Source: Actinomarinicola tropica
GTDB lineage: Bacteria; Actinomycetota; Acidimicrobiia; Acidimicrobiales; SKKL01
Assembly (NCBI RefSeq): GCF_009650215.1
Contig: NZ_CP045851.1
Location: 2,569,001 to 2,633,000 of the forward strand
Direction of reading: 5' to 3'
Length of the DNA: 64,000 nt
A program made the translations under genes and the position numbers. Position 1 is the stretch's first letter, and every line of letters starts with the position of its first letter. The notes beneath the pieces were generated by a model, which did no database searches, was not told the DNA's origin, and worked only from the letters and a program-made list of their open reading frames with translations. Shown in pieces: positions 1-64,000 of the stretch.

Positions 1-949
1 CCGTGCCGTCGGACCAGCACTCGTAGATGTTCGGGCAGCCGGCCTCCTCGCACACGGTGACGAGGTCGAGCTCGCGCATCGTGGAGCGCAGCCGGTTGTA
101 GCCGGGGCTCGGGGTGACCTTGGCCCGCATCCACTCGGGCTTGCGCTCGCGGAGGGACACCGCCTGGGTGACCCCGGCCTCGGCGAGGCGGCCACGCAGC
201 CGCACCGACGTCTCGGCCGCTGCGGCCTCCGGGGCGGCCTCGCCCCGGCTGAACGGGGCGAGGTCCTCGGGACGCTCGCGCCAGACGACGTCGGCGCGCT
301 CCCACGAGCCGGGGCCGTGCCCCCACCGCTCGACCGCGAGGGGGACGAGGGTGTCGACCACCGTCCGCATGTCGACGTCGATGCCCTCGGCCGCGAGCGA
401 GGTGACCTCCTTGTCGGAGATCCCGCACGGGACGATGTGATCGAACATGCCCATGTCGGGCGCGACGTTGATGGCGAAGCCATGCATCGAGCGGCCCCGA
501 CTGAGCCGGACGCCGATGGCCGCGATCTTGCGCGGGCGGTCGGACCCCGGCGCGACCCAGACGCCGGGGTACTCACGAAGGCGGCCGACGTCGGCGAGAC
601 CCAGTGCGGTGAGGGTGTCGATGACGAGCTGCTCGACGCCGTGGACGTAGGCGGCGGTGTCGGCCATGCCGCCGCCGCGCACGCCGGGGACGGTGAGGAT
701 CGGGTAGCCGACCAGCTGGCCCGGGCCGTGGTAGGTGACGTCGCCACCACGGTCGACCTCGACGACCTCCGCTCCCACGGACGCCGGGTCGACCAGCACG
801 TTGCTGCGGTCGGCCCGGACGCCGAGCGTGTAGACGTGGGGGTGCTCGAGCAGCAGGAGGTGGTCGTCCGAGGACCGCGCGAACAGCGCCCGCTGGAGGG
901 CGTGCGCGTCCCGGTAGGCGGTCCGCCCCAGCCAGCGGACCCGGAGCAC
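1..949 (-). CDS. lipB/lipA: LipB-LipA fusion: octanoyltransferase + lipoyl synthase, 3' end off the window
   Basis: Reading the minus strand from GTG at 949 gives one uninterrupted frame to the window edge (316 residues seen). Residues 1 to about 215 are LipB, which moves octanoate from acyl carrier protein to lipoyl domains. The catalytic pair is visible as Lys141 (RKIAAIG) and Cys175 (VPCGIS), spaced as in known LipB. About 70 residues later, with no stop, the frame enters the N-terminus of LipA, the radical-SAM enzyme that inserts sulfur. [10 protein letters not shown] is followed by CEEAGC and CPNIYEC, giving the auxiliary-cluster CX4CX5C at Cys300, Cys305 and Cys311. I checked codon by codon that no stop separates the two parts. 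The radical-SAM CX3CX2C region lies outside the window. The start overlaps the sucB stop by one base (TAGTG), so translation is probably coupled. The two activities are normally separate proteins. Confidence 0.85.
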
Positions 950-2382
950 TAGAGCTCGGCCTCCCAGTCGCGGGTCTCGATGTTCTCGCGGAGCCGGTCG
1001 AGGAACGCCGCGACGTAGGCCCCGTCGAAGGCCCGGTGGTCCCACGCCAGGGCGAGGATGCCGACCGAGTGGATCGCGATCGACTCCGACCCGTGCTCGT
1101 CGGTGACGACGACCGGCTTCCGGCGGATGCCGTCGGTGGAGAGGATGGCGACCTGGGGCTGGTTGATGACCGGGAACTGCATGAACGTGCCGTACTGGCC
1201 CGGGTTGGTGATCGTGATCGTGCCGCCGGCGAGCTCGTCGGGCGACAGCTGCTTGGAGCGGGCCCGTCGGGCGAGGTCGACGACCTCCCGGGCGATGGCC
1301 CGGAGCCGCTTGGTGTCGGTCTCCCGCACCACCGGGGCGAGCAGGCCCTCGAAGTCGATGTCGACGGCGATCGACAGGTTGACCTCGGAGTGCACGACCA
1401 GCTCGCCGTCGCCGACCGACGCGTTGAGGTGAGGGAAGTCGCGGATCGCGTCGACGAGGGCCCGGGCGATGAACGGCAGGTAGGTGAGCGAGAAGCCCTC
1501 CTCCTCCTTCCATGCCGGGCCGTGGGTGCGACGCACCCGCTCGACGGCCTCGAAGTCGACCTCGACCGCGGTGAGCACGTGCGGCGAGACCTGCTTGGAC
1601 ATCACCATGTGCTCGCCGGTGCGACGCCGGATGTTGTTGAGCGGCACCACGGTGTCGCGCTCCCCCGCCCGGGGCGTGGGGGCGGGAGCCGGCGCCCGAC
1701 GGGCGGGAGCCGGGGCCGGAGCCGCCGCCGGTGCGGGGGCGGGGGCGGACGGCGCGGCTGCGGGTGCGGGCGCCGACGTGCCGCCCGACTCGATGGCCTT
1801 CTGCACGTCGGTGCGGGTGATCCGCCCGCCGGGGCCCGTGCCCTGGATCTGGGTCGGGTCCAGCCCGTGCTCGGCCACCAGGCGGCGCACGACGGGCGAC
1901 AGCAGCAGGCCGCTGCCCTCGTCGGAGGCGGGGGGCGGCGTCCGGGCCAACGACGGGCCCTGAGGTGCCGGGGCGGTGCCCTCGGCCGACTCGACCGCCG
2001 GGTCGGGCGCGGGCGCCGGGGGCGCGGGCTGCTCGCTCGACGGTGCCTCCGCGGGGGGTGCCTCGGCCTCCGCGGCCGGCGGCTCGGCGGGCGCCTCGGG
2101 GGCCTCGGACTCCCCGGAGGTGTCCCCACCCTCGGCCGGGGCGTCGGCGGCGTCGCCGAGGACGGCGAGCACCGTGCCCACGTCGACGGTCTCCCCCTCC
2201 GGCACGCGGATCTCGGTGAGGACGCCGGCGGCGGGCGAGGGCACCTCGGAGTCGACCTTGTCGGTCGACACCTCGAAGAGGACCTCGTCCTCCGCCACCT
2301 GCTCGCCCACCTGCTTGAACCACTTCGTGATCGTGCCCTCGGTGACGGTCTCACCGAGCTGGGGCATCGTGACCTCGGCCAT
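949..2382 (-). CDS. sucB: 2-oxoacid dehydrogenase E2 component (dihydrolipoamide acyltransferase)
   Basis: This is the core acyltransferase of a pyruvate/2-oxoglutarate dehydrogenase complex, 477 aa from ATG at 2382. The open frame extends further upstream, but the conserved N-terminus [11 protein letters not shown] begins here, after GGAAGGA. There is one lipoyl domain (about 1-78) with the acceptor Lys42 in STDKVDSE, an Ala/Pro-rich linker, a peripheral-subunit-binding domain near 150-190, a second Ala/Pro linker, and the catalytic domain ending in HRAFDG (HXXXDG active site). Many actinobacterial SucB proteins have two or three lipoyl domains, so this is a one-domain form. It sits between lpd (38-nt gap) and lipB-lipA, so E3, E2 and the enzymes that lipoylate E2 are in one operon. 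Whether it serves pyruvate, 2-oxoglutarate or both cannot be told; the only E1 in the window is aceE at 20 kb. Confidence 0.88.
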
Positions 2383-2420
2383 GGGATTGGGGTTCCTTCC
2401 GGTGTTCGGGGGGGCGGGTG

Positions 2421-3857
2421 TCAGTGCAGCGAGCGGCCGGTGAGCGCCATCAGCGTCTCGCCCAGGTTCTCGCTCAGCGTCGGGTGGGGCTGGATGAACG
2501 CCGCGGCCTCGGCCACCGTGGCCTCCCAGTTGACCGCCATGTACGCCTGTCCGAGCTGCTCGGTGACCCACGGGCCGACCATGTGCACCCCGAGGATGCG
2601 CCCGGCCTCGCCGTCGGGGCCCTTCTCGGCGATGACCTTCACGAGGCCGTCGGTGTCGCCGATGATCTTGGCCCGGCCGTTGCCGATGTAGCGGTGCTTG
2701 GAGACGACGACGTCGTAGCCGGCCTCCTTGGCGGCCTCCTCGCTGTAGCCGGCGAAGGCGACCTCGGGGTGGCAGTAGATGCACCAGGGCAGGCGGGCGT
2801 AGTCGACGGGCTGGGGGTCCTCGCCGAGGATGTCGCGGATGGCCACCATGCCCTCCGCGAAGCCGATGTGCGCGAGCTGGGCGGTGGGGACGATGTCGCC
2901 GACGGCCCACACGCCGTCGACCGAGGTGCGGCAGTTCTCGTCGACCTCGATGAAGCCGCGGTCGTCGACGGAGACGCCGGTCTGGTCGAGGCCGAGGAGG
3001 TCGGTGAACGGCCGGCGGCCGACGGACACGACGACCATGTCGGTCTCGATGTCCTCGCCGCCGTCGACGTGGACGGTGGTGCCCCGCTCGCCCGGCGTGT
3101 GACCCGTGACCTGGACGCCGGTCTCCACGGTGATGCCGCGCTTCTTGAACGAGCGCTCGACGATCTGGGCGGCGTCCTTGTCGACCCCGGGGAGGATCTT
3201 CGGCAGGGCCTCGAGGATGGTGACCTCCGTGCCGAGGTCGGACATCATCGACGCGAACTCGCAGCCGATGGCGCCACCGCCGATGACGACGGCCCGCTCG
3301 GGCAGCTCCCGGAGCGAGAGGAGCTCGTCGGAGGTGACGACGAGGGTGCCGTCGACGTCGAAGCCCGGGATGGTGCGGACCGCGGAGCCGGCGGCGAGGA
3401 TGACGGCGTCGCCGGTGATCGAGACGTCGCCCGACTCTCCCCCACTGACGTGGACGGTGCGGTGGTCGGCGTCGAGGCGGCCCGTGCCGTCGAGGACCGT
3501 GACCTTGCGCCCCTTCAGCAGGCCCTTGAGGCCGTCGACGAGCTGGTCGATGACCCCTTGCTTGCGGTCCTGGGTGACGCCGAAGTCGAGGCCGGGAGCG
3601 TCGGCCAGGACGCCGAACTCCTTGGCGTGGCTGACCGTGCGGTGGACCGCGGCGGTCTCGAGGAGCTCCTTCGCGGGGATGCAGCCGACGTGGAGGCAGG
3701 TGCCGCCGATGCGCTGCCGCTCGATCATGGCCACGTTGAGGCCAGCCGAGGCGCCGTAGAGGGCCGAGGCGTACCCGCCCGGGCCTCCACCGATCACGAC
3801 CACGTCGAAGTGCGTGTCGGTGCTCGCAGGTGCAGGGTTCTCGGCCGTCGGGACCAC
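2421..3857 (-). CDS. lpdA: Dihydrolipoyl dehydrogenase (E3)
   Basis: This FAD-disulfide oxidoreductase reoxidises the dihydrolipoyl arms of E2. It has the FAD-binding GGGPGG near residue 23, the redox disulfide GGTCLHVGC (Cys54/Cys59 from the chosen start), a central NAD site (VIGGGAIGCEFA), and the C-terminal His-Glu dyad in HPTLSE. Length about 478 aa is normal. The start is uncertain. The frame is open to 3989, but a -10-like TAGAGT at 3880-3885 places transcription start near 3873, so the longer form is unlikely. The GTG at 3857 is the only standard codon close to the family N-terminus, yet the GGAGG at this point touches it rather than preceding it by 6-9 nt. It leads the lpd-sucB-lipB/lipA operon. 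Confidence 0.9.
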   Translation of the reverse strand: MVPTAENPAPASTDTHFDVVVIGGGPGGYASALYGASAGLNVAMIERQRIGGTCLHVGCIPAKELLETAAVHRTVSHAKEFGVLADAPGLDFGVTQDRKQGVIDQLVDGLKGLLKGRKVTVLDGTGRLDADHRTVHVSGGESGDVSITGDAVILAAGSAVRTIPGFDVDGTLVVTSDELLSLRELPERAVVIGGGAIGCEFASMMSDLGTEVTILEALPKILPGVDKDAAQIVERSFKKRGITVETGVQVTGHTPGERGTTVHVDGGEDIETDMVVVSVGRRPFTDLLGLDQTGVSVDDRGFIEVDENCRTSVDGVWAVGDIVPTAQLAHIGFAEGMVAIRDILGEDPQPVDYARLPWCIYCHPEVAFAGYSEEAAKEAGYDVVVSKHRYIGNGRAKIIGDTDGLVKVIAEKGPDGEAGRILGVHMVGPWVTEQLGQAYMAVNWEATVAEAAAFIQPHPTLSENLGETLMALTGRSLH

Positions 3858-3879
3858 CTCCAGATGTCGTTCCCGGTCG

Positions 3880-3885
3880 ACTCTA
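3880..3885 (-). promoter_or_regulatory. -10 hexamer TAGAGT for the lpd operon
   Basis: On the minus strand TAGAGT matches the actinobacterial TANNNT -10 pattern and lies 22 nt before the chosen lpd start. No convincing -35 is seen. The same CGATAGAGT string recurs at the promoter of the small transcript near 26.4 kb, also followed by GGAGGTGGTCC. Confidence 0.45.
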
Positions 3886-3934
3886 TCGTCGGCCCCGACG
3901 CCCTTCGCCCTGGTCAGCGAGGCTCGCGACGACC

Positions 3935-4024
3935 TCAGGTGGCGAGGAGCACCTGGACCGTGAAGGCCACGAGGATGGCCATGCCGCACAGCAGGGCGGC
4001 GAGGATGAGTCGACGGGTGCTCAC
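3935..4024 (-). CDS. Possible 29-aa single-span membrane protein upstream of lpd
   Basis: GTG at 4024 to TGA at 3935 encodes a 29-residue peptide. It begins with the basic N-terminus VSTRR and continues as one hydrophobic stretch (LILAALLCGMAILVAF, then TVQVLLAT). The positive-inside N-terminus plus about 22 apolar residues is typical of a bacterial small membrane protein, and it lies 77 nt before lpd in the same direction. A G-rich GGCGGG precedes the start, but no clear SD. I do not recognise a family. High G+C sequence produces chance short frames, so this is a candidate only. Confidence 0.35.
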   Translation of the reverse strand: MSTRRLILAALLCGMAILVAFTVQVLLAT

Positions 4025-4110
4025 CCCGCCAGGTTACGGCGCGCCGCGACTCCCGCCGGACCGGCGTGCAGCAACGTGCCCGCCGAGCATTGCGCGCTCC
4101 TCGCAGCTGA

Positions 4111-4129
4111 GGTTAGGGTGTCCTACCGC
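4111..4129. promoter_or_regulatory. Predicted DtxR/IdeR iron box overlapping the bfd -10
   Basis: GGTTAGGGTGTCCTACC contains the palindrome TAGG-N4-CCTA (4114-4125), the core of the DtxR/IdeR operator TTAGGTTAGCCTAACCTAA. TAGGGT within it also fits the -10 pattern TANNNT for the downstream bfd-bfr pair, so a bound repressor would cover the -10. A matching box stands before the siderophore-interacting protein at 27.8 kb. The regulator itself is not in this window. Confidence 0.6.
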
Positions 4130-4143
4130 CGCACGCCCTCGCC

Positions 4144-4407
4144 ATGGAGCGCTCCACGCCCGTGATCGTCTGCCACTGCCACGCCGTCAACGACGCCACC
4201 GTGCTCGACGCCATCGCCGGCGGCGCCGGCGACGTCGCGGCCGTGGGCCGGGCGTGTCGAGCCGGCACGGGCTGCGGCGGGTGCCACGAGACGCTCGCCC
4301 GGTTGCTCGACGCCGCCGCGGCGGTCGAGGAGGCCTTCGTCGACGAGGTCGTCGTCGAGGTCCGGCCGTCACCCGCGCGCCCGGTGCGCGAGGCTGCACG
4401 TCGGTAG
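4144..4407 (+). CDS. bfd: Bacterioferritin-associated [2Fe-2S] ferredoxin (Bfd-like)
   Basis: 87 aa. The BFD-type cluster ligands are visible as CHC near the N-terminus (Cys10, Cys12) and CGGC (Cys44, Cys47) in TGCGGCHETL. Proteins of this family pass electrons to bacterioferritin to release stored iron as Fe2+. The acidic and Ala-rich tail (55-87) is longer than in E. coli Bfd (64 aa). It lies 31 nt before bfr and directly behind a predicted iron box, which fits the expected pairing of storage protein and release partner. ATG at 4144 is the first start after the predicted transcription start (about 4126). Confidence 0.82.
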   Translation: MERSTPVIVCHCHAVNDATVLDAIAGGAGDVAAVGRACRAGTGCGGCHETLARLLDAAAAVEEAFVDEVVVEVRPSPARPVREAARR

Positions 4408-4438
4408 GGCACCGCCGACACCGACCACGGAGGCCGAC

Positions 4439-4909
4439 ATGCAGGGCGACGCCGAGATCATCGAGCTGCTCAACGAGGTGCTGACCGCCGAGCTCACCGC
4501 GGTCAACCAGTACTTCATCCACGCCAAGATGCAGCAGAACTGGGGCTACCCCCGGATCGCCCACCACACCCGCGACGAGTCGATCGACGAGATGCGCCAC
4601 GCCGAGCGCGTCATCGAGCGGATCCTCTACCTCGAGGGCGTCCCCAACCTCCAGCGCCTGTGGAGCCTGCGCGTCGGCGAGTCCGTGCCCGAGCAGATCC
4701 GCCTCGACCTCGAGGTCGAGTACGAGGCGGTGGCGCGCCTCAACCGCTGCGTCGAGGCGGCCGTGGCCAAGGGTGACAACGGCAGCCGCGAGCTGTTCGA
4801 GACGATCCTCGTCGACGAGGAGGAGCACGTCGACTGGCTCGAGACGCAGCTCGCGGCGATCGAGGCCATCGGCGAGGCGAACTACCTCGCCCAGCAGCTC
4901 TACGAGTGA
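4439..4909 (+). CDS. bfr: Bacterioferritin
   Basis: 156 aa, the usual length. All di-iron ferroxidase ligands are present at canonical numbering: Glu18, Glu51, His54, Glu94, Glu127, His130. The haem ligand Met52 is also present. The protein assembles into 24-mer cages that oxidise and store iron. It follows bfd, probably in one transcript under the predicted iron box at 4111-4129. Both reading frame and start are unambiguous, with a short GGAGGCCGAC before the ATG. Confidence 0.97.
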   Translation: MQGDAEIIELLNEVLTAELTAVNQYFIHAKMQQNWGYPRIAHHTRDESIDEMRHAERVIERILYLEGVPNLQRLWSLRVGESVPEQIRLDLEVEYEAVARLNRCVEAAVAKGDNGSRELFETILVDEEEHVDWLETQLAAIEAIGEANYLAQQLYE

Positions 4910-4935
4910 GCGTCGGCGGCCTCAGCGCCGCCGAC
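4910..4935. terminator. Convergent hairpin between bfr and the LapA-like gene
   Basis: A perfect 10-bp stem (CGTCGGCGGC / GCCGCCGACG) with a 6-nt loop lies between the two convergent genes. The minus-strand gene's stop codon is in the loop and its last arginine codons form one arm. There is no T-tract on either side, as is usual for high-G+C actinobacteria. Confidence 0.5.
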
Positions 4936-5149
4936 GTGCCCGCCAGAGGCTGCCGATCAGCTCGATCATCACCAGCGCCACGAGGATCGTCACGAGCAGG
5001 ACCAGCCACAGCGGACCCTCGAACTCCCAGAAGAACACCTCGACGGGCACCTCGTGGGAGTTCTGGAAGACGAACACCGCGAGGGCGATCGCCAGGATCG
5101 CTCCGATGACCACCGTCGGGCTGACCGATCGGCTCCGCTCTTCCGACAT
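4922..5149 (-). CDS. LapA/DUF1049-family small membrane protein
   Basis: 75 aa with two predicted membrane spans (about 11-30 and 46-66), joined by a short loop with the family signature FVFQNSHEVPVEVFFWEF, and a basic C-terminus (WRARRRR). This is the LapA-domain (DUF1049) layout found in many bacteria. In Proteobacteria LapA acts in lipopolysaccharide assembly; in actinobacteria the role is unknown. It stands alone and converges on bfr. Confidence 0.75.
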   Translation of the reverse strand: MSEERSRSVSPTVVIGAILAIALAVFVFQNSHEVPVEVFFWEFEGPLWLVLLVTILVALVMIELIGSLWRARRRR

Positions 5150-5265
5150 CGGGACCCCTCTCCTCGATCGCTCGTGGACGTGCCGGTCGCACCTCCCCGC
5201 ACCGGCCCGACGTTACGCCTGGTCCCGACGCCGCGCTCGGATCCCGTGGGAGGCACACTGTCGCG

Positions 5266-6165
5266 ATGCGGATCCTCGTCAGCGGTGCCAGCGGCCTCAT
5301 CGGGACGGCCCTCCAGGAGGAGCTCAGGGCCCGGGGGCACACGCCCGTCCCGCTCACCCGGCAGCCGGCGCCGGGGAGCCACGCCATCCGCTGGGACCCC
5401 ATGGCCGGCGAGCTCGACCTCGCCGACCTCGACGGCATCGAGGCCGTCGTCCACCTGGCGGGCGAGAGCATCGCGGGTGGGCGGTGGACCGACGAGCAGA
5501 AGGCGCGGATCCTCGAGAGCCGCACGAAGGGCACCTCGCTCCTCGCCGAGGCGGTGGCCGCGATGGACGACCGCCCGTCGGTGTTCCTCAGCGGATCGGC
5601 GATCGGCTACTACGGCGACCGCGGTGACGAGGTCCTCGATGAGTCGAGCCCGGCCGGGGACGACTTCCTCGCCGGCGTGTGCGTCCGGTGGGAGGCCTGC
5701 GCCCAGCTCGCCGCCGAGGCGGGCATCCGCACGTGCACGCTCCGCACCGGGATCGTGCTCGACGCCGAGGAGGGGGCCCTCGCCAAGCAGCTGCTCCCGT
5801 TCAAGCTCGGCGTCGGCGGCCGCCTCGGCTCCGGCCGGCAGTGGCAGAGCTGGATCACGCTCGCCGACGAGGTCCGGGCGATCTGCCACCTCCTCGAGTC
5901 GTCGGTCAGCGGCGCGGTGAACCTCACCGCGCCGAACCCGGTGCGCAACAGCGAGTTCACGTCGACGCTCGGCCGGGTGCTGCGGCGTCCCACGCTCCTC
6001 CCCATCCCCACCTTCGCCCCCTCGTTGCTCTACGGCCGCGAGCTCGTCGAGTCGCTGCTCCTCGTCTCGCAGCGCGTCGCCCCGAGCGTCCTCGAGGCCG
6101 ACGGCTTCGAGTTCCGCCACCGCGACCTCGAGCCGGCGCTCCGCGCCGTGCTCGACCGGCCGTAG
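5266..6165 (+). CDS. TIGR01777-family NAD(P)-dependent epimerase (SDR39U1-like)
   Basis: 299 aa, extended-SDR fold. It has the N-terminal Rossmann glycine motif GASGLIG, the family-typical HLAGESIAGGRWT and SGSAIGYYGDRG segments, and the C-terminal DUF1731-type region (TLLPIPTFAPSLLYG, ending with EFRHRDLEPALRAVL). The physiological substrate is unknown; plant and bacterial relatives are linked to cell division or chloroplast function. The start codon is preceded by CACACT six nt upstream, which resembles the leaderless pattern seen at other genes here. No partner gene is evident. Confidence 0.85.
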   Translation: MRILVSGASGLIGTALQEELRARGHTPVPLTRQPAPGSHAIRWDPMAGELDLADLDGIEAVVHLAGESIAGGRWTDEQKARILESRTKGTSLLAEAVAAMDDRPSVFLSGSAIGYYGDRGDEVLDESSPAGDDFLAGVCVRWEACAQLAAEAGIRTCTLRTGIVLDAEEGALAKQLLPFKLGVGGRLGSGRQWQSWITLADEVRAICHLLESSVSGAVNLTAPNPVRNSEFTSTLGRVLRRPTLLPIPTFAPSLLYGRELVESLLLVSQRVAPSVLEADGFEFRHRDLEPALRAVLDRP

Positions 6166-6169
6166 GACC

Positions 6170-6194
6170 AAGGTCCCCGTCCACGCGGGACCTT
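6170..6194. terminator. Hairpin after the epimerase gene
   Basis: AAGGTCCC and GGGACCTT form a perfect 8-bp stem with a 9-nt loop five bases past the stop codon. An overlapping alternative pairing (GGACC-AA-GGTCC, 6165-6176) exists. No T-run follows. Confidence 0.4.
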
Positions 6195-6252
6195 CCTCAC
6201 AACTTGGGCCACGGGCGTGCCGTGCCCCACCCCTCGGCGGGAGACTCCTGGT

Positions 6253-6921
6253 GTGAGGCGCACGCGACGGGGACGAGGCTGGTGCACGGCGACGATGACC
6301 GCCCTCCTCCTCGTCGTCGGGACGGCAGCCTGTGGCGACGACGGCGGTACGGCTGATGACGGCGGTCCGCCGGCGCTGGAGGGGATCACCCGAGCGTCGC
6401 CGATCTCGGTCGCCGACATCGAGATCACCGAGGTCGCCCCCGACGCGCCCGACCGCCCGTTCCGCTTCCGGGCACCGGACGGCGAGCTGCTGTTCGTCTA
6501 CTTCGGCTACACGTCGTGCCCCGACGTCTGCCCGCTGACCCTGTCCGACCTGCGCGCCGCGCTCGAGGAGCTCGATCCAGCGGACGCCTCGCGGTTGAGC
6601 GTCGCCTTCGTGACCGTCGACCCCGAGCGCGACACCGCCGAGGTGCTCGTCCCCTACCTCGGCCACTTCTTCGACCGGATCCACGCCCTCCGCACCGAGG
6701 ACGCCGCCGTGCTCCAGGAGGTCGAGGACGCGTTCGGCGCGTCGTCCACCATCACGCCCAAGGACGACGGCACCTACGACGTCAGCCACTCGGCCATCTC
6801 CTACCTCGTCGACAGCGACGGCGAGGTCGTCGTCGAGTGGCCCTACGGCGTCTCCTCCGACGCCATGGCCCACGACCTCCGGATCCTCACGGACCGGCTC
6901 ACCGAGGAGCAGACCACATGA
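6253..6921 (+). CDS. SCO1/SenC-family copper chaperone lipoprotein
   Basis: 222 aa from GTG at 6253. A basic N-terminus and hydrophobic stretch lead to a lipobox ending at Cys27 (VGTAAC), so the protein is predicted to be anchored on the outer face of the membrane. The thioredoxin-like domain has the copper-binding CPDVC (Cys89, Cys93) and the conserved His in VSHSAIS. SCO1 proteins deliver copper to the CuA site of cytochrome c oxidase. The gene overlaps the PCuAC gene by ATGA and heads a three-gene copper cluster. An in-frame start 36 nt further upstream adds no signal-peptide features. Confidence 0.88.
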   Translation: MRRTRRGRGWCTATMTALLLVVGTAACGDDGGTADDGGPPALEGITRASPISVADIEITEVAPDAPDRPFRFRAPDGELLFVYFGYTSCPDVCPLTLSDLRAALEELDPADASRLSVAFVTVDPERDTAEVLVPYLGHFFDRIHALRTEDAAVLQEVEDAFGASSTITPKDDGTYDVSHSAISYLVDSDGEVVVEWPYGVSSDAMAHDLRILTDRLTEEQTT

Positions 6922-7457
6922 CCCCCCGCACCCACCGCGCCCTGGTCGCCCTCGGGATCGCCGCGCTGATCGCCGGCGCGGCCGCCTGCGGCGACGACGA
7001 CGACGACACCACCTCCAGCTCGGAGACGACGGCCGCGGTCGCCGAGGAGACGACCACGACCGACGCCGAGGGTGAGGAGCCCGGCGGCGAGGTCACCGTC
7101 GAGGACGCGTGGGCCCGCACCAGCCCGATGATGGCGGCCAACGGCGCCGCGTACATGCGGATCACGAGTCCGGTCGACGACCGTCTCGTCGCCGCCAGCG
7201 TCTCGCCCGACGTGGCGATGACCACCGAGGTGCACGAGACGTCGATGAGCGACGACGGGTCGGGCGAGATGATGATGCAGGAGGTCGACGGGATCGACCT
7301 GCCCGCCGGCGAGACCGTCGCCCTCGAGCCCGGGGGCTACCACGTGATGCTGATGGGCCTGACCGAGCCGCTCGAGGTCGGCGGCGAGATCGAGATCACG
7401 CTCGAGCTGGAGAGCGGCGGCACGGTGACCGTCACCGCCGAGGTCCGCGATGCCTGA
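6918..7457 (+). CDS. PCuAC-type periplasmic copper chaperone lipoprotein
   Basis: 179 aa. A signal peptide ends in a lipobox (GAAAC), followed by an acidic Asp/Thr/Glu-rich spacer and a PCuAC (DUF461) domain from about residue 60. The methionine- and histidine-rich copper site is visible: VHETSMSDDG, EMMMQEVDG and GGYHVMLMG, matching the H(M)X10MX21HXM pattern. PCuAC proteins hand Cu(I) to cytochrome oxidase together with SCO1. Start and stop overlap both neighbours (ATGA with SCO1, 8 nt with the next gene), so the three are co-translated. Confidence 0.88.
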   Translation: MTPRTHRALVALGIAALIAGAAACGDDDDDTTSSSETTAAVAEETTTTDAEGEEPGGEVTVEDAWARTSPMMAANGAAYMRITSPVDDRLVAASVSPDVAMTTEVHETSMSDDGSGEMMMQEVDGIDLPAGETVALEPGGYHVMLMGLTEPLEVGGEIEITLELESGGTVTVTAEVRDA

Positions 7458-7848
7458 GTCGGTCGCGGACGAACCGGCGCCACGCCGGTCGGGGCTCGCC
7501 GTCCCCGTCGCCGCGTTCGCCGTCCTCCTCGTCGTCGCCATCGGGGGGATCGTCGCCGTCGTCGTCACGAGCGACGACCCCGACCCGCAGACGGTCACCT
7601 ACGCCATCGACGAAGGCACCGGCGCCCGCCTGGACGCCGGCGAGGACGTCGACCTGATGCCCGCCGAGGTCCACCTGTCGGTCGGCGACACGCTGGTCAT
7701 CCGCAACGACGACGACCGCCCCTACTCGGTGGGGCCGTACTTCGTCCGGGCCGGCGAGACCCTCGCCCAGACCTACACCCGGCCCCAGGAGCTGGTGGGT
7801 GCGTGCGAGCTCAGCGGCCACGGCGAGCTCAGGGTCGTGGTCACCTGA
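7450..7848 (+). CDS. Membrane-anchored cupredoxin-like protein
   Basis: 132 aa with one N-terminal membrane span (about 18-39) and a small beta-sandwich domain outside. The C-terminal GACELSGHGELRV resembles the Cys-X4-His loop of cupredoxins, and VHLSVGDTLVIRNDD is typical of the fold. A full set of copper ligands cannot be assigned by eye, since the usual first His is not clear. Overlap with the PCuAC gene and the SCO1 gene before it makes a role in copper handling likely. It could be a copper acceptor or simply a fold relative. Confidence 0.65.
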   Translation: MPESVADEPAPRRSGLAVPVAAFAVLLVVAIGGIVAVVVTSDDPDPQTVTYAIDEGTGARLDAGEDVDLMPAEVHLSVGDTLVIRNDDDRPYSVGPYFVRAGETLAQTYTRPQELVGACELSGHGELRVVVT

Positions 7849-7872
7849 CCGTCGCCCGTCGGGTGCGGGCCG

Positions 7873-7878
7873 TACCCT
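7873..7878 (+). promoter_or_regulatory. -10 TACCCT, leaderless SRPBCC gene
   Basis: TACCCT lies 6 nt before the ATG at 7885, which would place the transcription start at or within a base or two of the start codon. No SD is present. Confidence 0.5.
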
Positions 7879-7884
7879 GACCGC

Positions 7885-8328
7885 ATGTCAGAGCGCCAGG
7901 TCTCGGTCCGTCGCACCATCCCCGCTCCGCCGGAGTCGATCTTCGCCGTCCTCGCCGACGCGTCGCAGCACCCCCACATCGACGGCTCCGGCACGGTGAA
8001 GGCCTCGAGGGACACCGACCCCGAGCCGCTGCGGCTCGGCAGCCGCTTCGGGATGGACATGAAGATCGGCCTGCCCTACCGCATCTCCAACGAGGTCGTG
8101 GAGTTCGAGCAGGACCGCCTCATCGCGTGGCAGCACTTCGGCGGCCACCGCTGGCGCTACGAGCTCTCCCCCGTCGACGGGGGCACGGAGGTCGTCGAGA
8201 CGTTCGACTGGTCGACGTCGCGGGCCCCGTGGTTCATCGAGCTCGTCGGCTACCCACGCCGGCACCCGCCGGCGATGGCCGCGACCCTCGAGCGGCTCGA
8301 GGGCGTCGTCACCACCGCCGGCGACTGA
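7885..8328 (+). CDS. SRPBCC (polyketide cyclase/dehydrase-like) family protein
   Basis: 147 aa. The START-like fold is suggested by the opening VRRTIPAPPESIFAVLADAS, a common N-terminus of this superfamily, and by alternating beta segments ending in a C-terminal helix (PPAMAATLERLEGVV). Members bind small hydrophobic ligands; the ligand here cannot be predicted. It is a single gene converging on an SDR gene, with a hairpin between the two stops. Confidence 0.75.
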   Translation: MSERQVSVRRTIPAPPESIFAVLADASQHPHIDGSGTVKASRDTDPEPLRLGSRFGMDMKIGLPYRISNEVVEFEQDRLIAWQHFGGHRWRYELSPVDGGTEVVETFDWSTSRAPWFIELVGYPRRHPPAMAATLERLEGVVTTAGD

Positions 8329-8337
8329 GCCGGTCGC

Positions 8338-8357
8338 CCGCTCCTCAGCGGGAGCGG
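8338..8357. terminator. Convergent hairpin
   Basis: CCGCTCC and GGAGCGG form a perfect 7-bp stem with a 6-nt loop in the 33-nt gap between two convergent genes. Confidence 0.45.
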
Positions 8358-8361
8358 TCGG

Positions 8362-9141
8362 TCACTTCGGCTGCATGCGGACGCCGCCGTCCACGCGGAT
8401 GACCTCGGCGTTCATGTAGTTGTTCGTGATGAGCTCGAGGGCCATCGTGGCGAACTCCTCGGAGGTGCCGAGGCGGTCCGGGAAGAGGACGTCGCGCTTG
8501 AGCTTGTCCTTGAACTCGTCGGAGCCGGGACCCGAGCCGTAGATCGGCGTGTCGATGAGGCCGGGGGCGATGCAGTTGACGCGGATGCCGACGACCGAGA
8601 GGTCGCGGGCGATCGGCAGCGTCATGCCGACGACGCCGCCCTTGGAGGCCGAGTAGGAGACCTGGCCGATCTGGCCGTCGAACGCCGCCACGGAGGCCAC
8701 GGTGACGATCGAACCCCGCTGGCCGTCCTCGTCGACCGGGTCCTGCTGGGACATGGCCGAGGCGGCGAGGCGCACGCAGTTGAAGGTGCCGACCAGGTTG
8801 ACCTGGAGGACCTTGCTGAACAGGTCGAGGTCGTGGGCCGACTCGTAGGAGCCGTCGCGCCCGATGGTGCGGGTGGCCATGCCGATGCCCGCGGCGGTGA
8901 CGAGCGAGCGGAGCGGCGCGATCTCCTTCGCGGCCTCGACGGCGGCGATCACCTGCTCGGGATCGGCGACGTCCGCCTGGGCGAACATGCCGCCGATGTC
9001 CTTGGCGACCGACTCGCCGCGCTCGGCGTTCATGTCGACGACGACGACGCGGGCGCCGCGCTCGGCGAGGAGTCGGGCGGTGGACTCACCGAGGCCAGAG
9101 GCACCGCCGGTGACGAGGGCAGAGGTTCCGTTCAGATCCAT
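8362..9141 (-). CDS. SDR oxidoreductase, type II 3-hydroxyacyl-CoA dehydrogenase-like
   Basis: 259 aa classical short-chain dehydrogenase. The NAD(P) motif is TGGASGLGE near residue 11, with Asp in VVVDMN suggesting NAD preference. The catalytic region has the YSASK tyrosine-lysine pair, and the C-terminus has the structural IRVDGG. Overall layout resembles HSD17B10-type 3-hydroxyacyl-CoA dehydrogenases, which would fit beta-oxidation, but substrate assignment is inference. The gene is monocistronic with a TAATCT -10 at 9148-9153. Confidence 0.78.
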   Translation of the reverse strand: MDLNGTSALVTGGASGLGESTARLLAERGARVVVVDMNAERGESVAKDIGGMFAQADVADPEQVIAAVEAAKEIAPLRSLVTAAGIGMATRTIGRDGSYESAHDLDLFSKVLQVNLVGTFNCVRLAASAMSQQDPVDEDGQRGSIVTVASVAAFDGQIGQVSYSASKGGVVGMTLPIARDLSVVGIRVNCIAPGLIDTPIYGSGPGSDEFKDKLKRDVLFPDRLGTSEEFATMALELITNNYMNAEVIRVDGGVRMQPK

Positions 9142-9147
9142 GGACGG

Positions 9148-9153
9148 AGATTA
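9148..9153 (-). promoter_or_regulatory. -10 TAATCT, leaderless SDR gene
   Basis: On the minus strand TAATCT lies 6 nt before the ATG at 9141, giving a predicted leaderless mRNA. Confidence 0.5.
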
Positions 9154-9183
9154 GTCACACTCAATACAACAGCCGGCACGACG

Positions 9184-9600
9184 TCAGCCGTAGAGCTTCG
9201 TGTCGAGCTCGCGCACCTTGGCGGCGAGCGCGGCCGCCACCTTCACCGCGATCGCGGGCACGTTGAGCAGGAGGCTCCTGAACTCGCGCGGGTCCAGCAC
9301 GAGGGCCGTGACCTCGGTGAGGGCCACGACCGACGCGCTGCGCGGCCCGCCGTCGAGCAGGGCGATCTCGCCCACGCACGCGCCCGGGCCCACCGTGGCG
9401 ACGACGGTGTCGTCGACCTGCACCTCGGCCTCGCCCTCGAGGATCACGAACGCCTCCCGCCCGATCTCGCCCTGGTCCACCAGGACGGTGCCCGGCGCGA
9501 GGGTCACCTCGGTGGTGAGCTTGTCGATCTCCGCCAGCTCCCTCTTGGTCGCGCCCGCGAAGAGCGCCACCCCCGCCAGTTCCTCGGTGTGATCGGCCAT
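9184..9600 (-). CDS. Stand-alone cyclic-nucleotide-binding domain protein
   Basis: 138 aa made of one cNMP-binding beta-barrel, starting at MADHTEELAGVALFAG. The phosphate-binding cassette is recognisable as GACVGEIALLDGGPRSASV (Gly-Glu plus Arg-Ser-Ala). There is no DNA-binding helix-turn-helix, so it is not a transcription factor. It is read in the same direction as the KhtT-Kef antiporter genes and starts after the antiporter stop, so a role as a nucleotide-responsive partner of K+ export is plausible but unproven. Confidence 0.8.
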   Translation of the reverse strand: MADHTEELAGVALFAGATKRELAEIDKLTTEVTLAPGTVLVDQGEIGREAFVILEGEAEVQVDDTVVATVGPGACVGEIALLDGGPRSASVVALTEVTALVLDPREFRSLLLNVPAIAVKVAAALAAKVRELDTKLYG

Positions 9601-9610
9601 GCGCGCCACA

Positions 9611-10822
9611 CTAGGCGGCCTCCCCTGCGGCGTGACCGATGTCACGTCCGGAGCGCCACCACCGCTCGACGAGGCCGTCGCCGAGGCGCGTGAGCATCGG
9701 ACCGACGATGGCGAGCACCAGGACGTAGGCGGCCGCGAAGGGCCGGAGCTCGTCGGCGAACGAGGAGCCCACCGACAGCCCGGCGATGACGATCGAGAAC
9801 TCCCCGCGTGCCACCAGCGCGAAGCCGGCGCGGAACCGGCCGGGGACGCCGATGCCGGCGCGGGCACCGGCGATCCACCCCGTCGCCACCTTCGTCAGCG
9901 TGGTGATCGCGGCCAGGGCGAGCACCTGGGGCAGCACCGGCACGAGCTCCGCGGGGTCGATCTGGAAGGCGAAGAAGACGAAGAACACGCCGGCGAAGAG
10001 GTCCCGCAGCGGTGCGATGAGGTCGTGCGCGGCGTCGGACGTACGACCGCTGATCGCCGTCCCGAGCAGGAACGCGCCCACCGCCGCCGACACGTGCACC
10101 GACTCGGCCAACCCCGCGATGAGCAGGGCCAGGCCGAGCACGCTGAAGAGCAGCGCCTCGTCGGAGCGGCTGAAGATCACCCGGCTGATGTGCTCCCCGT
10201 AGCGGGTCGAGACCGCCAGCACCACTGTCACGGCCAGCAGGGCCAGCGCCACCGAGCCCGTCGTCGCCAGCGCCGACCCACCGACCAGCAGCCCGGCGAC
10301 CAGAGGGAGGTACACCGACATCGCCAGGTCCTCCATCACCAGCACGGCGAGGATCTGCGGCGTCTCCCGGTTGCCGGTGCGACCCAGGTCGCCGAGAAGC
10401 TTCGCCACGATCCCCGACGACGTCATGTAGGTGATGCCGCCGAGGAAGACGGCGCCGAGCGCCCCCCACCCGAGGAGCAGCCCGGCGAGGACACCCGGCG
10501 TGGCGTTGAGCACCAGGTCGACCAGCCCGATCGGCGCCGACCGCCTCAGCGAGCCGAGCAGCTCCTCGCCCGAGTACTCGATCCCGAGGAGGAGGAGCAG
10601 GAGGACCACGCCGATCTGGCTGCTCGACTCGATGAACCCGGCGCTGCGCTCCAGCCGGAACGGCTCGTCGGTGCCGAGCAGGAGCCCGAGCAGCAGGTAG
10701 GCCGGGATCGGCGAGAAGCCGATGCGCGACGCCACGCGGGCGATGACCGCGAGGCAGCTGATGACGGCACCGATCTCGAGGAGGAGCCGGGCCGCCTCCT
10801 CGCCGGCGGAGGCGAGGACCAC
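9611..10822 (-). CDS. Kef-type cation:proton antiporter (CPA2) membrane subunit
   Basis: 403 aa, about 12 membrane spans and no soluble TrkA-N domain at the C-terminus. Typical CPA2 features include PAYLLLGLLLG near the N-terminus, GVVLLLLLLGIEYS, and GAFLLGTAISG. It probably exports K+ (or Na+) in exchange for protons. The GTG start abuts the stop of the KhtT-like gene (TGA then GTG with no gap), as in Bacillus khtTU where a cytosolic TrkA-C protein controls the antiporter. Subfamily assignment to KhtU is inferred from this pairing. Confidence 0.85.
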   Translation of the reverse strand: MVLASAGEEAARLLLEIGAVISCLAVIARVASRIGFSPIPAYLLLGLLLGTDEPFRLERSAGFIESSSQIGVVLLLLLLGIEYSGEELLGSLRRSAPIGLVDLVLNATPGVLAGLLLGWGALGAVFLGGITYMTSSGIVAKLLGDLGRTGNRETPQILAVLVMEDLAMSVYLPLVAGLLVGGSALATTGSVALALLAVTVVLAVSTRYGEHISRVIFSRSDEALLFSVLGLALLIAGLAESVHVSAAVGAFLLGTAISGRTSDAAHDLIAPLRDLFAGVFFVFFAFQIDPAELVPVLPQVLALAAITTLTKVATGWIAGARAGIGVPGRFRAGFALVARGEFSIVIAGLSVGSSFADELRPFAAAYVLVLAIVGPMLTRLGDGLVERWWRSGRDIGHAAGEAA

Positions 10823-11299
10823 TCAGATCCCCAGGAGCTCGCGCAGCCGTTCCATGCTCTCCGCGCTCCCCACCCCGACGACGACGTCGCCCGGCTCGAG
10901 CTCCTCGTCGGGACCCGGGCCGGGCACCGTCGTGTGCCCGCGGATGATGGCGACGATCGAGACACCGGTGCGCTTGCGGTACTCGCCGTCGCCGATCGTC
11001 GTCGACTGGAAGCTCTCCGGCAGGGGGAGCCACTCGATGGCGAGACCTTCGATGCGCTGCTGCACCTGGCCCAGGTGCTCGATGATCGTCAGGCCTCCGA
11101 GCAGGTCGGCGACCGTCCGGGCCTCGTCGACGGTCAGCTCCACCGACGCCCGGACGGCGTCAGGGTCGCGGGTGTCGTACACGAGCAGGTCCCGGCGCCC
11201 GGACGCGTGGGAGACGACGCCGACCCGCCGCCCGCCTCGTGACATGAAGTCGTGGCGCACACCGACGCCGGGAAGGACGGTCTCCTCGATCTCGCTCAT
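10823..11299 (-). CDS. KhtT-like TrkA-C domain regulator of the antiporter
   Basis: 158 aa. The N-terminal KhtT-type domain (IEETVLPGVGVRHDF, DARTVADLLGG-like segment) is followed by a TrkA-C domain (about 85-158) with GDVVVGVGSAESMERLRELL. Known KhtT proteins bind c-di-AMP through the TrkA-C domain and gate KhtU. Here the gene directly precedes the antiporter with no gap. No diadenylate cyclase is in the window, so ligand identity is not testable from this sequence. Confidence 0.82.
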   Translation of the reverse strand: MSEIEETVLPGVGVRHDFMSRGGRRVGVVSHASGRRDLLVYDTRDPDAVRASVELTVDEARTVADLLGGLTIIEHLGQVQQRIEGLAIEWLPLPESFQSTTIGDGEYRKRTGVSIVAIIRGHTTVPGPGPDEELEPGDVVVGVGSAESMERLRELLGI

Positions 11300-11322
11300 C
11301 GCCGCAGTCTGCCCGCTGGCAC

Positions 11323-12894
11323 TCAGGCGGTCGCGGTGTCCGACGGGCGGGCGACCTCACCGGTGGGCGCGGTGGGGGCCATCAGCTCGACGATCGCGGC
11401 CCGGTCCGCGGCCGAGGGGAGGGCCCACCCTCGCTCGTACCCGTAGACCTCGCGCAGCGGTGTCGCCGACTCGAGCCCGTGGAGCAGGTCGATGTCGTCG
11501 GGGGTGAGCAGCGAGGGGTGGAGCACGCCCACCGCCTCGGAGACCTTCAGCAGGTCACGCCGCAGGGTGGCGATGTAGCGGGCCGCCCGCACCGACTTGA
11601 GCGTCGGGTCGAGCCCGCCGGCGAGCCAGGTGTTCTGGGTCGCGACCCCGGTCGGGCAGTGGTCGGTGTGGCACTTCTGGGCCTGGATGCAGCCGATGGC
11701 GAGCATCGCCTCGCGCCCGACGCTCACCGAGTCGGCACCGAGGGCGAACGCGACGAGCGCGTTGGCCGGCAGCCCGAGCTTGCCGGACCCGACGAAGGAC
11801 ACCTGGTCGGTGAGCCCAGCCTCGGCGAAGCGGCGGTACACCTGCGAGAACCCGAGGCGCCACGGCAGGGCGACGGCGTCGGAGAACACCAGTGGAGCGG
11901 CCCCGGTGCCGCCCTCGCCGCCGTCGATCGTGACGAAGTCGACGCCGCGGTCGGTGTCGGCCATCTGCTGCACCAGCTCGTCCCAGAACGACATCTCGCC
12001 CACCGCGGCCTTGATGCCGACCGGCAGGCCGGTGGCGTCGGCGATGCGCTCGATCCAGTCGAGCATCGAGTCGACATCGGCGAACTCCGCGTGGCGGGAC
12101 GGGCTCACGCAGTCCCGGCCCATCGGGATGCCCCGGATCGCCGCGATCTCCTCGGTGATCTTCGCCGCGGGCAGCAGCCCGCCGAGCCCGGGCTTCGCGC
12201 CCTGGCTGAGCTTCACCTCGATCGCCCGCACCGGCGCCCCCGCCACCAGGTCGACCAAGCGGTCGAGGTCGAACCGCCCCTGCTCGTCGCGGCAGCCGAA
12301 GTAGGCGGTGCCGATCTGGAACACGAGGTCGCCGCCGTGGCGGTGGTGAGGGCTGATGCCGCCCTCGCCGGTGTTGTGGGTGCAGCCCGCGAGGGCGGCC
12401 CCCCGGTTGAGCGCCTCGACCGCCGGGCCCGACAGGGAGCCGAAGCTCATCCCCGAGATGTTGACGACCGAGTCGGGCCGGTAGGCGAGCCGGCGACCGC
12501 GCGCCGCACCGACGACCTTCGCGGCGGGCAGCCAGGCCTCCTCCCCCACGAGCGGGTGGCTCGGCGGCGTGACGTCGGCGAAGGTGCGGTGCTTCACCAC
12601 GACGTGGCCGTCGGTGTGCTCGACGTCGTTGTCGGTGCCGAAGCCGAAGTAGTTGTTCTCGCCCTTCGACGACGTGTACACCCAGCGCCGCTGGTCCCGG
12701 CTGAAGGGGCGCTCCTCGTCGTTGCTCGTGACGATGTACTGGCGCAGCTCGGGGCCGATCCGCTCGAGCAGGTACCGACCGTGGCCGATCACCGGGAAGT
12801 TGCGGAGCAGCGCGTGGTGCCGCTGGGTCAGGTCACGGACGGCGACCGCCGCTGCGCCGGCTCCGACGGCCGCGAGTGCACGCATCCACCTCAT
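11323..12894 (-). CDS. FMN-binding glutamate-synthase-domain (GltB-like) protein
   Basis: 523 aa from ATG at 12894. A short N-terminal membrane-like segment (RALAAVGAGAAAVAV) precedes the conserved class opening (RHHALLRNFPVIGHGRYL). The (beta/alpha)8 FMN domain of glutamate synthase follows: VNISGMSFGSLSG, TGEGG, KLSQGAKPGLGG, DGGEGGTGAAP, and the cysteine-rich QAQKCHTDHCPTGVATQ. It lacks the amidotransferase domain of true GltB, so it is not a complete glutamate synthase. Members are common in actinobacteria with unassigned function. The start after RWMRAL is preferred because upstream in-frame sequence runs into the direct repeats. Confidence 0.82.
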   Translation of the reverse strand: MRWMRALAAVGAGAAAVAVRDLTQRHHALLRNFPVIGHGRYLLERIGPELRQYIVTSNDEERPFSRDQRRWVYTSSKGENNYFGFGTDNDVEHTDGHVVVKHRTFADVTPPSHPLVGEEAWLPAAKVVGAARGRRLAYRPDSVVNISGMSFGSLSGPAVEALNRGAALAGCTHNTGEGGISPHHRHGGDLVFQIGTAYFGCRDEQGRFDLDRLVDLVAGAPVRAIEVKLSQGAKPGLGGLLPAAKITEEIAAIRGIPMGRDCVSPSRHAEFADVDSMLDWIERIADATGLPVGIKAAVGEMSFWDELVQQMADTDRGVDFVTIDGGEGGTGAAPLVFSDAVALPWRLGFSQVYRRFAEAGLTDQVSFVGSGKLGLPANALVAFALGADSVSVGREAMLAIGCIQAQKCHTDHCPTGVATQNTWLAGGLDPTLKSVRAARYIATLRRDLLKVSEAVGVLHPSLLTPDDIDLLHGLESATPLREVYGYERGWALPSAADRAAIVELMAPTAPTGEVARPSDTATA

Positions 12895-12934
12895 CGCCCC
12901 AGTGTGGCCCCTCGGGACCTCGTGCGGCCCTCTC

Positions 12935-13024
12935 GGGAGCCGCACCACCCCGGCCGGTGCCCCGCCTCCCCATGCACCACCCTCGGGGAGCCGCACCACC
13001 CCGTGCCGTGCCCCGCCTCCCCAT
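12935..13024. repeat. Two tandem copies of a GGGGAG...CTCCCC hairpin repeat
   Basis: Copies at 12935-12974 and 12986-13024 share GGAGCCGCACCACCCC, then a variable core, then TGCCCCGCCTCCCCATG. Each starts GGGAG or GGGGAG and ends CTCCCC, so each can fold back on itself. A third, diverged copy lies at 49977-50014. The pair sits in the 147-nt gap between the GltB-like gene start and the hyuB stop, both minus strand, which otherwise holds nothing I recognise. Confidence 0.6.
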
Positions 13025-13041
13025 GGGGACGACGGCAGGGG

Positions 13042-14571
13042 TCACCCGGGTGCGCCCCACCCGCCGCCGCCGGGCGTCAGCATCCGCAGGACGTCGCCCG
13101 CCCGCAGCCGGACCGTGCACTTGTCGGGCAACCGTTCGGCCCGTGCCTCGTCGCCGCCGGGGACCAGCCAGTTCTCCCCCACCGCCCCCGGCGCGCCGCC
13201 GGCGAGGCCCCACGGCCGGGACACCCGTCGCTCGGTGATCAGCGACACCGTCACGTCTGTCAGCACCTGAAGGTCTCGCTCGATGCCCTCGCCCCCCGGC
13301 GCCGATCCCGCGCCACCGCTTCCCCGCCGCAACCGCTGCCGCAACACGCGCAGCGGGAACGCCCGCTCCAGCGCCTCGATGGGCGTGTTCTTGGTGTTGG
13401 TCATCGCGGTGTGGACCCCGCTCATGCCGGGACCGTGCGGCGAGCCGCCCTGACCGCCGGCGACCGTCTCGTAGTAGACCCAGCCGTCGCCACCCACCAG
13501 CAGGTTGTTCATCGTCCCCTGCGACGCTGCGCCCACCCGGGACGGGACGACCTGGGCCAGCGCGCCGAGGCACACGTCGGCGACGCGCTGGCTCACCTCG
13601 ACGTTGCCGGCCCCCACCGCGGCGGGCGGGAGCGCCGCGACGATCGTGCCGGGCGGCGCGACCACCTCGACGGGGCGGAACGAACCGCCGTTCGCCGGGA
13701 TCGTCGGGTCGAGCGCGGCGCGGAGCGCGAACGCCACCGAGGACACCGTGACGGCCTCGACGGCGTTGACGTTGCCCCTCGACTGCGGGGAGCTGCCGCT
13801 GAAGTCGAAGCGGATGGCGTCGCCGTCGACGGTGAGCGTGACCACGATCCGGCTCGGACGCTGCTGATCGGGCGCGGCACCGGTGGAGTCGACCACGTCC
13901 TCGAAGGTCCACGTGCCGTCGGGCAGCTCGGCGAGCGCGGCGCGCATGCGTCGCTCGCCGTACGCGATCACCTCGTCGAGCGGCGCGTCGGCGAACGCCG
14001 CCAGGCGCTCCACGCCGGTGACGTTCGCGCCGATCTGCGCGTCGAGGTCGCCGTCGCGCTCGACTGGCGTGCGCGAGTTGGCGGCCAGCAGGCGGCGCAG
14101 CCCGTCGTCGAGACGGGTCGGCGGGATCCGCAGCCCCTCCTGGTGGATCTCGGTGGCATCGGCGGGGATCGACCCCGGCGCCGCGCCGCCCACGTCGGCG
14201 TGGTGGGCCCGGTTGGCGACGAAGCCGACGAGGCGCCCGTCGACGATGCACGGCGCGACGAGCGTGATGTCGTTCAGGTGCGTCCCGCCGGCGAAGGGGT
14301 CGTTGAGCACGATCTGCTCGCCGGGGCTCCAGTCGCCGCCGAACGCGTCGATCGCGGCCCGGACGCTCGCCGGCATCGAGCCGAGGTGCACGGGGATGTG
14401 CTCGGCCTGGACGAGCAGCTCGCCCGCGGGGCCGAACAGCGCCGCCGAGCAGTCGGCGCGCTCCTTGATGTTGGGGCTGAACGCCGCCCGGCGCAGCACC
14501 GCGCCCATCTCCTCGGCCACACCGGTGAGCCCGGAGACGAGGACCTGGAGCGCCGCGGGATCGAGGCTCAC
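13042..14571 (-). CDS. hyuB: Hydantoinase/oxoprolinase subunit B
   Basis: 509 aa from GTG at 14571, after GGAGG and overlapping the hyuA stop (GTGA). The HyuB fold is shown by RAAFSPNIKERADCSAALF, LNDPFAGGTHLNDIT, NRAHHADVGGAAPGSIP and QGTMNNLLVGG, and the Gly-rich end LTPGGGGWG. With subunit A it forms an ATP-dependent amidohydrolase for hydantoins, 5-oxoproline or related cyclic amides, or an acetone-carboxylase relative. The exact substrate is not determined by sequence. The subunit A gene upstream has a frameshift. Confidence 0.88.
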   Translation of the reverse strand: MSLDPAALQVLVSGLTGVAEEMGAVLRRAAFSPNIKERADCSAALFGPAGELLVQAEHIPVHLGSMPASVRAAIDAFGGDWSPGEQIVLNDPFAGGTHLNDITLVAPCIVDGRLVGFVANRAHHADVGGAAPGSIPADATEIHQEGLRIPPTRLDDGLRRLLAANSRTPVERDGDLDAQIGANVTGVERLAAFADAPLDEVIAYGERRMRAALAELPDGTWTFEDVVDSTGAAPDQQRPSRIVVTLTVDGDAIRFDFSGSSPQSRGNVNAVEAVTVSSVAFALRAALDPTIPANGGSFRPVEVVAPPGTIVAALPPAAVGAGNVEVSQRVADVCLGALAQVVPSRVGAASQGTMNNLLVGGDGWVYYETVAGGQGGSPHGPGMSGVHTAMTNTKNTPIEALERAFPLRVLRQRLRRGSGGAGSAPGGEGIERDLQVLTDVTVSLITERRVSRPWGLAGGAPGAVGENWLVPGGDEARAERLPDKCTVRLRAGDVLRMLTPGGGGWGAPG

Positions 14572-16357
14572 GACCGCCTCCGGATCACGAGCGCACCGGC
14601 GGCTCCGTCGCGGGCCACCCACCCGGCCGGCACCCAGATCGTGCAGTCGTCCTCGGCGATCGACGCCGGGCCGACGACCTCGCCACCGTCCAGGCGGCGG
14701 GGAGCCGGCAGCGACGCCGGGTCGACGGCCGGCTCCGCCCGGGCGGTCGCCCGCAGCGCGATGACCTCGACGTCGGCACCGGGCCGGGCGTAGCCGTTGC
14801 GGCGGCGGTGCTCCTCCGCGAAGTCGGCGACGGTGGGAACCGTGATCTCGTGGCTCTGCCCCGCGTAGCGGCAGTCGACCGCCACGCTCACCGCCGCGCC
14901 CGCCCCGACGAGCGCGGCAGCGTCCTCGGCGAGCTCGGCGAGCGCGGCGTCCAACCCGTCGTGGTCGAGCGGCGTGGGCCACGAGCGGACGAGGTCGCGC
15001 TGGAGCGGCGCGGTGAGGATCCCGACCGCCGACAGCACGCCGGCCCGGGCCGGGACCACGACGGCCTCCATGCCGAGGGCATCGGCGAGGGCGCAGGCGT
15101 GGAGCGGCCCCGCGCCGCCGAAGGCGACGAGTGCGAGCGCTCGGGGGTCGACACCACGCTCGACGGTGACGGCGCGCAGCGCCCGCTCCATGTTGGCGTC
15201 GACGACGTCGATGACGCCCTGCGCCGTGACCCCGGCGGCGTCGAGCGCCGCGCGGGCGAGGTCCGGGCGCAGCGCCATGCCGCCCATCGAGGCGCCGGGC
15301 GGGATGCGGCCGGCGACCAGGTCGGCGTCGGTCACCGTCGGCTCGGTGCCGCCGCGGCCGTAGCACGCGGGCCCGGGCTCCGCGCCGGCGCTGCGCGGTC
15401 CGACGACGAGCGCCCCACCCGCGTCGATCGCGGCGATCGAGCCTCCCCCGGCGCCGATCGTCAACACGTCGAGCGACGGGAAGCGCACCGTGAACCCCGC
15501 GACCTCCCGAGCGGCGGCCGGGGCCGGCCGCCCGCCGAGGACCAGGCACACGTCGGTGCTCGTCCCACCCATGTCGAACGTGACGGCGTCGTCGAAGCCG
15601 TTGGCGACAGCGGCCGCCCCCCCCCGGCGCGGACGCCGCCTGCTGGCCCGGAGAGCAGCAGGGCCGCCGGCAGCTCGGCCGCCTCGCCGGCGGGCATGAG
15701 GCCCCCGGCGGAGGTCATGACCACCACGTCGCGCGCCGCCTCGTCGAGCCCGGACAGGTACGACCGGCACAGCGGGCGCAGCGAGGCGTTGATCACCGTC
15801 GTCACGGTCCGCTCGTACTCGCGCATCTCGGGCGACACCTCGTGCGAGCAGCACACGTCGACGCCCCGCCCGGCGAGGGCAGTGGCGACGGCCTGCTCGT
15901 GCCTGGGATCCAGGTCGGCGTGGAGCAGGACGACGGCGACGGCCTCGGCCCCTTCCGGCAGCGCGGCGAGCGCGTCCGTCCGGATCGGCCGGACCTCCCG
16001 CCCCTCGGCGTCGAGCCGGCCCGGGATCTCGAACCGCCAGTGCCGCGGCACGAGCGGCTCGGGGCGACGAACGGCCGGGTCGTACAGCGAGGGGCGATCC
16101 TGGCGGGCGATCTCGATCACGTCGGCCAGCCCCTCCGAGGTGACGAGCACGGTGGGTGCGCCGCGTCGCTCGAGGAGCGCGTTGGTCGCCACGGTCGTGC
16201 CGTGCGCCAGGAGCGACGGGTCGTCGACCCCGAGGGTGGTGAGCCCCGCCCGGACCGCGGCGCCGGGGTCGGCACGCTCGGAGGGCACCTTGGCGATGCG
16301 ACCGTCGTCGGTGACGAGGTCCGTGAACGTGCCTCCCGTGTCGGAACCGACCCGCAT
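14568..16357 (-). pseudogene. hyuA: Hydantoinase/oxoprolinase subunit A, frameshifted at a G9 tract
   Basis: The ATP-binding subunit is readable in two frames. From ATG at 16357, MRVGSDTGGTFTDLV through LLLSGPAGGVRA is in one frame. From about 15615 down, FDDAVTFDMGGTSTDVCLV to the end is in another. The switch falls on a run of nine C on the plus strand (15617-15625, G9 in the mRNA). One extra G (or two fewer) would restore a continuous 596-aa protein of normal length and order. Everything else, including the coupled hyuB start, looks intact. This could be an assembly or sequencing slip, a recent mutation, or slippage-based phase variation; I cannot separate these. Confidence 0.8.
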
Positions 16358-16414
16358 GGACGAGACCGTAGGCGAGGGGCACCCGACCGGACGGCCGCGA
16401 GGCGGCGCGGTGGC

Positions 16415-16630
16415 TCAGTCGCCGTCGGGGTGGATGCTGCGCGTCTCCGTCCGGCGGTCGCGCCGGTCGATCCAGTCGCTCAGGTACGCCTTGGGCAGCG
16501 TCTTGATCACCGCGAGGGTGACGAAGGCGACGGTGTTGATCGAGACGAAGGTGCTGAGGTCACCGAACCACTTCGTCTCCATGAGGTCCTCGGAGAAGAG
16601 GATGCCGGCGAGCACGCCCCACGAGATCAC
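16415..16630 (-). CDS. Small membrane protein co-translated with the glycosyltransferase
   Basis: 71 aa. A hydrophobic N-terminal segment (ISWGVLAGILF) and a second one (FVSINTVAFVTLAVI) suggest two short membrane spans, followed by a charged tail (DWIDRRDRRTETRS). It overlaps the stop of the upstream glycosyltransferase by ATGA, so it is translated after it. I do not recognise a family. Its coupling suggests an accessory subunit, as small membrane partners are known for processive glycosyltransferases (for example IcaD with IcaA), but there is no visible sequence similarity. Confidence 0.6.
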   Translation of the reverse strand: MISWGVLAGILFSEDLMETKWFGDLSTFVSINTVAFVTLAVIKTLPKAYLSDWIDRRDRRTETRSIHPDGD

Positions 16631-18159
16631 GCGACCACCTCCATCGGTCGACCGCTCTCCACCCGCTCGACCCGGAGGGCGTCGGCCGCCAACTCGGGCT
16701 GGTCGCGCCGGACGTGGCCCCAGTCAGCGGTGCGAGCGAAGGTGATGTCGAGGATGCCCTTCACGTACACCACGTCGAGGAACACGTCGTAGAGCAGCTC
16801 GGGGACGATCAGGAGAGCGAGGAGGCGGGCCCGGCGCCCGCCGCTCCACACGCTGACGACCCGGTCGACGGCGAAGATCCCGCCCACGCCGATCCAGAAG
16901 GGGAACCAGATCCAGCCGTCGCTCGACAGCACCGTCAGCAGGATGAGGAGCCAGAAGGAGCTGAGCGCGATCACCGAGTAGCCGATGCCGAGCTGCTGGG
17001 CCCAGTACCGCAGCATCGACGGTGCCGGCCCGTAGGCACCGAGGTTCTCGAGCGCCCCGCGCTGCCACCGCAGCCGCTGGGTCCACAGGTGGCGCCAGGT
17101 CGGCATCAGCTCGGTGACCACTCGGCAGCGGTCGGGCGACGCCATCAGGCCACCGAGGGACTTGATCGCGAGCGTCAGCTCGTTGTCCTCGGTGAGGGCG
17201 ATGACGTCGTAGACGTCCCCCTCGACCCCGGGGAGGAGGCCGCCACGGTTCGCCGCCACCGTGCGCAGGGCACGGGCCCGGAACATCGACGCCGTGCCGG
17301 TCAGCACGAACACCCGTCCACGACGCCGGCGGATCTCGCGGGAGTAGCGCACGTACTCGTTGCGCTGCAGCTGGCCGAGCAGGCCGTGGCCCTCCTCGCC
17401 GTAGAAGAGCCCGCCGATCGCCATCAGCGCCCGATCGTTCGTGAAGCGCTGGATGCCGGCCTCGAGGAAGCCGGCGTCGAGCACCGTGTCGGCGTCCATG
17501 CACATCACGACGTCGTTGTCGCCCATGTCGCCGAGCAGCCCGCGGAGGACCTGGTTGAGGGCGCCGGCCTTCTTGTGCTCGTTGCCGACCGTCACGAACA
17601 CCTCGGCGCCGTGCGCACGGGCGATGTCCGCCGTGTCGTCGGTGCAGTTGTCGGCGACGACGATCACCCGGTCGGGTGCCGGCTCCTGCATCTGGAGAGA
17701 GCGGAGCGTGGCGCCGATCGACGCCGCCTCGTCGTGGGCCGGGATGAGCACCGTGACAGTGACCGGTCCGGCGTAGACGCCGCGGGTGGCCGCCATCACG
17801 ACCCGTGGGGCCAGCACCTTCGTCGTGCCGTCGTTCGAGCGGCGCGAGCGGTCGAGCACGATGCGCTCGACGAGGGCCGCGGCCGCGGCGAACACCACGC
17901 CGAGCGCCACCGAGCCGACGACGGTGGCGACCGACGGCGCGCGTGGCTCGTAGCTGACGCTCCAGATGCCGAGCAGGTCGACGGTCCGGACGCCACCGGC
18001 GCTCATCACGTCGCTCGAGGAGCCGAGGGTCCAGAGCAGGACGGCGCCGCTGACCACGATGAGCGCGACGACCAGGCCGACGACGCGCCCGAGGACGCCG
18101 CTCGTCCTGCTCCTCGGCGCGGTCGGTGCCGCATCGGCGATCCACGGTCGGGTTGCCAC
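16627..18159 (-). CDS. Membrane family 2 glycosyltransferase (processive, IcaA/NodC/BcsA-like)
   Basis: 510 aa. Two N-terminal spans (about 22-44, 78-98) precede a cytoplasmic GT2 domain: VLIPAHDEAASIG, then DNCTDD, the metal-binding MDADT, TEDNELT (acceptor TED) and QRLRWQRG (the QXXRW of processive enzymes). Three or four C-terminal spans follow (about 395-490). The motif set is that of synthases making beta-linked polysaccharides such as poly-N-acetylglucosamine or hyaluronan-type chains, with export through their own membrane part. Product is not determined. The 71-aa gene downstream is coupled. Confidence 0.85.
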   Translation of the reverse strand: MATRPWIADAAPTAPRSRTSGVLGRVVGLVVALIVVSGAVLLWTLGSSSDVMSAGGVRTVDLLGIWSVSYEPRAPSVATVVGSVALGVVFAAAAALVERIVLDRSRRSNDGTTKVLAPRVVMAATRGVYAGPVTVTVLIPAHDEAASIGATLRSLQMQEPAPDRVIVVADNCTDDTADIARAHGAEVFVTVGNEHKKAGALNQVLRGLLGDMGDNDVVMCMDADTVLDAGFLEAGIQRFTNDRALMAIGGLFYGEEGHGLLGQLQRNEYVRYSREIRRRRGRVFVLTGTASMFRARALRTVAANRGGLLPGVEGDVYDVIALTEDNELTLAIKSLGGLMASPDRCRVVTELMPTWRHLWTQRLRWQRGALENLGAYGPAPSMLRYWAQQLGIGYSVIALSSFWLLILLTVLSSDGWIWFPFWIGVGGIFAVDRVVSVWSGGRRARLLALLIVPELLYDVFLDVVYVKGILDITFARTADWGHVRRDQPELAADALRVERVESGRPMEVVA

Positions 18160-18259
18160 GACCGGCCCATCGGCCGATCGGCGCGCCCGTCAAGCGACGA
18201 CCGCCGCGGATGCCCGGAAACAGTCCGATCGACCCAGGGTCACACGGGGTGGCCGTTCG

Positions 18260-18265
18260 TACACT
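18260..18265 (+). promoter_or_regulatory. -10 TACACT before the J-domain gene
   Basis: TACACT matches TANNNT and lies 46 nt upstream of the ATG at 18312, in the divergent gap to the glycosyltransferase gene. No clear -35 is seen. Confidence 0.35.
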
Positions 18266-18311
18266 CGCTGCGACACGGTTGATCGGCGGATCGAGCCACG
18301 GAGCATCGGGC

Positions 18312-18878
18312 ATGAGCAAGAGGTGGCCGTTCGGTCGCAAGCGTGACGAGGGCGAGCAGATCCACATCGCCGGGGACCAGGGCCACGGGTGGTGGGCCGA
18401 TCGCGACGCGCTCGAGGCGACGATCGACCGCCGGTGGCGCCGGCAGGCCCCCGACGGCCACCCCCGTCGCCGCGCGTCCGATCGCACGGGCCACGACGCC
18501 CGGGGCGACCGCGTCGCACCGAGCCCGGGCTTCGCGCCCTCCGACGCCGGACAGCCCACCGATCGGTGGGACCCGGCGGCGCTGTTCACCGACACCGCGA
18601 CGATCCGGGCCGAGAGCGCCGCGACGGCCGACGCCGACGGCGACGAGGTCCTCACGACCCGCGAGGCGGGGTCGCCGTGGTCGGCGCTCGGCCTGTCCTC
18701 GGACGCCTCCTGGGGCGAGGTCGTCCGCCGCCACCGCCAGCTCGCCAAGCGGCACCACCCGGACCGGGCGGCCCCGGACGACCCCGACGGTCGTCGCCGC
18801 GCCGAGGAGCAGATGACGGCGATCAACGCCGCGTTCCACGACCTCCGTCGGATCTACCGGCTCACGGGCAGCCGCTGA
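18312..18878 (+). CDS. J-domain (DnaJ-type) protein
   Basis: 188 aa. The first 120 residues are polar, Arg/Asp-rich and probably disordered. The C-terminal part (about 122-185) is a J-domain: PWSALGLSSDASWGEVVRRH, then the diagnostic HPD in KRHHPDRA, and a final helix AINAAFHDLRRIY. J-domains stimulate an Hsp70 ATPase; lack of zinc-finger and C-terminal DnaJ domains makes this a type III protein that targets DnaK to a particular client. No client is evident from the neighbours. Confidence 0.82.
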   Translation: MSKRWPFGRKRDEGEQIHIAGDQGHGWWADRDALEATIDRRWRRQAPDGHPRRRASDRTGHDARGDRVAPSPGFAPSDAGQPTDRWDPAALFTDTATIRAESAATADADGDEVLTTREAGSPWSALGLSSDASWGEVVRRHRQLAKRHHPDRAAPDDPDGRRRAEEQMTAINAAFHDLRRIYRLTGSR

Positions 18879-18887
18879 GCGACGAGG

Positions 18888-19931
18888 TCAGCCCGGCACC
18901 GGCGGCTCGAGGTACCACAGCTCGCCACCGAGGTGGTCCTCCAGGCTCTTGGCCAGTCGTGCCAGCGTCGGCGTCTGCCGGTCCCAGACGAGGATCGCGG
19001 CGGCGACGTTGCGGGCCAGCCAGCCGTCACGACGCGCCAGCGACGAGCCGACCTCCTGGCTGTTGCGCGGGACCTTGCGCTCGAGGGTGACGACCTCCTC
19101 GGCGCGGTCGAGCAGGTCGGCGAACCGGGTCCGCGCGTCCGCCGACCACCGCGCGTCGGGGTCGGGGTGCGGCAGCACGGCGACGAGGGGCAGCCCGAGC
19201 GAGACCGCGGCCTCCGCGCCGAGCTGCTCGGCGCCGAGCCGCAACCCGGACACCACGACGAGGTCGGGATCCATCTCCCGGCGGGCGGCGAGCACCCGCC
19301 GGAGCTCGTCGCGCACGCCGTCGGCGATCGGGTTCGGCCCGTAGCCACCGAGCTCGGGTGGCCGGTGACCGAAGACCGCGACGCCGCTCTCGGCGATCGG
19401 CGCCGCGGGCAGCCGGCCGTCCCGCCGCGCGCCGGCGCTCGGTGCCCCCACCGCACCGGTCGGGTCGGTCGGCAGCTTGGTCACGTCGGGGTGCGTGGAG
19501 CCCGAGGCGCCGAGCTGGGAGGCCGCGGCGGCGACGGCGAGTCGATCGGCGATGTCGTTGAGCGGGTCGCCCCCGTGGCCCTTCACCCACCGGAACGTGA
19601 CGTCGCCGCGCTCGCGGACGAGCTCGACGAACGGCTCCCAGAGGTCGCGGTTCGCGACGGGCTCCTTCTTCGAGTTCGTCCAGCCGCGACGGATCCACCC
19701 CTCCCACCACCGGTCGCGGAAGCAGTTGACGACGTAGGTGGAGTCCGACACGACCTCGACGGGGCCGGTCGCCGCCCGCACCGCCTCGTAGGCCGCGGTG
19801 ATCTCCATGCGCTGGTTGGTGGTGTGGCGGTCGGCGCCCGACGCCCACGGGCCGTCGGTGCGCACCCACGCCCAGCCGCCGGGCCCAGGGTTTCCGCTGC
19901 ACGCTCCATCGGTGTACACGACCGTCGCCAC
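18888..19931 (-). CDS. RNase HI fused to a SLOG (YpsA/DUF1273-like) domain
   Basis: 347 aa in one unbroken frame from GTG at 19931. Residues 1 to about 140 are RNase HI with the metal-binding residues in place: Asp in YTDGACSGNPGPGG, Glu in QRMEITAAYEA, Asp in SDSTYVV, and Asp in the final NDIADRLA. About 40 residues of linker lead to a Rossmann-like SLOG domain: VAVFGHRPPELGGYG, VVVSGLRLGAEQLGAEAA, LVAVLPHPDPDARWSADART, and RNVAAAILVWD. RNase HI degrades RNA in RNA-DNA hybrids. SLOG domains bind nucleotides or nucleotide-derived ligands. The join suggests a hybrid nuclease controlled by a nucleotide signal, or a ligand-processing step after cleavage; both are inference. Confidence 0.83.
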   Translation of the reverse strand: MATVVYTDGACSGNPGPGGWAWVRTDGPWASGADRHTTNQRMEITAAYEAVRAATGPVEVVSDSTYVVNCFRDRWWEGWIRRGWTNSKKEPVANRDLWEPFVELVRERGDVTFRWVKGHGGDPLNDIADRLAVAAAASQLGASGSTHPDVTKLPTDPTGAVGAPSAGARRDGRLPAAPIAESGVAVFGHRPPELGGYGPNPIADGVRDELRRVLAARREMDPDLVVVSGLRLGAEQLGAEAAVSLGLPLVAVLPHPDPDARWSADARTRFADLLDRAEEVVTLERKVPRNSQEVGSSLARRDGWLARNVAAAILVWDRQTPTLARLAKSLEDHLGGELWYLEPPVPG

Positions 19932-20020
19932 AGCCGGGAGCTTCCCACAGCCGCGGGCGTCGCCTCGTCGGTACCCTGAGCCTGACCGGCGTGCCATCGA
20001 CCGCGAAGGGACCCCACCCG

Positions 20021-22741
20021 ATGATCATCGACGGCTTCGTGCACCAGCTGCCCGACACCGATCCGACCGAGACCGACGAGTGGCTCGCCTCGCTCGACGC
20101 CGTCGTGTCCACCCACGGCGCGACGAGGGCCCGCTACCTGCTGTCCAAGCTGCTGGTGCGCGCCCGTGAGCTCCAGGTCGGCGTCCCCGCCGCCGTGTCG
20201 ACGCCCTACGTGAACACGATCCCGCCCGAGCAGGAGCCGTGGTTCCCCGGCGACGAGGAGATCGAGCGCCGCATCCGGGCGATGATCCGCTGGAACGCCG
20301 CGGTGATGGTCGTGAAGGCCAACCACGCCGCCGAGGGCATCGGTGGGCACCTGTCGACGTTCGCGTCCTCCGCCGCCCTCTACGAGGTCGGCTTCAACCA
20401 CTTCTTCCGCGGCAAGGAGGACGGGCTCCCCGGCGACCAGGTCTACATCCAGGGCCACGCCGCGCCCGGCATCTACGCCCGCGCCTTCCTCGAGGGTCGC
20501 CTCACCGAGGCCGAGCTCGACCGCTTCCGCCGCGAGATCGGGGGCGGCGGACTGTCGAGCTACCCCCACCCCCGCCTGATGCCGGACTTCTGGGAGTACC
20601 CGACCGTCTCGATGGGCCTCGGTCCCATCAACTCGATCTACCAGGCCCGCTTCAACCGCTACCTGCACGACCGGCGCATCGACGACGCCACCGAGAGCCG
20701 CGTCTGGTGCTTCCTCGGCGACGGCGAGGTCGACGAGCCCGAGACGCTCGGGTCGATCTCGCTCGCCGCGCGCGAGGGCCTCGACAACCTCACCTGGGTC
20801 ATCAACTGCAACCTCCAGCGCCTCGACGGGCCGGTCCGGGGCAACGGCAAGATCATCCAGGAGCTCGAGGCGATCTTCCGTGGCGCGGGCTGGAACGTCA
20901 TCAAGGTGATCTGGGGCTCCCGGTGGGACGAGCTGCTCGCCCGCGACGTCGACGGCGTGCTCCTCAACAAGATGAACACCACCGTCGACGGCGACTTCCA
21001 GCGCTACGCCGTCGAGGACGGCTCCTACACCCGTGAGCACTTCTTCGGGCCCGACCCTCGGCTGCGGAAGATGGTCGAGCACCTCTCCGACGAGGAGATC
21101 CGCAACCTTCCCCGCGGCGGCCACGACTACCGCAAGCTGTACGCCGCCTACCGCGCGGCGACCGAGACGACCGGCGCGCCGACGGTCATCCTCGCCAAGA
21201 CGATCAAGGGCTGGACCCTCGGCCCCGACGTCGAGGGCCGCAACGCCACCCACCAGATCAAGAAGATGACCGACGAGCAGCTCATGCGGCTGCGCACCCG
21301 CCTCCACCTCGAGGACCTCATCCCGGAGGACGCGCTGGCGGAGGGCACCGAACCGCCCTACATCCGGCCGCCCGAGGGCTCCGACGAGCTGGCCTACATC
21401 CGCGACCGGCGCACCGCGCTCGACGGGCCGCTCCCGTCGCGGCCCCGGTTCACCCGCCGCAAGCTCACCCCGCCGTCCGCAGCGCCGTTCGACGAGCTGT
21501 TCGCCGGGTCGGGCAAGCAGGAGGTCTCGACGACCACGGCGTTCACCCGCCTGCTCCGCAACCTCATGCGCGACGGCGACTTCGGCGACCGGGTCGTGCC
21601 GATCATCCCCGACGAGGCGCGCACGTTCGGCATGGACGCCATGTTCCGCGAGTTCAAGATCTACGCGTCGAAGGGCCAGCTCTACGAGCCGGTCGACGCC
21701 CAGCTGCTGCTCTCCTACACCGAGGGCAAGGACGGGCAGATCCTCGAGGAGGGCATCACCGAGGCCGGCTCGATGGCCAGCTTCACCGCGGCGGCGACCG
21801 CCTACTCCAACCTCGGCGTGCCGGTGGTGCCGTTCTTCACCTTCTACTCGATGTTCGGGTTCCAGCGGGTCGGCGACCTCATCTGGGCCGCGTCCGACGC
21901 CCGGGCGCGCGGGTTCCTGCTCGGCGCCACGGCCGGTCGCACCACGCTGCTCGGCGAGGGGCTCCAGCACCAGGACGGCCACTCCCTCGTGCTCGCGTCC
22001 ACCGTGCCCACGGTGCGCGCCTACGACCCGGCGTTCGCGTACGAGATGGCGGTGATCATCCGCCACGGCATCGACCGGATGTACGGCCAGGGCGAGGGTG
22101 GCGACGACGTCATGTACTACCTGACGCTCTACAACGAGAACTACGCCATGCCCACCAAGCCCGACGACGCCGACGTCGACGCCGGCATCATCGAGGGCCT
22201 CTACCGGTGGGCGCCGGCACCCGACGGCCCGTCCCGCTCGGCGTCGATCGTCTTCTCCGGCTCGATGCAGGGTGGGGCCCGCCAGGCCCAGGCCGAGCTC
22301 GCCGAGCACTACGACGTGGGCGCCGACCTGTGGAGCGCGACGTCGTTCAAGACGCTCCGCGAGGAGGCGCTGTCCGCCGAGCGGTGGAACCGCCTGCACC
22401 CGGGCGAGGAGGGCCGCACGCCGCGGGTCACGCAGCTGCTCGGCGAGGGCGACGGGCCGATCGTGGCCGTCACCGACCACATGACGATGGTCCCCGACCA
22501 GGTCGGCCGTTGGATGCCCCGCACCTTCGTGCCCCTCGGCACCGACGGCTTCGGGCGCAGCGACACCCGCGAGGCGCTGCGGCGGTTCTTCGAGGTCGAC
22601 GCCGGCCACATCGTGGTGGCGACGCTGTGGGGGCTGGCACGGGACGGCAAGGTCGACGCCTCGGCGGTCGACGACGCCATCCGCCGCTACGACATCGATC
22701 CCGACGCGGGCGATCCCCGCACGACCTGGCCGGAGGCCTGA
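20021..22741 (+). CDS. aceE: Pyruvate dehydrogenase E1, homodimeric type
   Basis: 906 aa from ATG at 20021, chosen because GAAGGGA precedes it at normal distance; an in-frame GTG 30 nt upstream is less likely. Length matches actinobacterial AceE (about 900). The thiamine diphosphate motif runs from FLGDGEVDEPE to WVINCNLQRLDGP. The conserved GGHDYRKL, HQIKKMTDEQL and C-terminal transketolase-type TDGFGRSDTREALRRFFEVD are present. It decarboxylates pyruvate and acetylates the E2 lipoyl group; the E2, E3 and lipoylation genes lie 17 kb away. The next gene begins one nucleotide after its stop. Confidence 0.95.
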   Translation: MIIDGFVHQLPDTDPTETDEWLASLDAVVSTHGATRARYLLSKLLVRARELQVGVPAAVSTPYVNTIPPEQEPWFPGDEEIERRIRAMIRWNAAVMVVKANHAAEGIGGHLSTFASSAALYEVGFNHFFRGKEDGLPGDQVYIQGHAAPGIYARAFLEGRLTEAELDRFRREIGGGGLSSYPHPRLMPDFWEYPTVSMGLGPINSIYQARFNRYLHDRRIDDATESRVWCFLGDGEVDEPETLGSISLAAREGLDNLTWVINCNLQRLDGPVRGNGKIIQELEAIFRGAGWNVIKVIWGSRWDELLARDVDGVLLNKMNTTVDGDFQRYAVEDGSYTREHFFGPDPRLRKMVEHLSDEEIRNLPRGGHDYRKLYAAYRAATETTGAPTVILAKTIKGWTLGPDVEGRNATHQIKKMTDEQLMRLRTRLHLEDLIPEDALAEGTEPPYIRPPEGSDELAYIRDRRTALDGPLPSRPRFTRRKLTPPSAAPFDELFAGSGKQEVSTTTAFTRLLRNLMRDGDFGDRVVPIIPDEARTFGMDAMFREFKIYASKGQLYEPVDAQLLLSYTEGKDGQILEEGITEAGSMASFTAAATAYSNLGVPVVPFFTFYSMFGFQRVGDLIWAASDARARGFLLGATAGRTTLLGEGLQHQDGHSLVLASTVPTVRAYDPAFAYEMAVIIRHGIDRMYGQGEGGDDVMYYLTLYNENYAMPTKPDDADVDAGIIEGLYRWAPAPDGPSRSASIVFSGSMQGGARQAQAELAEHYDVGADLWSATSFKTLREEALSAERWNRLHPGEEGRTPRVTQLLGEGDGPIVAVTDHMTMVPDQVGRWMPRTFVPLGTDGFGRSDTREALRRFFEVDAGHIVVATLWGLARDGKVDASAVDDAIRRYDIDPDAGDPRTTWPEA

Positions 22742-22742
22742 G

Positions 22743-23330
22743 GTGGCGACGACCGAGCCCTCGATCCCCATCACCGGGGATCCCGATGCCGACCAGCTGC
22801 TCGTCGACGACCCGTTCGCCCTCGTCGTCGGCATGCTGCTCGACCAGCAGGTCTCGATGGAGACCGCCTTCGCCGGCCCCTCGAAGCTGAAGGCCCGGCT
22901 CGGGGACCGCTTCACCGCCGAGGCCGTCGCGGCGATGGACCCCGACGAGTTCGAGGCGGTCTGCCGGGAGAAGCCGGCGATCCACCGGTTCCCGAAGGCC
23001 ATGGGCGCCCGCATCCACGAGATGGCCCGCCACGTGGTCGAGCGCTACGACGGCGACCCCGCCGCCATCTGGACCGGCGTCGACGACGGCGACGAGCTGA
23101 AGGACCGCGTGTCGGCCCTGCCCGGCTTCGGCGAGGAGAAGACGAAGATCTTCATCGCCCTGCTCGCCAAGCGGCTGGGCGTCCGGCCCACGGGCTGGGA
23201 GGCGGCCGCCGCGCCGTTCTCGGACGACGTCCCCCGCTCGATCGCCGACGTCGGGTCGCCCCAGACCCTCCTCGAGGTGCGGGAGTGGAAGCGGGCCCAG
23301 AAGGCGGCGGGGAAGTCCAAGCAGGACTGA
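22743..23330 (+). CDS. HhH-GPD-family base-excision repair protein (TIGR03252-like)
   Basis: 195 aa from GTG at 22743, with GGAGG overlapping the end of aceE. A compact helical domain resembles HhH-GPD DNA glycosylases: LVVGMLLDQQVSMETAF at the start, and the hairpin LPGFGEEKTKIFIALLAKRLG. It is shorter than AlkA or Nth, with no Fe-S cysteines. In actinobacteria this group is annotated as uncharacterised HhH-GPD protein. Co-transcription with aceE is likely from spacing, with no obvious functional link. Confidence 0.75.
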   Translation: MATTEPSIPITGDPDADQLLVDDPFALVVGMLLDQQVSMETAFAGPSKLKARLGDRFTAEAVAAMDPDEFEAVCREKPAIHRFPKAMGARIHEMARHVVERYDGDPAAIWTGVDDGDELKDRVSALPGFGEEKTKIFIALLAKRLGVRPTGWEAAAAPFSDDVPRSIADVGSPQTLLEVREWKRAQKAAGKSKQD

Positions 23331-23348
23331 GGTTCCCGCAGGGTTGAG

Positions 23349-23375
23349 CCGCGGGCCCGCGGGGGTAGCCCGCGG
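23349..23375. terminator. Inverted repeat between the HhH-GPD gene and the next start
   Basis: CCGCGGGC and GCCCGCGG form a perfect 8-bp stem with an 11-nt loop, ending two bases before the next ATG. It may terminate the aceE transcript or hinder initiation at 23378. Confidence 0.35.
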
Positions 23376-23377
23376 CC

Positions 23378-23896
23378 ATGTCTCCCGCGCAGCCAGAGGT
23401 CCACCGCAGCGGCCGCACCCCGCTCGACCCCGACCACGCCGACACCCAGGTCGAGGTGGAGCACCGGGCACCACGCGACGAGCCCGGAGGCGGCCCCGTG
23501 CCCGAGGACAACCGCCCGGGCCACCACCCCGACCACGAGCAGGACAAGCCCGACCTCGACGAGTTCGCGGCCAAGTTCGGCACCGCACCCTCCGAGGAGG
23601 GCGGCGACGAACCGGGCGACGGCTCCGAGTCGGCGACCGATCGCGAGGCTGCGTCCACCTCCCCGGTGGACCGTGGCCGCTCGGCCCTCGAGACGGCCGC
23701 GTCGGTCGTGTCGGGCGGCATCTCCGCCGGGGCCGCCGTCGCCGGTCCGCTGGTCAGCGGGGCACGAGGCCTCGTCGAGCGCCTCGCCGAGAAGAAGCGG
23801 CACAGCGACACCTCCTCGTCAGAGGGCGACGCCGATCGCATCGCCCGGCTGGAGTCGCGGGTTGCCGACCTCGAGCGCCAGCTGCGCGAGCGCTGA
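23378..23896 (+). CDS. Hypothetical acidic protein with C-terminal coiled coil
   Basis: 172 aa. The first 100 residues are Asp/Glu/Pro/His-rich and likely disordered. A short apolar Ala/Gly/Val stretch (ASVVSGGISAGAAVAGPLV, about 112-130) may touch the membrane, and the end (ADRIARLESRVADLERQLRER) has heptad spacing typical of a coiled coil. No family recognised. Codon use looks like its neighbours, and the C-terminal heptad supports that it is real. Confidence 0.55.
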   Translation: MSPAQPEVHRSGRTPLDPDHADTQVEVEHRAPRDEPGGGPVPEDNRPGHHPDHEQDKPDLDEFAAKFGTAPSEEGGDEPGDGSESATDREAASTSPVDRGRSALETAASVVSGGISAGAAVAGPLVSGARGLVERLAEKKRHSDTSSSEGDADRIARLESRVADLERQLRER

Positions 23897-23914
23897 TCGG
23901 GCGCCTCGCGCGCG

Positions 23915-24385
23915 TCAGCGCGCCAGGGGCGCCACCGTGGCGCCGCTGACCTCGACGAGCCGTTGCGGCGCGATCGCGAACACGTGGTTCCACGTGCCGG
24001 CAGCCGCCCACACCTCGTCGTAGCCGAGCAGGTCCTCGTCGAGGTAGGTGTCGAGCGGCTGCGCGTGGCCGAACGGCGGCACGCCACCGATCGGGTAGCC
24101 GGTCCCGGCGCGGACCCGGTCCGCGTCGACGCGCTCGACCGCCGCGCCGCCGGCCACGGCGGAGAGCTTCGACTCGTCGAGCTGGTTCGCGCCGCTGACG
24201 AGGGCCACGACCAGATCGGGGCCGTGACCGAAGATGAGCGACTTCACGATCTGGCCGACCTCGACGCCGATCGCCGCAGCGGCCTCCGCCGCGGTGCGCG
24301 TGCCGTCGGGGAACTCACGGATCTCGACGTCGAGGCCCTGCTCGGTGGCGGCGGCGACGACCCGTCGGACGTTGGGATGGGGCAT
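23915..24385 (-). CDS. YbaK/EbsC-family aminoacyl-tRNA deacylase
   Basis: 156 aa from MPHPNVRRV at 24385; longer in-frame starts upstream overlap the divergent gene. The YbaK fold is seen in TRTAAEAAAAIGVEVGQIVKSLIF (with the conserved Lys), VSGANQLDESKLSAVAGG, and GYPIGGVPPFGHA (the GXXXP loop). Members hydrolyse mischarged tRNAs, for instance Cys-tRNA(Pro). A CACACT hexamer 6 nt before the start suggests a leaderless mRNA, and only 25 nt separate it from the divergent YceH start. Confidence 0.82.
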   Translation of the reverse strand: MPHPNVRRVVAAATEQGLDVEIREFPDGTRTAAEAAAAIGVEVGQIVKSLIFGHGPDLVVALVSGANQLDESKLSAVAGGAAVERVDADRVRAGTGYPIGGVPPFGHAQPLDTYLDEDLLGYDEVWAAAGTWNHVFAIAPQRLVEVSGATVAPLAR

Positions 24386-24410
24386 GCCGTGAGTGTGGCA
24401 GCCTGAGCGC

Positions 24411-25103
24411 ATGGTCGACGTCCCCGACGAGATCGAGCTCACCGCGCCGCAGGCCCGCGTGCTCGGATCGCTGATCGAGAAGGCCGCCACCACGCCCGAC
24501 GCCTACCCGCTCACGCTGAAGGCGCTGACGACGGCGTGCAACCAGACCTCGAGCCGCGACCCGGTCGTCGACTACGAGCCCCAGCTGGTGGAGACGACGG
24601 TCCTCGCCCTCAAGGCCAAGGGTCTCGCCCGTGTCGTCCACCCGGGTGCGGGCGAGCGGGCCACGAAGTACCGCCACGTGGCCCACGAGGCGCTCGAGCT
24701 CGGTCCCGCCGAGCTCGCGGTCCTCGCGGTGCTGCTCCTGCGCGGCGCCCAGACGGTGAGCGAGCTGCGCACCCGCACCGAGCGCCTGCACGGCTTCGCC
24801 TCGGCCGACGAGGTCGAGTCGACCCTCGAACGGATGGCCGCCTGGCCGGGGCGCCCGCTCGTGGTGCGCGTGGAGCGCCAGCCGGGTCAGAAGGAGGCCC
24901 GCTGGATCCAGCTGCTCGAGGCCGACGTCGAGGGTCGCGCCGCGGCGTCGGCGACGGCCGGCACCGCCGGCGGCGTGGCCGGACGCAGCGGACGGGTGGA
25001 GGAGCTCGAGCAGCGCGTGGCGCGGCTCGAGCAGCGCGTCGCCCAGCTGGTCGAGGCGCTCGGCGACCTCGTCGAGCTGCCCGCCGACGCCCCGTCCGAC
25101 TAG
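24411..25103 (+). CDS. YceH (DUF480) family protein
   Basis: 230 aa. Two tandem winged-helix-like units: ELTAPQARVLGSLIEKAATTPDAYPLTLKAL with NQTSSRDPVV, then ELAVLAVLLLRGAQTVSELRTRT. Both are diagnostic of the YceH/DUF480 family. The C-terminus has repeated EQRVARLEQRVAQLVEAL heptads, a coiled coil not seen in shorter YceH proteins. Function is poorly known. Start ATG at 24411 is preferred over the upstream GTG because the family begins near DEIELT. Confidence 0.83.
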   Translation: MVDVPDEIELTAPQARVLGSLIEKAATTPDAYPLTLKALTTACNQTSSRDPVVDYEPQLVETTVLALKAKGLARVVHPGAGERATKYRHVAHEALELGPAELAVLAVLLLRGAQTVSELRTRTERLHGFASADEVESTLERMAAWPGRPLVVRVERQPGQKEARWIQLLEADVEGRAAASATAGTAGGVAGRSGRVEELEQRVARLEQRVAQLVEALGDLVELPADAPSD

Positions 25104-25116
25104 CCGGCCCGGAGCG

Positions 25117-25899
25117 TCAGCCGGTGCGCGCGGCGGACCCGCCGTGGCGGTGGCGCTGGCGGTCGAGCCACCCGAGCAGCACGGCGATCGCTCGGGGGTC
25201 GTGACGCAGCTGGTGCCCGGCGCCGCCGATGATCCGCAGGTCGGCCGAGCCGTGGGCGTCGGAGTTCACCCGGGCGTCGAAGACGGGGACGGAGTCGTCG
25301 TCGGACCCATGGACGACGAGCAGCGGGCGCGGCGCCAGCTGGGTGGCGCAGGCGACGGCCCTGATCTCCTTCAGCTCGCGCGCCCACCGGTCGACGGAGG
25401 CCGGGAAGTCAGGATCGCTGATGGCGCTCTGCTCCCGTGCGTGGTCGAGCAGGCGACGGGGGTGGCTCGCCCAGTCGTCGAAGTCCGCCGGCGCGCCGAG
25501 GGCGGCCACGCCGCGCACAGCCGGATCGCTCGCGGCGGCGCAGATCGACAGCGCGCCACCGGTGCCGAACCCCGCGGCCCAGACGCCACCGACCCGCTCG
25601 TGGTGGTGCAGCTCCTGGAAGGCGGCTCGGGTGTCGCTCAGCCAACCGGCCATCGAGAAGTTGCCCTGCGACCGGCCGCACCCGCGGTAGGTGAAGCACA
25701 GCGCCGCCCACCCCATCTCGTTGGCCAGGCGGTCGGCCAGCTCGGGGTAGGTGCGCGCCGAGTTGGCGCCGCCGCCGATGCCGGCGGGGAACCCGTGGCA
25801 GATGACGAGGCCGGGGACGGGCCGGGTGCTGGTGCCGGGCGGCAGCGCCAGGTGGCCGACCAGCTCGTTGCCGTCGACGGTGAACCGGTGCTCGGTCAC
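25117..25899 (-). CDS. Alpha/beta-hydrolase fold protein lacking the nucleophile serine
   Basis: 260 aa. The fold is clear: VICHGFPAG oxyanion region, nucleophile elbow GFGTGGAL, LLVVHGSDDDSVPV acid loop, and GAGHQLRHDP histidine loop. In the usual GXSXG elbow the serine position is glycine (G-F-G-T-G), so classical hydrolysis is unlikely even though Asp and His remain. It could bind ligand without catalysis, or use another residue. The ATGA overlap with the 70-aa gene upstream makes the two a unit. Confidence 0.78.
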   Translation of the reverse strand: MTEHRFTVDGNELVGHLALPPGTSTRPVPGLVICHGFPAGIGGGANSARTYPELADRLANEMGWAALCFTYRGCGRSQGNFSMAGWLSDTRAAFQELHHHERVGGVWAAGFGTGGALSICAAASDPAVRGVAALGAPADFDDWASHPRRLLDHAREQSAISDPDFPASVDRWARELKEIRAVACATQLAPRPLLVVHGSDDDSVPVFDARVNSDAHGSADLRIIGGAGHQLRHDPRAIAVLLGWLDRQRHRHGGSAARTG

Positions 25900-26108
25900 T
25901 CGACGGCCGCGGCGTGGCCCCTCCAGAGTCGGTACCCGCGGTTGCGGGCCTCGGCGAGGGTGTCGGGCCCGAACCCGAGGTACTGCTCCGAGTCCATCAG
26001 CTCCTCGATGATCTCGGGGTCGACGTCGTCGGCGTCGAGGTCGTAGACGACCTGGATCCGCTTGTCACCGACGAAGCGGTGGTGCTCGTACCGGGTGGGG
26101 CGTTCCAT
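25896..26108 (-). CDS. Hypothetical 70-aa protein co-translated with the hydrolase
   Basis: 70 aa from ATG at 26108. This start is set by a TATGCT -10 hexamer 6 nt upstream, which predicts a leaderless message and rules out the longer frame. Sequence is polar with a central DLDADDVDPEIIEELMDSEQYLGFG and an aromatic C-terminus (RNRGYRLWRG). No family recognised. It overlaps the alpha/beta-hydrolase start by four bases, so the pair is translationally coupled. Confidence 0.6.
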   Translation of the reverse strand: MERPTRYEHHRFVGDKRIQVVYDLDADDVDPEIIEELMDSEQYLGFGPDTLAEARNRGYRLWRGHAAAVE

Positions 26109-26114
26109 GCCCGG

Positions 26115-26120
26115 AGCATA
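26115..26120 (-). promoter_or_regulatory. -10 TATGCT, leaderless two-gene unit
   Basis: TATGCT on the minus strand lies 6 nt before the ATG at 26108 and defines that start. Confidence 0.5.
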
Positions 26121-26164
26121 CGGCGGCACGGACAGCGGGCCGAACCGGTCCGACGTCCGCCCGG

Positions 26165-26390
26165 CGGCACGCGAAGAGGGGAGGCGACGGTGCGCCTCCC
26201 CTCTCCTGTTCGTACTGGTTGAACCCGGAACGACGTTGGCTACCGAGCGGGACCAGTTCCCGGCCGTCAGCTCCGAGGGTGGATGGCGTGTACTCGCCAG
26301 GGGTCCAGCGGGCCGTCTAGCGGCCAGCCACCTCCGAGGTCCCAGACAGCATGTGATGACTCAGCTGGACCACCTCCTTTCTTCGGTCCG
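26165..26390 (-). ncRNA. Candidate small structured transcript with extended SD and tiny ORF
   Basis: The 362-nt gap between the 70-aa gene and the CAP-domain gene looks like a minus-strand transcription unit. A -10 TAGAGT (26394-26399) is followed by GGACCGAAGAAAGGAGGTGGTCC-type sequence in two parts: GGACC and GGTCC can pair and leave AAGAAAGGAGGT in the loop. That loop is complementary to the 3' end of 16S rRNA over about a dozen bases. Downstream is an 11-codon frame starting at ATG 26354 (MLSGTSEVAGR then stop), a second GGAGGTGG, several inverted repeats, and a 12-bp terminator hairpin at 26175-26204. No long plausible protein fits on this strand. It could be a leader-type gene, an sRNA or a riboregulator; I do not recognise a known RNA family. 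Confidence 0.4.
26175..26204. terminator. Strong 12-bp hairpin
   Basis: AGAGGGGAGGCG and CGCCTCCCCTCT form a perfect 12-bp stem with a 6-nt loop. On the minus strand it would end the candidate small transcript; no plus-strand gene ends here. Confidence 0.65.
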
Positions 26391-26393
26391 GCC

Positions 26394-26399
26394 ACTCTA
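26394..26399 (-). promoter_or_regulatory. -10 TAGAGT for the candidate small transcript
   Basis: TAGAGT in the context CGATAGAGT, identical in nine bases to the lpd operon promoter at 3880-3885. Predicted transcription start near 26387. Confidence 0.4.
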
Positions 26400-26470
26400 T
26401 CGACAGCGATGTGGACCGGGCGCGCATTTCGCGCTTGAGCGCGTGCCGTTTCGGGTCGACACAGGAGGGG

Positions 26471-27316
26471 ATGCGCCCGTTCCGCCCCCTGCTCGCCGCT
26501 GTCGTCGTCGCCCTGGTGCTGCTCGGCGTCGCGCCGACGGCCGGGGCCGGACCGGTCGACGACGAGGCCCGCTTCGTGGCGCTGGTGAACCAGGCCCGCA
26601 GCGCCGCCGGCGTGGCGCCGCTCGCTCCCCACGGGGAGCTGACGGCGCTGGGTCGCAGCTGGGCCGGATCGATGGCCGCCGCAGGCGGCATCAGCCACAA
26701 CCCGGCGCTCGGCAGCTCCGTGAGCGCCCCGTGGCAGCTCCTCGGGGAGAACGTGGGCCGCGGCCCGTCGGTCGAGGTCGTCTTCAACGCGCTGATGGCG
26801 TCGCCGTCGCACCACCGCAACATCGTGGATCCGCGGTTCACCCACATCGGGGTCGGTGTGGTGCACTCCCCCGATGGCGTGATCTACACGTCGCACCAGT
26901 TCATGCAGCTCGCACCGCCACCGCCACCGCCGCCGCCGCCGGCCGCGGCAGCCGCACCCGCGGCGGTGCCCCAACCTGCGCCCCCGGCCCCCGCGCCCCC
27001 GGCCACCGACCCGCCCCCGGCACCCGTCGAGGCGACGACCACGACCGTGCCGTCGACGACCGTGCCGCCGACTCCCCCGAGCTCGACCCCGGCGCGCTCG
27101 GCTCGCCCCGCCACGACCACGTCGACCCCCGACGGCGACGAGCCGCCGGCGTCGCGTGCCGGCACGAGCGACGAACTCACCAGCGCCACGCCGATCGCCT
27201 CGCCCGACGAGGACATGCCCGTCGCGGTGATGGGCGCCCCGGCCGCGGTCCTCGTCCTCCTCGTGGCGGCGACGGTGCGCCGACGCCGGCGCGACCGCTC
27301 GACCCGCCCCGACTAG
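26471..27316 (+). CDS. Secreted or surface CAP-domain (SCP/PR1) protein
   Basis: 281 aa from ATG at 26471. A signal peptide (MRPFRPLLAAVVVALVLLGV, cleavage near AGAG) leads to a CAP domain (about 32-150) with FVALVNQARSAAGV, SWAGSMAAAGGISHNP, and MASPSHHRNIVDPRFTHIGVG holding the conserved His/Glu-type cavity residues. A Pro/Ala/Thr-rich stalk with nine consecutive prolines follows, then one C-terminal membrane span (about 250-270) and an Arg-rich tail. It is probably anchored to the membrane through the cell wall. AGGAGGGG touches the ATG, an unusually short SD spacing. Confidence 0.82.
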   Translation: MRPFRPLLAAVVVALVLLGVAPTAGAGPVDDEARFVALVNQARSAAGVAPLAPHGELTALGRSWAGSMAAAGGISHNPALGSSVSAPWQLLGENVGRGPSVEVVFNALMASPSHHRNIVDPRFTHIGVGVVHSPDGVIYTSHQFMQLAPPPPPPPPPAAAAAPAAVPQPAPPAPAPPATDPPPAPVEATTTTVPSTTVPPTPPSSTPARSARPATTTSTPDGDEPPASRAGTSDELTSATPIASPDEDMPVAVMGAPAAVLVLLVAATVRRRRRDRSTRPD

Positions 27317-27765
27317 CGCAGGTCGTCCTCGTCGGGCGCGTCGACGGGTGCACCCACGACGCCGATGGCCGCGAAGTACTCCATCTGGGCCTCGACGACC
27401 GCCTCGACGTCGCTGCGCCGGTACGACCGACCCGCGGCGGCGGCCCGGGCGACGATGCGCTCGACACCCTCGGACGGGTCGACGACCTGGGGCGCGTCCA
27501 CCTCGTCGTGCTCACCGGCGGTCGTGGCGACCCCGCGCTCGTGCAGGTAGTCGTGGAAGAGGCGCAGGATGATCGTCACGTCGTCGAAGGACAGCTCGGC
27601 GGTGACGTCCGACGGCAGCGCCTCGGCGACGAACGCCACCGACTGCTCCACGTCGAACACCGCCCGCTGCGGGTCGTGCGCCAGGTCGAAGGTGACCCGG
27701 CCGACCGCCACGGCGGCCACCACGAACACGGCCAGGCCGCCGACGATCCAGACGATGATCTCCAC
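27313..27765 (-). CDS. Hypothetical membrane-anchored protein
   Basis: 150 aa from GTG at 27765. One N-terminal span (EIIVWIVGGLAVFVVAAVAV) is followed by a soluble domain of about 120 residues with helical, acidic character (SFDDVTIILRLFHDYLHE, SDVEAVVEAQMEYFAAIG). TACGAT nine nt upstream is a fair -10 and supports this short start over one 60 nt earlier that would run under the divergent iron-box promoter. No family recognised. Its stop overlaps the CAP gene's stop on the other strand. Confidence 0.6.
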   Translation of the reverse strand: MEIIVWIVGGLAVFVVAAVAVGRVTFDLAHDPQRAVFDVEQSVAFVAEALPSDVTAELSFDDVTIILRLFHDYLHERGVATTAGEHDEVDAPQVVDPSEGVERIVARAAAAGRSYRRSDVEAVVEAQMEYFAAIGVVGAPVDAPDEDDLR

Positions 27766-27813
27766 GAGCAGCCGATCGTAGGGCGGCGCCCCGTGGCCGC
27801 CCACCCGATGCCT

Positions 27814-27832
27814 TGTTAGGCTCACCTACCAT
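27814..27832. promoter_or_regulatory. Predicted DtxR/IdeR iron box before the siderophore-interacting protein
   Basis: TTAGGCTCACCTACC has the TAGG-N4-CCTA palindrome (27817-27828). TAGGCT within it also reads as a -10 hexamer for the plus-strand gene starting at 27859. It is the same arrangement as the box before bfd at 4.1 kb. Confidence 0.65.
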
Positions 27833-27858
27833 CGCTGCCCGCCCTCGAGAGGCCACCC

Positions 27859-28689
27859 GTGACCGACACCGCTCCGGCTCGTCCCGCCCGTCCCCTGCTG
27901 ACCTTCGAGGTCGTGCGCACCGAGCGCATCGCCCCCCGCATGATCCGGATGGTCCTCGGTGGTGAGGGCTTCGCCGGCTTCCGCGACAACGGCTTCACCG
28001 ACCGCTACGTGAAGCTCGTCATCCCGAAGCCAGGCGTCGAGTACCCCGAGCCGTGGTCGGTGGAGACCATCCAGCAGGCGCTGCCACGAGACCAGTGGCC
28101 GGCCATCCGCACCTACACCGTGCGCCGCGTCGACCCGGCGGCGCGCCAGATCACGATCGACGTCGTCGACCACGGCGAGGGCTACGCCTCCACGTTCGTG
28201 GCCAACGCCCGACCTGGCGACGCCGTGCGGCTGCGGGGGCCGGGCGGCGCGTACTCCCCCGCCCACGACGCCGACTGGCACCTCCTCGCCGGGGACGAGT
28301 CCGCCCTCCCCGCCATCGCCTCGGCGACCGAGGCCCTGCCGCCGCACGTCGTGGCGATCGTGTTCGTCGAGGTCGACGGGCCGGAGGACGAGATCGAGCT
28401 CGTCTCCTCCGGCGAGCTGCGCGTCACCTGGCTCCACCGTCGTGACGGTGCGCCGAGCTTCTCCCAGGCGATCCGCGACCTCGAGTTCCCGTCCGGTCGG
28501 GTGCACGCGTTCGTGCACGGCGAGCTGGACCAGATCCGCGGCCTGCGCACGCACCTCCGAGAGGAGCGAGGCGTGCCGGCCGAGGCCCTGTCGATCTCCG
28601 GCTACTGGCGGCGCGGCAAGGACGAGGACGGCTTCCAGGCCGAGAAGCACGCCGAGGACGAGCAGCGCCGCGCGCTCGGCCTGGCCTGA
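27859..28689 (+). CDS. Siderophore-interacting protein (FAD/NAD(P)H ferric-siderophore reductase)
   Basis: 276 aa. SIP family: N-terminal FAD-binding beta-barrel with RTYTVRRVDPAARQITIDVVDHG (RXYT flavin motif) and GDAVRLRGPGG, then an NAD(P)H domain (HLLAGDESALPAI) and the C-terminal YWRRGKDEDGFQAEK, matching the conserved SIP terminus. These enzymes reduce ferric siderophores in the cytoplasm to release iron. Start GTG at 27859. The predicted iron box overlapping its -10 fits induction under low iron. Confidence 0.92.
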   Translation: MTDTAPARPARPLLTFEVVRTERIAPRMIRMVLGGEGFAGFRDNGFTDRYVKLVIPKPGVEYPEPWSVETIQQALPRDQWPAIRTYTVRRVDPAARQITIDVVDHGEGYASTFVANARPGDAVRLRGPGGAYSPAHDADWHLLAGDESALPAIASATEALPPHVVAIVFVEVDGPEDEIELVSSGELRVTWLHRRDGAPSFSQAIRDLEFPSGRVHAFVHGELDQIRGLRTHLREERGVPAEALSISGYWRRGKDEDGFQAEKHAEDEQRRALGLA

Positions 28690-28691
28690 CC

Positions 28692-28741
28692 CCGGACGCG
28701 CCGGTGGCGTGGCCCGAGGGCCACGCCACCGAACTGTCCGG
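28692..28741. terminator. Long convergent hairpin
   Basis: A perfect 13-bp inner stem (CGGTGGCGTGGCC / GGCCACGCCACCG, 28702-28731) with a CGAG loop is enclosed by a second 6-bp pairing CCGGAC / GTCCGG. It fills most of the 78-nt gap between convergent genes and probably ends both transcripts. Confidence 0.75.
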
Positions 28742-28767
28742 TCCCCGTGAGGGGCCGCGCGGATCGA

Positions 28768-29883
28768 CTAGATGCCGATGCGCTGGGCGAGCAGCTCGCG
28801 GTGGTAGGTCGCGTCGCCGAACAGCAGCTCGGACGACTTGGCCCGCTTGAAGTACAGGTGGGCGGGGTGCTCCCAGGTGAAGCCGATGCCACCGTGGATC
28901 TGGATGTTCTCGGCGGCGGCGTGGAAGTACGCCTCCGAGCAGTAGGCCTTGGCCAGGCTGGCGACGGCGGGGAGCTCGTCGCTGCGCTCGGCGGCGCACC
29001 AACCGGCGTAGTAGGCGGCCGACTTGGCCGACTCGACCTCGAGCAGCATGTCGGCGCACTTGTGCTTGATGGCCTGGAACGAGCCGATCGGACGGCCGAA
29101 CTGCACGCGGTCCTTGGCGTACTGGACCGAGGTGTCGAGGCACTCCTGGGCGCCACCGACCTGCTCGGCGGCGAGGGCCACGGCGGCGAGATCGAGGACG
29201 GTCGAGAGCACGTCCCAGCCCTTGCCCTCGGTGCCGATGAGCTCGGCCGGGGTGTTCTCGAAGACGAGCTTGGCCTGCTTGCGGGTCTGGTCCATGGTGG
29301 CCAGCGCGGTGCGGGTGAGGCCCGAGGCGTCGCCGTCGACGGCGAAGAGCGACACGCCGCTGCCGGTGCGGGCGGCGACGATGATCAGGTTCGCGGTGTG
29401 GCCGTCGAGGACGAACATCTTCTCGCCCGAGATGGTCCACGAGTCGCCCGACTGGGTGGCGGTGGCGGTGACGCCCTCCTCGTCCCAGCGGCCGTTGGCC
29501 TCGGTGAGGGCCAGGGTGGCGATGGTCTCGCCGGCAGCGATGCCCGGGAGGTGCTTCTGCTTGGCGGCGTCGTCGCCGCTCTCGAGCAGCGTGTTCGCGG
29601 CGAGCACCACGGTGGAGAAGTAGGGAGCGCAGAGGAGGCGGCGGCCCATCTCCTCGAGCACGACGATGAGCTCGACGTAGCCGTAGCCCTGGCCGCCGAA
29701 CTCCTCGGGGATGATCAGGCCCTGGAGGCCCATCTCCTGGCCCATCTGGTTCCAGACGGCGGTGTCGAAGCCCGACTCCGTCTCCATCTGCTCGCGGACG
29801 GCCTCTTCGGACGACTTGTTCTGGAGGAAGGCCCGGACGATCTTCCGGAGCTCTTCCTGCTCCTCGCTGAATGCGAAGTTCAC
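28768..29883 (-). CDS. Acyl-CoA dehydrogenase
   Basis: 371 aa from GTG at 29883 after a GGGGGAGAG SD-like run. The ACAD fold runs from NFAFSEEQEELRKIVRAFL through LALTEANGRWDEEG and SFQAIKHKCADMLLEVE to IQIHGGIGFTWEHPAHLYFKRA. Electron acceptor is presumably ETF. No catalytic glutamate can be assigned confidently; the E-H-P motif near the end is typical of actinobacterial steroid or branched-chain ACADs that work as heteromers. It stands alone here, so chain-length preference is unknown. Confidence 0.85.
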   Translation of the reverse strand: MNFAFSEEQEELRKIVRAFLQNKSSEEAVREQMETESGFDTAVWNQMGQEMGLQGLIIPEEFGGQGYGYVELIVVLEEMGRRLLCAPYFSTVVLAANTLLESGDDAAKQKHLPGIAAGETIATLALTEANGRWDEEGVTATATQSGDSWTISGEKMFVLDGHTANLIIVAARTGSGVSLFAVDGDASGLTRTALATMDQTRKQAKLVFENTPAELIGTEGKGWDVLSTVLDLAAVALAAEQVGGAQECLDTSVQYAKDRVQFGRPIGSFQAIKHKCADMLLEVESAKSAAYYAGWCAAERSDELPAVASLAKAYCSEAYFHAAAENIQIHGGIGFTWEHPAHLYFKRAKSSELLFGDATYHRELLAQRIGI

Positions 29884-29979
29884 TCTCTCCCCCTCGGGAT
29901 GTGTCGCGGCGCCAGGCCGGCGGGCATGGCGTGATGACGAGCAACGTAGGCGTCGCCGGCGCACCGTGCCAGCCGGTGT

Positions 29980-29999
29980 GTGTACACGCGTGCTACGTT
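29980..29999 (+). promoter_or_regulatory. YefM-type operator and -10 of the toxin-antitoxin operon
   Basis: GTGTACAC (29980-29987) is a perfect palindrome containing TGTACA, the known core of YefM/Phd-family operators. It stands 6 nt before the -10 TACGTT (29994-29999), which lies 6 nt before the antitoxin GTG (leaderless). A bound antitoxin would block the promoter. Confidence 0.55.
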
Positions 30000-30005
30000 C
30001 CGGCC

Positions 30006-30314
30006 GTGTCCGACCCGACGAGCGACGCCCTGCCCCGGGTGGGCGTGCGCGAGCTGCGCAACCAGGTGGCCGCCGTCGTCCGCCGGGCCGGCGCCGGTGA
30101 GCGCATCGTCATCACCGTCGACGGTGAGCCGGTGGCCCAGCTCGGCCCTCTCAGCCCGACGGCATCGCCGACGCTCGACGATCTGGTCGCCGCCGGACTC
30201 GCGCAACCCCCGCGCCGCGCCGACCGTCCCGCGCCGCCGGACCCCGTCGATCCGCCGGTCGACGCCCGCACCTCCTCGGCCCTCGACGCGCTGCGCGGCG
30301 GTGCCGAGCGATGA
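30006..30314 (+). CDS. Phd/YefM-family antitoxin
   Basis: 102 aa from GTG at 30006. The N-terminal DNA-binding part is typical: VGVRELRNQVAAVVRRAGAGERIVITVDGEPVAQLGPL. The C-terminal half is Pro/Asp/Arg-rich and presumably folds on the toxin. It overlaps the toxin start by ATGA, the usual type II toxin-antitoxin arrangement, and has a predicted autoregulatory operator over its promoter. Confidence 0.87.
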   Translation: MSDPTSDALPRVGVRELRNQVAAVVRRAGAGERIVITVDGEPVAQLGPLSPTASPTLDDLVAAGLAQPPRRADRPAPPDPVDPPVDARTSSALDALRGGAER

Positions 30315-30724
30315 CGCTCGCCCTCGACGCATCGGCCCTGGTCAAGCGGTACGTGCGCGAGCCGGGGAGGGACCTCGTCCTCGACGCCATGGCCGCCGAC
30401 CCGCACTGGTGCGCGTCGGCGCTGGCCCGCACCGAGGCCATGGTCGCCCTGCACCAGGTGGCGATCGGCCGGCGCCAGCAGGAGCAGCTGTGGTCCGCGC
30501 TGCGGGACGACTGGGACGCGTTCGTCGTCGTCCCCGTCGACGACCGGTGCCTGGCCCGAGCCGTGGAGATCGGCGCCGGGTTCGGCGTCCGCACCGTCGA
30601 CGCCGTCCACCTCGCCGCCGCCGACCGCCTCCCGCGACCCGTGCGCTACCTGACGTTCGACCCCCAGCAGATCCCCGCCGCCGCCGCACTCGGCTTCGAG
30701 GTCGTGTCCCCCTACGAGGAGTGA
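30311..30724 (+). CDS. VapC-type PIN-domain toxin
   Basis: 137 aa PIN domain with the acidic metal-binding residues Asp6 (LALDASALVKRYV), Glu42 (ARTEAMVAL) and Asp97 (RTVDAVHLAAA). PIN toxins are Mg2+-dependent RNases, often cutting tRNA or rRNA. Paired with the preceding Phd/YefM-type antitoxin through an ATGA overlap. Both proteins look complete. Confidence 0.9.
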   Translation: MTLALDASALVKRYVREPGRDLVLDAMAADPHWCASALARTEAMVALHQVAIGRRQQEQLWSALRDDWDAFVVVPVDDRCLARAVEIGAGFGVRTVDAVHLAAADRLPRPVRYLTFDPQQIPAAAALGFEVVSPYEE

Positions 30725-30752
30725 CCCGCCGGTGCGGTGCCCTCGCCAGCGG

Positions 30753-31058
30753 TCAGCGCTGGTCGATCCGGTCGTCGGGAGCGACCGCCCTCCGCACCGC
30801 CAGCACGAGCGCTCCCAGGAGCACGACCGCCCCGGCGACGAGCGAGGTGGCGGCGACGGCCCACGACGCCCAGGCCAGGACGCTCGCCACCCACCCGATC
30901 GGGCTCCTCGGCGTCCACGAGGGCTCCTCGCCGAAGAACCCGCCGTTCACGTCGGACTGCCCGAACGACACGACGGTGGCCAGGACCGCCCAGGCGACCG
31001 CGCCCAGCCCGATGAGGAGGAGGCGCCCACCGAGCGCGGTCCATCGCCGTATCCGCAC
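30753..31058 (-). CDS. Hypothetical two-span membrane protein
   Basis: 101 aa from GTG at 31058. A basic start (RIRRW) precedes a first span (LLLIGLGAVAWAVLATVVSF), a loop with NGGFFGEEPSWTPRSPIG, and a second long apolar region (WVASVLAWASWAVAATSLVAGAVVLLGALVLAV). No family recognised. The GGAGG is only one base from the GTG, so the start is uncertain. Convergent with the toxin gene. Confidence 0.55.
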   Translation of the reverse strand: MRIRRWTALGGRLLLIGLGAVAWAVLATVVSFGQSDVNGGFFGEEPSWTPRSPIGWVASVLAWASWAVAATSLVAGAVVLLGALVLAVRRAVAPDDRIDQR

Positions 31059-31115
31059 GCCTCCAGCTTGGTACCCGGGCCGCACGAACGGCGTGCCCCG
31101 CGGCACACTGGCGGG

Positions 31116-31730
31116 ATGAGTGACACGCTGCACTGGTCCGACGAGCAGGCCGAGATCCACAAGGTCGTCGTCGGCCCGATGGACAACAACGTGTTCGTCC
31201 TCCGGTGCCGCCAGACGGGCGAGGCGGTCCTCCTCGACGCGGCCAACGAGCACGAGCGCCTGCTCGAGCTGTGCCAGGCGCTCGGCGTGCGCACCGTCCT
31301 CGAGACCCACGGCCACTGGGACCACATCCAGGCGGTGCCCGCCGTGCGCGACGCCGGGTACGAGGTGGGCGTCACCGCCGAGGACGCCGAGATGCTCGAT
31401 GCCTACGACTACGTGATCGAGCCCGACTCGGTCATCCCCGTCGGCCGGCTGCGGCTGCACACCATCTTCACGCCGGGCCACACCCCCGGCTCCATGTGCT
31501 TCCGGCTCGAGGGCTCGCCGGTGCTCTTCAGCGGCGACACCCTCTTCCCCGGCGGTCCCGGCGCCACCAAGTTCCCCGGCGGCGACTTCGACACGATCAT
31601 CCGCTCGATCGACGAGCAGCTGTTCTCGCGCCTCGACGCCGACACCATCGTGATGCCGGGCCACGGCGACGACACGACGATCGGCGCCGAGCGCCCCCAC
31701 CTCGACGAGTGGATCGACCGGGGCTGGTGA
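31116..31730 (+). CDS. MBL-fold metallo-hydrolase (glyoxalase II-like)
   Basis: 204 aa. The beta-lactamase-fold metal site is visible: THGHWDH (HXHXDH), PGHTPGS, SGDTLF and MPGHGD. Short single-domain members hydrolyse thioesters (glyoxalase II type) or act on sulfur compounds. Substrate cannot be assigned. The downstream gene starts within its stop (GTGA), so the two are coupled. A CACACT hexamer stands 6 nt before the ATG. Confidence 0.87.
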   Translation: MSDTLHWSDEQAEIHKVVVGPMDNNVFVLRCRQTGEAVLLDAANEHERLLELCQALGVRTVLETHGHWDHIQAVPAVRDAGYEVGVTAEDAEMLDAYDYVIEPDSVIPVGRLRLHTIFTPGHTPGSMCFRLEGSPVLFSGDTLFPGGPGATKFPGGDFDTIIRSIDEQLFSRLDADTIVMPGHGDDTTIGAERPHLDEWIDRGW

Positions 31731-32128
31731 GCGACACCGACGCCGGCCGTCCGCTCCCGGCCGACGAGCGGCCGATCGACCCCACGCCGGTCCACACCGC
31801 CGACCTCCCCGCCACGCCCCTGCGGGACCGCAACATCCCGGCCGAGGCGTGGGTCGAGGCCCCCGCGGCGCTCCTGCGCGCGGGCGACGACATCGGCCGA
31901 CCGCCGATCACCTACAAGCGCCGGCTCGGGCCCTGGCTGCTCTGGCGAGCCGGACCGGCGCGAGGTGCCGACGCGCGCTACGTCGTCGTCCACGCCGACG
32001 ACCTCGACCGCCACCTCACGTTCCGGCTCTTCCCCGACGGCTCGGGCGACGGCGTGGGCCCGAGCGGCCGCCGCCACGCCCGGTTCCGGGCGTGGAAGGA
32101 GGACCTCCGGGACCACGACGGGGATTAG
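31727..32128 (+). CDS. Hypothetical protein coupled to the MBL hydrolase
   Basis: 133 aa. Polar N-terminus (Asp/Pro/Thr-rich), then ITYKRRLGPWLLWRAGPARGADARYVVVHADDLDRHLTFRL-like sequence (given here in part: YKRRLGPWLLWRAG) and a charged end (FRAWKEDLRDHDGD). No family recognised. The GTG start overlaps the MBL stop. Its own TAG stop lies within the left arm of the sufC palindrome. Confidence 0.6.
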   Translation: MSDTDAGRPLPADERPIDPTPVHTADLPATPLRDRNIPAEAWVEAPAALLRAGDDIGRPPITYKRRLGPWLLWRAGPARGADARYVVVHADDLDRHLTFRLFPDGSGDGVGPSGRRHARFRAWKEDLRDHDGD

Positions 32129-32149
32129 CACTACCCAGGTAGTGCTAAT
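32124..32149. promoter_or_regulatory. Perfect 12-bp palindrome upstream of sufC (candidate operator)
   Basis: ATTAGCACTACC (32124-32135) and GGTAGTGCTAAT (32138-32149) are exact inverted repeats separated by CA. The element ends 13 nt before the -10 hexamer of sufC and would cover the -35 region. It has no T-tract and no fit to a terminator role. TTAGCACT/AGTGCTAA half-sites resemble CIRCE, but the spacing is 3 nt too short. The cognate regulator is unknown. Confidence 0.65.
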
Positions 32150-32162
32150 TCCGGGCCGTGCG

Positions 32163-32168
32163 TAGACT
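32163..32168 (+). promoter_or_regulatory. -10 TAGACT of the sufC-sufS-sufU operon
   Basis: TAGACT ends 7 nt before the ATG at 32176, predicting a leaderless sufC message starting at or next to the ATG. Confidence 0.5.
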
Positions 32169-32175
32169 CGGCGAC

Positions 32176-32921
<746 letters not shown>

Positions 32922-32922
<1 letters not shown>

Positions 32923-34154
32923 TGAGCCTCGACGTCGCCCGCATCCAGAAGGACTTCCCCATCCTCGGCCGTGAGGTCCGGGCCGGCCGCCTCGTCTACC
33001 TCGACTCGGCCAACACCTCGCAGAAGCCCCGTCAGGTGCTCGACGCCATGGCCCGCTACTACGAGCGGGTCAACGCCAACGTGCACCGAGGCACCTACCA
33101 GATCGCCGAGGAGGCCACCGCGGCCCTCGAGGGGGCACGCGCCAAGGTCGCCCGCTTCATCGGCGCCGGCTCCGACCGCGAGATCGTCTTCACGAAGAAC
33201 GCCACCGAGGCGCTCAACCTGGTCGCCAAGGCGTGGGGACGACGCCACCTGCGGGAGGGCGACGCCGTCGTGCTCACCGAGCTCGAGCACCACGCCAACA
33301 TCGTCCCCTGGCACCAGCTCGTCGAGGAGATCGGCATCGAGCTGCGCTGGATCCCGGTCGACGCCCACGGCCACCTCGACCTCACCGACCTCGACCGCCT
33401 GGTCGACGGGGCCCGCGTCGTGTCCTTCGCCGCGATGTCGAACGTGCTCGGCACGATCCTCCCCATCGATCGGCTGGTCGCCGCGGCCCACGACGCCGGG
33501 GCGATCGCGATCGTGGACGCCAGCCAGTACGTCCCCCACATCGGCACCGACGTGCGGGATTGGGGCGCCGACTTCGTGGCGTTCACGGGCCACAAGATGC
33601 TCGGGCCCACCGGCGTCGGGGTCCTCTGGGGCACGCCCGAGATCCTCGACGCGACGCCCCCGTTCCTCACCGGCGGCGAGATGATCCTCAACGTCACCAA
33701 GGAGGGCTTCACGCCCAACGAGGTGCCGTGGAAGTTCGAGGCCGGCACGCCGCCCATCGCCGAGATCGTCGGGCTCGGCGCCGCCGTCGACTACCTCACC
33801 GAGCTGGGGATGGACGCGGTGCGCGAGCACGAGGTGTCGCTGACGGGGTACGCGCTGCGCACCCTGCACGAGCGCTTCGGCGACCGCCTCACGGTCCACG
33901 GGCCGTCCGAGCCGGCCGAGCGGGGCGGCGTGCTGTCGTTCGTCTTCGACGACATCCACCCCCACGACCTCACCCAGGTCTTCGACCAGCACGGCGTGTG
34001 CGTCCGAGCCGGCCACCACTGCGCCAAGCCGCTGATGCGTACCATGGGCGTCGCGGCCACCGCCCGTGCGTCGCTCTACGTCTACAACGACGAGTCCGAT
34101 GTCGACGCCCTCGCCGAGGCGCTCCAGTCGGCGTCGGACTTCTTCGCCATCTGA
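32922..34154 (+). CDS. sufS: Cysteine desulfurase SufS
   Basis: 410 aa. The ATG overlaps the sufC stop (TGATG). PLP lysine is in FTGHKMLGPTG; other class V aminotransferase motifs are TKNATEALNLVA, ELEHHANIVPW and DASQYVPH. The persulfide-carrying cysteine is in RAGHHCAKPLM. It provides sulfur for cluster assembly, passed to SufU encoded next. Confidence 0.96.
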
Positions 34155-34169
34155 CCGACTGGACCACAC

Positions 34170-34655
34170 ATGCCCGGACTCGAAGACCTCTACCGCGAGA
34201 TCATCCTCGACCACTACCGGAACCCGAGGAACCGCGGCGAGCTCGAGTCGCCCCCTGCCCACCGCACCGAGGGGTTCAACCCGCTGTGCGGCGACGAGAT
34301 CGTCGTCTACCTGGCCAGCGACGGCGACACGATCGAGGACATCAGGATCGGCGGCCAGGGCTGCTCGATCAGCCAGTCGTCGGCATCGATGATGTCGGCC
34401 GCGGTCAAGGGCAAGACGGTCGCCGAGGCCCGCGACCTCGTCAAGGCGTTCAAGGCCATGATGTCGATCCACGAGCACGAGCTCGACGCCGAGGACGGCG
34501 CCCCCGAGCCGCCGGCCGACACCCCTGACGTGAAGCTCGGCGACCTCGAAGCCCTCCGGGGTGTCGTGAAGTTCCCGGTGCGGATCAAGTGCGCCACGCT
34601 CTCGTGGAACACGCTGGCCCAGGGTCTCGACGAGGTCGAGGCCGACGCCGGCTGA
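34170..34655 (+). CDS. sufU: SufU sulfur acceptor
   Basis: 161 aa. Zinc/sulfur ligands are visible: Cys40 (NPLCGDE), Cys65 (GQGCSISQSS) and Cys141 (RIKCATLSW). The insertion between the second and third cysteines (about 95-125) is the region that separates SufU from IscU. SufU takes persulfide from SufS and hands it to SufBCD. It closes the plus-strand operon, 15 nt after sufS. Confidence 0.94.
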   Translation: MPGLEDLYREIILDHYRNPRNRGELESPPAHRTEGFNPLCGDEIVVYLASDGDTIEDIRIGGQGCSISQSSASMMSAAVKGKTVAEARDLVKAFKAMMSIHEHELDAEDGAPEPPADTPDVKLGDLEALRGVVKFPVRIKCATLSWNTLAQGLDEVEADAG

Positions 34656-34673
34656 CCCCCTGGCCGCCGTCCC

Positions 34674-35306
34674 TCAGGTGGTCCGGGGCGGGAGCCAGCC
34701 CCGCGAGGTCTCCTCGTCGAGCACGCCCTTGATGTGGGCGGGGGTCATGCCCATCGACCGGCCGGCCGTGGCGATGATGTCGAGGTCGGCGTCGCTGATC
34801 TCGTCGTCCGCGGTGGCGAGCTCGACGCAGGCTCGCACGACCCGCTCCTGACCGCTCGCCGACAACGTGGCGCCGGCACGGGCGACCACCTCGTCGATGC
34901 CGTCCACCTCCAGCTCGGCGATGTCGCGCTCGAGGTCGATCAGCGCGTAGTCGCCGTGGTGGAACCGGCCCATCACGTCGAGGGCGACGCGCCGCTCGGC
35001 GTTCGTCACCTTCTCGTCGGACCGGATGATCGCCACGACGAGGTACCGCAGCGCCGTGCGGAGGGCATCGGCCATCTGGCTCGTCGTCGGCAGGTCGAGG
35101 ACCTTGCGCTCGAAGGGCTCGTCGCACGAGGTGCACTCGACGTACTCGCCGAGGACCTTCAAGGGCAGGACCGGGATCCAGAACAGCGTGAACCAGCGCC
35201 GGGCCTGCATCAGGCGGTAGCGACGGTCGCCCCCCTCGTTGGGGCAGTAGAACTCGCCGTCGCCGATGTGGCTGCCCCGCGTCCGCCAACCCCAGATGAA
35301 GATCAC
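34674..35306 (-). CDS. TerB-like (TIM44/DjlA-type helical) protein with N-terminal zinc ribbon
   Basis: 210 aa from GTG at 35306 (GAGGAG at good distance). N-terminal part has GEFYCPNEGGDRRYRL, RWFTLFWIPVLPL and VECTSC, like zinc-ribbon proteins of this type, although the first knuckle shows one Cys where two are usual. The C-terminal part (about 85-205) is all-helical with RSDEKVTNAERRVALDVMG and TADDEISDADLDIIATAG, acidic segments typical of TerB-like domains. Function unknown; TerB relatives are linked to tellurite resistance and stress. Confidence 0.72.
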   Translation of the reverse strand: MIFIWGWRTRGSHIGDGEFYCPNEGGDRRYRLMQARRWFTLFWIPVLPLKVLGEYVECTSCDEPFERKVLDLPTTSQMADALRTALRYLVVAIIRSDEKVTNAERRVALDVMGRFHHGDYALIDLERDIAELEVDGIDEVVARAGATLSASGQERVVRACVELATADDEISDADLDIIATAGRSMGMTPAHIKGVLDEETSRGWLPPRTT

Positions 35307-35408
35307 AGCGCTCCTCGACGTGGTGGATGAGCCCCGCCCCCGCCGGCTCCTGCCTTCCATCGGCGGGGTCCGGCGGCGACTTGAGGGGGTGACACCGGCG
35401 CCTGCGGC

Positions 35409-35849
35409 TCAGGCCTCCGGACGTCCCTCGAGGATCCACCGTGGGCCGGCCCCGTGGGTGGATGCCACGTCGTCGCGGTTGTAGAGCCCGCACGACGAGA
35501 GCGAGAGGCACCCGCAGCCGATGCAGGAGTCGAGTTGGTCCCGCAGCCGCTCGAGCTGCGCGATGCGTTCGTCGACGAGCGGACGCCACCGGCGTGAGAG
35601 CACCGCCCAGTCCCGGGCGGTGGGCGTGCGGTTCTCCGGGAGCGACGCCAACGCCTCGCGGATCTGGTCGAGGGTGAGACCCAGCTGTTGGGCGATGCGG
35701 ATGAACGCGACCCGCCGCAGCGCGTCGCGGTGGTAGCGGCGCTGGCCGCCGTCGGTCCGCTCGGTCTGGAGCAGCCCCTCCGCCTCGTAGAAGCGGAGGG
35801 CGGAGTGCGGCACGCCCGACCGCTCTGCGACCTCACCGATCGTCAACAT
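35409..35849 (-). CDS. soxR: SoxR redox-sensing MerR-family regulator
   Basis: 146 aa. N-terminal MerR helix-turn-helix (LTIGEVAERSGVPHSALRFYE), dimerisation helix, and the [2Fe-2S] ligands in CIGCGCLSLSSC at Cys109, Cys112, Cys114 and Cys120 (CX2CXCX5C), exactly the SoxR pattern. It senses redox-cycling compounds or superoxide and turns on target promoters with over-long spacers. A SoxR-type dyad lies 35 nt upstream and another at 54.6 kb. ATG at 35849 fits the MerR N-terminus; a GTG 12 nt earlier is possible. Confidence 0.95.
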   Translation of the reverse strand: MLTIGEVAERSGVPHSALRFYEAEGLLQTERTDGGQRRYHRDALRRVAFIRIAQQLGLTLDQIREALASLPENRTPTARDWAVLSRRWRPLVDERIAQLERLRDQLDSCIGCGCLSLSSCGLYNRDDVASTHGAGPRWILEGRPEA

Positions 35850-35860
35850 CGTCGACAGCA

Positions 35861-35915
35861 CGCACGGCCCCCCATCTCGCGACCTCGATCGAGATCGAGC
35901 GTAGGGGGCCGTGCG
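35861..35915. promoter_or_regulatory. Nested palindromes upstream of soxR: 12-bp outer stem, SoxR-like dyad in the loop
   Basis: Outer arms CGCACGGCCCCC (35861-35872) and GGGGGCCGTGCG (35904-35915) are exact inverted repeats. Inside lies CCTCGATCGAGATCGAGC (35883-35900), which fits CCTC-N10-GAG(G/C), the layout of the E. coli SoxR box. The outer hairpin can end the upstream clostripain transcript, and the inner dyad can serve SoxR autoregulation. It fills the 77-nt gap between the two minus-strand genes. Confidence 0.65.
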
Positions 35916-35926
35916 GACGCTGCGGC

Positions 35927-37885
35927 TCAGGGACTGGCGGTGCCGTGGAAGATGTAGTCGGTGCCGCCCTCGATGTCGGTGAGGTTCAGCTCCAGCATCA
36001 CCGGTGTGGCGAAGGCCAGTCGGCGCAGGTGGTGGTCGAGCGCGTCGACGTCCGCCGAGAGCGCGACGTCGGTGGAGGCCACCCACTCCGACGACAGGTC
36101 GTCCATGTCCTGGACGAGCAGCTGGGGCACGAACGTGTCGCCCGGTGCGGGCTCGATCTCCCCCACCGTGCCCTCGTCGGTGTACCGGTAGAACGTCTCC
36201 GACGCGATCTGGTCGCCGTCGATGCCGAGGGCGAGGATCCCGCGGGTCGTCCCCTCCGCCGACGTGTAGGACACGGGGACGACGATCCGTCGGATCGAGC
36301 CGTCCTCCGCCAGGTCGAGCTGGGAGTACGCGGACGCCTCGTTGGTCCCGTCCTCGACGACGAGGTAGCGCCAGTCGTACTCGGCGGTGATCGTGTCGCC
36401 GTCGATCGTCGCCAGTCGCTCGCCGAAGAAGGCCACCCGGTTGGTGTCCGCCATGTCGACCTGGCCCCAGAAGAGCTTCGAGGAGACGATGTTCACCCCG
36501 GTGCCCGAGACGACGTCGACGGTGAACGACACGCCGTCGTCGGTGCTCTCCACGTCCTCGGCCTCGAGCAGGCGGTCGTCGTCGAGGAAGGCCGGGAGCT
36601 GATCGGGGGGCACCTCTTCGGCCCCCGTGTAGTACGCACGGAGGAAGCCGGTCCACGGACCGATGTCGGCCACGTCCTCGTAGGAGGGCAACCCGAGCGA
36701 CGGGACGGGCGGGAAGTAGACGGCGAGGCCCGTGGCGTCGACGGTCGTGGAGTCGGTGACGTTGAGCAGCACGGCGTCGTCGATGGCGCTGCGCAGGCGT
36801 CCTGCCGGCTCGGCCAGCGCGTCGATGTCGGCGAGCAGCGTGGCGAGGTGGCCGACGTCGACCATGTGGCTGTCGTAGGTGGGGTCGGGGTCGCGGCCGA
36901 AGCCCAGCGCCTCGGCGCGCCCCGAGCCGATGCGGCCGACGAGACCCCGCGCCTGGGGGTCGACCGAGGCGGCGAGGTCGTCGAACGCCTCGTCGATGGG
37001 GTCGAGGAGGTCGAGGTCGACGAGTGACAGCGTGACGCCGGACGTCCGGAGCGACGACGCCTGCTCGGCGTAGCCGTCGATGATGCCGCTGGCGAGGTCC
37101 AGGGTCGAGGTGGTGCCTCCCGGGGCGGACACGGCGGACCAGTTCCAGCCGTGCCCGGGCTCGAGCTCCTCGGAGGCGAGGAGGGTGCGGGCGACCGGTG
37201 CGAGGTTCTGCGCCACCTCGTAGGTGGCCATGAGGCAGGCGTCGAAGCCGAGGATGTCGAACCGCTCGACGTCGGCGCGGTCGAGCCCGGCACGGACCGC
37301 GTCGCGGATCCCGTCGACCGACAGCATCGAGCCCAGCGACGTCTCGTCGATGGCTGCGCCGGGCCACGAGGCGCCGTGGTTCCAGATGACGAGGCCGTTG
37401 CGCTCGGAGCCGTACCGGCTCAGACCGTCGGCGACGAAGTCCTCGAGCACCGCGGGATCCCCGGTGTCGAGCTCGCCGAGCTCTTCGACGACCTCCACCT
37501 CTCCATCGACGATGTGGAGCATCTTCGTGTCGTCGAAGTCGCCGAGGGACAGCACGGCCTGGGAGGTGTAGGAGGGGCTCCGGTCGACCAGCACGACCAT
37601 CTCGACGCCCTCGGCCTCGGTCATCTCCTCGAGGTCGACCAGGGCGAAGGGCTCGAGGTCGTTGTCGGCTGCGAGGTAGACGAACATCGTCCACTCGCCC
37701 GGCTCGTCGAGAGCGGCCGATGTCGCGGCGGTCTCGGCGTCGATCAGCTCACCGAGGTTCCGGGCCTCGGGCTCGGCGTCGTCGCCGCAGCCGGCGAGGA
37801 GGGCGCCGACGAGGACGAGGACGAGGAGACCGGACCGCCCGCGCCACGCGCGGCGCCCGGCGACGGAGGGCTCAGGCCGTGCCAT
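35927..37885 (-). CDS. Clostripain-family (peptidase C11) lipoprotein
   Basis: 652 aa from ATG at 37885. An Arg-rich start and hydrophobic stretch end in the lipobox LVGALLAGC. The cysteine-peptidase domain follows: MFVYLAADNDLEP, catalytic His in IWNHGASWPG, and catalytic Cys in LGFDACLMATYEVA. About 250 further C-terminal residues form beta-rich sequence of unknown role. It would act outside the membrane, cutting after basic residues if clostripain-like. The start overlaps the end of the broken lipoprotein gene by 14 bp. Confidence 0.86.
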   Translation of the reverse strand: MARPEPSVAGRRAWRGRSGLLVLVLVGALLAGCGDDAEPEARNLGELIDAETAATSAALDEPGEWTMFVYLAADNDLEPFALVDLEEMTEAEGVEMVVLVDRSPSYTSQAVLSLGDFDDTKMLHIVDGEVEVVEELGELDTGDPAVLEDFVADGLSRYGSERNGLVIWNHGASWPGAAIDETSLGSMLSVDGIRDAVRAGLDRADVERFDILGFDACLMATYEVAQNLAPVARTLLASEELEPGHGWNWSAVSAPGGTTSTLDLASGIIDGYAEQASSLRTSGVTLSLVDLDLLDPIDEAFDDLAASVDPQARGLVGRIGSGRAEALGFGRDPDPTYDSHMVDVGHLATLLADIDALAEPAGRLRSAIDDAVLLNVTDSTTVDATGLAVYFPPVPSLGLPSYEDVADIGPWTGFLRAYYTGAEEVPPDQLPAFLDDDRLLEAEDVESTDDGVSFTVDVVSGTGVNIVSSKLFWGQVDMADTNRVAFFGERLATIDGDTITAEYDWRYLVVEDGTNEASAYSQLDLAEDGSIRRIVVPVSYTSAEGTTRGILALGIDGDQIASETFYRYTDEGTVGEIEPAPGDTFVPQLLVQDMDDLSSEWVASTDVALSADVDALDHHLRRLAFATPVMLELNLTDIEGGTDYIFHGTASP

Positions 37886-38621
37886 CGACCCAGGCCTGGA
37901 AGTACTCGTAGCCGAGCCCGTAGAGGTCGGAGCACCACTCGGACGTCTGGGTGCGACCGCCACAGGTCGATCCGTAGGCCTTCTGCGCCGTGCCCTCCTC
38001 GCTCATCTGGTAGAGCGCGTCGCACGCGTTCATCCCGCCCCGGCTGCACGCATCGACGATCCGCTGCTCGTCCTCGGAGGTCGTCGTGCCGTCGAACGGG
38101 CTGCCGAGCGGCACGTAGCTGCCGGTCGCGTCGGAGTCGAGGGTCACGCAGTACACGTTCGCCTCGGGCAGCTCGCCGCCGCAGGTGGCGCCCTAGCTCT
38201 CGGCGGGCGAGTCGACGAGCGTGTCGAGGTACATGGTGTCGCACGCCTGCATGTCGCCGTCGCGACACGCCTCGTAGAGCGACTGCGCCAGGTCGAGGTC
38301 GATGGTGTCGGTGCCGAAGAAGGTCGCCGGATCGGTCTCGTCGAAGGTCGGCGCGTCCTCGTCGACGTCGACGTCGTGCTCCTCGGCGTCGCCGGTGAAG
38401 ATGCCGGATCCGGGTGCGCCCGTCCCGTCGTCGTCGAACAGGCCGCCGAGGTCGTCGACGGTGGTGGTCGTGGCCGCCTCCGTGGAGGTCGTCGTGGTGT
38501 CCTCGACCAGGTCGGCGAGGTTCCCACGGGCGTCCTCGTCGTCACCTCCGCAGGAGGCGAGGACGAGGGCCAGGATGGCGATGCCGGCGCGCAGGCCGGC
38601 CCGGCGAGGGCGAGCGTTCAC
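37872..38621 (-). pseudogene. Lipoprotein with repeated Cys-rich motif, split by an in-frame amber codon
   Basis: From GTG at 38621: signal peptide with lipobox (ILALVLASC), an acidic Thr/Asp spacer, then two copies of a motif. Copy 1 is LYEACRDGDMQACDTMY...ES-stop-GATCGG; copy 2 is IVDACSRGGMNACDALY...KAYGSTCGG. The TAG at 38193-38195 is in the same frame as the downstream stop at 37872 and falls exactly where copy 2 has tyrosine, so one base change (TAC/TAT to TAG) explains it. Without it the protein would be 249 aa. Actinobacterial relatives share ACDxLY...GxTCGGR. The part downstream also has a possible ATG at 38156 but lacks a signal peptide. Confidence 0.75.
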
Positions 38622-38683
38622 GAGCAGAGCTCCAGTGCTGAGGCGGAGCCTCAGACCCTACGCCAGGCGACCACCCTGCGCGG

Positions 38684-39481
38684 TCAGGCCAGCGGATCGG
38701 CGAACGGATCGACGTCGGCAGGCGCCGGGCCCTCCGCCCCGCCGTCCTCGAGGTACTGCGCGTACCCCGTCCGCTCGAGCTCGGCGGCGAGCTCCGGACC
38801 GCCCTCGGCGACGATCCGCCCCTTCACGAGGATGTGGACGGCGTCGGGCTGCAGCTCGTGCAGCAGTCGGCTGTAGTGGGTGATCGCGAGCACGCCGAGC
38901 CCGCTCTCCTCGGTGGCCTGCTCGATGCGGCGGCTGACGTCACGCAGGGCGTCGACGTCGAGCCCGGAGTCCAGCTCGTCGAGGATGGCGATCTTGGGGT
39001 CGAGCACGCCGAGCTGGAGGGTCTCGTTGCGCTTCTTCTCGCCTCCGGAGAGGTCGACGTTCAGCGGGCGGTGGAGGAAGCGCTCGTCGAAGCCGATGCG
39101 ACCGGCCTCGACCAGCATCCGTTCCCGCACCTCGGCGTCGGGCCGGCCGGCGGCGGTGAGCGACTCGACCAGGACGTCCTCGAGGGCGACACCGGGCACC
39201 TCGGTCGGGTACTGCATGGCGAGGAAGAGACCGGCCTGGGCCCGTCGCCAGGCGGGCAGGGCCAGCAGGTCCTCGCCGTCGAGGGTGACCGACCCGTCGA
39301 GCACCTCGTAGCCGGGACGCCCGGCGATGACGTGGGAGAGGGTGGACTTGCCGGACCCGTTCGGGCCCATCACGGCGTGCACCTCGCCGCTGCGGACGAC
39401 GAGATCGATGCCCTTCAGGATCTCGGTGCCACCGACCGCGGCCCGCAGACCCTCGATGCGCAGCTCGGCGTTGCGGGTCAT
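38684..39481 (-). CDS. sufC: SufC ATPase, second copy
   Basis: 265 aa. Walker A GPNGSGKST, signature LSGGEKKRNE, Walker B IAILDELDSGLD and ITHYSRLL are all intact. Compared with the copy at 32176 it has a C-terminal extension (EDGGAEGPAPADVDPF) and many substitutions, so it is an old paralogue rather than a recent duplicate. Its ATG overlaps the Rieske gene stop (ATGA). It is the last gene of the sufB operon. Confidence 0.95.
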   Translation of the reverse strand: MTRNAELRIEGLRAAVGGTEILKGIDLVVRSGEVHAVMGPNGSGKSTLSHVIAGRPGYEVLDGSVTLDGEDLLALPAWRRAQAGLFLAMQYPTEVPGVALEDVLVESLTAAGRPDAEVRERMLVEAGRIGFDERFLHRPLNVDLSGGEKKRNETLQLGVLDPKIAILDELDSGLDVDALRDVSRRIEQATEESGLGVLAITHYSRLLHELQPDAVHILVKGRIVAEGGPELAAELERTGYAQYLEDGGAEGPAPADVDPFADPLA

Positions 39482-39795
39482 GGGACCTCCACGTAGACGT
39501 CGCCGTCGACGACCGACACCTCGTAGACCGGGGTCGGCTTCGTCGCGGGAAGGACGGTGGGCTCGCCGGTGACGAGCGAGAACGTGCTGCCGTGCTTCCA
39601 GCACTCGAGCGTCTTGTCGTCGGGATCGACCTCGCCCTCCGAGAGCGAGATGTCCTGGTGCGTGCACCGGTCGCCGATGGCGTAGACGTCGTCGTCCAGC
39701 CGCACGAGGGCGATGGCCGGGACGCCCGGCACCTCGACCCGCAGGGCCGTACCCGGCGCGATGTCGTCGAGGGCGCAGACCCGTGCCGCGGTCAT
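39478..39795 (-). CDS. Rieske [2Fe-2S] ferredoxin in the SUF operon
   Basis: 105 aa with the Rieske ligands CTH (Cys44, His46) and CWKH (Cys65, His68) in CTHQDISLSEG and LECWKHGS. Such small Rieske ferredoxins are common in actinobacterial SUF operons between sufD and sufC. It may supply electrons for cluster assembly, though direct evidence is lacking. It overlaps both neighbours (ATGA with sufC; 4 nt with sufD). Confidence 0.9.
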   Translation of the reverse strand: MTAARVCALDDIAPGTALRVEVPGVPAIALVRLDDDVYAIGDRCTHQDISLSEGEVDPDDKTLECWKHGSTFSLVTGEPTVLPATKPTPVYEVSVVDGDVYVEVP

Positions 39796-41069
39796 GCCGC
39801 ACCTCCCGCGTCGAGGCGCTCGGTGATGCAGCGACGGACGATGGACTCCGCGCCGCGCACGGGCAGCTGGGCCAGCACCTCGTCGAAGAAGCCGCCCACG
39901 ACGAGCCGCTCGGCCACGTCGGTGGGGACGCCCCGGCTCTCGAGGTAGAAGAGCTGGTCCTCGTCGATGGGGCCGACGGTGGAGGCGTGGGCGCAGCGCA
40001 CGTCGTTGTTCTCGATCTGGAGGTTCGGCACCGACTCGGCCCAGGCGTCGGGCGAGAGCTTGACGTTGCGGTTCGTCTGCACCGCGTTGGTGCCGCGGGC
40101 GTCCGGACGGACCTGGATGAGCCCGGTGTAGACCGACCGTGACCGATCGTCGACCGCGCCCTTGAAGAGCAGCTCGCTCGTCGTGTCGGGCGCCGCGTGG
40201 TCCTGGAAGGTGCGGAAGTCGAGCGTCTGGTCGTCGCGCCCGAAGTACGCGGCGAACAGGTCGCCGGTGGCTCCCCGGCCCTCCAGGCGGCAGTCGGTGC
40301 GCAGCCGGGCGTAGCTGCCACCGAAGGCTGCGGTGAAGGCCCGCAGCGTCGCCTGGGACCCCACGCGGGCGGACTGGTGGGCGATCTGCCAGGCGGCGTC
40401 ACCGAGCAGCTGGAGGTTGGCGTAGCCGAGCCGCGCCGACGGTGCGGCGTCGAGCTCGACGACCGGGAGGACGAGGGCGTCCACGCCGTCGGGCGAGGCC
40501 TGGACGTCGACGACCTGGACCTCGGCGTCGGCGCCGGCCCGGACGACCAGCCGCGGCGTGACGAGCGCTCCCGGCGTCGACGTCCAGCTGGCGACCACGA
40601 TCGGCCCGTCCACCGACACGCCGGCGGGCACGTCGACGAGCACAGGGTCGGCCGACAGGGCGTCGTTGAGGAGGCCGAACAGGTCGGTGGCCTCGCCCGC
40701 CACGGCGCCGAGGACCTCGGCACCGGGCGCGGCGTCGGCCAGCGCACCGACGCCCACGCCCCTGTCGACCCAGGTGGCGGCGAGCTCGACGCGGACGAGC
40801 CGTCCGTCGACGAGCACGACGACCCCCGCGCGCTCGGGGATCTCGGCGAGCAGCGCGTCGAGCGCTGCGGGGACGTCGGCGGGGCCGGAGTCGACGACGG
40901 GCGCGTAGCGGTCGAGCTGGAGCTCGTCGACGCGGCTGTAGCGCCACACCTCCTCGGCGGTGTCCGGCAGCACCGCGTCGCCAGCACGGGCTGCGGCCGC
41001 GGCCCGCCTGTCGCGGAGCCAGTCCGGCCCGTCGAGCGATGCAGCGACGTCGGCGGTGGTGGTGCTCAG
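39792..41069 (-). CDS. sufD: SufD scaffold subunit, apparent non-standard start codon
   Basis: The SufB/SufD beta-helix is clear: FRTFQDHAAPDTTSELLFKG, QTNRNVKLSPDAWAESVPNLQ, and NNDVRCAHASTVGPIDEDQLFYL (Cys and His of the SufB-SufD interface) and SRGVPTDVAERLVVGGFFDE. The N-terminal helix typical of SufD (GPDWLRDRRAAAAAR then EEVWRYSRVDEL) begins upstream of the first standard codon (GTG, 40973). In this frame no ATG, GTG or TTG exists between the previous gene's stop (41133) and 40973. CTG at 41069 lies 9 nt after GGAG and would give 425 aa with the full helix, so I use it; GTG at 40973 is the alternative. Confidence 0.82.
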   Translation of the reverse strand: MSTTTADVAASLDGPDWLRDRRAAAAARAGDAVLPDTAEEVWRYSRVDELQLDRYAPVVDSGPADVPAALDALLAEIPERAGVVVLVDGRLVRVELAATWVDRGVGVGALADAAPGAEVLGAVAGEATDLFGLLNDALSADPVLVDVPAGVSVDGPIVVASWTSTPGALVTPRLVVRAGADAEVQVVDVQASPDGVDALVLPVVELDAAPSARLGYANLQLLGDAAWQIAHQSARVGSQATLRAFTAAFGGSYARLRTDCRLEGRGATGDLFAAYFGRDDQTLDFRTFQDHAAPDTTSELLFKGAVDDRSRSVYTGLIQVRPDARGTNAVQTNRNVKLSPDAWAESVPNLQIENNDVRCAHASTVGPIDEDQLFYLESRGVPTDVAERLVVGGFFDEVLAQLPVRGAESIVRRCITERLDAGGAA

Positions 41070-41132
41070 GGGATCACGCTCCGGAGTCGGTATCGGTGTC
41101 GGTGTCGGGTGGATGTGCGGTGGAGTCGCCGG

Positions 41133-41483
41133 TCAGCCCCGGTCGCGCCGGAAGAGGCGAGCCCACAGGGGGCGGCGACGGGTCTCGGCGTCGATCTCGG
41201 CCAGGATCTGCGGACCGGCGGCGTTGACGATGTCCTCGGCCTCGTCGAGCAGGCGGGCGATGCTGTCGTCGGTGCCCAGCGTGGACGGCTCGTCGGGGGT
41301 GGGCGGCGTCACGAGGGTGCCGTGCTGCCAGTCGACGTCGACCAGCCGGCGCTCGAACCCCGCACAGGGATCCGGGCACCGCCACGGTGCCTCCGGCGCC
41401 AGGTCGAGGTGGCACTTCCGCACCGTGTCACCGGTGGGATAGGTGCGCGACTCGAAGTTCTTGCACTCCTGGCGCATCGGCAT
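41133..41483 (-). CDS. Conserved-looking Cys-containing protein between sufB and sufD
   Basis: 116 aa. Four cysteines early in the sequence: QECKNFESRTYPTGD (Cys7), VRKCHLDLAPEAPWRCPDPC (three more, ending CPDPC) could bind metal. The rest is helical and acidic, ending in WARLFRRDRG. It lies in the minus-strand SUF operon 27 nt after sufB, so a role in cluster assembly or delivery is likely. I do not know a named family. It is in the same frame as sufD, separated only by a TGA. Confidence 0.7.
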   Translation of the reverse strand: MPMRQECKNFESRTYPTGDTVRKCHLDLAPEAPWRCPDPCAGFERRLVDVDWQHGTLVTPPTPDEPSTLGTDDSIARLLDEAEDIVNAAGPQILAEIDAETRRRPLWARLFRRDRG

Positions 41484-41510
41484 GCCGGCGCTCGCCCTCC
41501 CCGGTCGGCG

Positions 41511-42914
41511 TCAGCCGACCGAGCCCTCCATCTGCAGCTCGATGAGGCGGCTCCACTCGACCGCGTACTCCATGGGCAGCGTGCGCGTGACCGGCTCGAT
41601 GAAGCCGTTGACGATCATGCCCATCGCCTGCTCTTCGGAGAGGCCACGGCTGCGGAGGTAGAAGAGCTGCTCGTCGGCGACCTTCGAGACGGTGGCCTCG
41701 TGGCCGATGACGGCGTCCTTCGACCCGACCTCCATGTAGGGGTAGGTGTCGGAGATCGACGTCTCGTCCAGGATGAGGGCGTCGCACTGGACGTAGCTCT
41801 TCGAGCCGTAGGCGTCGTCCTCGACCCGGACGAGGCCGCGGTAGCTGGTGCGCCCGCCGTCCTTCGAGATCGACTTCGAGACGATCTTCGAGGTGGTCTC
41901 CGGTGCGGCGTGGACCATCTTGGCGCCGGCGTCCTGGTGCTGGCCCTCGCCGGCGTAGGCCACCGAGAGCACCTCGCCCGACGCCTTCGGACCCACCATG
42001 TAGACGGCCGGGTACTTCATGGTGAGACGGCTCCCGATGTTGCCGTCGATCCACTCCATGTGGCCCTCGGCCTCGACCCGGGCCCGCTTGGTGACCAGGT
42101 TGAACACGTTGTTCGACCAGTTCTGGATGGTCGTGTAGGTGACGCGTGCCGACGGCTTCACGACGATCTCGACCACGGCGGAGTGGAGCGAGTCGGTGGT
42201 GTAGGTGGGCGCCGAGCAGCCCTCGATGTAGTGCACCTTCGAGCCCTCGTCGGCGATGATGAGCGTCCGCTCGAACTGGCCCATGTTCTCGGCGTTGATC
42301 CGGAAGTAGGCCTGCAGCGGCATCTCGACCTCGACGCCGGGCGGCACGTAGATGAACGAGCCACCGGACCACACCGCGGAGTTGAGCGCCGCGAACTTGT
42401 TGTCGTTCTTCGGGATGACCGTGCCGAAGTAGGCCCGCACGATCTCGGGGTGCTCCCGGAGGGCGGTGTCCATGTCGGTGAAGATGACGCCCTGGGCCTC
42501 GAGGTCCTCGCGGTTCTTGTGGTACACGACCTCGGACTCGTACTGGGCGGTGACGCCGGCGAGGTACTTGCGCTCGGCCTCGGGGATGCCGAGCTTCTCG
42601 TAGGTCTGCTTCACCGAGTCGGGGAGCTCGTCCCAGGCGTCGACCTGCTTCTCGGTGGGCTTGATGTAGTAGTAGATGTCGTCGAAGTAGATCTCCGACA
42701 TGTCGCCGCCCCAGTTCGGCATGGGCCGCTTCTGGAAGTGGGCGTAGGACTTCAGCCGGTAGTCCCTCATCCAGTCGGGCTCGCCCTTCATCCAGGACAT
42801 CTCCCGGATGATGTCCTCGGTGAGCCCGCGCTTGGGCTTGTAGACGTAGTCCTCGGCGTCGCTCCATCCGAGCTTGTACCGACCGAGGTCGAGTCCGAGA
42901 TCCGTCGCTGCCAT
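41511..42914 (-). CDS. sufB: SufB scaffold subunit
   Basis: 467 aa from ATG at 42914. Typical SufB sequence throughout: [70 protein letters not shown], and [21 protein letters not shown]. The Cys and Glu residues used for cluster assembly are in conserved blocks ([16 protein letters not shown]). It heads sufB-hyp-sufD-Rieske-sufC2. A TACTAT -10 lies about 52 nt upstream and GGAG precedes the ATG. Confidence 0.97.
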
Positions 42915-42965
42915 GAGGGTCGTGCTCCGGGGGTCGCGTGGTGGAGAGGGATTTCTCCTACGCCG

Positions 42966-42971
42966 ATAGTA
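42966..42971 (-). promoter_or_regulatory. -10 TACTAT of the sufB operon
   Basis: TACTAT on the minus strand, followed by a leader of about 45 nt. It lies within an imperfect inverted repeat beginning AGGGACTTG and ending AAATCCCT, which may bind a regulator. This differs from the palindrome before sufC. Confidence 0.45.
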
Positions 42972-43082
42972 ACAAGTCCCTCCCGGGGCTCCACACGAGG
43001 GCGGCCACCCGTCACAGGATGGGTCGTTCGGACCTGAACTGGGCCGCTCCGCTGCCGATCCTGGAGGGGAGGAGGACGCCCG

Positions 43083-44330
43083 ATGAGCGACCGCGACATC
43101 CCGGACCAGCCACCGCGCCGCTCGGAGCGCCCGCTGGTCGAGCTGGCCCCGACCGGGCTCGGCTTCGCCGCGGACGACGGCACCCTCGTGTACGCCAACG
43201 CCGCCTGGCGGGAGCTGTACGGCTTCCGCGGGCGCTTCCCCGCCGCCGTCGAGGACGTCATGTCCCTGATCGTCCCCGAGCACCACGACCGCATGCGGGA
43301 CGTCTTCGAGACCGCCGAGCGGGGCGAGGAAGGGCAGTGCTGGCTCCGCACGGTCGCCGGGCGGCACATCGACCACCGTCTGCGCCGGATCGAGGAGCCG
43401 CGCGACCCCTCGATCCGCTACATCGGCGCCGCGACCGACGTGACCGAGCTCACCGAGGCGCTCGACGCGGTGCGCCGCAGCGACGAGCGCTTCCGCACGA
43501 TCACGTCATCGCTGCCCGTGGCCGTCTTCCGGACCGACCCCGACGGGGCCATCACCTGGGCCAACGAGTGGATGAAGGAGCTCAGCGGCTACGAGCTCGA
43601 GGAGGGGAAGGGGCGATCGGCGTTCGACCTCATCCACCCCGACGACCGCCGGGCGGCGCTGTCGCGAGCGATCGCCGCGGCCGACGCCGGCGTGCCGTTC
43701 GAGTCCGAGCACCGCTTCATCCGCAGCGACGGCAGCGAGCGCTGGGTGCTCGTCCGCACGACACCCGTCCACGACGCCGACGGCGACATCGTCGAGCACA
43801 TCGGCACCCTCGAGGACGTGACCGGCTACCACCTGCGCACGAGCGAGCTGGCCCACGCCGCCGCCCACGACCCCCTGACCGGCCTCCCCAACCGGGCCAG
43901 CGTGCTGCGGCGGCTCGAGGACCTCTGCGCCGCGTCGCGGGGTCGCTACGACGTCGGGCTGATCTTCATCGACCTCGACGACTTCAAGCAGGTCAACGAC
44001 GACCACGGGCACCAGGCCGGCGACGCCGTCCTCGTCGAGGTGGCCCGGCGCCTCTCGACGGCCACCCGCAGCCAGGACCTCGTGGGTCGGCTCGCCGGCG
44101 ACGAGTTCATGATCGTGTGCGCCGGCATCGAGGGCATGGGCCAGGTCGATGCGGTGGCCGAGCGGGCGCGCCACCTCATCGAGGAGCAGCCGATCGTCCA
44201 CGCCGGCGACGAGCTGCTGGCGCGGGTCAGCATCGGCTGCTCGATCGGCCCTGGCGGCGGCTCGGTCCCCGACCTGATCCAGCAGGCCGACCAGGCCATG
44301 TACACCGACAAGCGCAACCGCCGGCACTGA
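43083..44330 (+). CDS. PAS-PAS-GGDEF diguanylate cyclase
   Basis: 415 aa, soluble. Two PAS domains (about 18-120 and 135-255, the second with [16 protein letters not shown] and [15 protein letters not shown]) precede a GGDEF domain (about 262-415). The active-site motif reads AGDEF, a variant seen in active cyclases, and an inhibitory-site RSQD lies five residues before it. It makes cyclic di-GMP in response to a signal sensed by PAS. SD GGAGGGGAGGAGG is unusually purine-rich. Divergent from sufB. Confidence 0.88.
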
Positions 44331-44355
44331 GCGCCCCCACGGGGAGCCGACGGTG

Positions 44356-46140
44356 TCAGCTGGTCGAGGCCAGGCCGCCGGCCCAGGTGGCGTAGAGCGC
44401 CGCGTAGTGGCCCCCGGCGGCGACCAGCTCGTCGTGGGTGCCCAGCTCGCGGAGCGTGCCCTCGGTGACGACGCCGACGCGGTCCGCCCGCTCCGAGGTC
44501 GACAGCCGGTGGGCGATCACGATGACCGTCCGGCCCTCCATCAGCACCTCGAGCGCCCGTTCGACGAGCGCCTCGGTGCCGGGATCGAGCGAGGAGGTCG
44601 CCTCGTCGAGCACCAGCACGGCCGGGTCGATCAGCGCGGCGCGGGCGAGCGAGACGAGCTGCTTCTCGCCCGCCGACAGCCGTGACCCGCGCTCGGCGAC
44701 CTCGGTGTCGAGACCGTCCTCGAGGTCCTCGAAGCGCTCCCGCAGGCCGAGGGCGTCGAGCGCCCGGACCACGTCGGCGTCGGTGGCCTCGGGCCGGACG
44801 AGGCGGATGTTGTCGCGGATCGTCCCGTGGAACAGGAACCCCTCCTGGGGCACGACGACGATGCGCTGGCGCAGCGATCGCAGCGTCGCGTCCCGCAGGT
44901 CGACACCGCCGAACGACACCGTGCCCTCGACGGGGTCGTACATGCGGGCGACCAGCTTGGCGAGGGTCGACTTGCCGGCGCCCGTGGGGCCGACGAGGGC
45001 GAGCCGCTCCCCCGGCGAGATCGTGAGGTTCACGCCGGAGAGCACGTCCTCGCCGTCGGGCGCGTAGCGGAACACGACGTCGCGGACCTCGATCTCGCCC
45101 TCCGACGGCAGGTCGACGGCGCCGGGACGCTCGGCCACGTCGACGTCGGTGTCGAGCAGCTCGAAGAGCTTCTGGAGCGCGGCGCCCGACGACTGCAGCT
45201 GGTTGAACAGCTGGCTGAGCTGCTGGATCGGCTCGAAGAGGTTCGAGAGCGTGAGCACGAAGAAGGCGACGACGCCGATGGTGACGATGTCCTCGGTGAC
45301 CATCCAGCCGCCGACGCCGATGGCGATGGCGGTGGTGAAGTGCCCGGCGAACTCGATGATCGGGACGTACCACGACTGGACCTTCACCGACTCCATGTGG
45401 GCGTCGTAGAGGCCGCGGTTCTCGCCGGCGAAGCGGGTCGACTCGACCTCCTGGCGACCGAAGGCCTGGATGACCCGGACGCCGGCGATGCCCTCCTGGA
45501 GGTTCGAGAGCGTGGAGCCGATCCGGTCGCGCACCGTCAGGTAGGCCCGGTTGGAGTCCTTCTGGAACTTGATCGAGGCCAGGACCACGAACGGGATGGC
45601 GATCGCGCAGACGAACATCAGCTGCCACGACATGACGAACAGCAGGATCAGGGCGAGGACGAGCAGCATCGTCGCCGACACGAACTGGAGCAGCCCCATC
45701 TGGACGAGCTCCTGCATGGCGTCGATGTCCGAGGTCATGCGGGCGATGATCACGCCCGCCTTCTCCCGGTCGTAGAAGGGCATCGACAGCCGCTGGAGGT
45801 GGGCGAACACCCGGCGCCGGAGGTCCTTCAGGAACGTCTCGCCGACCCGGGCGAGCGTGGTGATCGCGGTGCGCTGGGCCACGTAGTGGACGAGCGCCAC
45901 GACGATGTACGCGGCGATCGCGGTGTTGAGGACGCCGGCGTCCCTGGGCGTGATGCCGGAGTCGATGGCCCAGCTCACGATGTAGGGGCCGGCCAGGATG
46001 CACAGCGTGTAGAGGGCGATGAGGCCGATGGCGAGCCACAGCTGGCGACGGTGCGGGCGCATCATCCGCGCCGCACGCCGCAGGACGTGCTTGGCCTGCT
46101 CGGAGTCGAGCTTGTCGTCCTCGGAGATCCCTGCGGGCAT
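44356..46140 (-). CDS. Heterodimeric ABC exporter, subunit with catalytic Walker B
   Basis: 594 aa. Six membrane spans (about 35-315) fused to an NBD. Walker A is GPTGAGKSTL, Walker B VLVLDEATSSLD with the catalytic Glu, H-loop IAHRLST, and an altered signature LSAGEKQL. Paired with the other subunit (Walker B with Asp, standard LSGGQ), this forms one active and one degenerate ATP site, as in TM287/288-type exporters. ATG at 46140 follows the upstream stop by three bases. Substrate unknown: lipids, peptides or drugs are all possible. Confidence 0.92.
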   Translation of the reverse strand: MPAGISEDDKLDSEQAKHVLRRAARMMRPHRRQLWLAIGLIALYTLCILAGPYIVSWAIDSGITPRDAGVLNTAIAAYIVVALVHYVAQRTAITTLARVGETFLKDLRRRVFAHLQRLSMPFYDREKAGVIIARMTSDIDAMQELVQMGLLQFVSATMLLVLALILLFVMSWQLMFVCAIAIPFVVLASIKFQKDSNRAYLTVRDRIGSTLSNLQEGIAGVRVIQAFGRQEVESTRFAGENRGLYDAHMESVKVQSWYVPIIEFAGHFTTAIAIGVGGWMVTEDIVTIGVVAFFVLTLSNLFEPIQQLSQLFNQLQSSGAALQKLFELLDTDVDVAERPGAVDLPSEGEIEVRDVVFRYAPDGEDVLSGVNLTISPGERLALVGPTGAGKSTLAKLVARMYDPVEGTVSFGGVDLRDATLRSLRQRIVVVPQEGFLFHGTIRDNIRLVRPEATDADVVRALDALGLRERFEDLEDGLDTEVAERGSRLSAGEKQLVSLARAALIDPAVLVLDEATSSLDPGTEALVERALEVLMEGRTVIVIAHRLSTSERADRVGVVTEGTLRELGTHDELVAAGGHYAALYATWAGGLASTS

Positions 46141-46145
46141 GCCCC

Positions 46146-47922
<1,777 letters not shown>

Positions 47923-47930
<8 letters not shown>

Positions 47931-47976
47931 GGTGGTGTGCCCCCTCGTGCTCCGCCCCCTGCGGATGGTGCCGCAC
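47923..47976 (-). CDS. Possible His-rich 17-aa leader peptide before the ABC exporter
   Basis: GTG at 47976 lies 6 nt after GGAGG and 21 nt after the predicted transcription start. It encodes VRHHPQGAEHEGAHHHL, with six histidines in 17 residues, and its stop overlaps the start of the exporter frame. This is the best translation signal in the leader. It may couple or regulate exporter translation. Short frames arise by chance, so confidence is modest. Confidence 0.35.
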
Positions 47977-48003
47977 GGTCCACCTCCGTGCGAATGGTTC
48001 CAG

Positions 48004-48009
48004 AGTCTA
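48004..48009 (-). promoter_or_regulatory. -10 TAGACT of the ABC exporter operon
   Basis: Same hexamer as before sufC. It lies 28 nt before the His-rich leader ORF. Confidence 0.45.
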
Positions 48010-48085
48010 ACGATTCGCGAGGTGCCCTCCGACACGGGTTCTGCGCACTGTCCCGACGGCCCGCCCGACCGCCCTCGTCCACGCG

Positions 48086-49279
48086 ATGATGCCGCACGTG
48101 GACCTGACGATCGACGGAGCCGACCTGCCCGAGGACGACCACCGCGCGGCGGCGCGGCAGCTGTGCGACGCCGCGGAGACGATCGACGCCGACGGCTGGT
48201 ACCCCGAGATCGAGGTCGTCCGCCCGTGGTCGCAGCACAACCCACGCCTCACCGGCGAGTTCGCCCGACCGTCCGCCATCCGCCGCTACCTGGAGCGCGA
48301 GCTCGCCGCGCTCCTCGACCGCGGGGCCCGCATCTCGGTGCGCCCCGCCCGCCGCGCGCTCGGGCTCGACGACCCCGCTCTCTTCGACGCGCTGGACGAG
48401 AGCGGGTGGGACCTGCGGGCGAAGAAGCTCTTCCTGTTCGGCCCCGAGCGGATGGCGCTCTCGCTCGACCGGCTCGGGCACTACACCGGCACCTCGGCTG
48501 ACGCCTTCCAGCGCTACGTCGTCTTCACCAACTACGCGATGCACGTCGACGCGTTCCGCGAGCGCTTCCCCGACGCGCTCGGGCCGAGCCGCGACGGCGT
48601 GCAGATGCCCGCGTGGCACCACCTGGAGCCCGACGGCTCCGGCGTCTCGATCGTGAACATCGGCGTGGGTCCGAGCAACGCCAAGACGGTGACCGACCAC
48701 GTGGCCGTGCTCCGCCCCGACGCCATGTTGATGATCGGCCACTGCGGGGGGCTCCGGAACCACCAGGCGATCGGCGACTTCGTGCTCGCCACCGCCTACC
48801 TGCGCGCCGACCACATCCTCGACGAGGTCCTGCCGACGAGCGTGCCCGTGACGCCGAACCAGCGGCTCAACTCGCTCCTCCTCGGCGCGCTCGAACGGCG
48901 CGGCGCGGCGTTCCGGCTCGGCACCGTCTACACGACCGACAACCGCAACTGGGAGCTCAACCAGCGCGAGGCGCTCGAGGCGATGCGGCTGTCGCGCAGC
49001 GTCGCCGTCGACATGGAGTCGGCCACCGTCGCCGCCAACGGCTTCCGCTACCGCATCCCCAACGCCACGCTCCTCTGCGTCTCCGACAAGCCGCTGCACG
49101 GCTCGCCGAAGCTGTCCGCAGCGGCCCGGGACTTCTACGAGGCGAGCCGACGGTCGCACCTCGACATCGCCCTCGAGTGCCTCGACGAGGTCCGCTCGCG
49201 GCACCCGCACGGCATCCCGAACGCCGACCTGCGCTCCACCGACGAGCCGCTGCTCGGCGCGCCGCCGGACGTCGACTGA
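48086..49279 (+). CDS. amn: AMP nucleosidase family protein
   Basis: 397 aa. The C-terminal half is a nucleoside phosphorylase-like domain with VNIGVGPSNAKTVTDHVAVLRP, IGHCGGLRNHQAIGDFVLA and AVDMESATVAANGFRYR, the Glu-containing base-binding motif. The N-terminal part carries the AMP-nucleosidase-specific region ending in YVVFTNYAMHVDAF. The enzyme splits AMP into adenine and ribose 5-phosphate. E. coli Amn is longer (484 aa), mainly at the N-terminus. Two adjacent ATG codons (48086, 48089) are possible starts. Confidence 0.88.
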   Translation: MMPHVDLTIDGADLPEDDHRAAARQLCDAAETIDADGWYPEIEVVRPWSQHNPRLTGEFARPSAIRRYLERELAALLDRGARISVRPARRALGLDDPALFDALDESGWDLRAKKLFLFGPERMALSLDRLGHYTGTSADAFQRYVVFTNYAMHVDAFRERFPDALGPSRDGVQMPAWHHLEPDGSGVSIVNIGVGPSNAKTVTDHVAVLRPDAMLMIGHCGGLRNHQAIGDFVLATAYLRADHILDEVLPTSVPVTPNQRLNSLLLGALERRGAAFRLGTVYTTDNRNWELNQREALEAMRLSRSVAVDMESATVAANGFRYRIPNATLLCVSDKPLHGSPKLSAAARDFYEASRRSHLDIALECLDEVRSRHPHGIPNADLRSTDEPLLGAPPDVD

Positions 49280-49285
49280 GGGCGG

Positions 49286-49291
49286 TACCGT
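49286..49291 (+). promoter_or_regulatory. -10 TACCGT, leaderless AlkB gene
   Basis: TACCGT ends 7 nt before the ATG at 49299. Confidence 0.4.
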
Positions 49292-49298
49292 CGGGGCC

Positions 49299-49964
49299 AT
49301 GGCCACGCCCGTCGCCACCATCGCCTTCGAGCGGGCGCAGCTCGACGACGCCTGCTGGGTCGACGTCGCGCGCGGCTTCGTCGGCGGCCTCGGGCACGAC
49401 CCGTCCGAGGTCTACGCCGCGGTGCGCGACGGCATCGCGTGGCAGCAGGGTCGGGTGTTCCGCTACGAGCGGTGGATCGACGAGCCCCGCATGGGCGGGA
49501 TGCTCCGACAGGGCCAGCAGGCGCCCCACATCGTCCTCGACGAGACCCGACGGGCCATCGAGCGCCACTACGGCGTCGGGTTCGGCGGCTGCTCGTTCGC
49601 CTACTACCGCGACCACAGCGACTCGATGGGCCTGCACCGCGACCGCGACATGCGGTGGCTCGACGACACCCTCATCGCGCTCCTGGTCCTCGGCGACCGT
49701 CGCCCGTTCCACCTGCGGCCTCGGGCCAACCGCTACGACCACGATGCCCCGCACCGCGGCGCCACGGTCGACGTCGCCCCCGGCCACGGCGACCTCATCG
49801 TGATGGGCGGCGCGTGCCAGGACCGCTGGGAGCACGGGGTCCCCCGGCCGGCCACCCCCACGGGTGGGCGCATCTCCGCGCAGTGGCGGTGGACGTCGCG
49901 CCAGGGCCGGCCCGTGGTCGGGGCGTCCTACCGGGCACCCCGCCACTTCAGCCGGTCACGCTGA
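49299..49964 (+). CDS. AlkB-like Fe(II)/2-oxoglutarate dioxygenase
   Basis: 221 aa. Iron ligands are visible as HRD in MGLHRDRDMRW and the distal His in RWEHGVP. The 2-oxoglutarate-binding Arg is likely in RISAQWRWTSR. AlkB enzymes remove alkyl groups from DNA or RNA bases by oxidation. The CSFAYYRDHSDSM stretch is typical of AlkB entry into the active site. It has its own leaderless promoter 19 nt after amn. Confidence 0.85.
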   Translation: MATPVATIAFERAQLDDACWVDVARGFVGGLGHDPSEVYAAVRDGIAWQQGRVFRYERWIDEPRMGGMLRQGQQAPHIVLDETRRAIERHYGVGFGGCSFAYYRDHSDSMGLHRDRDMRWLDDTLIALLVLGDRRPFHLRPRANRYDHDAPHRGATVDVAPGHGDLIVMGGACQDRWEHGVPRPATPTGGRISAQWRWTSRQGRPVVGASYRAPRHFSRSR

Positions 49965-49976
49965 CGGGCAGCCCTC

Positions 49977-50014
49977 GGGGAGCCCGAACACCCCCGCAGG
50001 TGCTGCGCCTCCCC
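49977..50014. repeat. Third copy of the GGGGAG...CTCCCC hairpin repeat
   Basis: GGGGAGCCCGAACACCCCCG continues to GCGCCTCCCC. It shares the ends and the CACCCC and GGTGC blocks with the copies at 12.9-13.0 kb. It lies between the convergent AlkB and gamma-carbonic anhydrase genes, where it could also act as a terminator. Confidence 0.5.
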
Positions 50015-50082
50015 AAGGGCCGGCGGGCGGGGTCGCGCGCGAGGCGGCTCGAGTCGGTCCGACCAGCGCGGCCGGCGGGCGA

Positions 50083-50601
50083 TCAGTCCAGACGACGCAG
50101 CTCGGCGGCGTAGCGCTTGCCGCGAGCGACGTAGAACTCGACCCCCATGCTGATCTGGAGGGGGTCCACCGCGTCGGGCCGGATCTTGGCGGGGACGCCG
50201 AGGGCCATCGCGCCGCTCGGGACGACCATGCCGTTCGGGACGACGGCGTTGGCGCCGACGATGGCGCCGGTGTGGACCTCGGCGAGGTGGAGCACGACCG
50301 ACCCGGAGCCGACGAGCGACCCGTCGTGGACGATGCACCCCTCGAGGTGGACCATGTGGCCGACCACGCAGTCCGAGCCGATCCGGGTCGGGGCGTGGGC
50401 CGTGGTGTGCACCACCGTGCCGTCCTGCACCGACGTGCGCTCGCCGACCACGATGCCGCCGTCGTCGCCGCGCAGCACGGCCCCGGGCCAGATGGACGAC
50501 TCGCCACCGATCGTGACGTCGCCGATGACGACGGCATCGGGGTGCACGTAGGCGGTCGGGTCGATGCGGGGCTCGACATCGCCGAGGGCGTAGACGGGCA
50601 C
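50083..50601 (-). CDS. Gamma-carbonic anhydrase-like hexapeptide protein
   Basis: 172 aa left-handed beta-helix made of hexapeptide repeats (VIGDVTIGGESSIWPGAVLRGD, IGSDCVVGHMVHLEGCIVHDGSLVG). Metal-binding His residues fit gamma-CA: His in VVHTTAH and in VVGHMVHLEG. Such proteins are trimeric zinc or iron enzymes, many annotated gamma-CA without proven activity. It is four bases from the flavin reductase gene and probably co-transcribed with it. Confidence 0.88.
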   Translation of the reverse strand: MPVYALGDVEPRIDPTAYVHPDAVVIGDVTIGGESSIWPGAVLRGDDGGIVVGERTSVQDGTVVHTTAHAPTRIGSDCVVGHMVHLEGCIVHDGSLVGSGSVVLHLAEVHTGAIVGANAVVPNGMVVPSGAMALGVPAKIRPDAVDPLQISMGVEFYVARGKRYAAELRRLD

Positions 50602-50605
50602 GGGT

Positions 50606-51124
50606 TCAGACCTCCGGTTCGAAGCGGCCGTAGCCGCCCTGGAAGAACAGCAGCGGCATGCCCTCGCGGTGGACGGCGAGGTCGACGACCCGGCCGATCA
50701 CGATCCAGTGGTCACCCGCTTCGACCACCTGCTCGGTGACGCACTCGATGTGGGCGAGGGCCTCGTCGAGCAGCGGCGATCCTGTGGCCCCGGGGTGCCA
50801 CGGCACGTCGGCGAAGCGGTCGCCGGCGGTGCGGGCGAAGTGGTTGGAGAGCGAGGACTGCTCGGAGCCGAGGACGTTGACCGAGAAGCTCCCGGCGGGC
50901 TCGATCTCGGGCCACGAGCTGGAGCCGTGGTCGACGCAGAAGCCGACGAGCGGCGGGTCGAGCGAGATCGAGAAGAAGGAGCCGACCGTCATCCCGGCGG
51001 GGCGGTCGTCGGGTGCGGCGGCGACGACGGTGACCCCGGTCGGGAAGTGGCCGAGCACGCGGCGGAACTCGGTGGGGTCGACGGGCGCGGACGTCGCGGC
51101 GGGAGTGGGGTCCTGGTCGCTCAC
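50606..51124 (-). CDS. Flavin reductase (FMN-binding split-barrel) family protein
   Basis: 172 aa from GTG at 51124. Split-barrel motifs are FRRVLGHFPTGVTVV, GMTVGSFFSISLDPPLVGFCV and FSVNVLGSEQSSLSNHFA, typical of the small subunits that give reduced flavin to two-component monooxygenases. No monooxygenase partner is in the window. The start is set by TACCCT 7 nt upstream. Confidence 0.88.
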   Translation of the reverse strand: MSDQDPTPAATSAPVDPTEFRRVLGHFPTGVTVVAAAPDDRPAGMTVGSFFSISLDPPLVGFCVDHGSSSWPEIEPAGSFSVNVLGSEQSSLSNHFARTAGDRFADVPWHPGATGSPLLDEALAHIECVTEQVVEAGDHWIVIGRVVDLAVHREGMPLLFFQGGYGRFEPEV

Positions 51125-51131
51125 GTCGCCG

Positions 51132-51137
51132 AGGGTA
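51132..51137 (-). promoter_or_regulatory. -10 TACCCT, leaderless flavin reductase gene
   Basis: TACCCT on the minus strand ends 7 nt before the GTG at 51124. Confidence 0.5.
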
Positions 51138-51171
51138 GCGAGGCGCCGTCGTCCCGGGCACCGGCGGCGGC

Positions 51172-52713
51172 TCAGCCGATCTCGACGACCACCTGGTGCC
51201 AGCCGGTCGCGCCGGACGGGACCGGGGCGGCGCGCTCCGCCGTCTGGGTCTGCCCGTCGTGGTCCGTGGCCCGCACGGTGAGGAGGTGCCGCCCGGGTGT
51301 GGCGTCCCACTCGTGCACCCACTGGCGCCACGTGTGGCGGTTGACCTCCTCGCCGAGGCGGGCCTCGACCCACGGGCCGTCGTCCACGCGGACCTCGACG
51401 GCGGCGACGCCGACCGGCTGCGCCCACGCGACGCCGGCCACCGCGACCCGACCCCGGGCGATCGTCGCGCCGTCGCGCGGGGTGTCGATGCGGGACATGA
51501 CCTTCACCGGGCCCTCGACCGCCCAGTTGCGCTCGATCCAGTAGGTCTCGAACCGGTCGAAGCGCGTGAGCTCGATCTCCGACAGCCACTTGGTGGCGGA
51601 CACGTAGCCGTACAGGCCGGGCACGACCAGACGCGCGGGGAAGCCGTGGCGGATCGGCAGGGGCTCCCCGTTCATGCCGACCGCCACCAGCGCCGGGCGT
51701 CCGTCGTCGAGCACCGACACGGGGAAGCCCACGGTGAAGCCGTCGGTCGAGCGGCCGACGACCTGGTCGGCCTCCGGGTCGACCCCCGCCTCGGCGAGCA
51801 GGTCGTCGAGCCGGGTGCCGAGCCACCTCGCGGTGCCGATCAGGTCACCGCCGACCTCGTTCGACACGCAGCAGAGCGTGATGTCCTCCTCGACCATCTC
51901 GCGTGCGAGGAGCTCGTCGTAGGTGAGGACCAGCTCCCGCTCGACCATGCCGTGGACCCGCAGGCGCCACGTCTCGGCCGGCACCTGGGGGACGACGAGG
52001 TTGACGTCGATCCGGTAGAAGTCCGAGATCGGGGTCTGCCACGGTTCGACCCCGCGCAGCCCGAGGTCCGCTCCTGCGGGCACCGGCGGCGCAGCACGGC
52101 GCGGCATCGGGAGCACGACGGCCATCCGCGAGGCGACGGCGCTGGCGCGGCCCTGGAGCCACCGACCGGTCGAGCCGAAGATGGCGGCACCCGCGAGCAT
52201 CGCGGTGCTGCCGAGGATGAACTGGCGCCGGGAGTCGGCCGCCGCGTCGCTGCGGGTGTCGGCGGGGACCCCGGAGCGGGGGGCCAGCCAGGCGATCGCC
52301 GGGGCCCCGACCAGCGCGGCCGACGCGCTCGGGATCCACGCGAGGCCGGAGGCGTCGGGTTCGGCGACGGCCGCCAGGGCGCCGACGACGCCGAAGCCGA
52401 CGATCCCTGCCGCACCGGCGAGCGGGCGGCGCGCGGCGAGGATGCCGAGCAGGCCGCCGGCGAGCGCGGCCACGACGAGGATGCCGACGACCAGCGCCAC
52501 CTTGTCGTTCGTGCCGAACGTATCGATCGCCCAGTCCTTCACCGAGGCGGGCACCCGGTCGATCACGGCGTCGCCCACCGCGACGACCGGCGACGTGAAG
52601 CGGACCGAGAACCCGGCGACGAGCTCGCCGGTGGCCAGGGCGAGGGCGGCCGCGACCAGCCCTGCAGCGGCGGCGCGCGCCTGGCGCGCCGGGTCGTTGG
52701 TCGAGGTCTCCAC
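51172..52713 (-). CDS. Membrane-anchored sulfite oxidase-like molybdopterin enzyme
   Basis: 513 aa from GTG at 52713. Four predicted spans in the first 150 residues replace the usual Tat signal, followed by a twin-arginine-like SRRQFILGSTAML. The molybdopterin domain (about 240-400) has the molybdenum-ligand Cys in ITLCCVSNEVGG, GTARWLGTRLDDLL and PARLVVPGLYGY. A C-terminal Mo-co dimerisation domain follows (about 405-513). Probably an oxidoreductase facing outside; the acceptor and substrate (sulfite, methionine sulfoxide) are not known. Confidence 0.87.
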   Translation of the reverse strand: METSTNDPARQARAAAAGLVAAALALATGELVAGFSVRFTSPVVAVGDAVIDRVPASVKDWAIDTFGTNDKVALVVGILVVAALAGGLLGILAARRPLAGAAGIVGFGVVGALAAVAEPDASGLAWIPSASAALVGAPAIAWLAPRSGVPADTRSDAAADSRRQFILGSTAMLAGAAIFGSTGRWLQGRASAVASRMAVVLPMPRRAAPPVPAGADLGLRGVEPWQTPISDFYRIDVNLVVPQVPAETWRLRVHGMVERELVLTYDELLAREMVEEDITLCCVSNEVGGDLIGTARWLGTRLDDLLAEAGVDPEADQVVGRSTDGFTVGFPVSVLDDGRPALVAVGMNGEPLPIRHGFPARLVVPGLYGYVSATKWLSEIELTRFDRFETYWIERNWAVEGPVKVMSRIDTPRDGATIARGRVAVAGVAWAQPVGVAAVEVRVDDGPWVEARLGEEVNRHTWRQWVHEWDATPGRHLLTVRATDHDGQTQTAERAAPVPSGATGWHQVVVEIG

Positions 52714-52771
52714 GTCCGTGGTTCGGAGCGTACGCCCCCGCTGGATGCAGTCGCGGTCGGGGGGCCGCGGG

Positions 52772-53608
52772 TCAGCCGAGGGAGACGGTGAGGCCCTCGT
52801 AGGCCGAGAGCACCTCGAGGTCGGGGCCGCCCAGGCGACGGGCACCGGCGTAGAGGCAGTCGAGGGTGTCGTCGTCGTGGGCCGGGTCGTGGTGGAACAG
52901 CATCAGGCGCTCGGCGCCGGCCCGACGGGCCACGTTGACCGCGTACTCGACCGTGCAGTGGCCCCAGTCGCACTTGTGGGCGAACTCGTCGGCCGTGTAC
53001 TGCGCGTCGTGGATCAGCAGGTCGACGCCCTGGGCGAGCTCGAGCGCGCCGGCGGCGACGGAGAAGGGGTCGTCGGCCGGTTGCTGGTGGTCGCTCAGGT
53101 ACGCCACCGAGACCCCACCCCAGTCGATGCGGTAGCCGTTGGTGACGCCGACGTGGGGCACCGACCGCGCGGTGACCGTGGCGCCGCAGACCTCGACGGT
53201 GGCATCGGTGAGGTCGTGGAAGTGGATCTCGCCGGGCAGCTGCTCGACGGTGACCGGGAAGTACGGCGGGCGCATGAACCCGGCGAAGGCGTCGGCCAGC
53301 GTGCGCCCGTCGTCGGGACGAGGGCCGTAGACGTCCATGCAGGCGCCGTCGCGCAGGATCGGCACGAAGAAGGGCAGGCCCTGGACGTGGTCCCAGTGGA
53401 GGTGGGTGACGAGCGCCGCGCCGCGGAAGCTGCCGTCGTGGGGCAGGACCTCGCCGTAGGATCGCAGGCCGGTGCCGAGGTCGAGGACGATCGGCGGCAT
53501 GTCGGGACGCTCGAGCACGACGCACGCGGTGTTGCCGCCGAAGCGCGCGTTCGAGGGCCCGGGACACGGCGTCGAGCCGCGCACGCCGTAGAACGTCACG
53601 TTGACCAC
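52772..53608 (-). CDS. MBL-fold metallo-hydrolase (RNase Z / phosphodiesterase-like)
   Basis: 278 aa from GTG at 53608. VRGSTPCPGPSNARFGGNT opens the family; THLHWDHVQGLPFF gives the HXHXDH metal site, with LIHDAQYTADEF and FHHDPAHDDD as later ligands. Close relatives are cyclic-nucleotide or tRNase Z-like phosphodiesterases, often linked to two-component systems; substrate is not determined. A TACTCT -10 lies at 53634-53639, with a purine-rich leader before the GTG. Confidence 0.86.
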   Translation of the reverse strand: MVNVTFYGVRGSTPCPGPSNARFGGNTACVVLERPDMPPIVLDLGTGLRSYGEVLPHDGSFRGAALVTHLHWDHVQGLPFFVPILRDGACMDVYGPRPDDGRTLADAFAGFMRPPYFPVTVEQLPGEIHFHDLTDATVEVCGATVTARSVPHVGVTNGYRIDWGGVSVAYLSDHQQPADDPFSVAAGALELAQGVDLLIHDAQYTADEFAHKCDWGHCTVEYAVNVARRAGAERLMLFHHDPAHDDDTLDCLYAGARRLGGPDLEVLSAYEGLTVSLG

Positions 53609-53708
53609 GGGCCTCCCCCTTTCCGAGTTCGGGAGAGTAACGGACGGTCGCCGCTCGCCCCAGAGCGTGTGACCCAAGTCTCACGAGACCCCTCGGCCGC
53701 TCCTCCCC

Positions 53709-53714
53709 TACATT
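53709..53714 (+). promoter_or_regulatory. -10 TACATT before the epoxide-hydrolase-like gene
   Basis: TACATT ends 8 nt before the ATG at 53723; divergent from the MBL gene. Confidence 0.45.
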
Positions 53715-53722
53715 CAGCGCCC

Positions 53723-54598
53723 ATGCTCCTCACCGAAGGCCGAGCCACCGTCGGCGACATCGAGCTCGCGTACCTCGACACCGGCGGCGACGGCCCGCTC
53801 GCCCTCTGCCTCCACGGGTTCCCCGACACCGCGTGGGGGTGGCGCCACCTGCTGCCGGAGCTGGCCGACGCCGGGTACCGAGCCGTGGCCCCGTTCATGC
53901 GCGGGTACGCGCCGAGCGGCCTGGCGCCCGACGGCGTCTACCAGACGGGTGCCCTGGCATCGGACGCCGTCGGTCTCCACGAGGCCCTCGGCGGCGACGC
54001 CGACGCGGTGGTGATCGGGCACGACTGGGGTGCGCCGGCTGCCTACGGGGCGGCGAACCTCGCCCCCGACCGCTTCCGGCGGGTGGTCGGGGCGGCCGTG
54101 CCGCCCGGCGGCGCGATGGCCCGGGCGTTCCTCGACCCGGCCCAGCTCCGCCGCTCCTGGTACATGTTCTTCTTCCAGCACCCGCTCGCCGACGCCGTCG
54201 TCCCGATGGACGACCTGGCGTTCATCGGCGGGCTATGGGACGACTGGTCCCCGGGCTACGACCACGCCGAGGACCTGGCGCACGTCCGCGACGCCCTCGG
54301 CGACCCCGCGCACCTCGCGGCCGCGCTCGGCTACTACCGGGCGACGCTCGGCGACGGACCGCGGGACCCCTCCCTCGACGAGGCCCAGGCCGCCACCGGC
54401 CGCCTGCCCGACCAGCCGCTCCTCTACCTCCACGGGGTCGACGACGGCTGCGTCGGCATCGACGTCGCCACCTCGGTGTCCTCGGAGCTGCCCGACGGGT
54501 CGCGCATGGTCGCGGTGGACGGTGCAGGCCACTTCCTCCAGCTCGAGCAGCCGACCATCGTGAACGAGCTCGTGCTGTCCTTCCTCGCCGAGGGCTGA
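53723..54598 (+). CDS. Epoxide hydrolase-like alpha/beta-hydrolase
   Basis: 291 aa. HGFPDTAWGWRH is the HGXP oxyanion motif; the nucleophile elbow GHDWGAP has Asp, as in epoxide hydrolases and haloalkane dehalogenases. The acid loop is LHGVDDGCVG and the base is His in GAGHFLQLEQP. A lid region (about 140-210) lies between. The Asp nucleophile argues against an esterase. Confidence 0.85.
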   Translation: MLLTEGRATVGDIELAYLDTGGDGPLALCLHGFPDTAWGWRHLLPELADAGYRAVAPFMRGYAPSGLAPDGVYQTGALASDAVGLHEALGGDADAVVIGHDWGAPAAYGAANLAPDRFRRVVGAAVPPGGAMARAFLDPAQLRRSWYMFFFQHPLADAVVPMDDLAFIGGLWDDWSPGYDHAEDLAHVRDALGDPAHLAAALGYYRATLGDGPRDPSLDEAQAATGRLPDQPLLYLHGVDDGCVGIDVATSVSSELPDGSRMVAVDGAGHFLQLEQPTIVNELVLSFLAEG

Positions 54599-54611
54599 CG
54601 CCCCGGACCCC

Positions 54612-54642
54612 TTGACCTCGAGCACGGTCGAGGTCGTAGGTT
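54612..54642 (+). promoter_or_regulatory. SoxR/MerR-type promoter with 19-bp spacer
   Basis: -35 TTGACC (54612-54617) and -10 TAGGTT (54637-54642) are 19 bp apart, the long spacer that MerR-family activators correct. The spacer holds the dyad GACCTCGA (54614-54621) / TCGAGGTC (54628-54635). CCTC-N10-GAGG matches the SoxR box layout, and GACCTCGA recurs in the dyad by soxR. The -10 ends 6 nt before the ATG. Confidence 0.68.
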
Positions 54643-54648
54643 CCGCCC

Positions 54649-55641
54649 ATGCTCGACCAGCCGCTCTCGTTCCGCCCGTACGCTCCGTCCGCCGACGAGC
54701 CGAACGTCGTGGTCGACGGCACGCCGAACGCCGGCACGACGCTCACGCTGTCCCACTGGCCCGGCGCGCCGCTCCCCGCACCGGAGGTCGCGGCCGACCT
54801 GTCGGCCCAGATGGCGTTCCGCTACCTCGAGCACCCCGAGGTGCTCCACGGCGCCGCGACGGTCGTCACCGCCAACCACTTCGACCAGGACGGCCTCGTC
54901 AGCGTCTGGGCCATGACGTCCCCCGCCGACGCGAGCGCCCTCCGTCCCCTCGCCGAGGACCTGGCGGCCGCCGGGGACTTCGCCACCTACCGCGACCGCC
55001 GCGCCGCGAGGGCGTCGATGGTCGTCTCGGCGTTCGCCGACCCCGACCGCTCGCCGGTGCCGACCCGCGGCGACGACCGGCTGGCGGAGCTGTTCGTCGA
55101 CGCCCTCGGCCGCCTCCCGCAGCTGCTCCTCGACCAGGATCCCTACGCCACGCTGTGGGAGGAGGAGGACGCGCACCTGAGCGCGTCGGAGGCGGCGCTG
55201 GCCGACGGACGCATCTCGATCGATGAGCACGCCGACGTCGACCTCGCGGTCGTCGACGCGCCCGCCGCTCCGTGGTGGGGGCACCGGTTCGGGGGGCGTC
55301 GGTACGACGGCGTGCACCCGATGGCCCTCCACGGCGCGACCGACAGGGGCGTCATCCTCCTCAGCACCGGCGACACGCACCGGGTCACCTACCGCTACGA
55401 GTCGTGGGTGCAGCTGCGCAGCCGTCGGGTGCGACCGCGGATCGACCTCGGGCCGGTGGCCGAGGAGCTCTCGGACCTCGACGACGCGCCGTGGCGCGCC
55501 GACCCGCCCGGGGAGCTCACGCCCCAGTTGGAACCGGTCGCCGGCGCCTCGGCGCTGTCGCGCGCATCGGTGCTCGAGGTGCTCGTCCGCCACCTCCGTG
55601 ACGACCCGGTGGCCTTCGACCCCTACGCCCCGCCGAGCTGA
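54649..55641 (+). CDS. Uncharacterised protein (DUF6687-like), predicted SoxR-type promoter
   Basis: 330 aa, soluble. Conserved-looking blocks are RPYAPSADEPNVVVDGTPNAG, TLSHWPG, TANHFDQDGLVSVWA, and HRVTYRYESWVQLRSRRVRPR. The H-F-D-Q-D-G block recalls metal- or phosphate-binding DHH-type motifs, but I cannot show homology. From memory this resembles DUF6687; function is unknown. A promoter with a 19-bp spacer and SoxR-like dyad precedes it, suggesting induction by redox stress. Confidence 0.7.
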   Translation: MLDQPLSFRPYAPSADEPNVVVDGTPNAGTTLTLSHWPGAPLPAPEVAADLSAQMAFRYLEHPEVLHGAATVVTANHFDQDGLVSVWAMTSPADASALRPLAEDLAAAGDFATYRDRRAARASMVVSAFADPDRSPVPTRGDDRLAELFVDALGRLPQLLLDQDPYATLWEEEDAHLSASEAALADGRISIDEHADVDLAVVDAPAAPWWGHRFGGRRYDGVHPMALHGATDRGVILLSTGDTHRVTYRYESWVQLRSRRVRPRIDLGPVAEELSDLDDAPWRADPPGELTPQLEPVAGASALSRASVLEVLVRHLRDDPVAFDPYAPPS

Positions 55642-55663
55642 CGCCCCACGCGGGCTCCAGCCG

Positions 55664-56539
55664 TCAGGGCAGCGCCAGCGTGCCGTCCTCGCGGCGCACC
55701 ACGAGCCCGTCCCGACGGAGGCCGTCGACGACCTGCTCGGCCCGCACCCCCGACTCGACGACGCCGGCAGCGATCGCCCGCGCCGCGTCGTCCGCCAGCG
55801 GGGCGTCGACGAGCGCGGCGAGCACGCGACCACGCGCCTCGCGGTCCGATCCGGCGAACGGGGCCTGGCGTCGACTCACCCCCGCGCTGCCCGCCGCGGG
55901 GTCCGGGTCCGGTCGCCCGGCGGTCGCCCACGCGCAGTCCGGATGGGCCGGGCAGCCGACGCAGCGCGGCGTGGGGCGGCAGAACGTCGCACCCAGCTCC
56001 ATGAGGCTCTGGTTCCACAGCCACCCTCGATCGGCGGGCACCAACCCGTCGGCCGCGTCCTGGGCGGCGCGGGGACGCAACGAGGCGCCACCGACCCGGG
56101 CGAGCACGCGGGCGATGTTGGTGTCGACGAGCCCCACGTCGCGCTCGAACGCGAACGCCAGCACCGCCCGCGCCGTGTAGGGCCCGACACCCGGGAGGCG
56201 CAGCAGCGCGTCGAGGTCGTCGGGCACCGCGCCGCCGTGCTCGTCGACCATCTGCTGTGCGGCCAGGTGCAGGTTCCTCGCCCGGCGGGGGTAGCCGAGC
56301 CCCGACCACAGCGAGAGCAGGTCGCCGAGCGGGCGGGCGGCCAGCGCCGTCGGATCGGGCCACCGCTCGAGGAAGGCGTGCCACTTCGGCACGACCCGGT
56401 CCACCCCCGTCTGCTGGGCCATGACCTCGGAGACCAGCACCGCCCACGGGTCACGCGTCGACCGCCACGGCAGGTCGCGCAGCTGGCGGTCGCCCCACGC
56501 GAGGACGGCGTCGCGGGTCGTCGGGTCGAGCAGCGCCAC
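55664..56539 (-). CDS. mutY: A/G-specific adenine glycosylase MutY
   Basis: 291 aa from GTG at 56539. Catalytic Glu38 (VSEVMAQQTGVDRV), helix-hairpin-helix LPGVGPYTA, catalytic Asp in LVDTNIARVL, and four Cys of the [4Fe-4S] cluster in CRPTPRCVGCPAHPDC. It removes adenine mispaired with 8-oxoguanine. The C-terminal NUDIX-like 8-oxoG recognition domain of full-length MutY is missing or reduced to about 70 winged-helix-like residues (DREARGRVLAALVDAPL), as in many actinobacteria. Confidence 0.94.
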   Translation of the reverse strand: MALLDPTTRDAVLAWGDRQLRDLPWRSTRDPWAVLVSEVMAQQTGVDRVVPKWHAFLERWPDPTALAARPLGDLLSLWSGLGYPRRARNLHLAAQQMVDEHGGAVPDDLDALLRLPGVGPYTARAVLAFAFERDVGLVDTNIARVLARVGGASLRPRAAQDAADGLVPADRGWLWNQSLMELGATFCRPTPRCVGCPAHPDCAWATAGRPDPDPAAGSAGVSRRQAPFAGSDREARGRVLAALVDAPLADDAARAIAAGVVESGVRAEQVVDGLRRDGLVVRREDGTLALP

Positions 56540-56547
56540 GGCCCGCG

Positions 56548-56553
56548 AGCGTA
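56548..56553 (-). promoter_or_regulatory. -10 TACGCT before mutY
   Basis: TACGCT on the minus strand lies 8 nt before the GTG. Confidence 0.45.
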
Positions 56554-56621
56554 CGGCCCCGCCGACCTACAGGACCGGCGGTCCCGGCCGATGGGATCGG
56601 GACCTTCGAGGCGGAACCACC

Positions 56622-59282
56622 ATGCACGACCACAACCCGACGACGGTCGCGCCTCCCGGGCGGGACGACGAGCAGCGACCGCGCGCCCGCCGGCGGACGC
56701 ACCAGATCGTCAGGGACCCGGTGGCGCGCGCCGGGCTGCGTGATCCGTGGCGCCTGGTGTTCTGGAGCCGCTACTTCGCGATCCCCCTGCTCGCCCTGAT
56801 CGCCGGGGCGGCACCCGAGGCGGTCGTCGACGTGCCGCTCGAGGTCAGCGTCCTCGTCGCCGCGAGCCTCCCGGTCACCATCGCCGCCGATCGCCTGCGG
56901 CGGCGCTGGCCGGTGCTGCCGGAGCGGATGATCGCCGTCGACGCGCTGATCGCCGCCGTCGTCGTGCTCGCGCACCACGACGCGCTCGGCGGGGCCGCGC
57001 TCGCGCTGCTCGCCGACGTGGCGATGGTGGCGGCGGCGGCCGGGCGTGGCGCCGCGGTGCGTGCGGTGCTCTGGACCGGTGCCGTGATGCTCTTCCCGGC
57101 GATCGTCGTGCAGGGCCTCGGCGTCCTGCTCCTCGCCGTGCTGGTCGTCGCCGGGACGTTCGTCGCCATCGTCGTCGGCAACGTCGCGGACGGCCAGCGT
57201 GAGCTGCACCGCAACCAGGAGCACCTGCTCGCCGGCATCGACGGGATCGTCTGGACGATGACGACCAACCCCCCGGCCACGTTGACGGTGGCCGGGCGGG
57301 TCGGCCCGATCCTCGGTCGACCCCCCGAGGAGATCGACAGCCCCGAGTCGTGGATCGTCACGATCCACCCCGACGACCGCGCCCGGGTGCTCGACCACCT
57401 GAGCCGGACGATGACGGGCGAGATCGACGGGGAGCACGTCGAGTACCGGCTGGTGGCGTCGGACGGCCGCGAGGTGCGCGTGAGGGACACGCAGCGCTGC
57501 GAACGTGACGCGAGCGGTCGGCCCGTGCGCGTGCGTGGCCTCGTCATCGACGTCACGGACCTGCGGCGGATCGAGGAGGACCTGTCGCACCACCGCGACA
57601 TCGTCCAGCACATCCACACCGCGCTCCTCGTCGTGCGCCTGGCCGACCCGGGCGACCCCCGTTCGCTCACGCTGGTCTCCGCCAACCCGGCCGCCGCCCG
57701 CCTCCTCGGCCGCGACGCCACCGACCACATCGGCGAGCGGTTGATCGACGTGTTCCCCGTGCTGCGCGACGGCCCGATCCCCGCGCGCCTCGTCGACACG
57801 ATCACCGTCGGCGTCGGGTTCGACAGCGAGATGCCGCTCGTCGACGAGCCGGACAGCCCCGTGCTGGCCGTCCACACGTTCCCGATGCCCGACCGCTCGG
57901 CGACGATGGCGCTCCAGGACGTCACCGACCGGGCGCGGGTCCAGGCCCGGCTCCGGCACCAGGCCCTCCACGACGCCCTGACCGGTCTCCCCAACCGGGT
58001 GCTGCTCAACGACCGCCTCCGCAAGGGGCTGAGCCGGGCGCAGCGGAGCGGCGAACCGATCGCGATCATGATCATGGACCTCAACCACTTCAAAGAGGTC
58101 AACGACACCCTCGGGCACCACAGCGGCGACGTGCTCCTGTCCGAGGTGGCCCAGCGGCTCCGGGACGCGCTGCGCGAGGCCGACACGGTGGCCCGGTTGG
58201 GCGGCGACGAGTTCGCCATCCTGCTCACGACCAACGCCACGCGCTCGGGTGCGATCGCGGTGGCGGAGAAGATCGGGCGCCTGGTCGAGCGGCCCGTCGA
58301 CGTCGACGGGGTGAGCATCCAGGTGTCGGCGTCGATCGGCATCGCGTTCTTCCCCGAGCACGCCGACGACGCCGACGGGCTCGCACGCCGAGCCGACGTG
58401 GCGATGTACGTGGCGAAGCGCACCTCGTCGACCTTCGCCGTCTACGCACCCGAGGACGACCGCTCGTCGATCCGGCGGCTCACCCTCCTCGGTGAGCTCC
58501 GCCAGGCGATCACCCAGGACCAGCTCGTCCTCCACCACCAGCCGACCGTCGAGCTGTCGACCGGCCACGTCCTGCGGACCGAGGCGCTGCTGCGGTGGAA
58601 GCACCCGACGCACGGGTTGATGCCGCCGGGCGAGTTCATGGAGCTCGCGGAGATGTCCGGTGTGGTCCAGCCGCTCACCCGCTGGGTGCTGCGCCAGAGC
58701 GTGCGCCAGGTCAAGCAGCTGTCGGTCGACGGCCAGTTCCTCCACGTCGCGGTGAACGTCAGCGCCCGCAACCTCTACGAGCCCGATCTCGTCGACTGGA
58801 TCGTCGGCCTCCTCGAGGAGGAGCGGTTCCCCGGCGAGCGCCTGACGCTCGAGATCACCGAGAGCCTCCTGATGGACGACCCGCTCCTCGCCCTCGGGGT
58901 GCTCCGCCGGTTGAAGGCGTTCGGCATCTCGCTGTCGATCGACGACTTCGGCACCGGGTACTCGTCGCTCTCCTACCTGCGCGACCTGCCGATCGACGAG
59001 ATCAAGATCGACCAGAGCTTCGTGGGCGCCATGTCCCTTCCGGGCGGCGACGACACGATCGTGCGCTCGGTCATCGACCTCGGCCACAACCTCGGGCTCG
59101 CCGTCGTCGCCGAAGGCGTGGAGGACTGGGAGACGCTGGAGCGGCTCGTGGAGCTCGGGTGCGACCGAGCCCAGGGCTTCCTCCTCAGCCAGCCGCTGCC
59201 GGCCGACGAGCTGGCGGTCCTGCTGGAGAGCGATCGCTTCCGGCGCTTCGCCCACCGCCTCGACCTGCCCGACGACTGGTAG
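56622..59282 (+). CDS. Membrane PAS-GGDEF-EAL cyclic di-GMP enzyme
   Basis: 886 aa from ATG at 56622. Four or more N-terminal spans (about 45-190), then PAS domains (about 200-325 and 330-440), GGDEF (about 445-610) with RLGGDEFAI, and EAL (about 620-875) with TEALLRW, ITESLL, DDFGTGYSSLSYL and IKIDQSF. Both domains keep their catalytic motifs, so it may make or break down cyclic di-GMP depending on signal. A further 200 nt of open frame upstream overlaps the divergent mutY promoter and is rejected. Confidence 0.92.
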   Translation: MHDHNPTTVAPPGRDDEQRPRARRRTHQIVRDPVARAGLRDPWRLVFWSRYFAIPLLALIAGAAPEAVVDVPLEVSVLVAASLPVTIAADRLRRRWPVLPERMIAVDALIAAVVVLAHHDALGGAALALLADVAMVAAAAGRGAAVRAVLWTGAVMLFPAIVVQGLGVLLLAVLVVAGTFVAIVVGNVADGQRELHRNQEHLLAGIDGIVWTMTTNPPATLTVAGRVGPILGRPPEEIDSPESWIVTIHPDDRARVLDHLSRTMTGEIDGEHVEYRLVASDGREVRVRDTQRCERDASGRPVRVRGLVIDVTDLRRIEEDLSHHRDIVQHIHTALLVVRLADPGDPRSLTLVSANPAAARLLGRDATDHIGERLIDVFPVLRDGPIPARLVDTITVGVGFDSEMPLVDEPDSPVLAVHTFPMPDRSATMALQDVTDRARVQARLRHQALHDALTGLPNRVLLNDRLRKGLSRAQRSGEPIAIMIMDLNHFKEVNDTLGHHSGDVLLSEVAQRLRDALREADTVARLGGDEFAILLTTNATRSGAIAVAEKIGRLVERPVDVDGVSIQVSASIGIAFFPEHADDADGLARRADVAMYVAKRTSSTFAVYAPEDDRSSIRRLTLLGELRQAITQDQLVLHHQPTVELSTGHVLRTEALLRWKHPTHGLMPPGEFMELAEMSGVVQPLTRWVLRQSVRQVKQLSVDGQFLHVAVNVSARNLYEPDLVDWIVGLLEEERFPGERLTLEITESLLMDDPLLALGVLRRLKAFGISLSIDDFGTGYSSLSYLRDLPIDEIKIDQSFVGAMSLPGGDDTIVRSVIDLGHNLGLAVVAEGVEDWETLERLVELGCDRAQGFLLSQPLPADELAVLLESDRFRRFAHRLDLPDDW

Positions 59283-59338
59283 CCGCCCGAGACCCGGCCA
59301 CCCGGCGGCCCGATGTGAGAGGCACCCGGGGGCGTCGG

Positions 59339-59344
59339 TACGCT
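59339..59344 (+). promoter_or_regulatory. -10 TACGCT before the Mcd-like gene
   Basis: TACGCT ends 8 nt before the ATG at 59353. Confidence 0.45.
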
Positions 59345-59352
59345 CTGCGCCC

Positions 59353-60960
59353 ATGACCGCCCCTGATCTCGCCGCCGCCGCCTCCGCCATCGACGTCGCG
59401 CACGACCTCGTCCAGACGGCCATCGCCCACCTCGCCGCCACCGGGACGGTCGACGAGGACCAGGTCCTCGCCTACGACGTCGCCCACGCGGCCTCGGCGG
59501 TCGCCACGGGGCGGGCGATGCTCGACTACGGCCAGAAGGGCGAGGTCGAGGCCGGGCTGACCTGCGCGTTCATCGGCGATGCCATCGCCGAGCTCGGCGG
59601 CAAGGTGTTCGGTCGCGAGGCGGTGTGGGGCATCGAGCCGGGCGCGCTCGACGCCACCCGCGAGTTCGTCGCCGCCGCCCGGGACCCGGAGTTCCTGGCG
59701 TCGCTCGCCGGACAGGCCGGGCCCCGGCACCTCGACCAGGACTTCGAGATGGTGCAGGACACCTTCCGACGCTTCGCCGAGGACAAGATCAAGCCGGTCG
59801 CCGAGCACATCCACCGCCACAACGACGACATCCCCGAGGACATCATCTCCGGGCTCGCCGAGATGGGCGGCTTCGCCATGTCGGTGCCCGAGGAGTACGG
59901 CGGCTTCGCCACCGGGACCGAGTCCGACTACATGGGCATGGTCGTCGCCACCGAGGAGCTGTCGCGGGGGTCGCTCGGTGCCGGCGGCTCGCTCATCACC
60001 CGACCCGAGATCCTCACCCGGGCGCTCGAGGCCGGCGGCACCGAGGACCAGAAGCAGGAGTGGCTGCCCAAGCTGGCGTCGGCCGAGGTCATGGCCGCCG
60101 TCGCGGTGACCGAGCCCGACTACGGCTCCGACGTGGCCGGCATCAAGGTCACCGCCACCCCCACCGACGGCGGCTGGCTGGTCAACGGCGTGAAGACCTG
60201 GTGCACGTTCGGCGCCCGCGCCGACGCGCTCATGCTGCTCGCCCGCACCGATCCGGACCGCTCGTCCGCCCACCGCGGCCTCAGCCTGTTCGTCGTGCCG
60301 AAGCCCCGCGGCGACGCCCACGGGTTCGAGTTCACCCAGGAGGCCGGGGCCGACGGCGGCGCGCCGGGCGGCGGGAAGATGGAGGGCCGCCCGATCGACA
60401 CGATCGGCTACCGCGGCATGCACTCCTACGAGATCGCCTTCGACAGCTGGTTCGTCGCCGCCGAGAACCAGGTGGGCGGCGAGGACGGGCTCGGCCGGGG
60501 CTTCTACTACCAGATGGCCGGGTTCGAGAACGGCCGCCTCCAGACCGCGGCCCGGGCCGTCGGCGTCATGCAGGCCGCCTACGAGGAGGCGCTGCAGTAC
60601 GCCCGGGACCGGGTCGTGTTCGGCGAGCCGATCGCCGACTACCAGCTCACCCAGGTGAAGCTCACCCGCATGGCCGCCACGATCCAGGCCGCCCGCCAGT
60701 TCTCCTACGCCGTCGCCAAGCTGATGGCCAAGGGCGAGGGGGCGATGGAGGCGTCGATGGTCAAGGCCTACGTCTGTCGCGCCGCGGAGTGGGTCACCCG
60801 CGAGGCGATGCAGATCCACGGGGGGTTCGGCTACGCCGAGGAGTACCCGGTGAGCCGCTACTTCGTCGACGCTCGGGTGCTCTCGATCTTCGAGGGCGCC
60901 GACGAGACGCTCGCCCTCAAGGTGATCGCCCGGCGCCTGGCCTCGGGCGCGAAGGCCTAG
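59353..60960 (+). CDS. Acyl-CoA dehydrogenase, methylsuccinyl-CoA dehydrogenase-like
   Basis: 535 aa. About 125 residues of helical N-terminal extension (AIDVAHDLVQTAIAHLA, VLAYDVAHAASAVATGRAML) precede the ACAD core (QDTFRRFAEDKIKPVAEHIHR, VTEPDYGSDVAGIK, GYRGMHSYEIAFDSWFV, GRLQTAARAVGVMQAA, EYPVSRYFVDARVLSIFEGADE). Such an extension and GYRGM-EYEIAFD-type core are features of (2S)-methylsuccinyl-CoA dehydrogenase of the ethylmalonyl-CoA pathway. Other pathway genes (ccr, ecm, mcl) are not in the window, so this is inference. Confidence 0.8.
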   Translation: MTAPDLAAAASAIDVAHDLVQTAIAHLAATGTVDEDQVLAYDVAHAASAVATGRAMLDYGQKGEVEAGLTCAFIGDAIAELGGKVFGREAVWGIEPGALDATREFVAAARDPEFLASLAGQAGPRHLDQDFEMVQDTFRRFAEDKIKPVAEHIHRHNDDIPEDIISGLAEMGGFAMSVPEEYGGFATGTESDYMGMVVATEELSRGSLGAGGSLITRPEILTRALEAGGTEDQKQEWLPKLASAEVMAAVAVTEPDYGSDVAGIKVTATPTDGGWLVNGVKTWCTFGARADALMLLARTDPDRSSAHRGLSLFVVPKPRGDAHGFEFTQEAGADGGAPGGGKMEGRPIDTIGYRGMHSYEIAFDSWFVAAENQVGGEDGLGRGFYYQMAGFENGRLQTAARAVGVMQAAYEEALQYARDRVVFGEPIADYQLTQVKLTRMAATIQAARQFSYAVAKLMAKGEGAMEASMVKAYVCRAAEWVTREAMQIHGGFGYAEEYPVSRYFVDARVLSIFEGADETLALKVIARRLASGAKA

Positions 60961-60964
60961 CACC

Positions 60965-61945
60965 TTGGAGAGCGGCCCAGGGGCGGCCGGTCCGCTCGCC
61001 GAGCTCCTCGCGGAGGCCAACCCCCTCCTCGAGGCGGTCGTCAACGCCGTCCCCGAGCCGTTCTTCGTCCTCGACCGGGACGGCCGCTACCTGGCCGTCT
61101 TCGGCGGTCGCCACAAGTCCCGCTACCACGACGGGGCCGCCCTCGTGGGCCGCACGCTCCACGAGGTGATGCCCAACGACGTCGCCGACGGCTTCCTGCG
61201 CACCATCCACCGCGTCCTCGAGACGGGCGAGGGGCTCGTCTGCCACTACGAGCTGGGTGCCGACGACGTCGACGGTGTCGAGGACCGCGACGGCGTGCCG
61301 ACGCGCCTGTCGTTCGAGGGGCACGTGGCCCCCATCGAGCGGGCCGACGGCCCGCCCGAAGCGGTGGTCTGGATGCCGTTCAACATCACCGAGCTGCGTC
61401 GGGCGCTCGCCGAGCTCGAGGGCCAGCGGGCCGAGCTCTACCGGCTCGCGAACACCGACGGGCTCACCGGCATCCGCAACCGGCGCAGCTTCCTCGAGGC
61501 CGCACGCCACGAGCTGGCCACGAGCCGACGGTCACGGCGCAGCGCGACGCTCATGCTCCTCGACCTCGACCGCTTCAAGGGGGTGAACGACACCGGCGGG
61601 CACGCCGCAGGCGATCGCGTGCTCGAGGCGGTGGCGAGGCTGCTGCGCAGCGACCGTCGGGAGTCCGACGTCGTCGCCCGACTCGGCGGCGAGGAGTTCG
61701 CGGTGCTGTTGACCGACACGCCCCTCGAGGCCGGTGAGGTCGTCGCCCAACGGCTGCGGAGCTCGCTGGCCGAGCTCGAGGTCCACGCGGAGGGCCAGCG
61801 CTTCCGGCTGACCACGAGCATCGGGATCACGCCGCTCGTGCCCCAGGACGACATCACCGACGCCATGATCCGTGCGGACACCGCGCTGTACCGGGCGAAG
61901 GCGAACGGGCGCGACCGGGTCGAGGTCGAGCTGCCGCCCGAGTAG
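60965..61945 (+). CDS. PAS-GGDEF diguanylate cyclase
   Basis: 326 aa from TTG at 60965, with GAAGG about 10 nt upstream inside the end of the previous gene. An N-terminal PAS domain (about 18-140) starts at LEAVVNAVPEPFFVLDRDGRYLAV. A helix (ELEGQRAELYRLANTDGLTG) leads to the GGDEF domain with LGGEEFAVLL and an inhibitory-site RESD five residues before. Predicted soluble cyclic di-GMP synthase. It is four bases from the ACAD stop and likely co-transcribed with it. Confidence 0.87.
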   Translation: MESGPGAAGPLAELLAEANPLLEAVVNAVPEPFFVLDRDGRYLAVFGGRHKSRYHDGAALVGRTLHEVMPNDVADGFLRTIHRVLETGEGLVCHYELGADDVDGVEDRDGVPTRLSFEGHVAPIERADGPPEAVVWMPFNITELRRALAELEGQRAELYRLANTDGLTGIRNRRSFLEAARHELATSRRSRRSATLMLLDLDRFKGVNDTGGHAAGDRVLEAVARLLRSDRRESDVVARLGGEEFAVLLTDTPLEAGEVVAQRLRSSLAELEVHAEGQRFRLTTSIGITPLVPQDDITDAMIRADTALYRAKANGRDRVEVELPPE

Positions 61946-61946
61946 C

Positions 61947-62186
61947 TCAGCGACGGTTCCTGGGGTGTTGGGCGGCCCGACGCTCGTTGCCCCGCCGGTA
62001 GTTGCCGGTGAGCCGGGCCATCAGCTCCTGTCGCTCGGCCGCGGTCGCACCTTCGGCGTCGGCCAGGAACCCGGCCGCTCTCCGTCCGCGCAGCACCGTC
62101 GCCACGCGTCCGTGGTGCTCGATGACGACGTCCCCGTCCTTGCGGACCGCGTAGCTGAACCCCTCCGGCGCCGGCACCGCCCCCAT
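61947..62186 (-). CDS. Hypothetical 79-aa protein
   Basis: 79 aa from ATG at 62186. Begins MGAVPAPEGFSYAVRKDGDV, continues VVIEHHGRVATVLRG and has a basic, helix-rich tail (ERQELMARLTGNYRRGNERR). Looks like a small folded beta unit plus a basic tail that could bind nucleic acid. No family recognised. A much longer open frame upstream is Arg/Gly-rich and looks like a shadow of the gene on the same strand in another frame. Confidence 0.55.
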   Translation of the reverse strand: MGAVPAPEGFSYAVRKDGDVVIEHHGRVATVLRGRRAAGFLADAEGATAAERQELMARLTGNYRRGNERRAAQHPRNRR

Positions 62187-62375
62187 CGTGCCCGATGCCG
62201 CCGGTCGGGGGGCCGCAGTCTCCCTCCACCGCAGCGGCGCTGTTTCGCCTCTGTGCGACAACCGGCCCTGTCGATCGAAGGGCACCACCCAGCTGTCGCA
62301 CCGAGGTGGAACCGTGCGCTCGACGAGGTGCGCGGGTGCCCCCTCGGTGTCACTGCAGCTCGGGATCATGGACGC

Positions 62376-62681
62376 ATGGAGGCCACCACACCAGCCCGCA
62401 CCGTCACGCACTGGGAGCTGCGGGCCCTCTTGACGCTCCACATCCACGCGGCGGGCCCGACGACCGTTGCCGAGCTCGTCACCGCAGTGGAGCGGGAGGG
62501 CTGGCGCCTGCGAGGGCGCACCAGCAAGGTCGTGTCCGACGCTCTGCGAGCCGAGGTCTCGAAGGGCTGGGTGCGCCGCGTCGCCCGGGGCGTGTACGCG
62601 CCCGGCCGCCTGCCTCGGTCCTCGAAGAGCCGACTGCGCGGGCGCGTCCGACGCGCCCGGGACCGGCTCGGACCCGCCTAG
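62376..62681 (+). CDS. Small winged-helix-like DNA-binding protein
   Basis: 101 aa from ATG at 62376. VTHWELRALLTLHIHAAGPTTVAELV, then VVSDALRAEVSKGWVRRVARGVYAPG gives helix, helix and wing; the last segment resembles N-terminal wHTH domains of AbiEi-type antitoxins. The C-terminus is very basic (PRSSKSRLRGRVRRARDR). No toxin-like partner is adjacent. Its stop overlaps the stop of the convergent gene by four bases. Confidence 0.6.
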   Translation: MEATTPARTVTHWELRALLTLHIHAAGPTTVAELVTAVEREGWRLRGRTSKVVSDALRAEVSKGWVRRVARGVYAPGRLPRSSKSRLRGRVRRARDRLGPA

Positions 62682-63478
62682 AGCTCCTTGAACAGCTCCG
62701 GGGCCACGGGGCAGTCGGTGCGCCGGAGGGCGTCGGCCACGGGCTCGGGACCGTGGGCCCCGACGATCCGGTCGACGAGGTCGAGCGGGACCACCTCGTC
62801 GTCGGCGTCCCAGGGCTCGTCGACGTCGAGCCGGGCGACGAGCCCCTCCCACACACGGGCCGGCATCAACCGGCCGGCACCGCCGACGAGCCAGACCGGC
62901 ACCCCGCAGCTCCGCGCCGTCGCCGCCGCGGCACGGGAGCCCGCGATCGACAGGAACGCCTCCGGCCCGATCGCCGACGCCTCCAGCAGCACGAGATCGC
63001 TCTCGGCCACCGCGGCCCCGAGCCCGGCCACCGGCACGTCGACCGCCTCGGCGTCGTCGTCGGCGAACGTCAGCCGCCGCACGAGGCCCGACCCCTCTCC
63101 CAGCACGTCCACCACGAGCGCCGCCAGGTCGCCCCGGCGCACGAGCGCCGACGCCACCAGCTCGGGCCAGCCGAGCACCGTCACCGTCAGATCCGGCTCG
63201 ATGGCGTGGGCCAGCTCGCGGACGGTCGTGTCGTTCTCGAACTCCTCGACCGCGTCCCACGCCTCGCGCATCGGGTCGGGCGCGGTCAGCACCCGGGAGG
63301 TGAGCCACCAGATCGGACCGGACGTCGGCTGGCGAGCGACGACCCGCCGGCAGGCGGTCACCATGCCGGCGGGATCGTCGATGAAGGTCGCCAGCGCGGA
63401 CGCCGTCTCCCGGACGAGCACGTCGTGGCCCGCGCCGGAGGCCCGGGCCACGTAGCGGAGCCGCTCGATCGGGTGCAC
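62678..63478 (-). CDS. eIF2B/ribose-1,5-bisphosphate isomerase-like protein
   Basis: 266 aa from GTG at 63478. The Rossmann-like part (LTVTVLGWPELVASALVRRG, SDLVLLEASAIGPEAFLSIAGSRAAAATARSCGVPVWLVGG) follows the plan of eIF2B alpha/beta/delta-related proteins, where the corresponding loop reads G-NK-GT-A. Here it reads GSRAAAATA, so sugar-phosphate catalysis is uncertain. N-terminal 90 residues are helical (AGMVTACRRVVARQPTSGPIWWL). No pathway context. Confidence 0.65.
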   Translation of the reverse strand: MHPIERLRYVARASGAGHDVLVRETASALATFIDDPAGMVTACRRVVARQPTSGPIWWLTSRVLTAPDPMREAWDAVEEFENDTTVRELAHAIEPDLTVTVLGWPELVASALVRRGDLAALVVDVLGEGSGLVRRLTFADDDAEAVDVPVAGLGAAVAESDLVLLEASAIGPEAFLSIAGSRAAAATARSCGVPVWLVGGAGRLMPARVWEGLVARLDVDEPWDADDEVVPLDLVDRIVGAHGPEPVADALRRTDCPVAPELFKEL

Positions 63479-63497
63479 CGGCCTCAGGCCCCTCTGC

Positions 63498-63950
63498 TCA
63501 GAGGCCCGGCTTCCAGATCATGTCGATGAGCATGAGCAGGAACAGCAGGTGGATGATGCCGGTGAACATCGCCGTCTTCTTGCCGGCGTCGGCATCGCCG
63601 CCCGCGGCCGCGACCTGCGCGGGCCGGAGCAGGAACCACATCACGCCGAGCATCGCGAACCACAGCACGAAGGCGATCGAGATCCAGCTCTGGCTCATCT
63701 CGTAGCCGTCCGAGAGGACGATGAGGAGGATCCCGAACAGACCGGCCAGCGCGAGGGCCGGCACGTGCATCTTGGTCGTGAGGTCGGCGAGCACCCGGCC
63801 GATCGACCCCGCGGCCCCTGCGTCGGCACGTCCGGCGGCCTGGAGTCGGGCACCGACCATCGCCCCCGAGAACGCGGCGACGATCGTGGCGATGTGCAGG
63901 AGGTAGACGATGCGGTAGCCGGCGTCGTCCTGGACGAGGGCGAGGACCAT
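63498..63950 (-). CDS. Four-span membrane protein (DUF2269-like)
   Basis: 150 aa with four predicted spans: YLLHIATIVAAFSGAMVGA, HVPALALAGLFGILLIVL, SISIAFVLWFAMLGVMWFLL-type segment and TGIIHLLFLLMLIDMIW. The layout recalls DUF2269-type integral membrane proteins; the match is by pattern only. AAGGA precedes the ATG at 63950. It follows a gene that enters from the right edge of the window. Confidence 0.65.
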   Translation of the reverse strand: MVLALVQDDAGYRIVYLLHIATIVAAFSGAMVGARLQAAGRADAGAAGSIGRVLADLTTKMHVPALALAGLFGILLIVLSDGYEMSQSWISIAFVLWFAMLGVMWFLLRPAQVAAAGGDADAGKKTAMFTGIIHLLFLLMLIDMIWKPGL

Positions 63951-63965
63951 CGGTGGATCTTCCTT

Positions 63966-64000
63966 TCAGCCGAGCGCGGCGATCGCGTCAGCGGTGGCGA
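63966..64000 (-). CDS. C-terminal end of a gene entering from the right edge
   Basis: The last codons before the TGA at 63966-63968 read ATADAIAALG on the minus strand, a plausible end of a protein in the same direction as the DUF2269-like gene, 15 nt upstream of its start. Too short to identify. Confidence 0.35.
   Translation of the reverse strand, partial: ATADAIAALG

Follow-up and report, generated by a model that had tools for sequence, protein, structure and literature searches.

Which regulator, if any, controls the gene that begins at position 54649 of a 64,000-nucleotide stretch of Actinomarinicola tropica DNA (hereafter the window, to which all simple coordinates refer)? The gene (54649..55641, + strand) encodes a 330-aa protein that was regarded as uncharacterised when the original prediction placed it behind a SoxR-like promoter. 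The protein can be assigned to Pfam family PF20392/DUF6687 (E 1e-84), whose members occur in Acidimicrobiia, Gammaproteobacteria and Cyanobacteriota, among other groups, and a literature search by family name returned no paper naming DUF6687.

Direct reading of the sequence at 54612-54642, TTGACCTCGAGCACGGTCGAGGTCGTAGGTT, confirms a −35 hexamer TTGACC (54612..54617, + strand) and a −10 hexamer TAGGTT (54637..54642, + strand) separated by a 19-bp spacer (54618-54636), along with a dyad whose left arm GACCTCGA (54614-54621) pairs perfectly over 8 bp with its right arm TCGAGGTC (54628-54635). The arms had been described as lying between the hexamers; their pairing is perfect as claimed, but the left arm begins at 54614, within the −35 hexamer itself. 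The predicted SoxR box, CCTCGAGCACGGTCGAGG (54616..54633, + strand), falls within the 22-bp dyad (54614-54635). Two features expected of a SoxR promoter are present here, namely a CCTC-N10-GAGG core with dyad symmetry at 54616-54633 and a box positioned amid −35 and −10 elements that are 19 bp apart at 54612-54642. The −10 hexamer is followed by CCGCCC and then by the ATG at 54649, and a start codon located only 6 nt past the −10 element suggests that the DUF6687 mRNA is probably leaderless. The box region occupies the 50-bp gap between the stop codon of an alpha/beta hydrolase gene (ending at 54598) and this ATG, and the gene following DUF6687 encodes an HhH-GPD protein on the opposite strand.

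The arrangement resembles that of the Escherichia coli soxS promoter, where the SoxR box also lies amid hexamers 19 bp apart and the −35 element (TTTACC) is in the same register, such that 17 of the 31 positions are identical. The 31-nt soxS site was recovered in 5350 of 5426 genomes, and lies between soxR and soxS in the one record inspected. The two promoters differ in their arms (CCTCGA/TCGAGG before DUF6687, CCTCAA/TTGAGG before soxS), in the nature of the target, which encodes no regulator here, in the placement of the DUF6687 start codon, which falls at the 5′ end predicted for its mRNA, and in the location of soxR, which is 19 kb away rather than adjacent. The passages on Stenotrophomonas maltophilia mfsA in PMC4411124 likewise describe a SoxR box between −35 and −10 elements with a 19-bp spacer, as is seen for DUF6687, whereas the mfsA target is an efflux pump gene divergent to soxR.

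The window also contains the gene for the candidate regulator. The soxR gene (35409..35849, − strand) encodes a 146-aa protein that scores 207.1 bits against the TIGR01950 SoxR equivalog model, for which the cut-off is 116.9, and that carries the cysteine cluster CIGCGCLSLSSC. The original prediction had tied this gene to the DUF6687 promoter, 19 kb away, through the recurrence of GACCTCGA in a dyad beside soxR. We dropped this clue, which is weak by itself: the word occurs 55 times in the window, and the soxR-side dyad (35881..35902, + strand) is imperfect, with three mismatches to the full arms. A search of the window with the full arms at three mismatches gives four matches against 1.93 expected, and at least four are found in 17 of 100 shuffles, so the dyad is within chance. 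This dyad is a possible weak autoregulatory site, and degenerate box-like sequences are likewise found upstream of soxR in two relatives (G001 and G008). By eye, it is nested in a larger inverted repeat, CGCACGGCCCCC ... GGGGGGCCGTGCG (35860-35920), which is perhaps the terminator of a neighbouring gene.

To follow the complete promoter layout, we used the search pattern TTGACCTCNANNNNNNTNGAGGTNNTANNNT, which includes 18 fixed bases. Because this pattern was drawn up with the site already seen, tests of conservation weigh more than its rarity. When 397 genomes of the order were surveyed with at most one mismatch, 87 sites were found in 66 genomes, and the reversed control gave none; the TANNNT element belongs to the pattern, so the −10 element of these sites is present by construction. 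Twenty-three of the 87 sites are divergent to soxR and within 100 bp of it, and one further site lies 79 bp from soxR on the same strand. SoxR, scored as present at E 1e-22 or below, is encoded by 101 of the 397 genomes, including 52 of the 66 that carry a site versus 49 of the 331 that do not. When kinship is allowed for by counting genera only, soxR is found in 41 of the 50 site-bearing genera versus 28 of the 153 others (p 5e-16). The remaining 14 of the 66 genomes with sites have no SoxR match at this threshold, and may be incomplete or use another regulator.

An in-frame start codon lies 6-8 nt past the −10 element in 58 of the 80 sites that are followed by an open reading frame of at least 80 aa. 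As the script selected whichever in-frame start was closest to 7 nt, this count should be read as an upper limit for leaderless messages. Of these 80 reading frames, 76 were scanned against Pfam (L092, L109, L137 and L141 were excluded by eye as doubtful frames). Among the matches listed, which cover 25 of 50 families and may count one protein in several, are Questin_oxidase (9), ABC_tran (8), ABC_membrane (6), PNPOx_N (5), Transketolase_N (4), Glyoxalase (4), MIase (4), DUF6687 (3), adh_short (3), ADH_zinc_N (3) and FMN_red (2). The downstream classes thereby include ABC transporters, transketolase N-termini, short-chain dehydrogenases/reductases (SDR), zinc-type dehydrogenases and FMN reductases. 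They overlap with the SoxR regulon of Streptomyces coelicolor: the SoxR targets named in passages of PMC4146615 are an ABC transporter, several enzymes (oxidoreductases, a monooxygenase, an epimerase/dehydratase and a quinone oxidoreductase) and, in S. avermitilis, a putative transketolase with SoxR-binding sites. DUF6687 is not among the targets named in those passages.

Two other groups of genes recur behind the boxes of the order. Questin-oxidase-like proteins form the commonest Pfam class (9 of 76; L074, L075, L076, L087, L121, L122 and L151 were recognised by eye), and a literature search found no paper with both SoxR and questin oxidase. Small proteins of ~100-110 aa with a Cys-Cys pair, for which no name was found, were also noticed by eye (L070, L128, L129, L131, L132, L133, L142 and L150).

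The genome scan for the site layout that had been proposed was carried out on the organism's own genome (G000) with up to three mismatches, and yields seven matches, one each with zero, one and two mismatches and four with three, against none for the reversed pattern. The one-mismatch site lies upstream of an SDR gene, and the SDR proteins encoded behind boxes in G001 and G305 share 64% (over 174 aligned residues) and 58% identity with the product of this gene. The two-mismatch site is followed at a distance of 73 nt, and hence not in a leaderless arrangement, by a gene for an ABC transporter ATPase; relatives of this ATPase with 67% identity follow zero-mismatch boxes in G239 and G081.

Does the box accompany DUF6687 genes elsewhere? 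The original prediction regarded absence of the dyad upstream of orthologues as evidence against it, and on this point the outcome is divided. A full box precedes DUF6687 in the organism's own genome, in G001, in G008 and at the locus L195, where the box has two mismatches to the pattern and its arms have changed yet still pair. A fifth genome, G336, retains the right half and the −10 element, which abut a 100-N assembly gap, and the locus L229 exhibits a different MerR-like layout with weaker pairing and four mismatches. Across the order, DUF6687 is encoded by 48 of the 397 genomes, of which 43 were examined (excluding G090, G153, G220, G244 and G278). Three of these have a full box (our genome included) and one the half box, and no box was found in the other 39; the idea that a box precedes all DUF6687 genes was accordingly rejected. 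A scan of 77 of 78 further loci (the fragment L268 was excluded) identified full boxes only in L193, which is the record of G001, and in L195, in addition to the variant in L229.

The minority of DUF6687 genes that carry the box are related to each other and come from soxR-bearing genomes. In a tree of 48 proteins, all five proteins with a box or half box fall in a single clade of 13 with support 99/96, and the box possibly had one origin followed by losses. SoxR is encoded by all five of these genomes, as well as by the genome of L229, and in G000, G001 and G008 the box and soxR lie 12.8-21 kb apart on a single contig. The other eight proteins of the clade have no box, and soxR is present in four of those eight genomes, so that the comparison within the clade is 5/5 versus 4/8 (p 0.10, half box included). 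Among the order's DUF6687 genomes the corresponding counts are 4/4 versus 12/44 (Fisher p 0.009, with the five unexamined genomes counted as boxless), or 4/4 versus 11/39 in a hand recount restricted to examined genomes.

The most serious alternative is that the box is read by another MerR-family activator, for example a SoxR-like paralogue, in which case the promoter would answer another signal. The genome has 10 MerR_1 matches, only one of which (soxR) is within the window, and of these proteins SoxR and the paralogue were the two sought in other box-bearing genomes. The paralogue (G000:C1:3423018-3423431) reaches 89.7 bits on the SoxR model, below the cut-off of 116.9, and is adjoined by a site, TTGACCTCAACATATGTTGAAGCTGCACGCT, with the same 19-bp-spacer layout and three mismatches to the pattern. 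However, the sites adjoining the paralogue have TTCAAC/GTTGAA-like arms that are unlike CCTCGA/TCGAGG, soxR adjoins 23 of the 87 boxes, and a one-way search with the paralogue recovers SoxR itself as the best match in G001, G008, G336 and the L195 genome (36-43% identity), with weaker matches in G008 and G336 (35-36%). Of the two regulators sought, only SoxR has a clear counterpart in each box-bearing genome, and the paralogue was rejected as a common regulator of the box. The paralogue lacks the full cysteine cluster and is divergent to a gene that, by eye, resembles an FMN reductase gene (L032, L025; G000:C1:3422000-3424500).

A second observation bears on the same alternative. In G073, a genome with no SoxR match, the gene behind a zero-mismatch SoxR-type box (contig C62, L145) encodes a different MerR protein whose C-terminus carries CGC-x5-C. 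Together with the 14 site genomes that lack a SoxR match, this case suggests that SoxR is not the sole possible reader of such boxes. For the DUF6687 promoter, we nevertheless consider a reader other than SoxR clearly unlikely. Elsewhere in the A. tropica genome, a further MerR gene near a molybdopterin oxidoreductase-like gene (recognised by eye; L027, L031; G000:C1:3591000-3594800) is accompanied by the dyad TTGACCTGGAGTCGACTCCACGTCGTACCGT, which we take to be NmlR-like.

It is very improbable, and disfavoured by the following counts, that the dyad arose by chance in a GC-rich genome in which GACCTCGA is abundant (6.6-fold above the 8.4 copies expected in the window, with nine perfect 8-N6-8 inverted repeats there) and that the DUF6687 gene is constitutive: TTGAC and TANNNT at the matching distance occur once in the window, at 54612-54642, the full pattern with up to three mismatches likewise matches once there (with no mismatch) and in none of 100 dinucleotide shuffles, and the box is retained before DUF6687 in other genomes even though its central bases differ. 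The bare CCTC-N10-GAGG core, to which the original prediction had appealed, is indeed present; it is uninformative by itself and was rejected as evidence for a site, with 155 matches in the genome against 36 for the reversed control.

We therefore favour the reading in which 54612-54642 is a predicted SoxR-activated promoter of the MerR type, which we judge likely, because the soxR product passes the SoxR model, the hexamers are in the soxS register, similar sites occur across the order, soxR is associated with these sites at the level of genera, and boxes precede a minority of orthologous genes. The DUF6687 gene would very probably be an added member, and its family an added family, of a SoxR-type regulon. 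The proposal of a SoxR-like promoter on a possible redox-stress gene is in this way strengthened by the soxR-adjacent sites, the overlapping target classes and the presence of SoxR in each of the five genomes where a full or half box precedes DUF6687.

DNA twisting is the established mode of activation for SoxR and other MerR-family activators. By analogy, we infer that a SoxR dimer, produced from soxR 19 kb away, would occupy the dyad between the −35 and −10 elements, whose 19-bp spacer would exceed the length that a sigma factor can use. Oxidation of the SoxR [2Fe-2S] cluster by redox-active compounds would then lead SoxR to twist the promoter DNA, allowing RNA polymerase to start at or next to A54649 and to produce a leaderless DUF6687 mRNA.

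The role of the protein itself was approached through its predicted structure. An AlphaFold2 model (pLDDT 94, pTM 0.92) has 7d62_B as its best VIA-align match (Z 9.1, rmsd 5.9, 233 aligned residues), a score only slightly higher than the Z of 7-8 that is typical of models without a clear match. The 50 matches listed are mostly NanoRNase, RecJ, Cdc45 and related chains, which, like NrnA and PggH, belong to the DHH/DHHA1 superfamily. Foldseek ranks NrnA first (E about 1e-3, TM 0.27), all of its E values staying above 0.001, and a viral fold library gave no match at E ≤0.001. DHH/DHHA1 phosphoesterases such as NrnA, PggH and RecJ are the best structural matches listed for the model, but sequence and profile searches produced no convincing link from DUF6687 to any experimentally determined structure or to a further Pfam family, and when its profile was compared with five DHH proteins from relatives, the probability was 0.2 (E 0.31). 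The DHH tripeptide is absent from the DUF6687 consensus (42 sequences), which contains HFDEDG; H77, D79, D81 and D110 are invariant. Since no sequence test supports the relationship and the DHH motif is missing, the model weakly suggests a resemblance of fold only. As a separate observation, PF01368 (DHH) was found in 5 of 15 genomes searched and in none of the DUF6687-bearing genomes G000, G001 and G008.

A bolder proposal, which we put forward tentatively and regard as rather unlikely, is that DUF6687 is a diverged DHH/DHHA1-fold phosphoesterase that was placed under SoxR in one actinobacterial DUF6687 lineage. If so, redox-active compounds would switch on an enzyme that processes nucleotides or phosphodiesters rather than an oxidoreductase or a pump. 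Among the titles listed by a literature search, none was of a SoxR-regulon study for this order of Acidimicrobiia (the class being taken from the names of relatives), to which the present findings would extend predicted SoxR control. They offer a functional lead for DUF6687, a family for which no paper was found under its name, and with the order-wide list of sites, several unstudied families can be tested for a role in redox stress.
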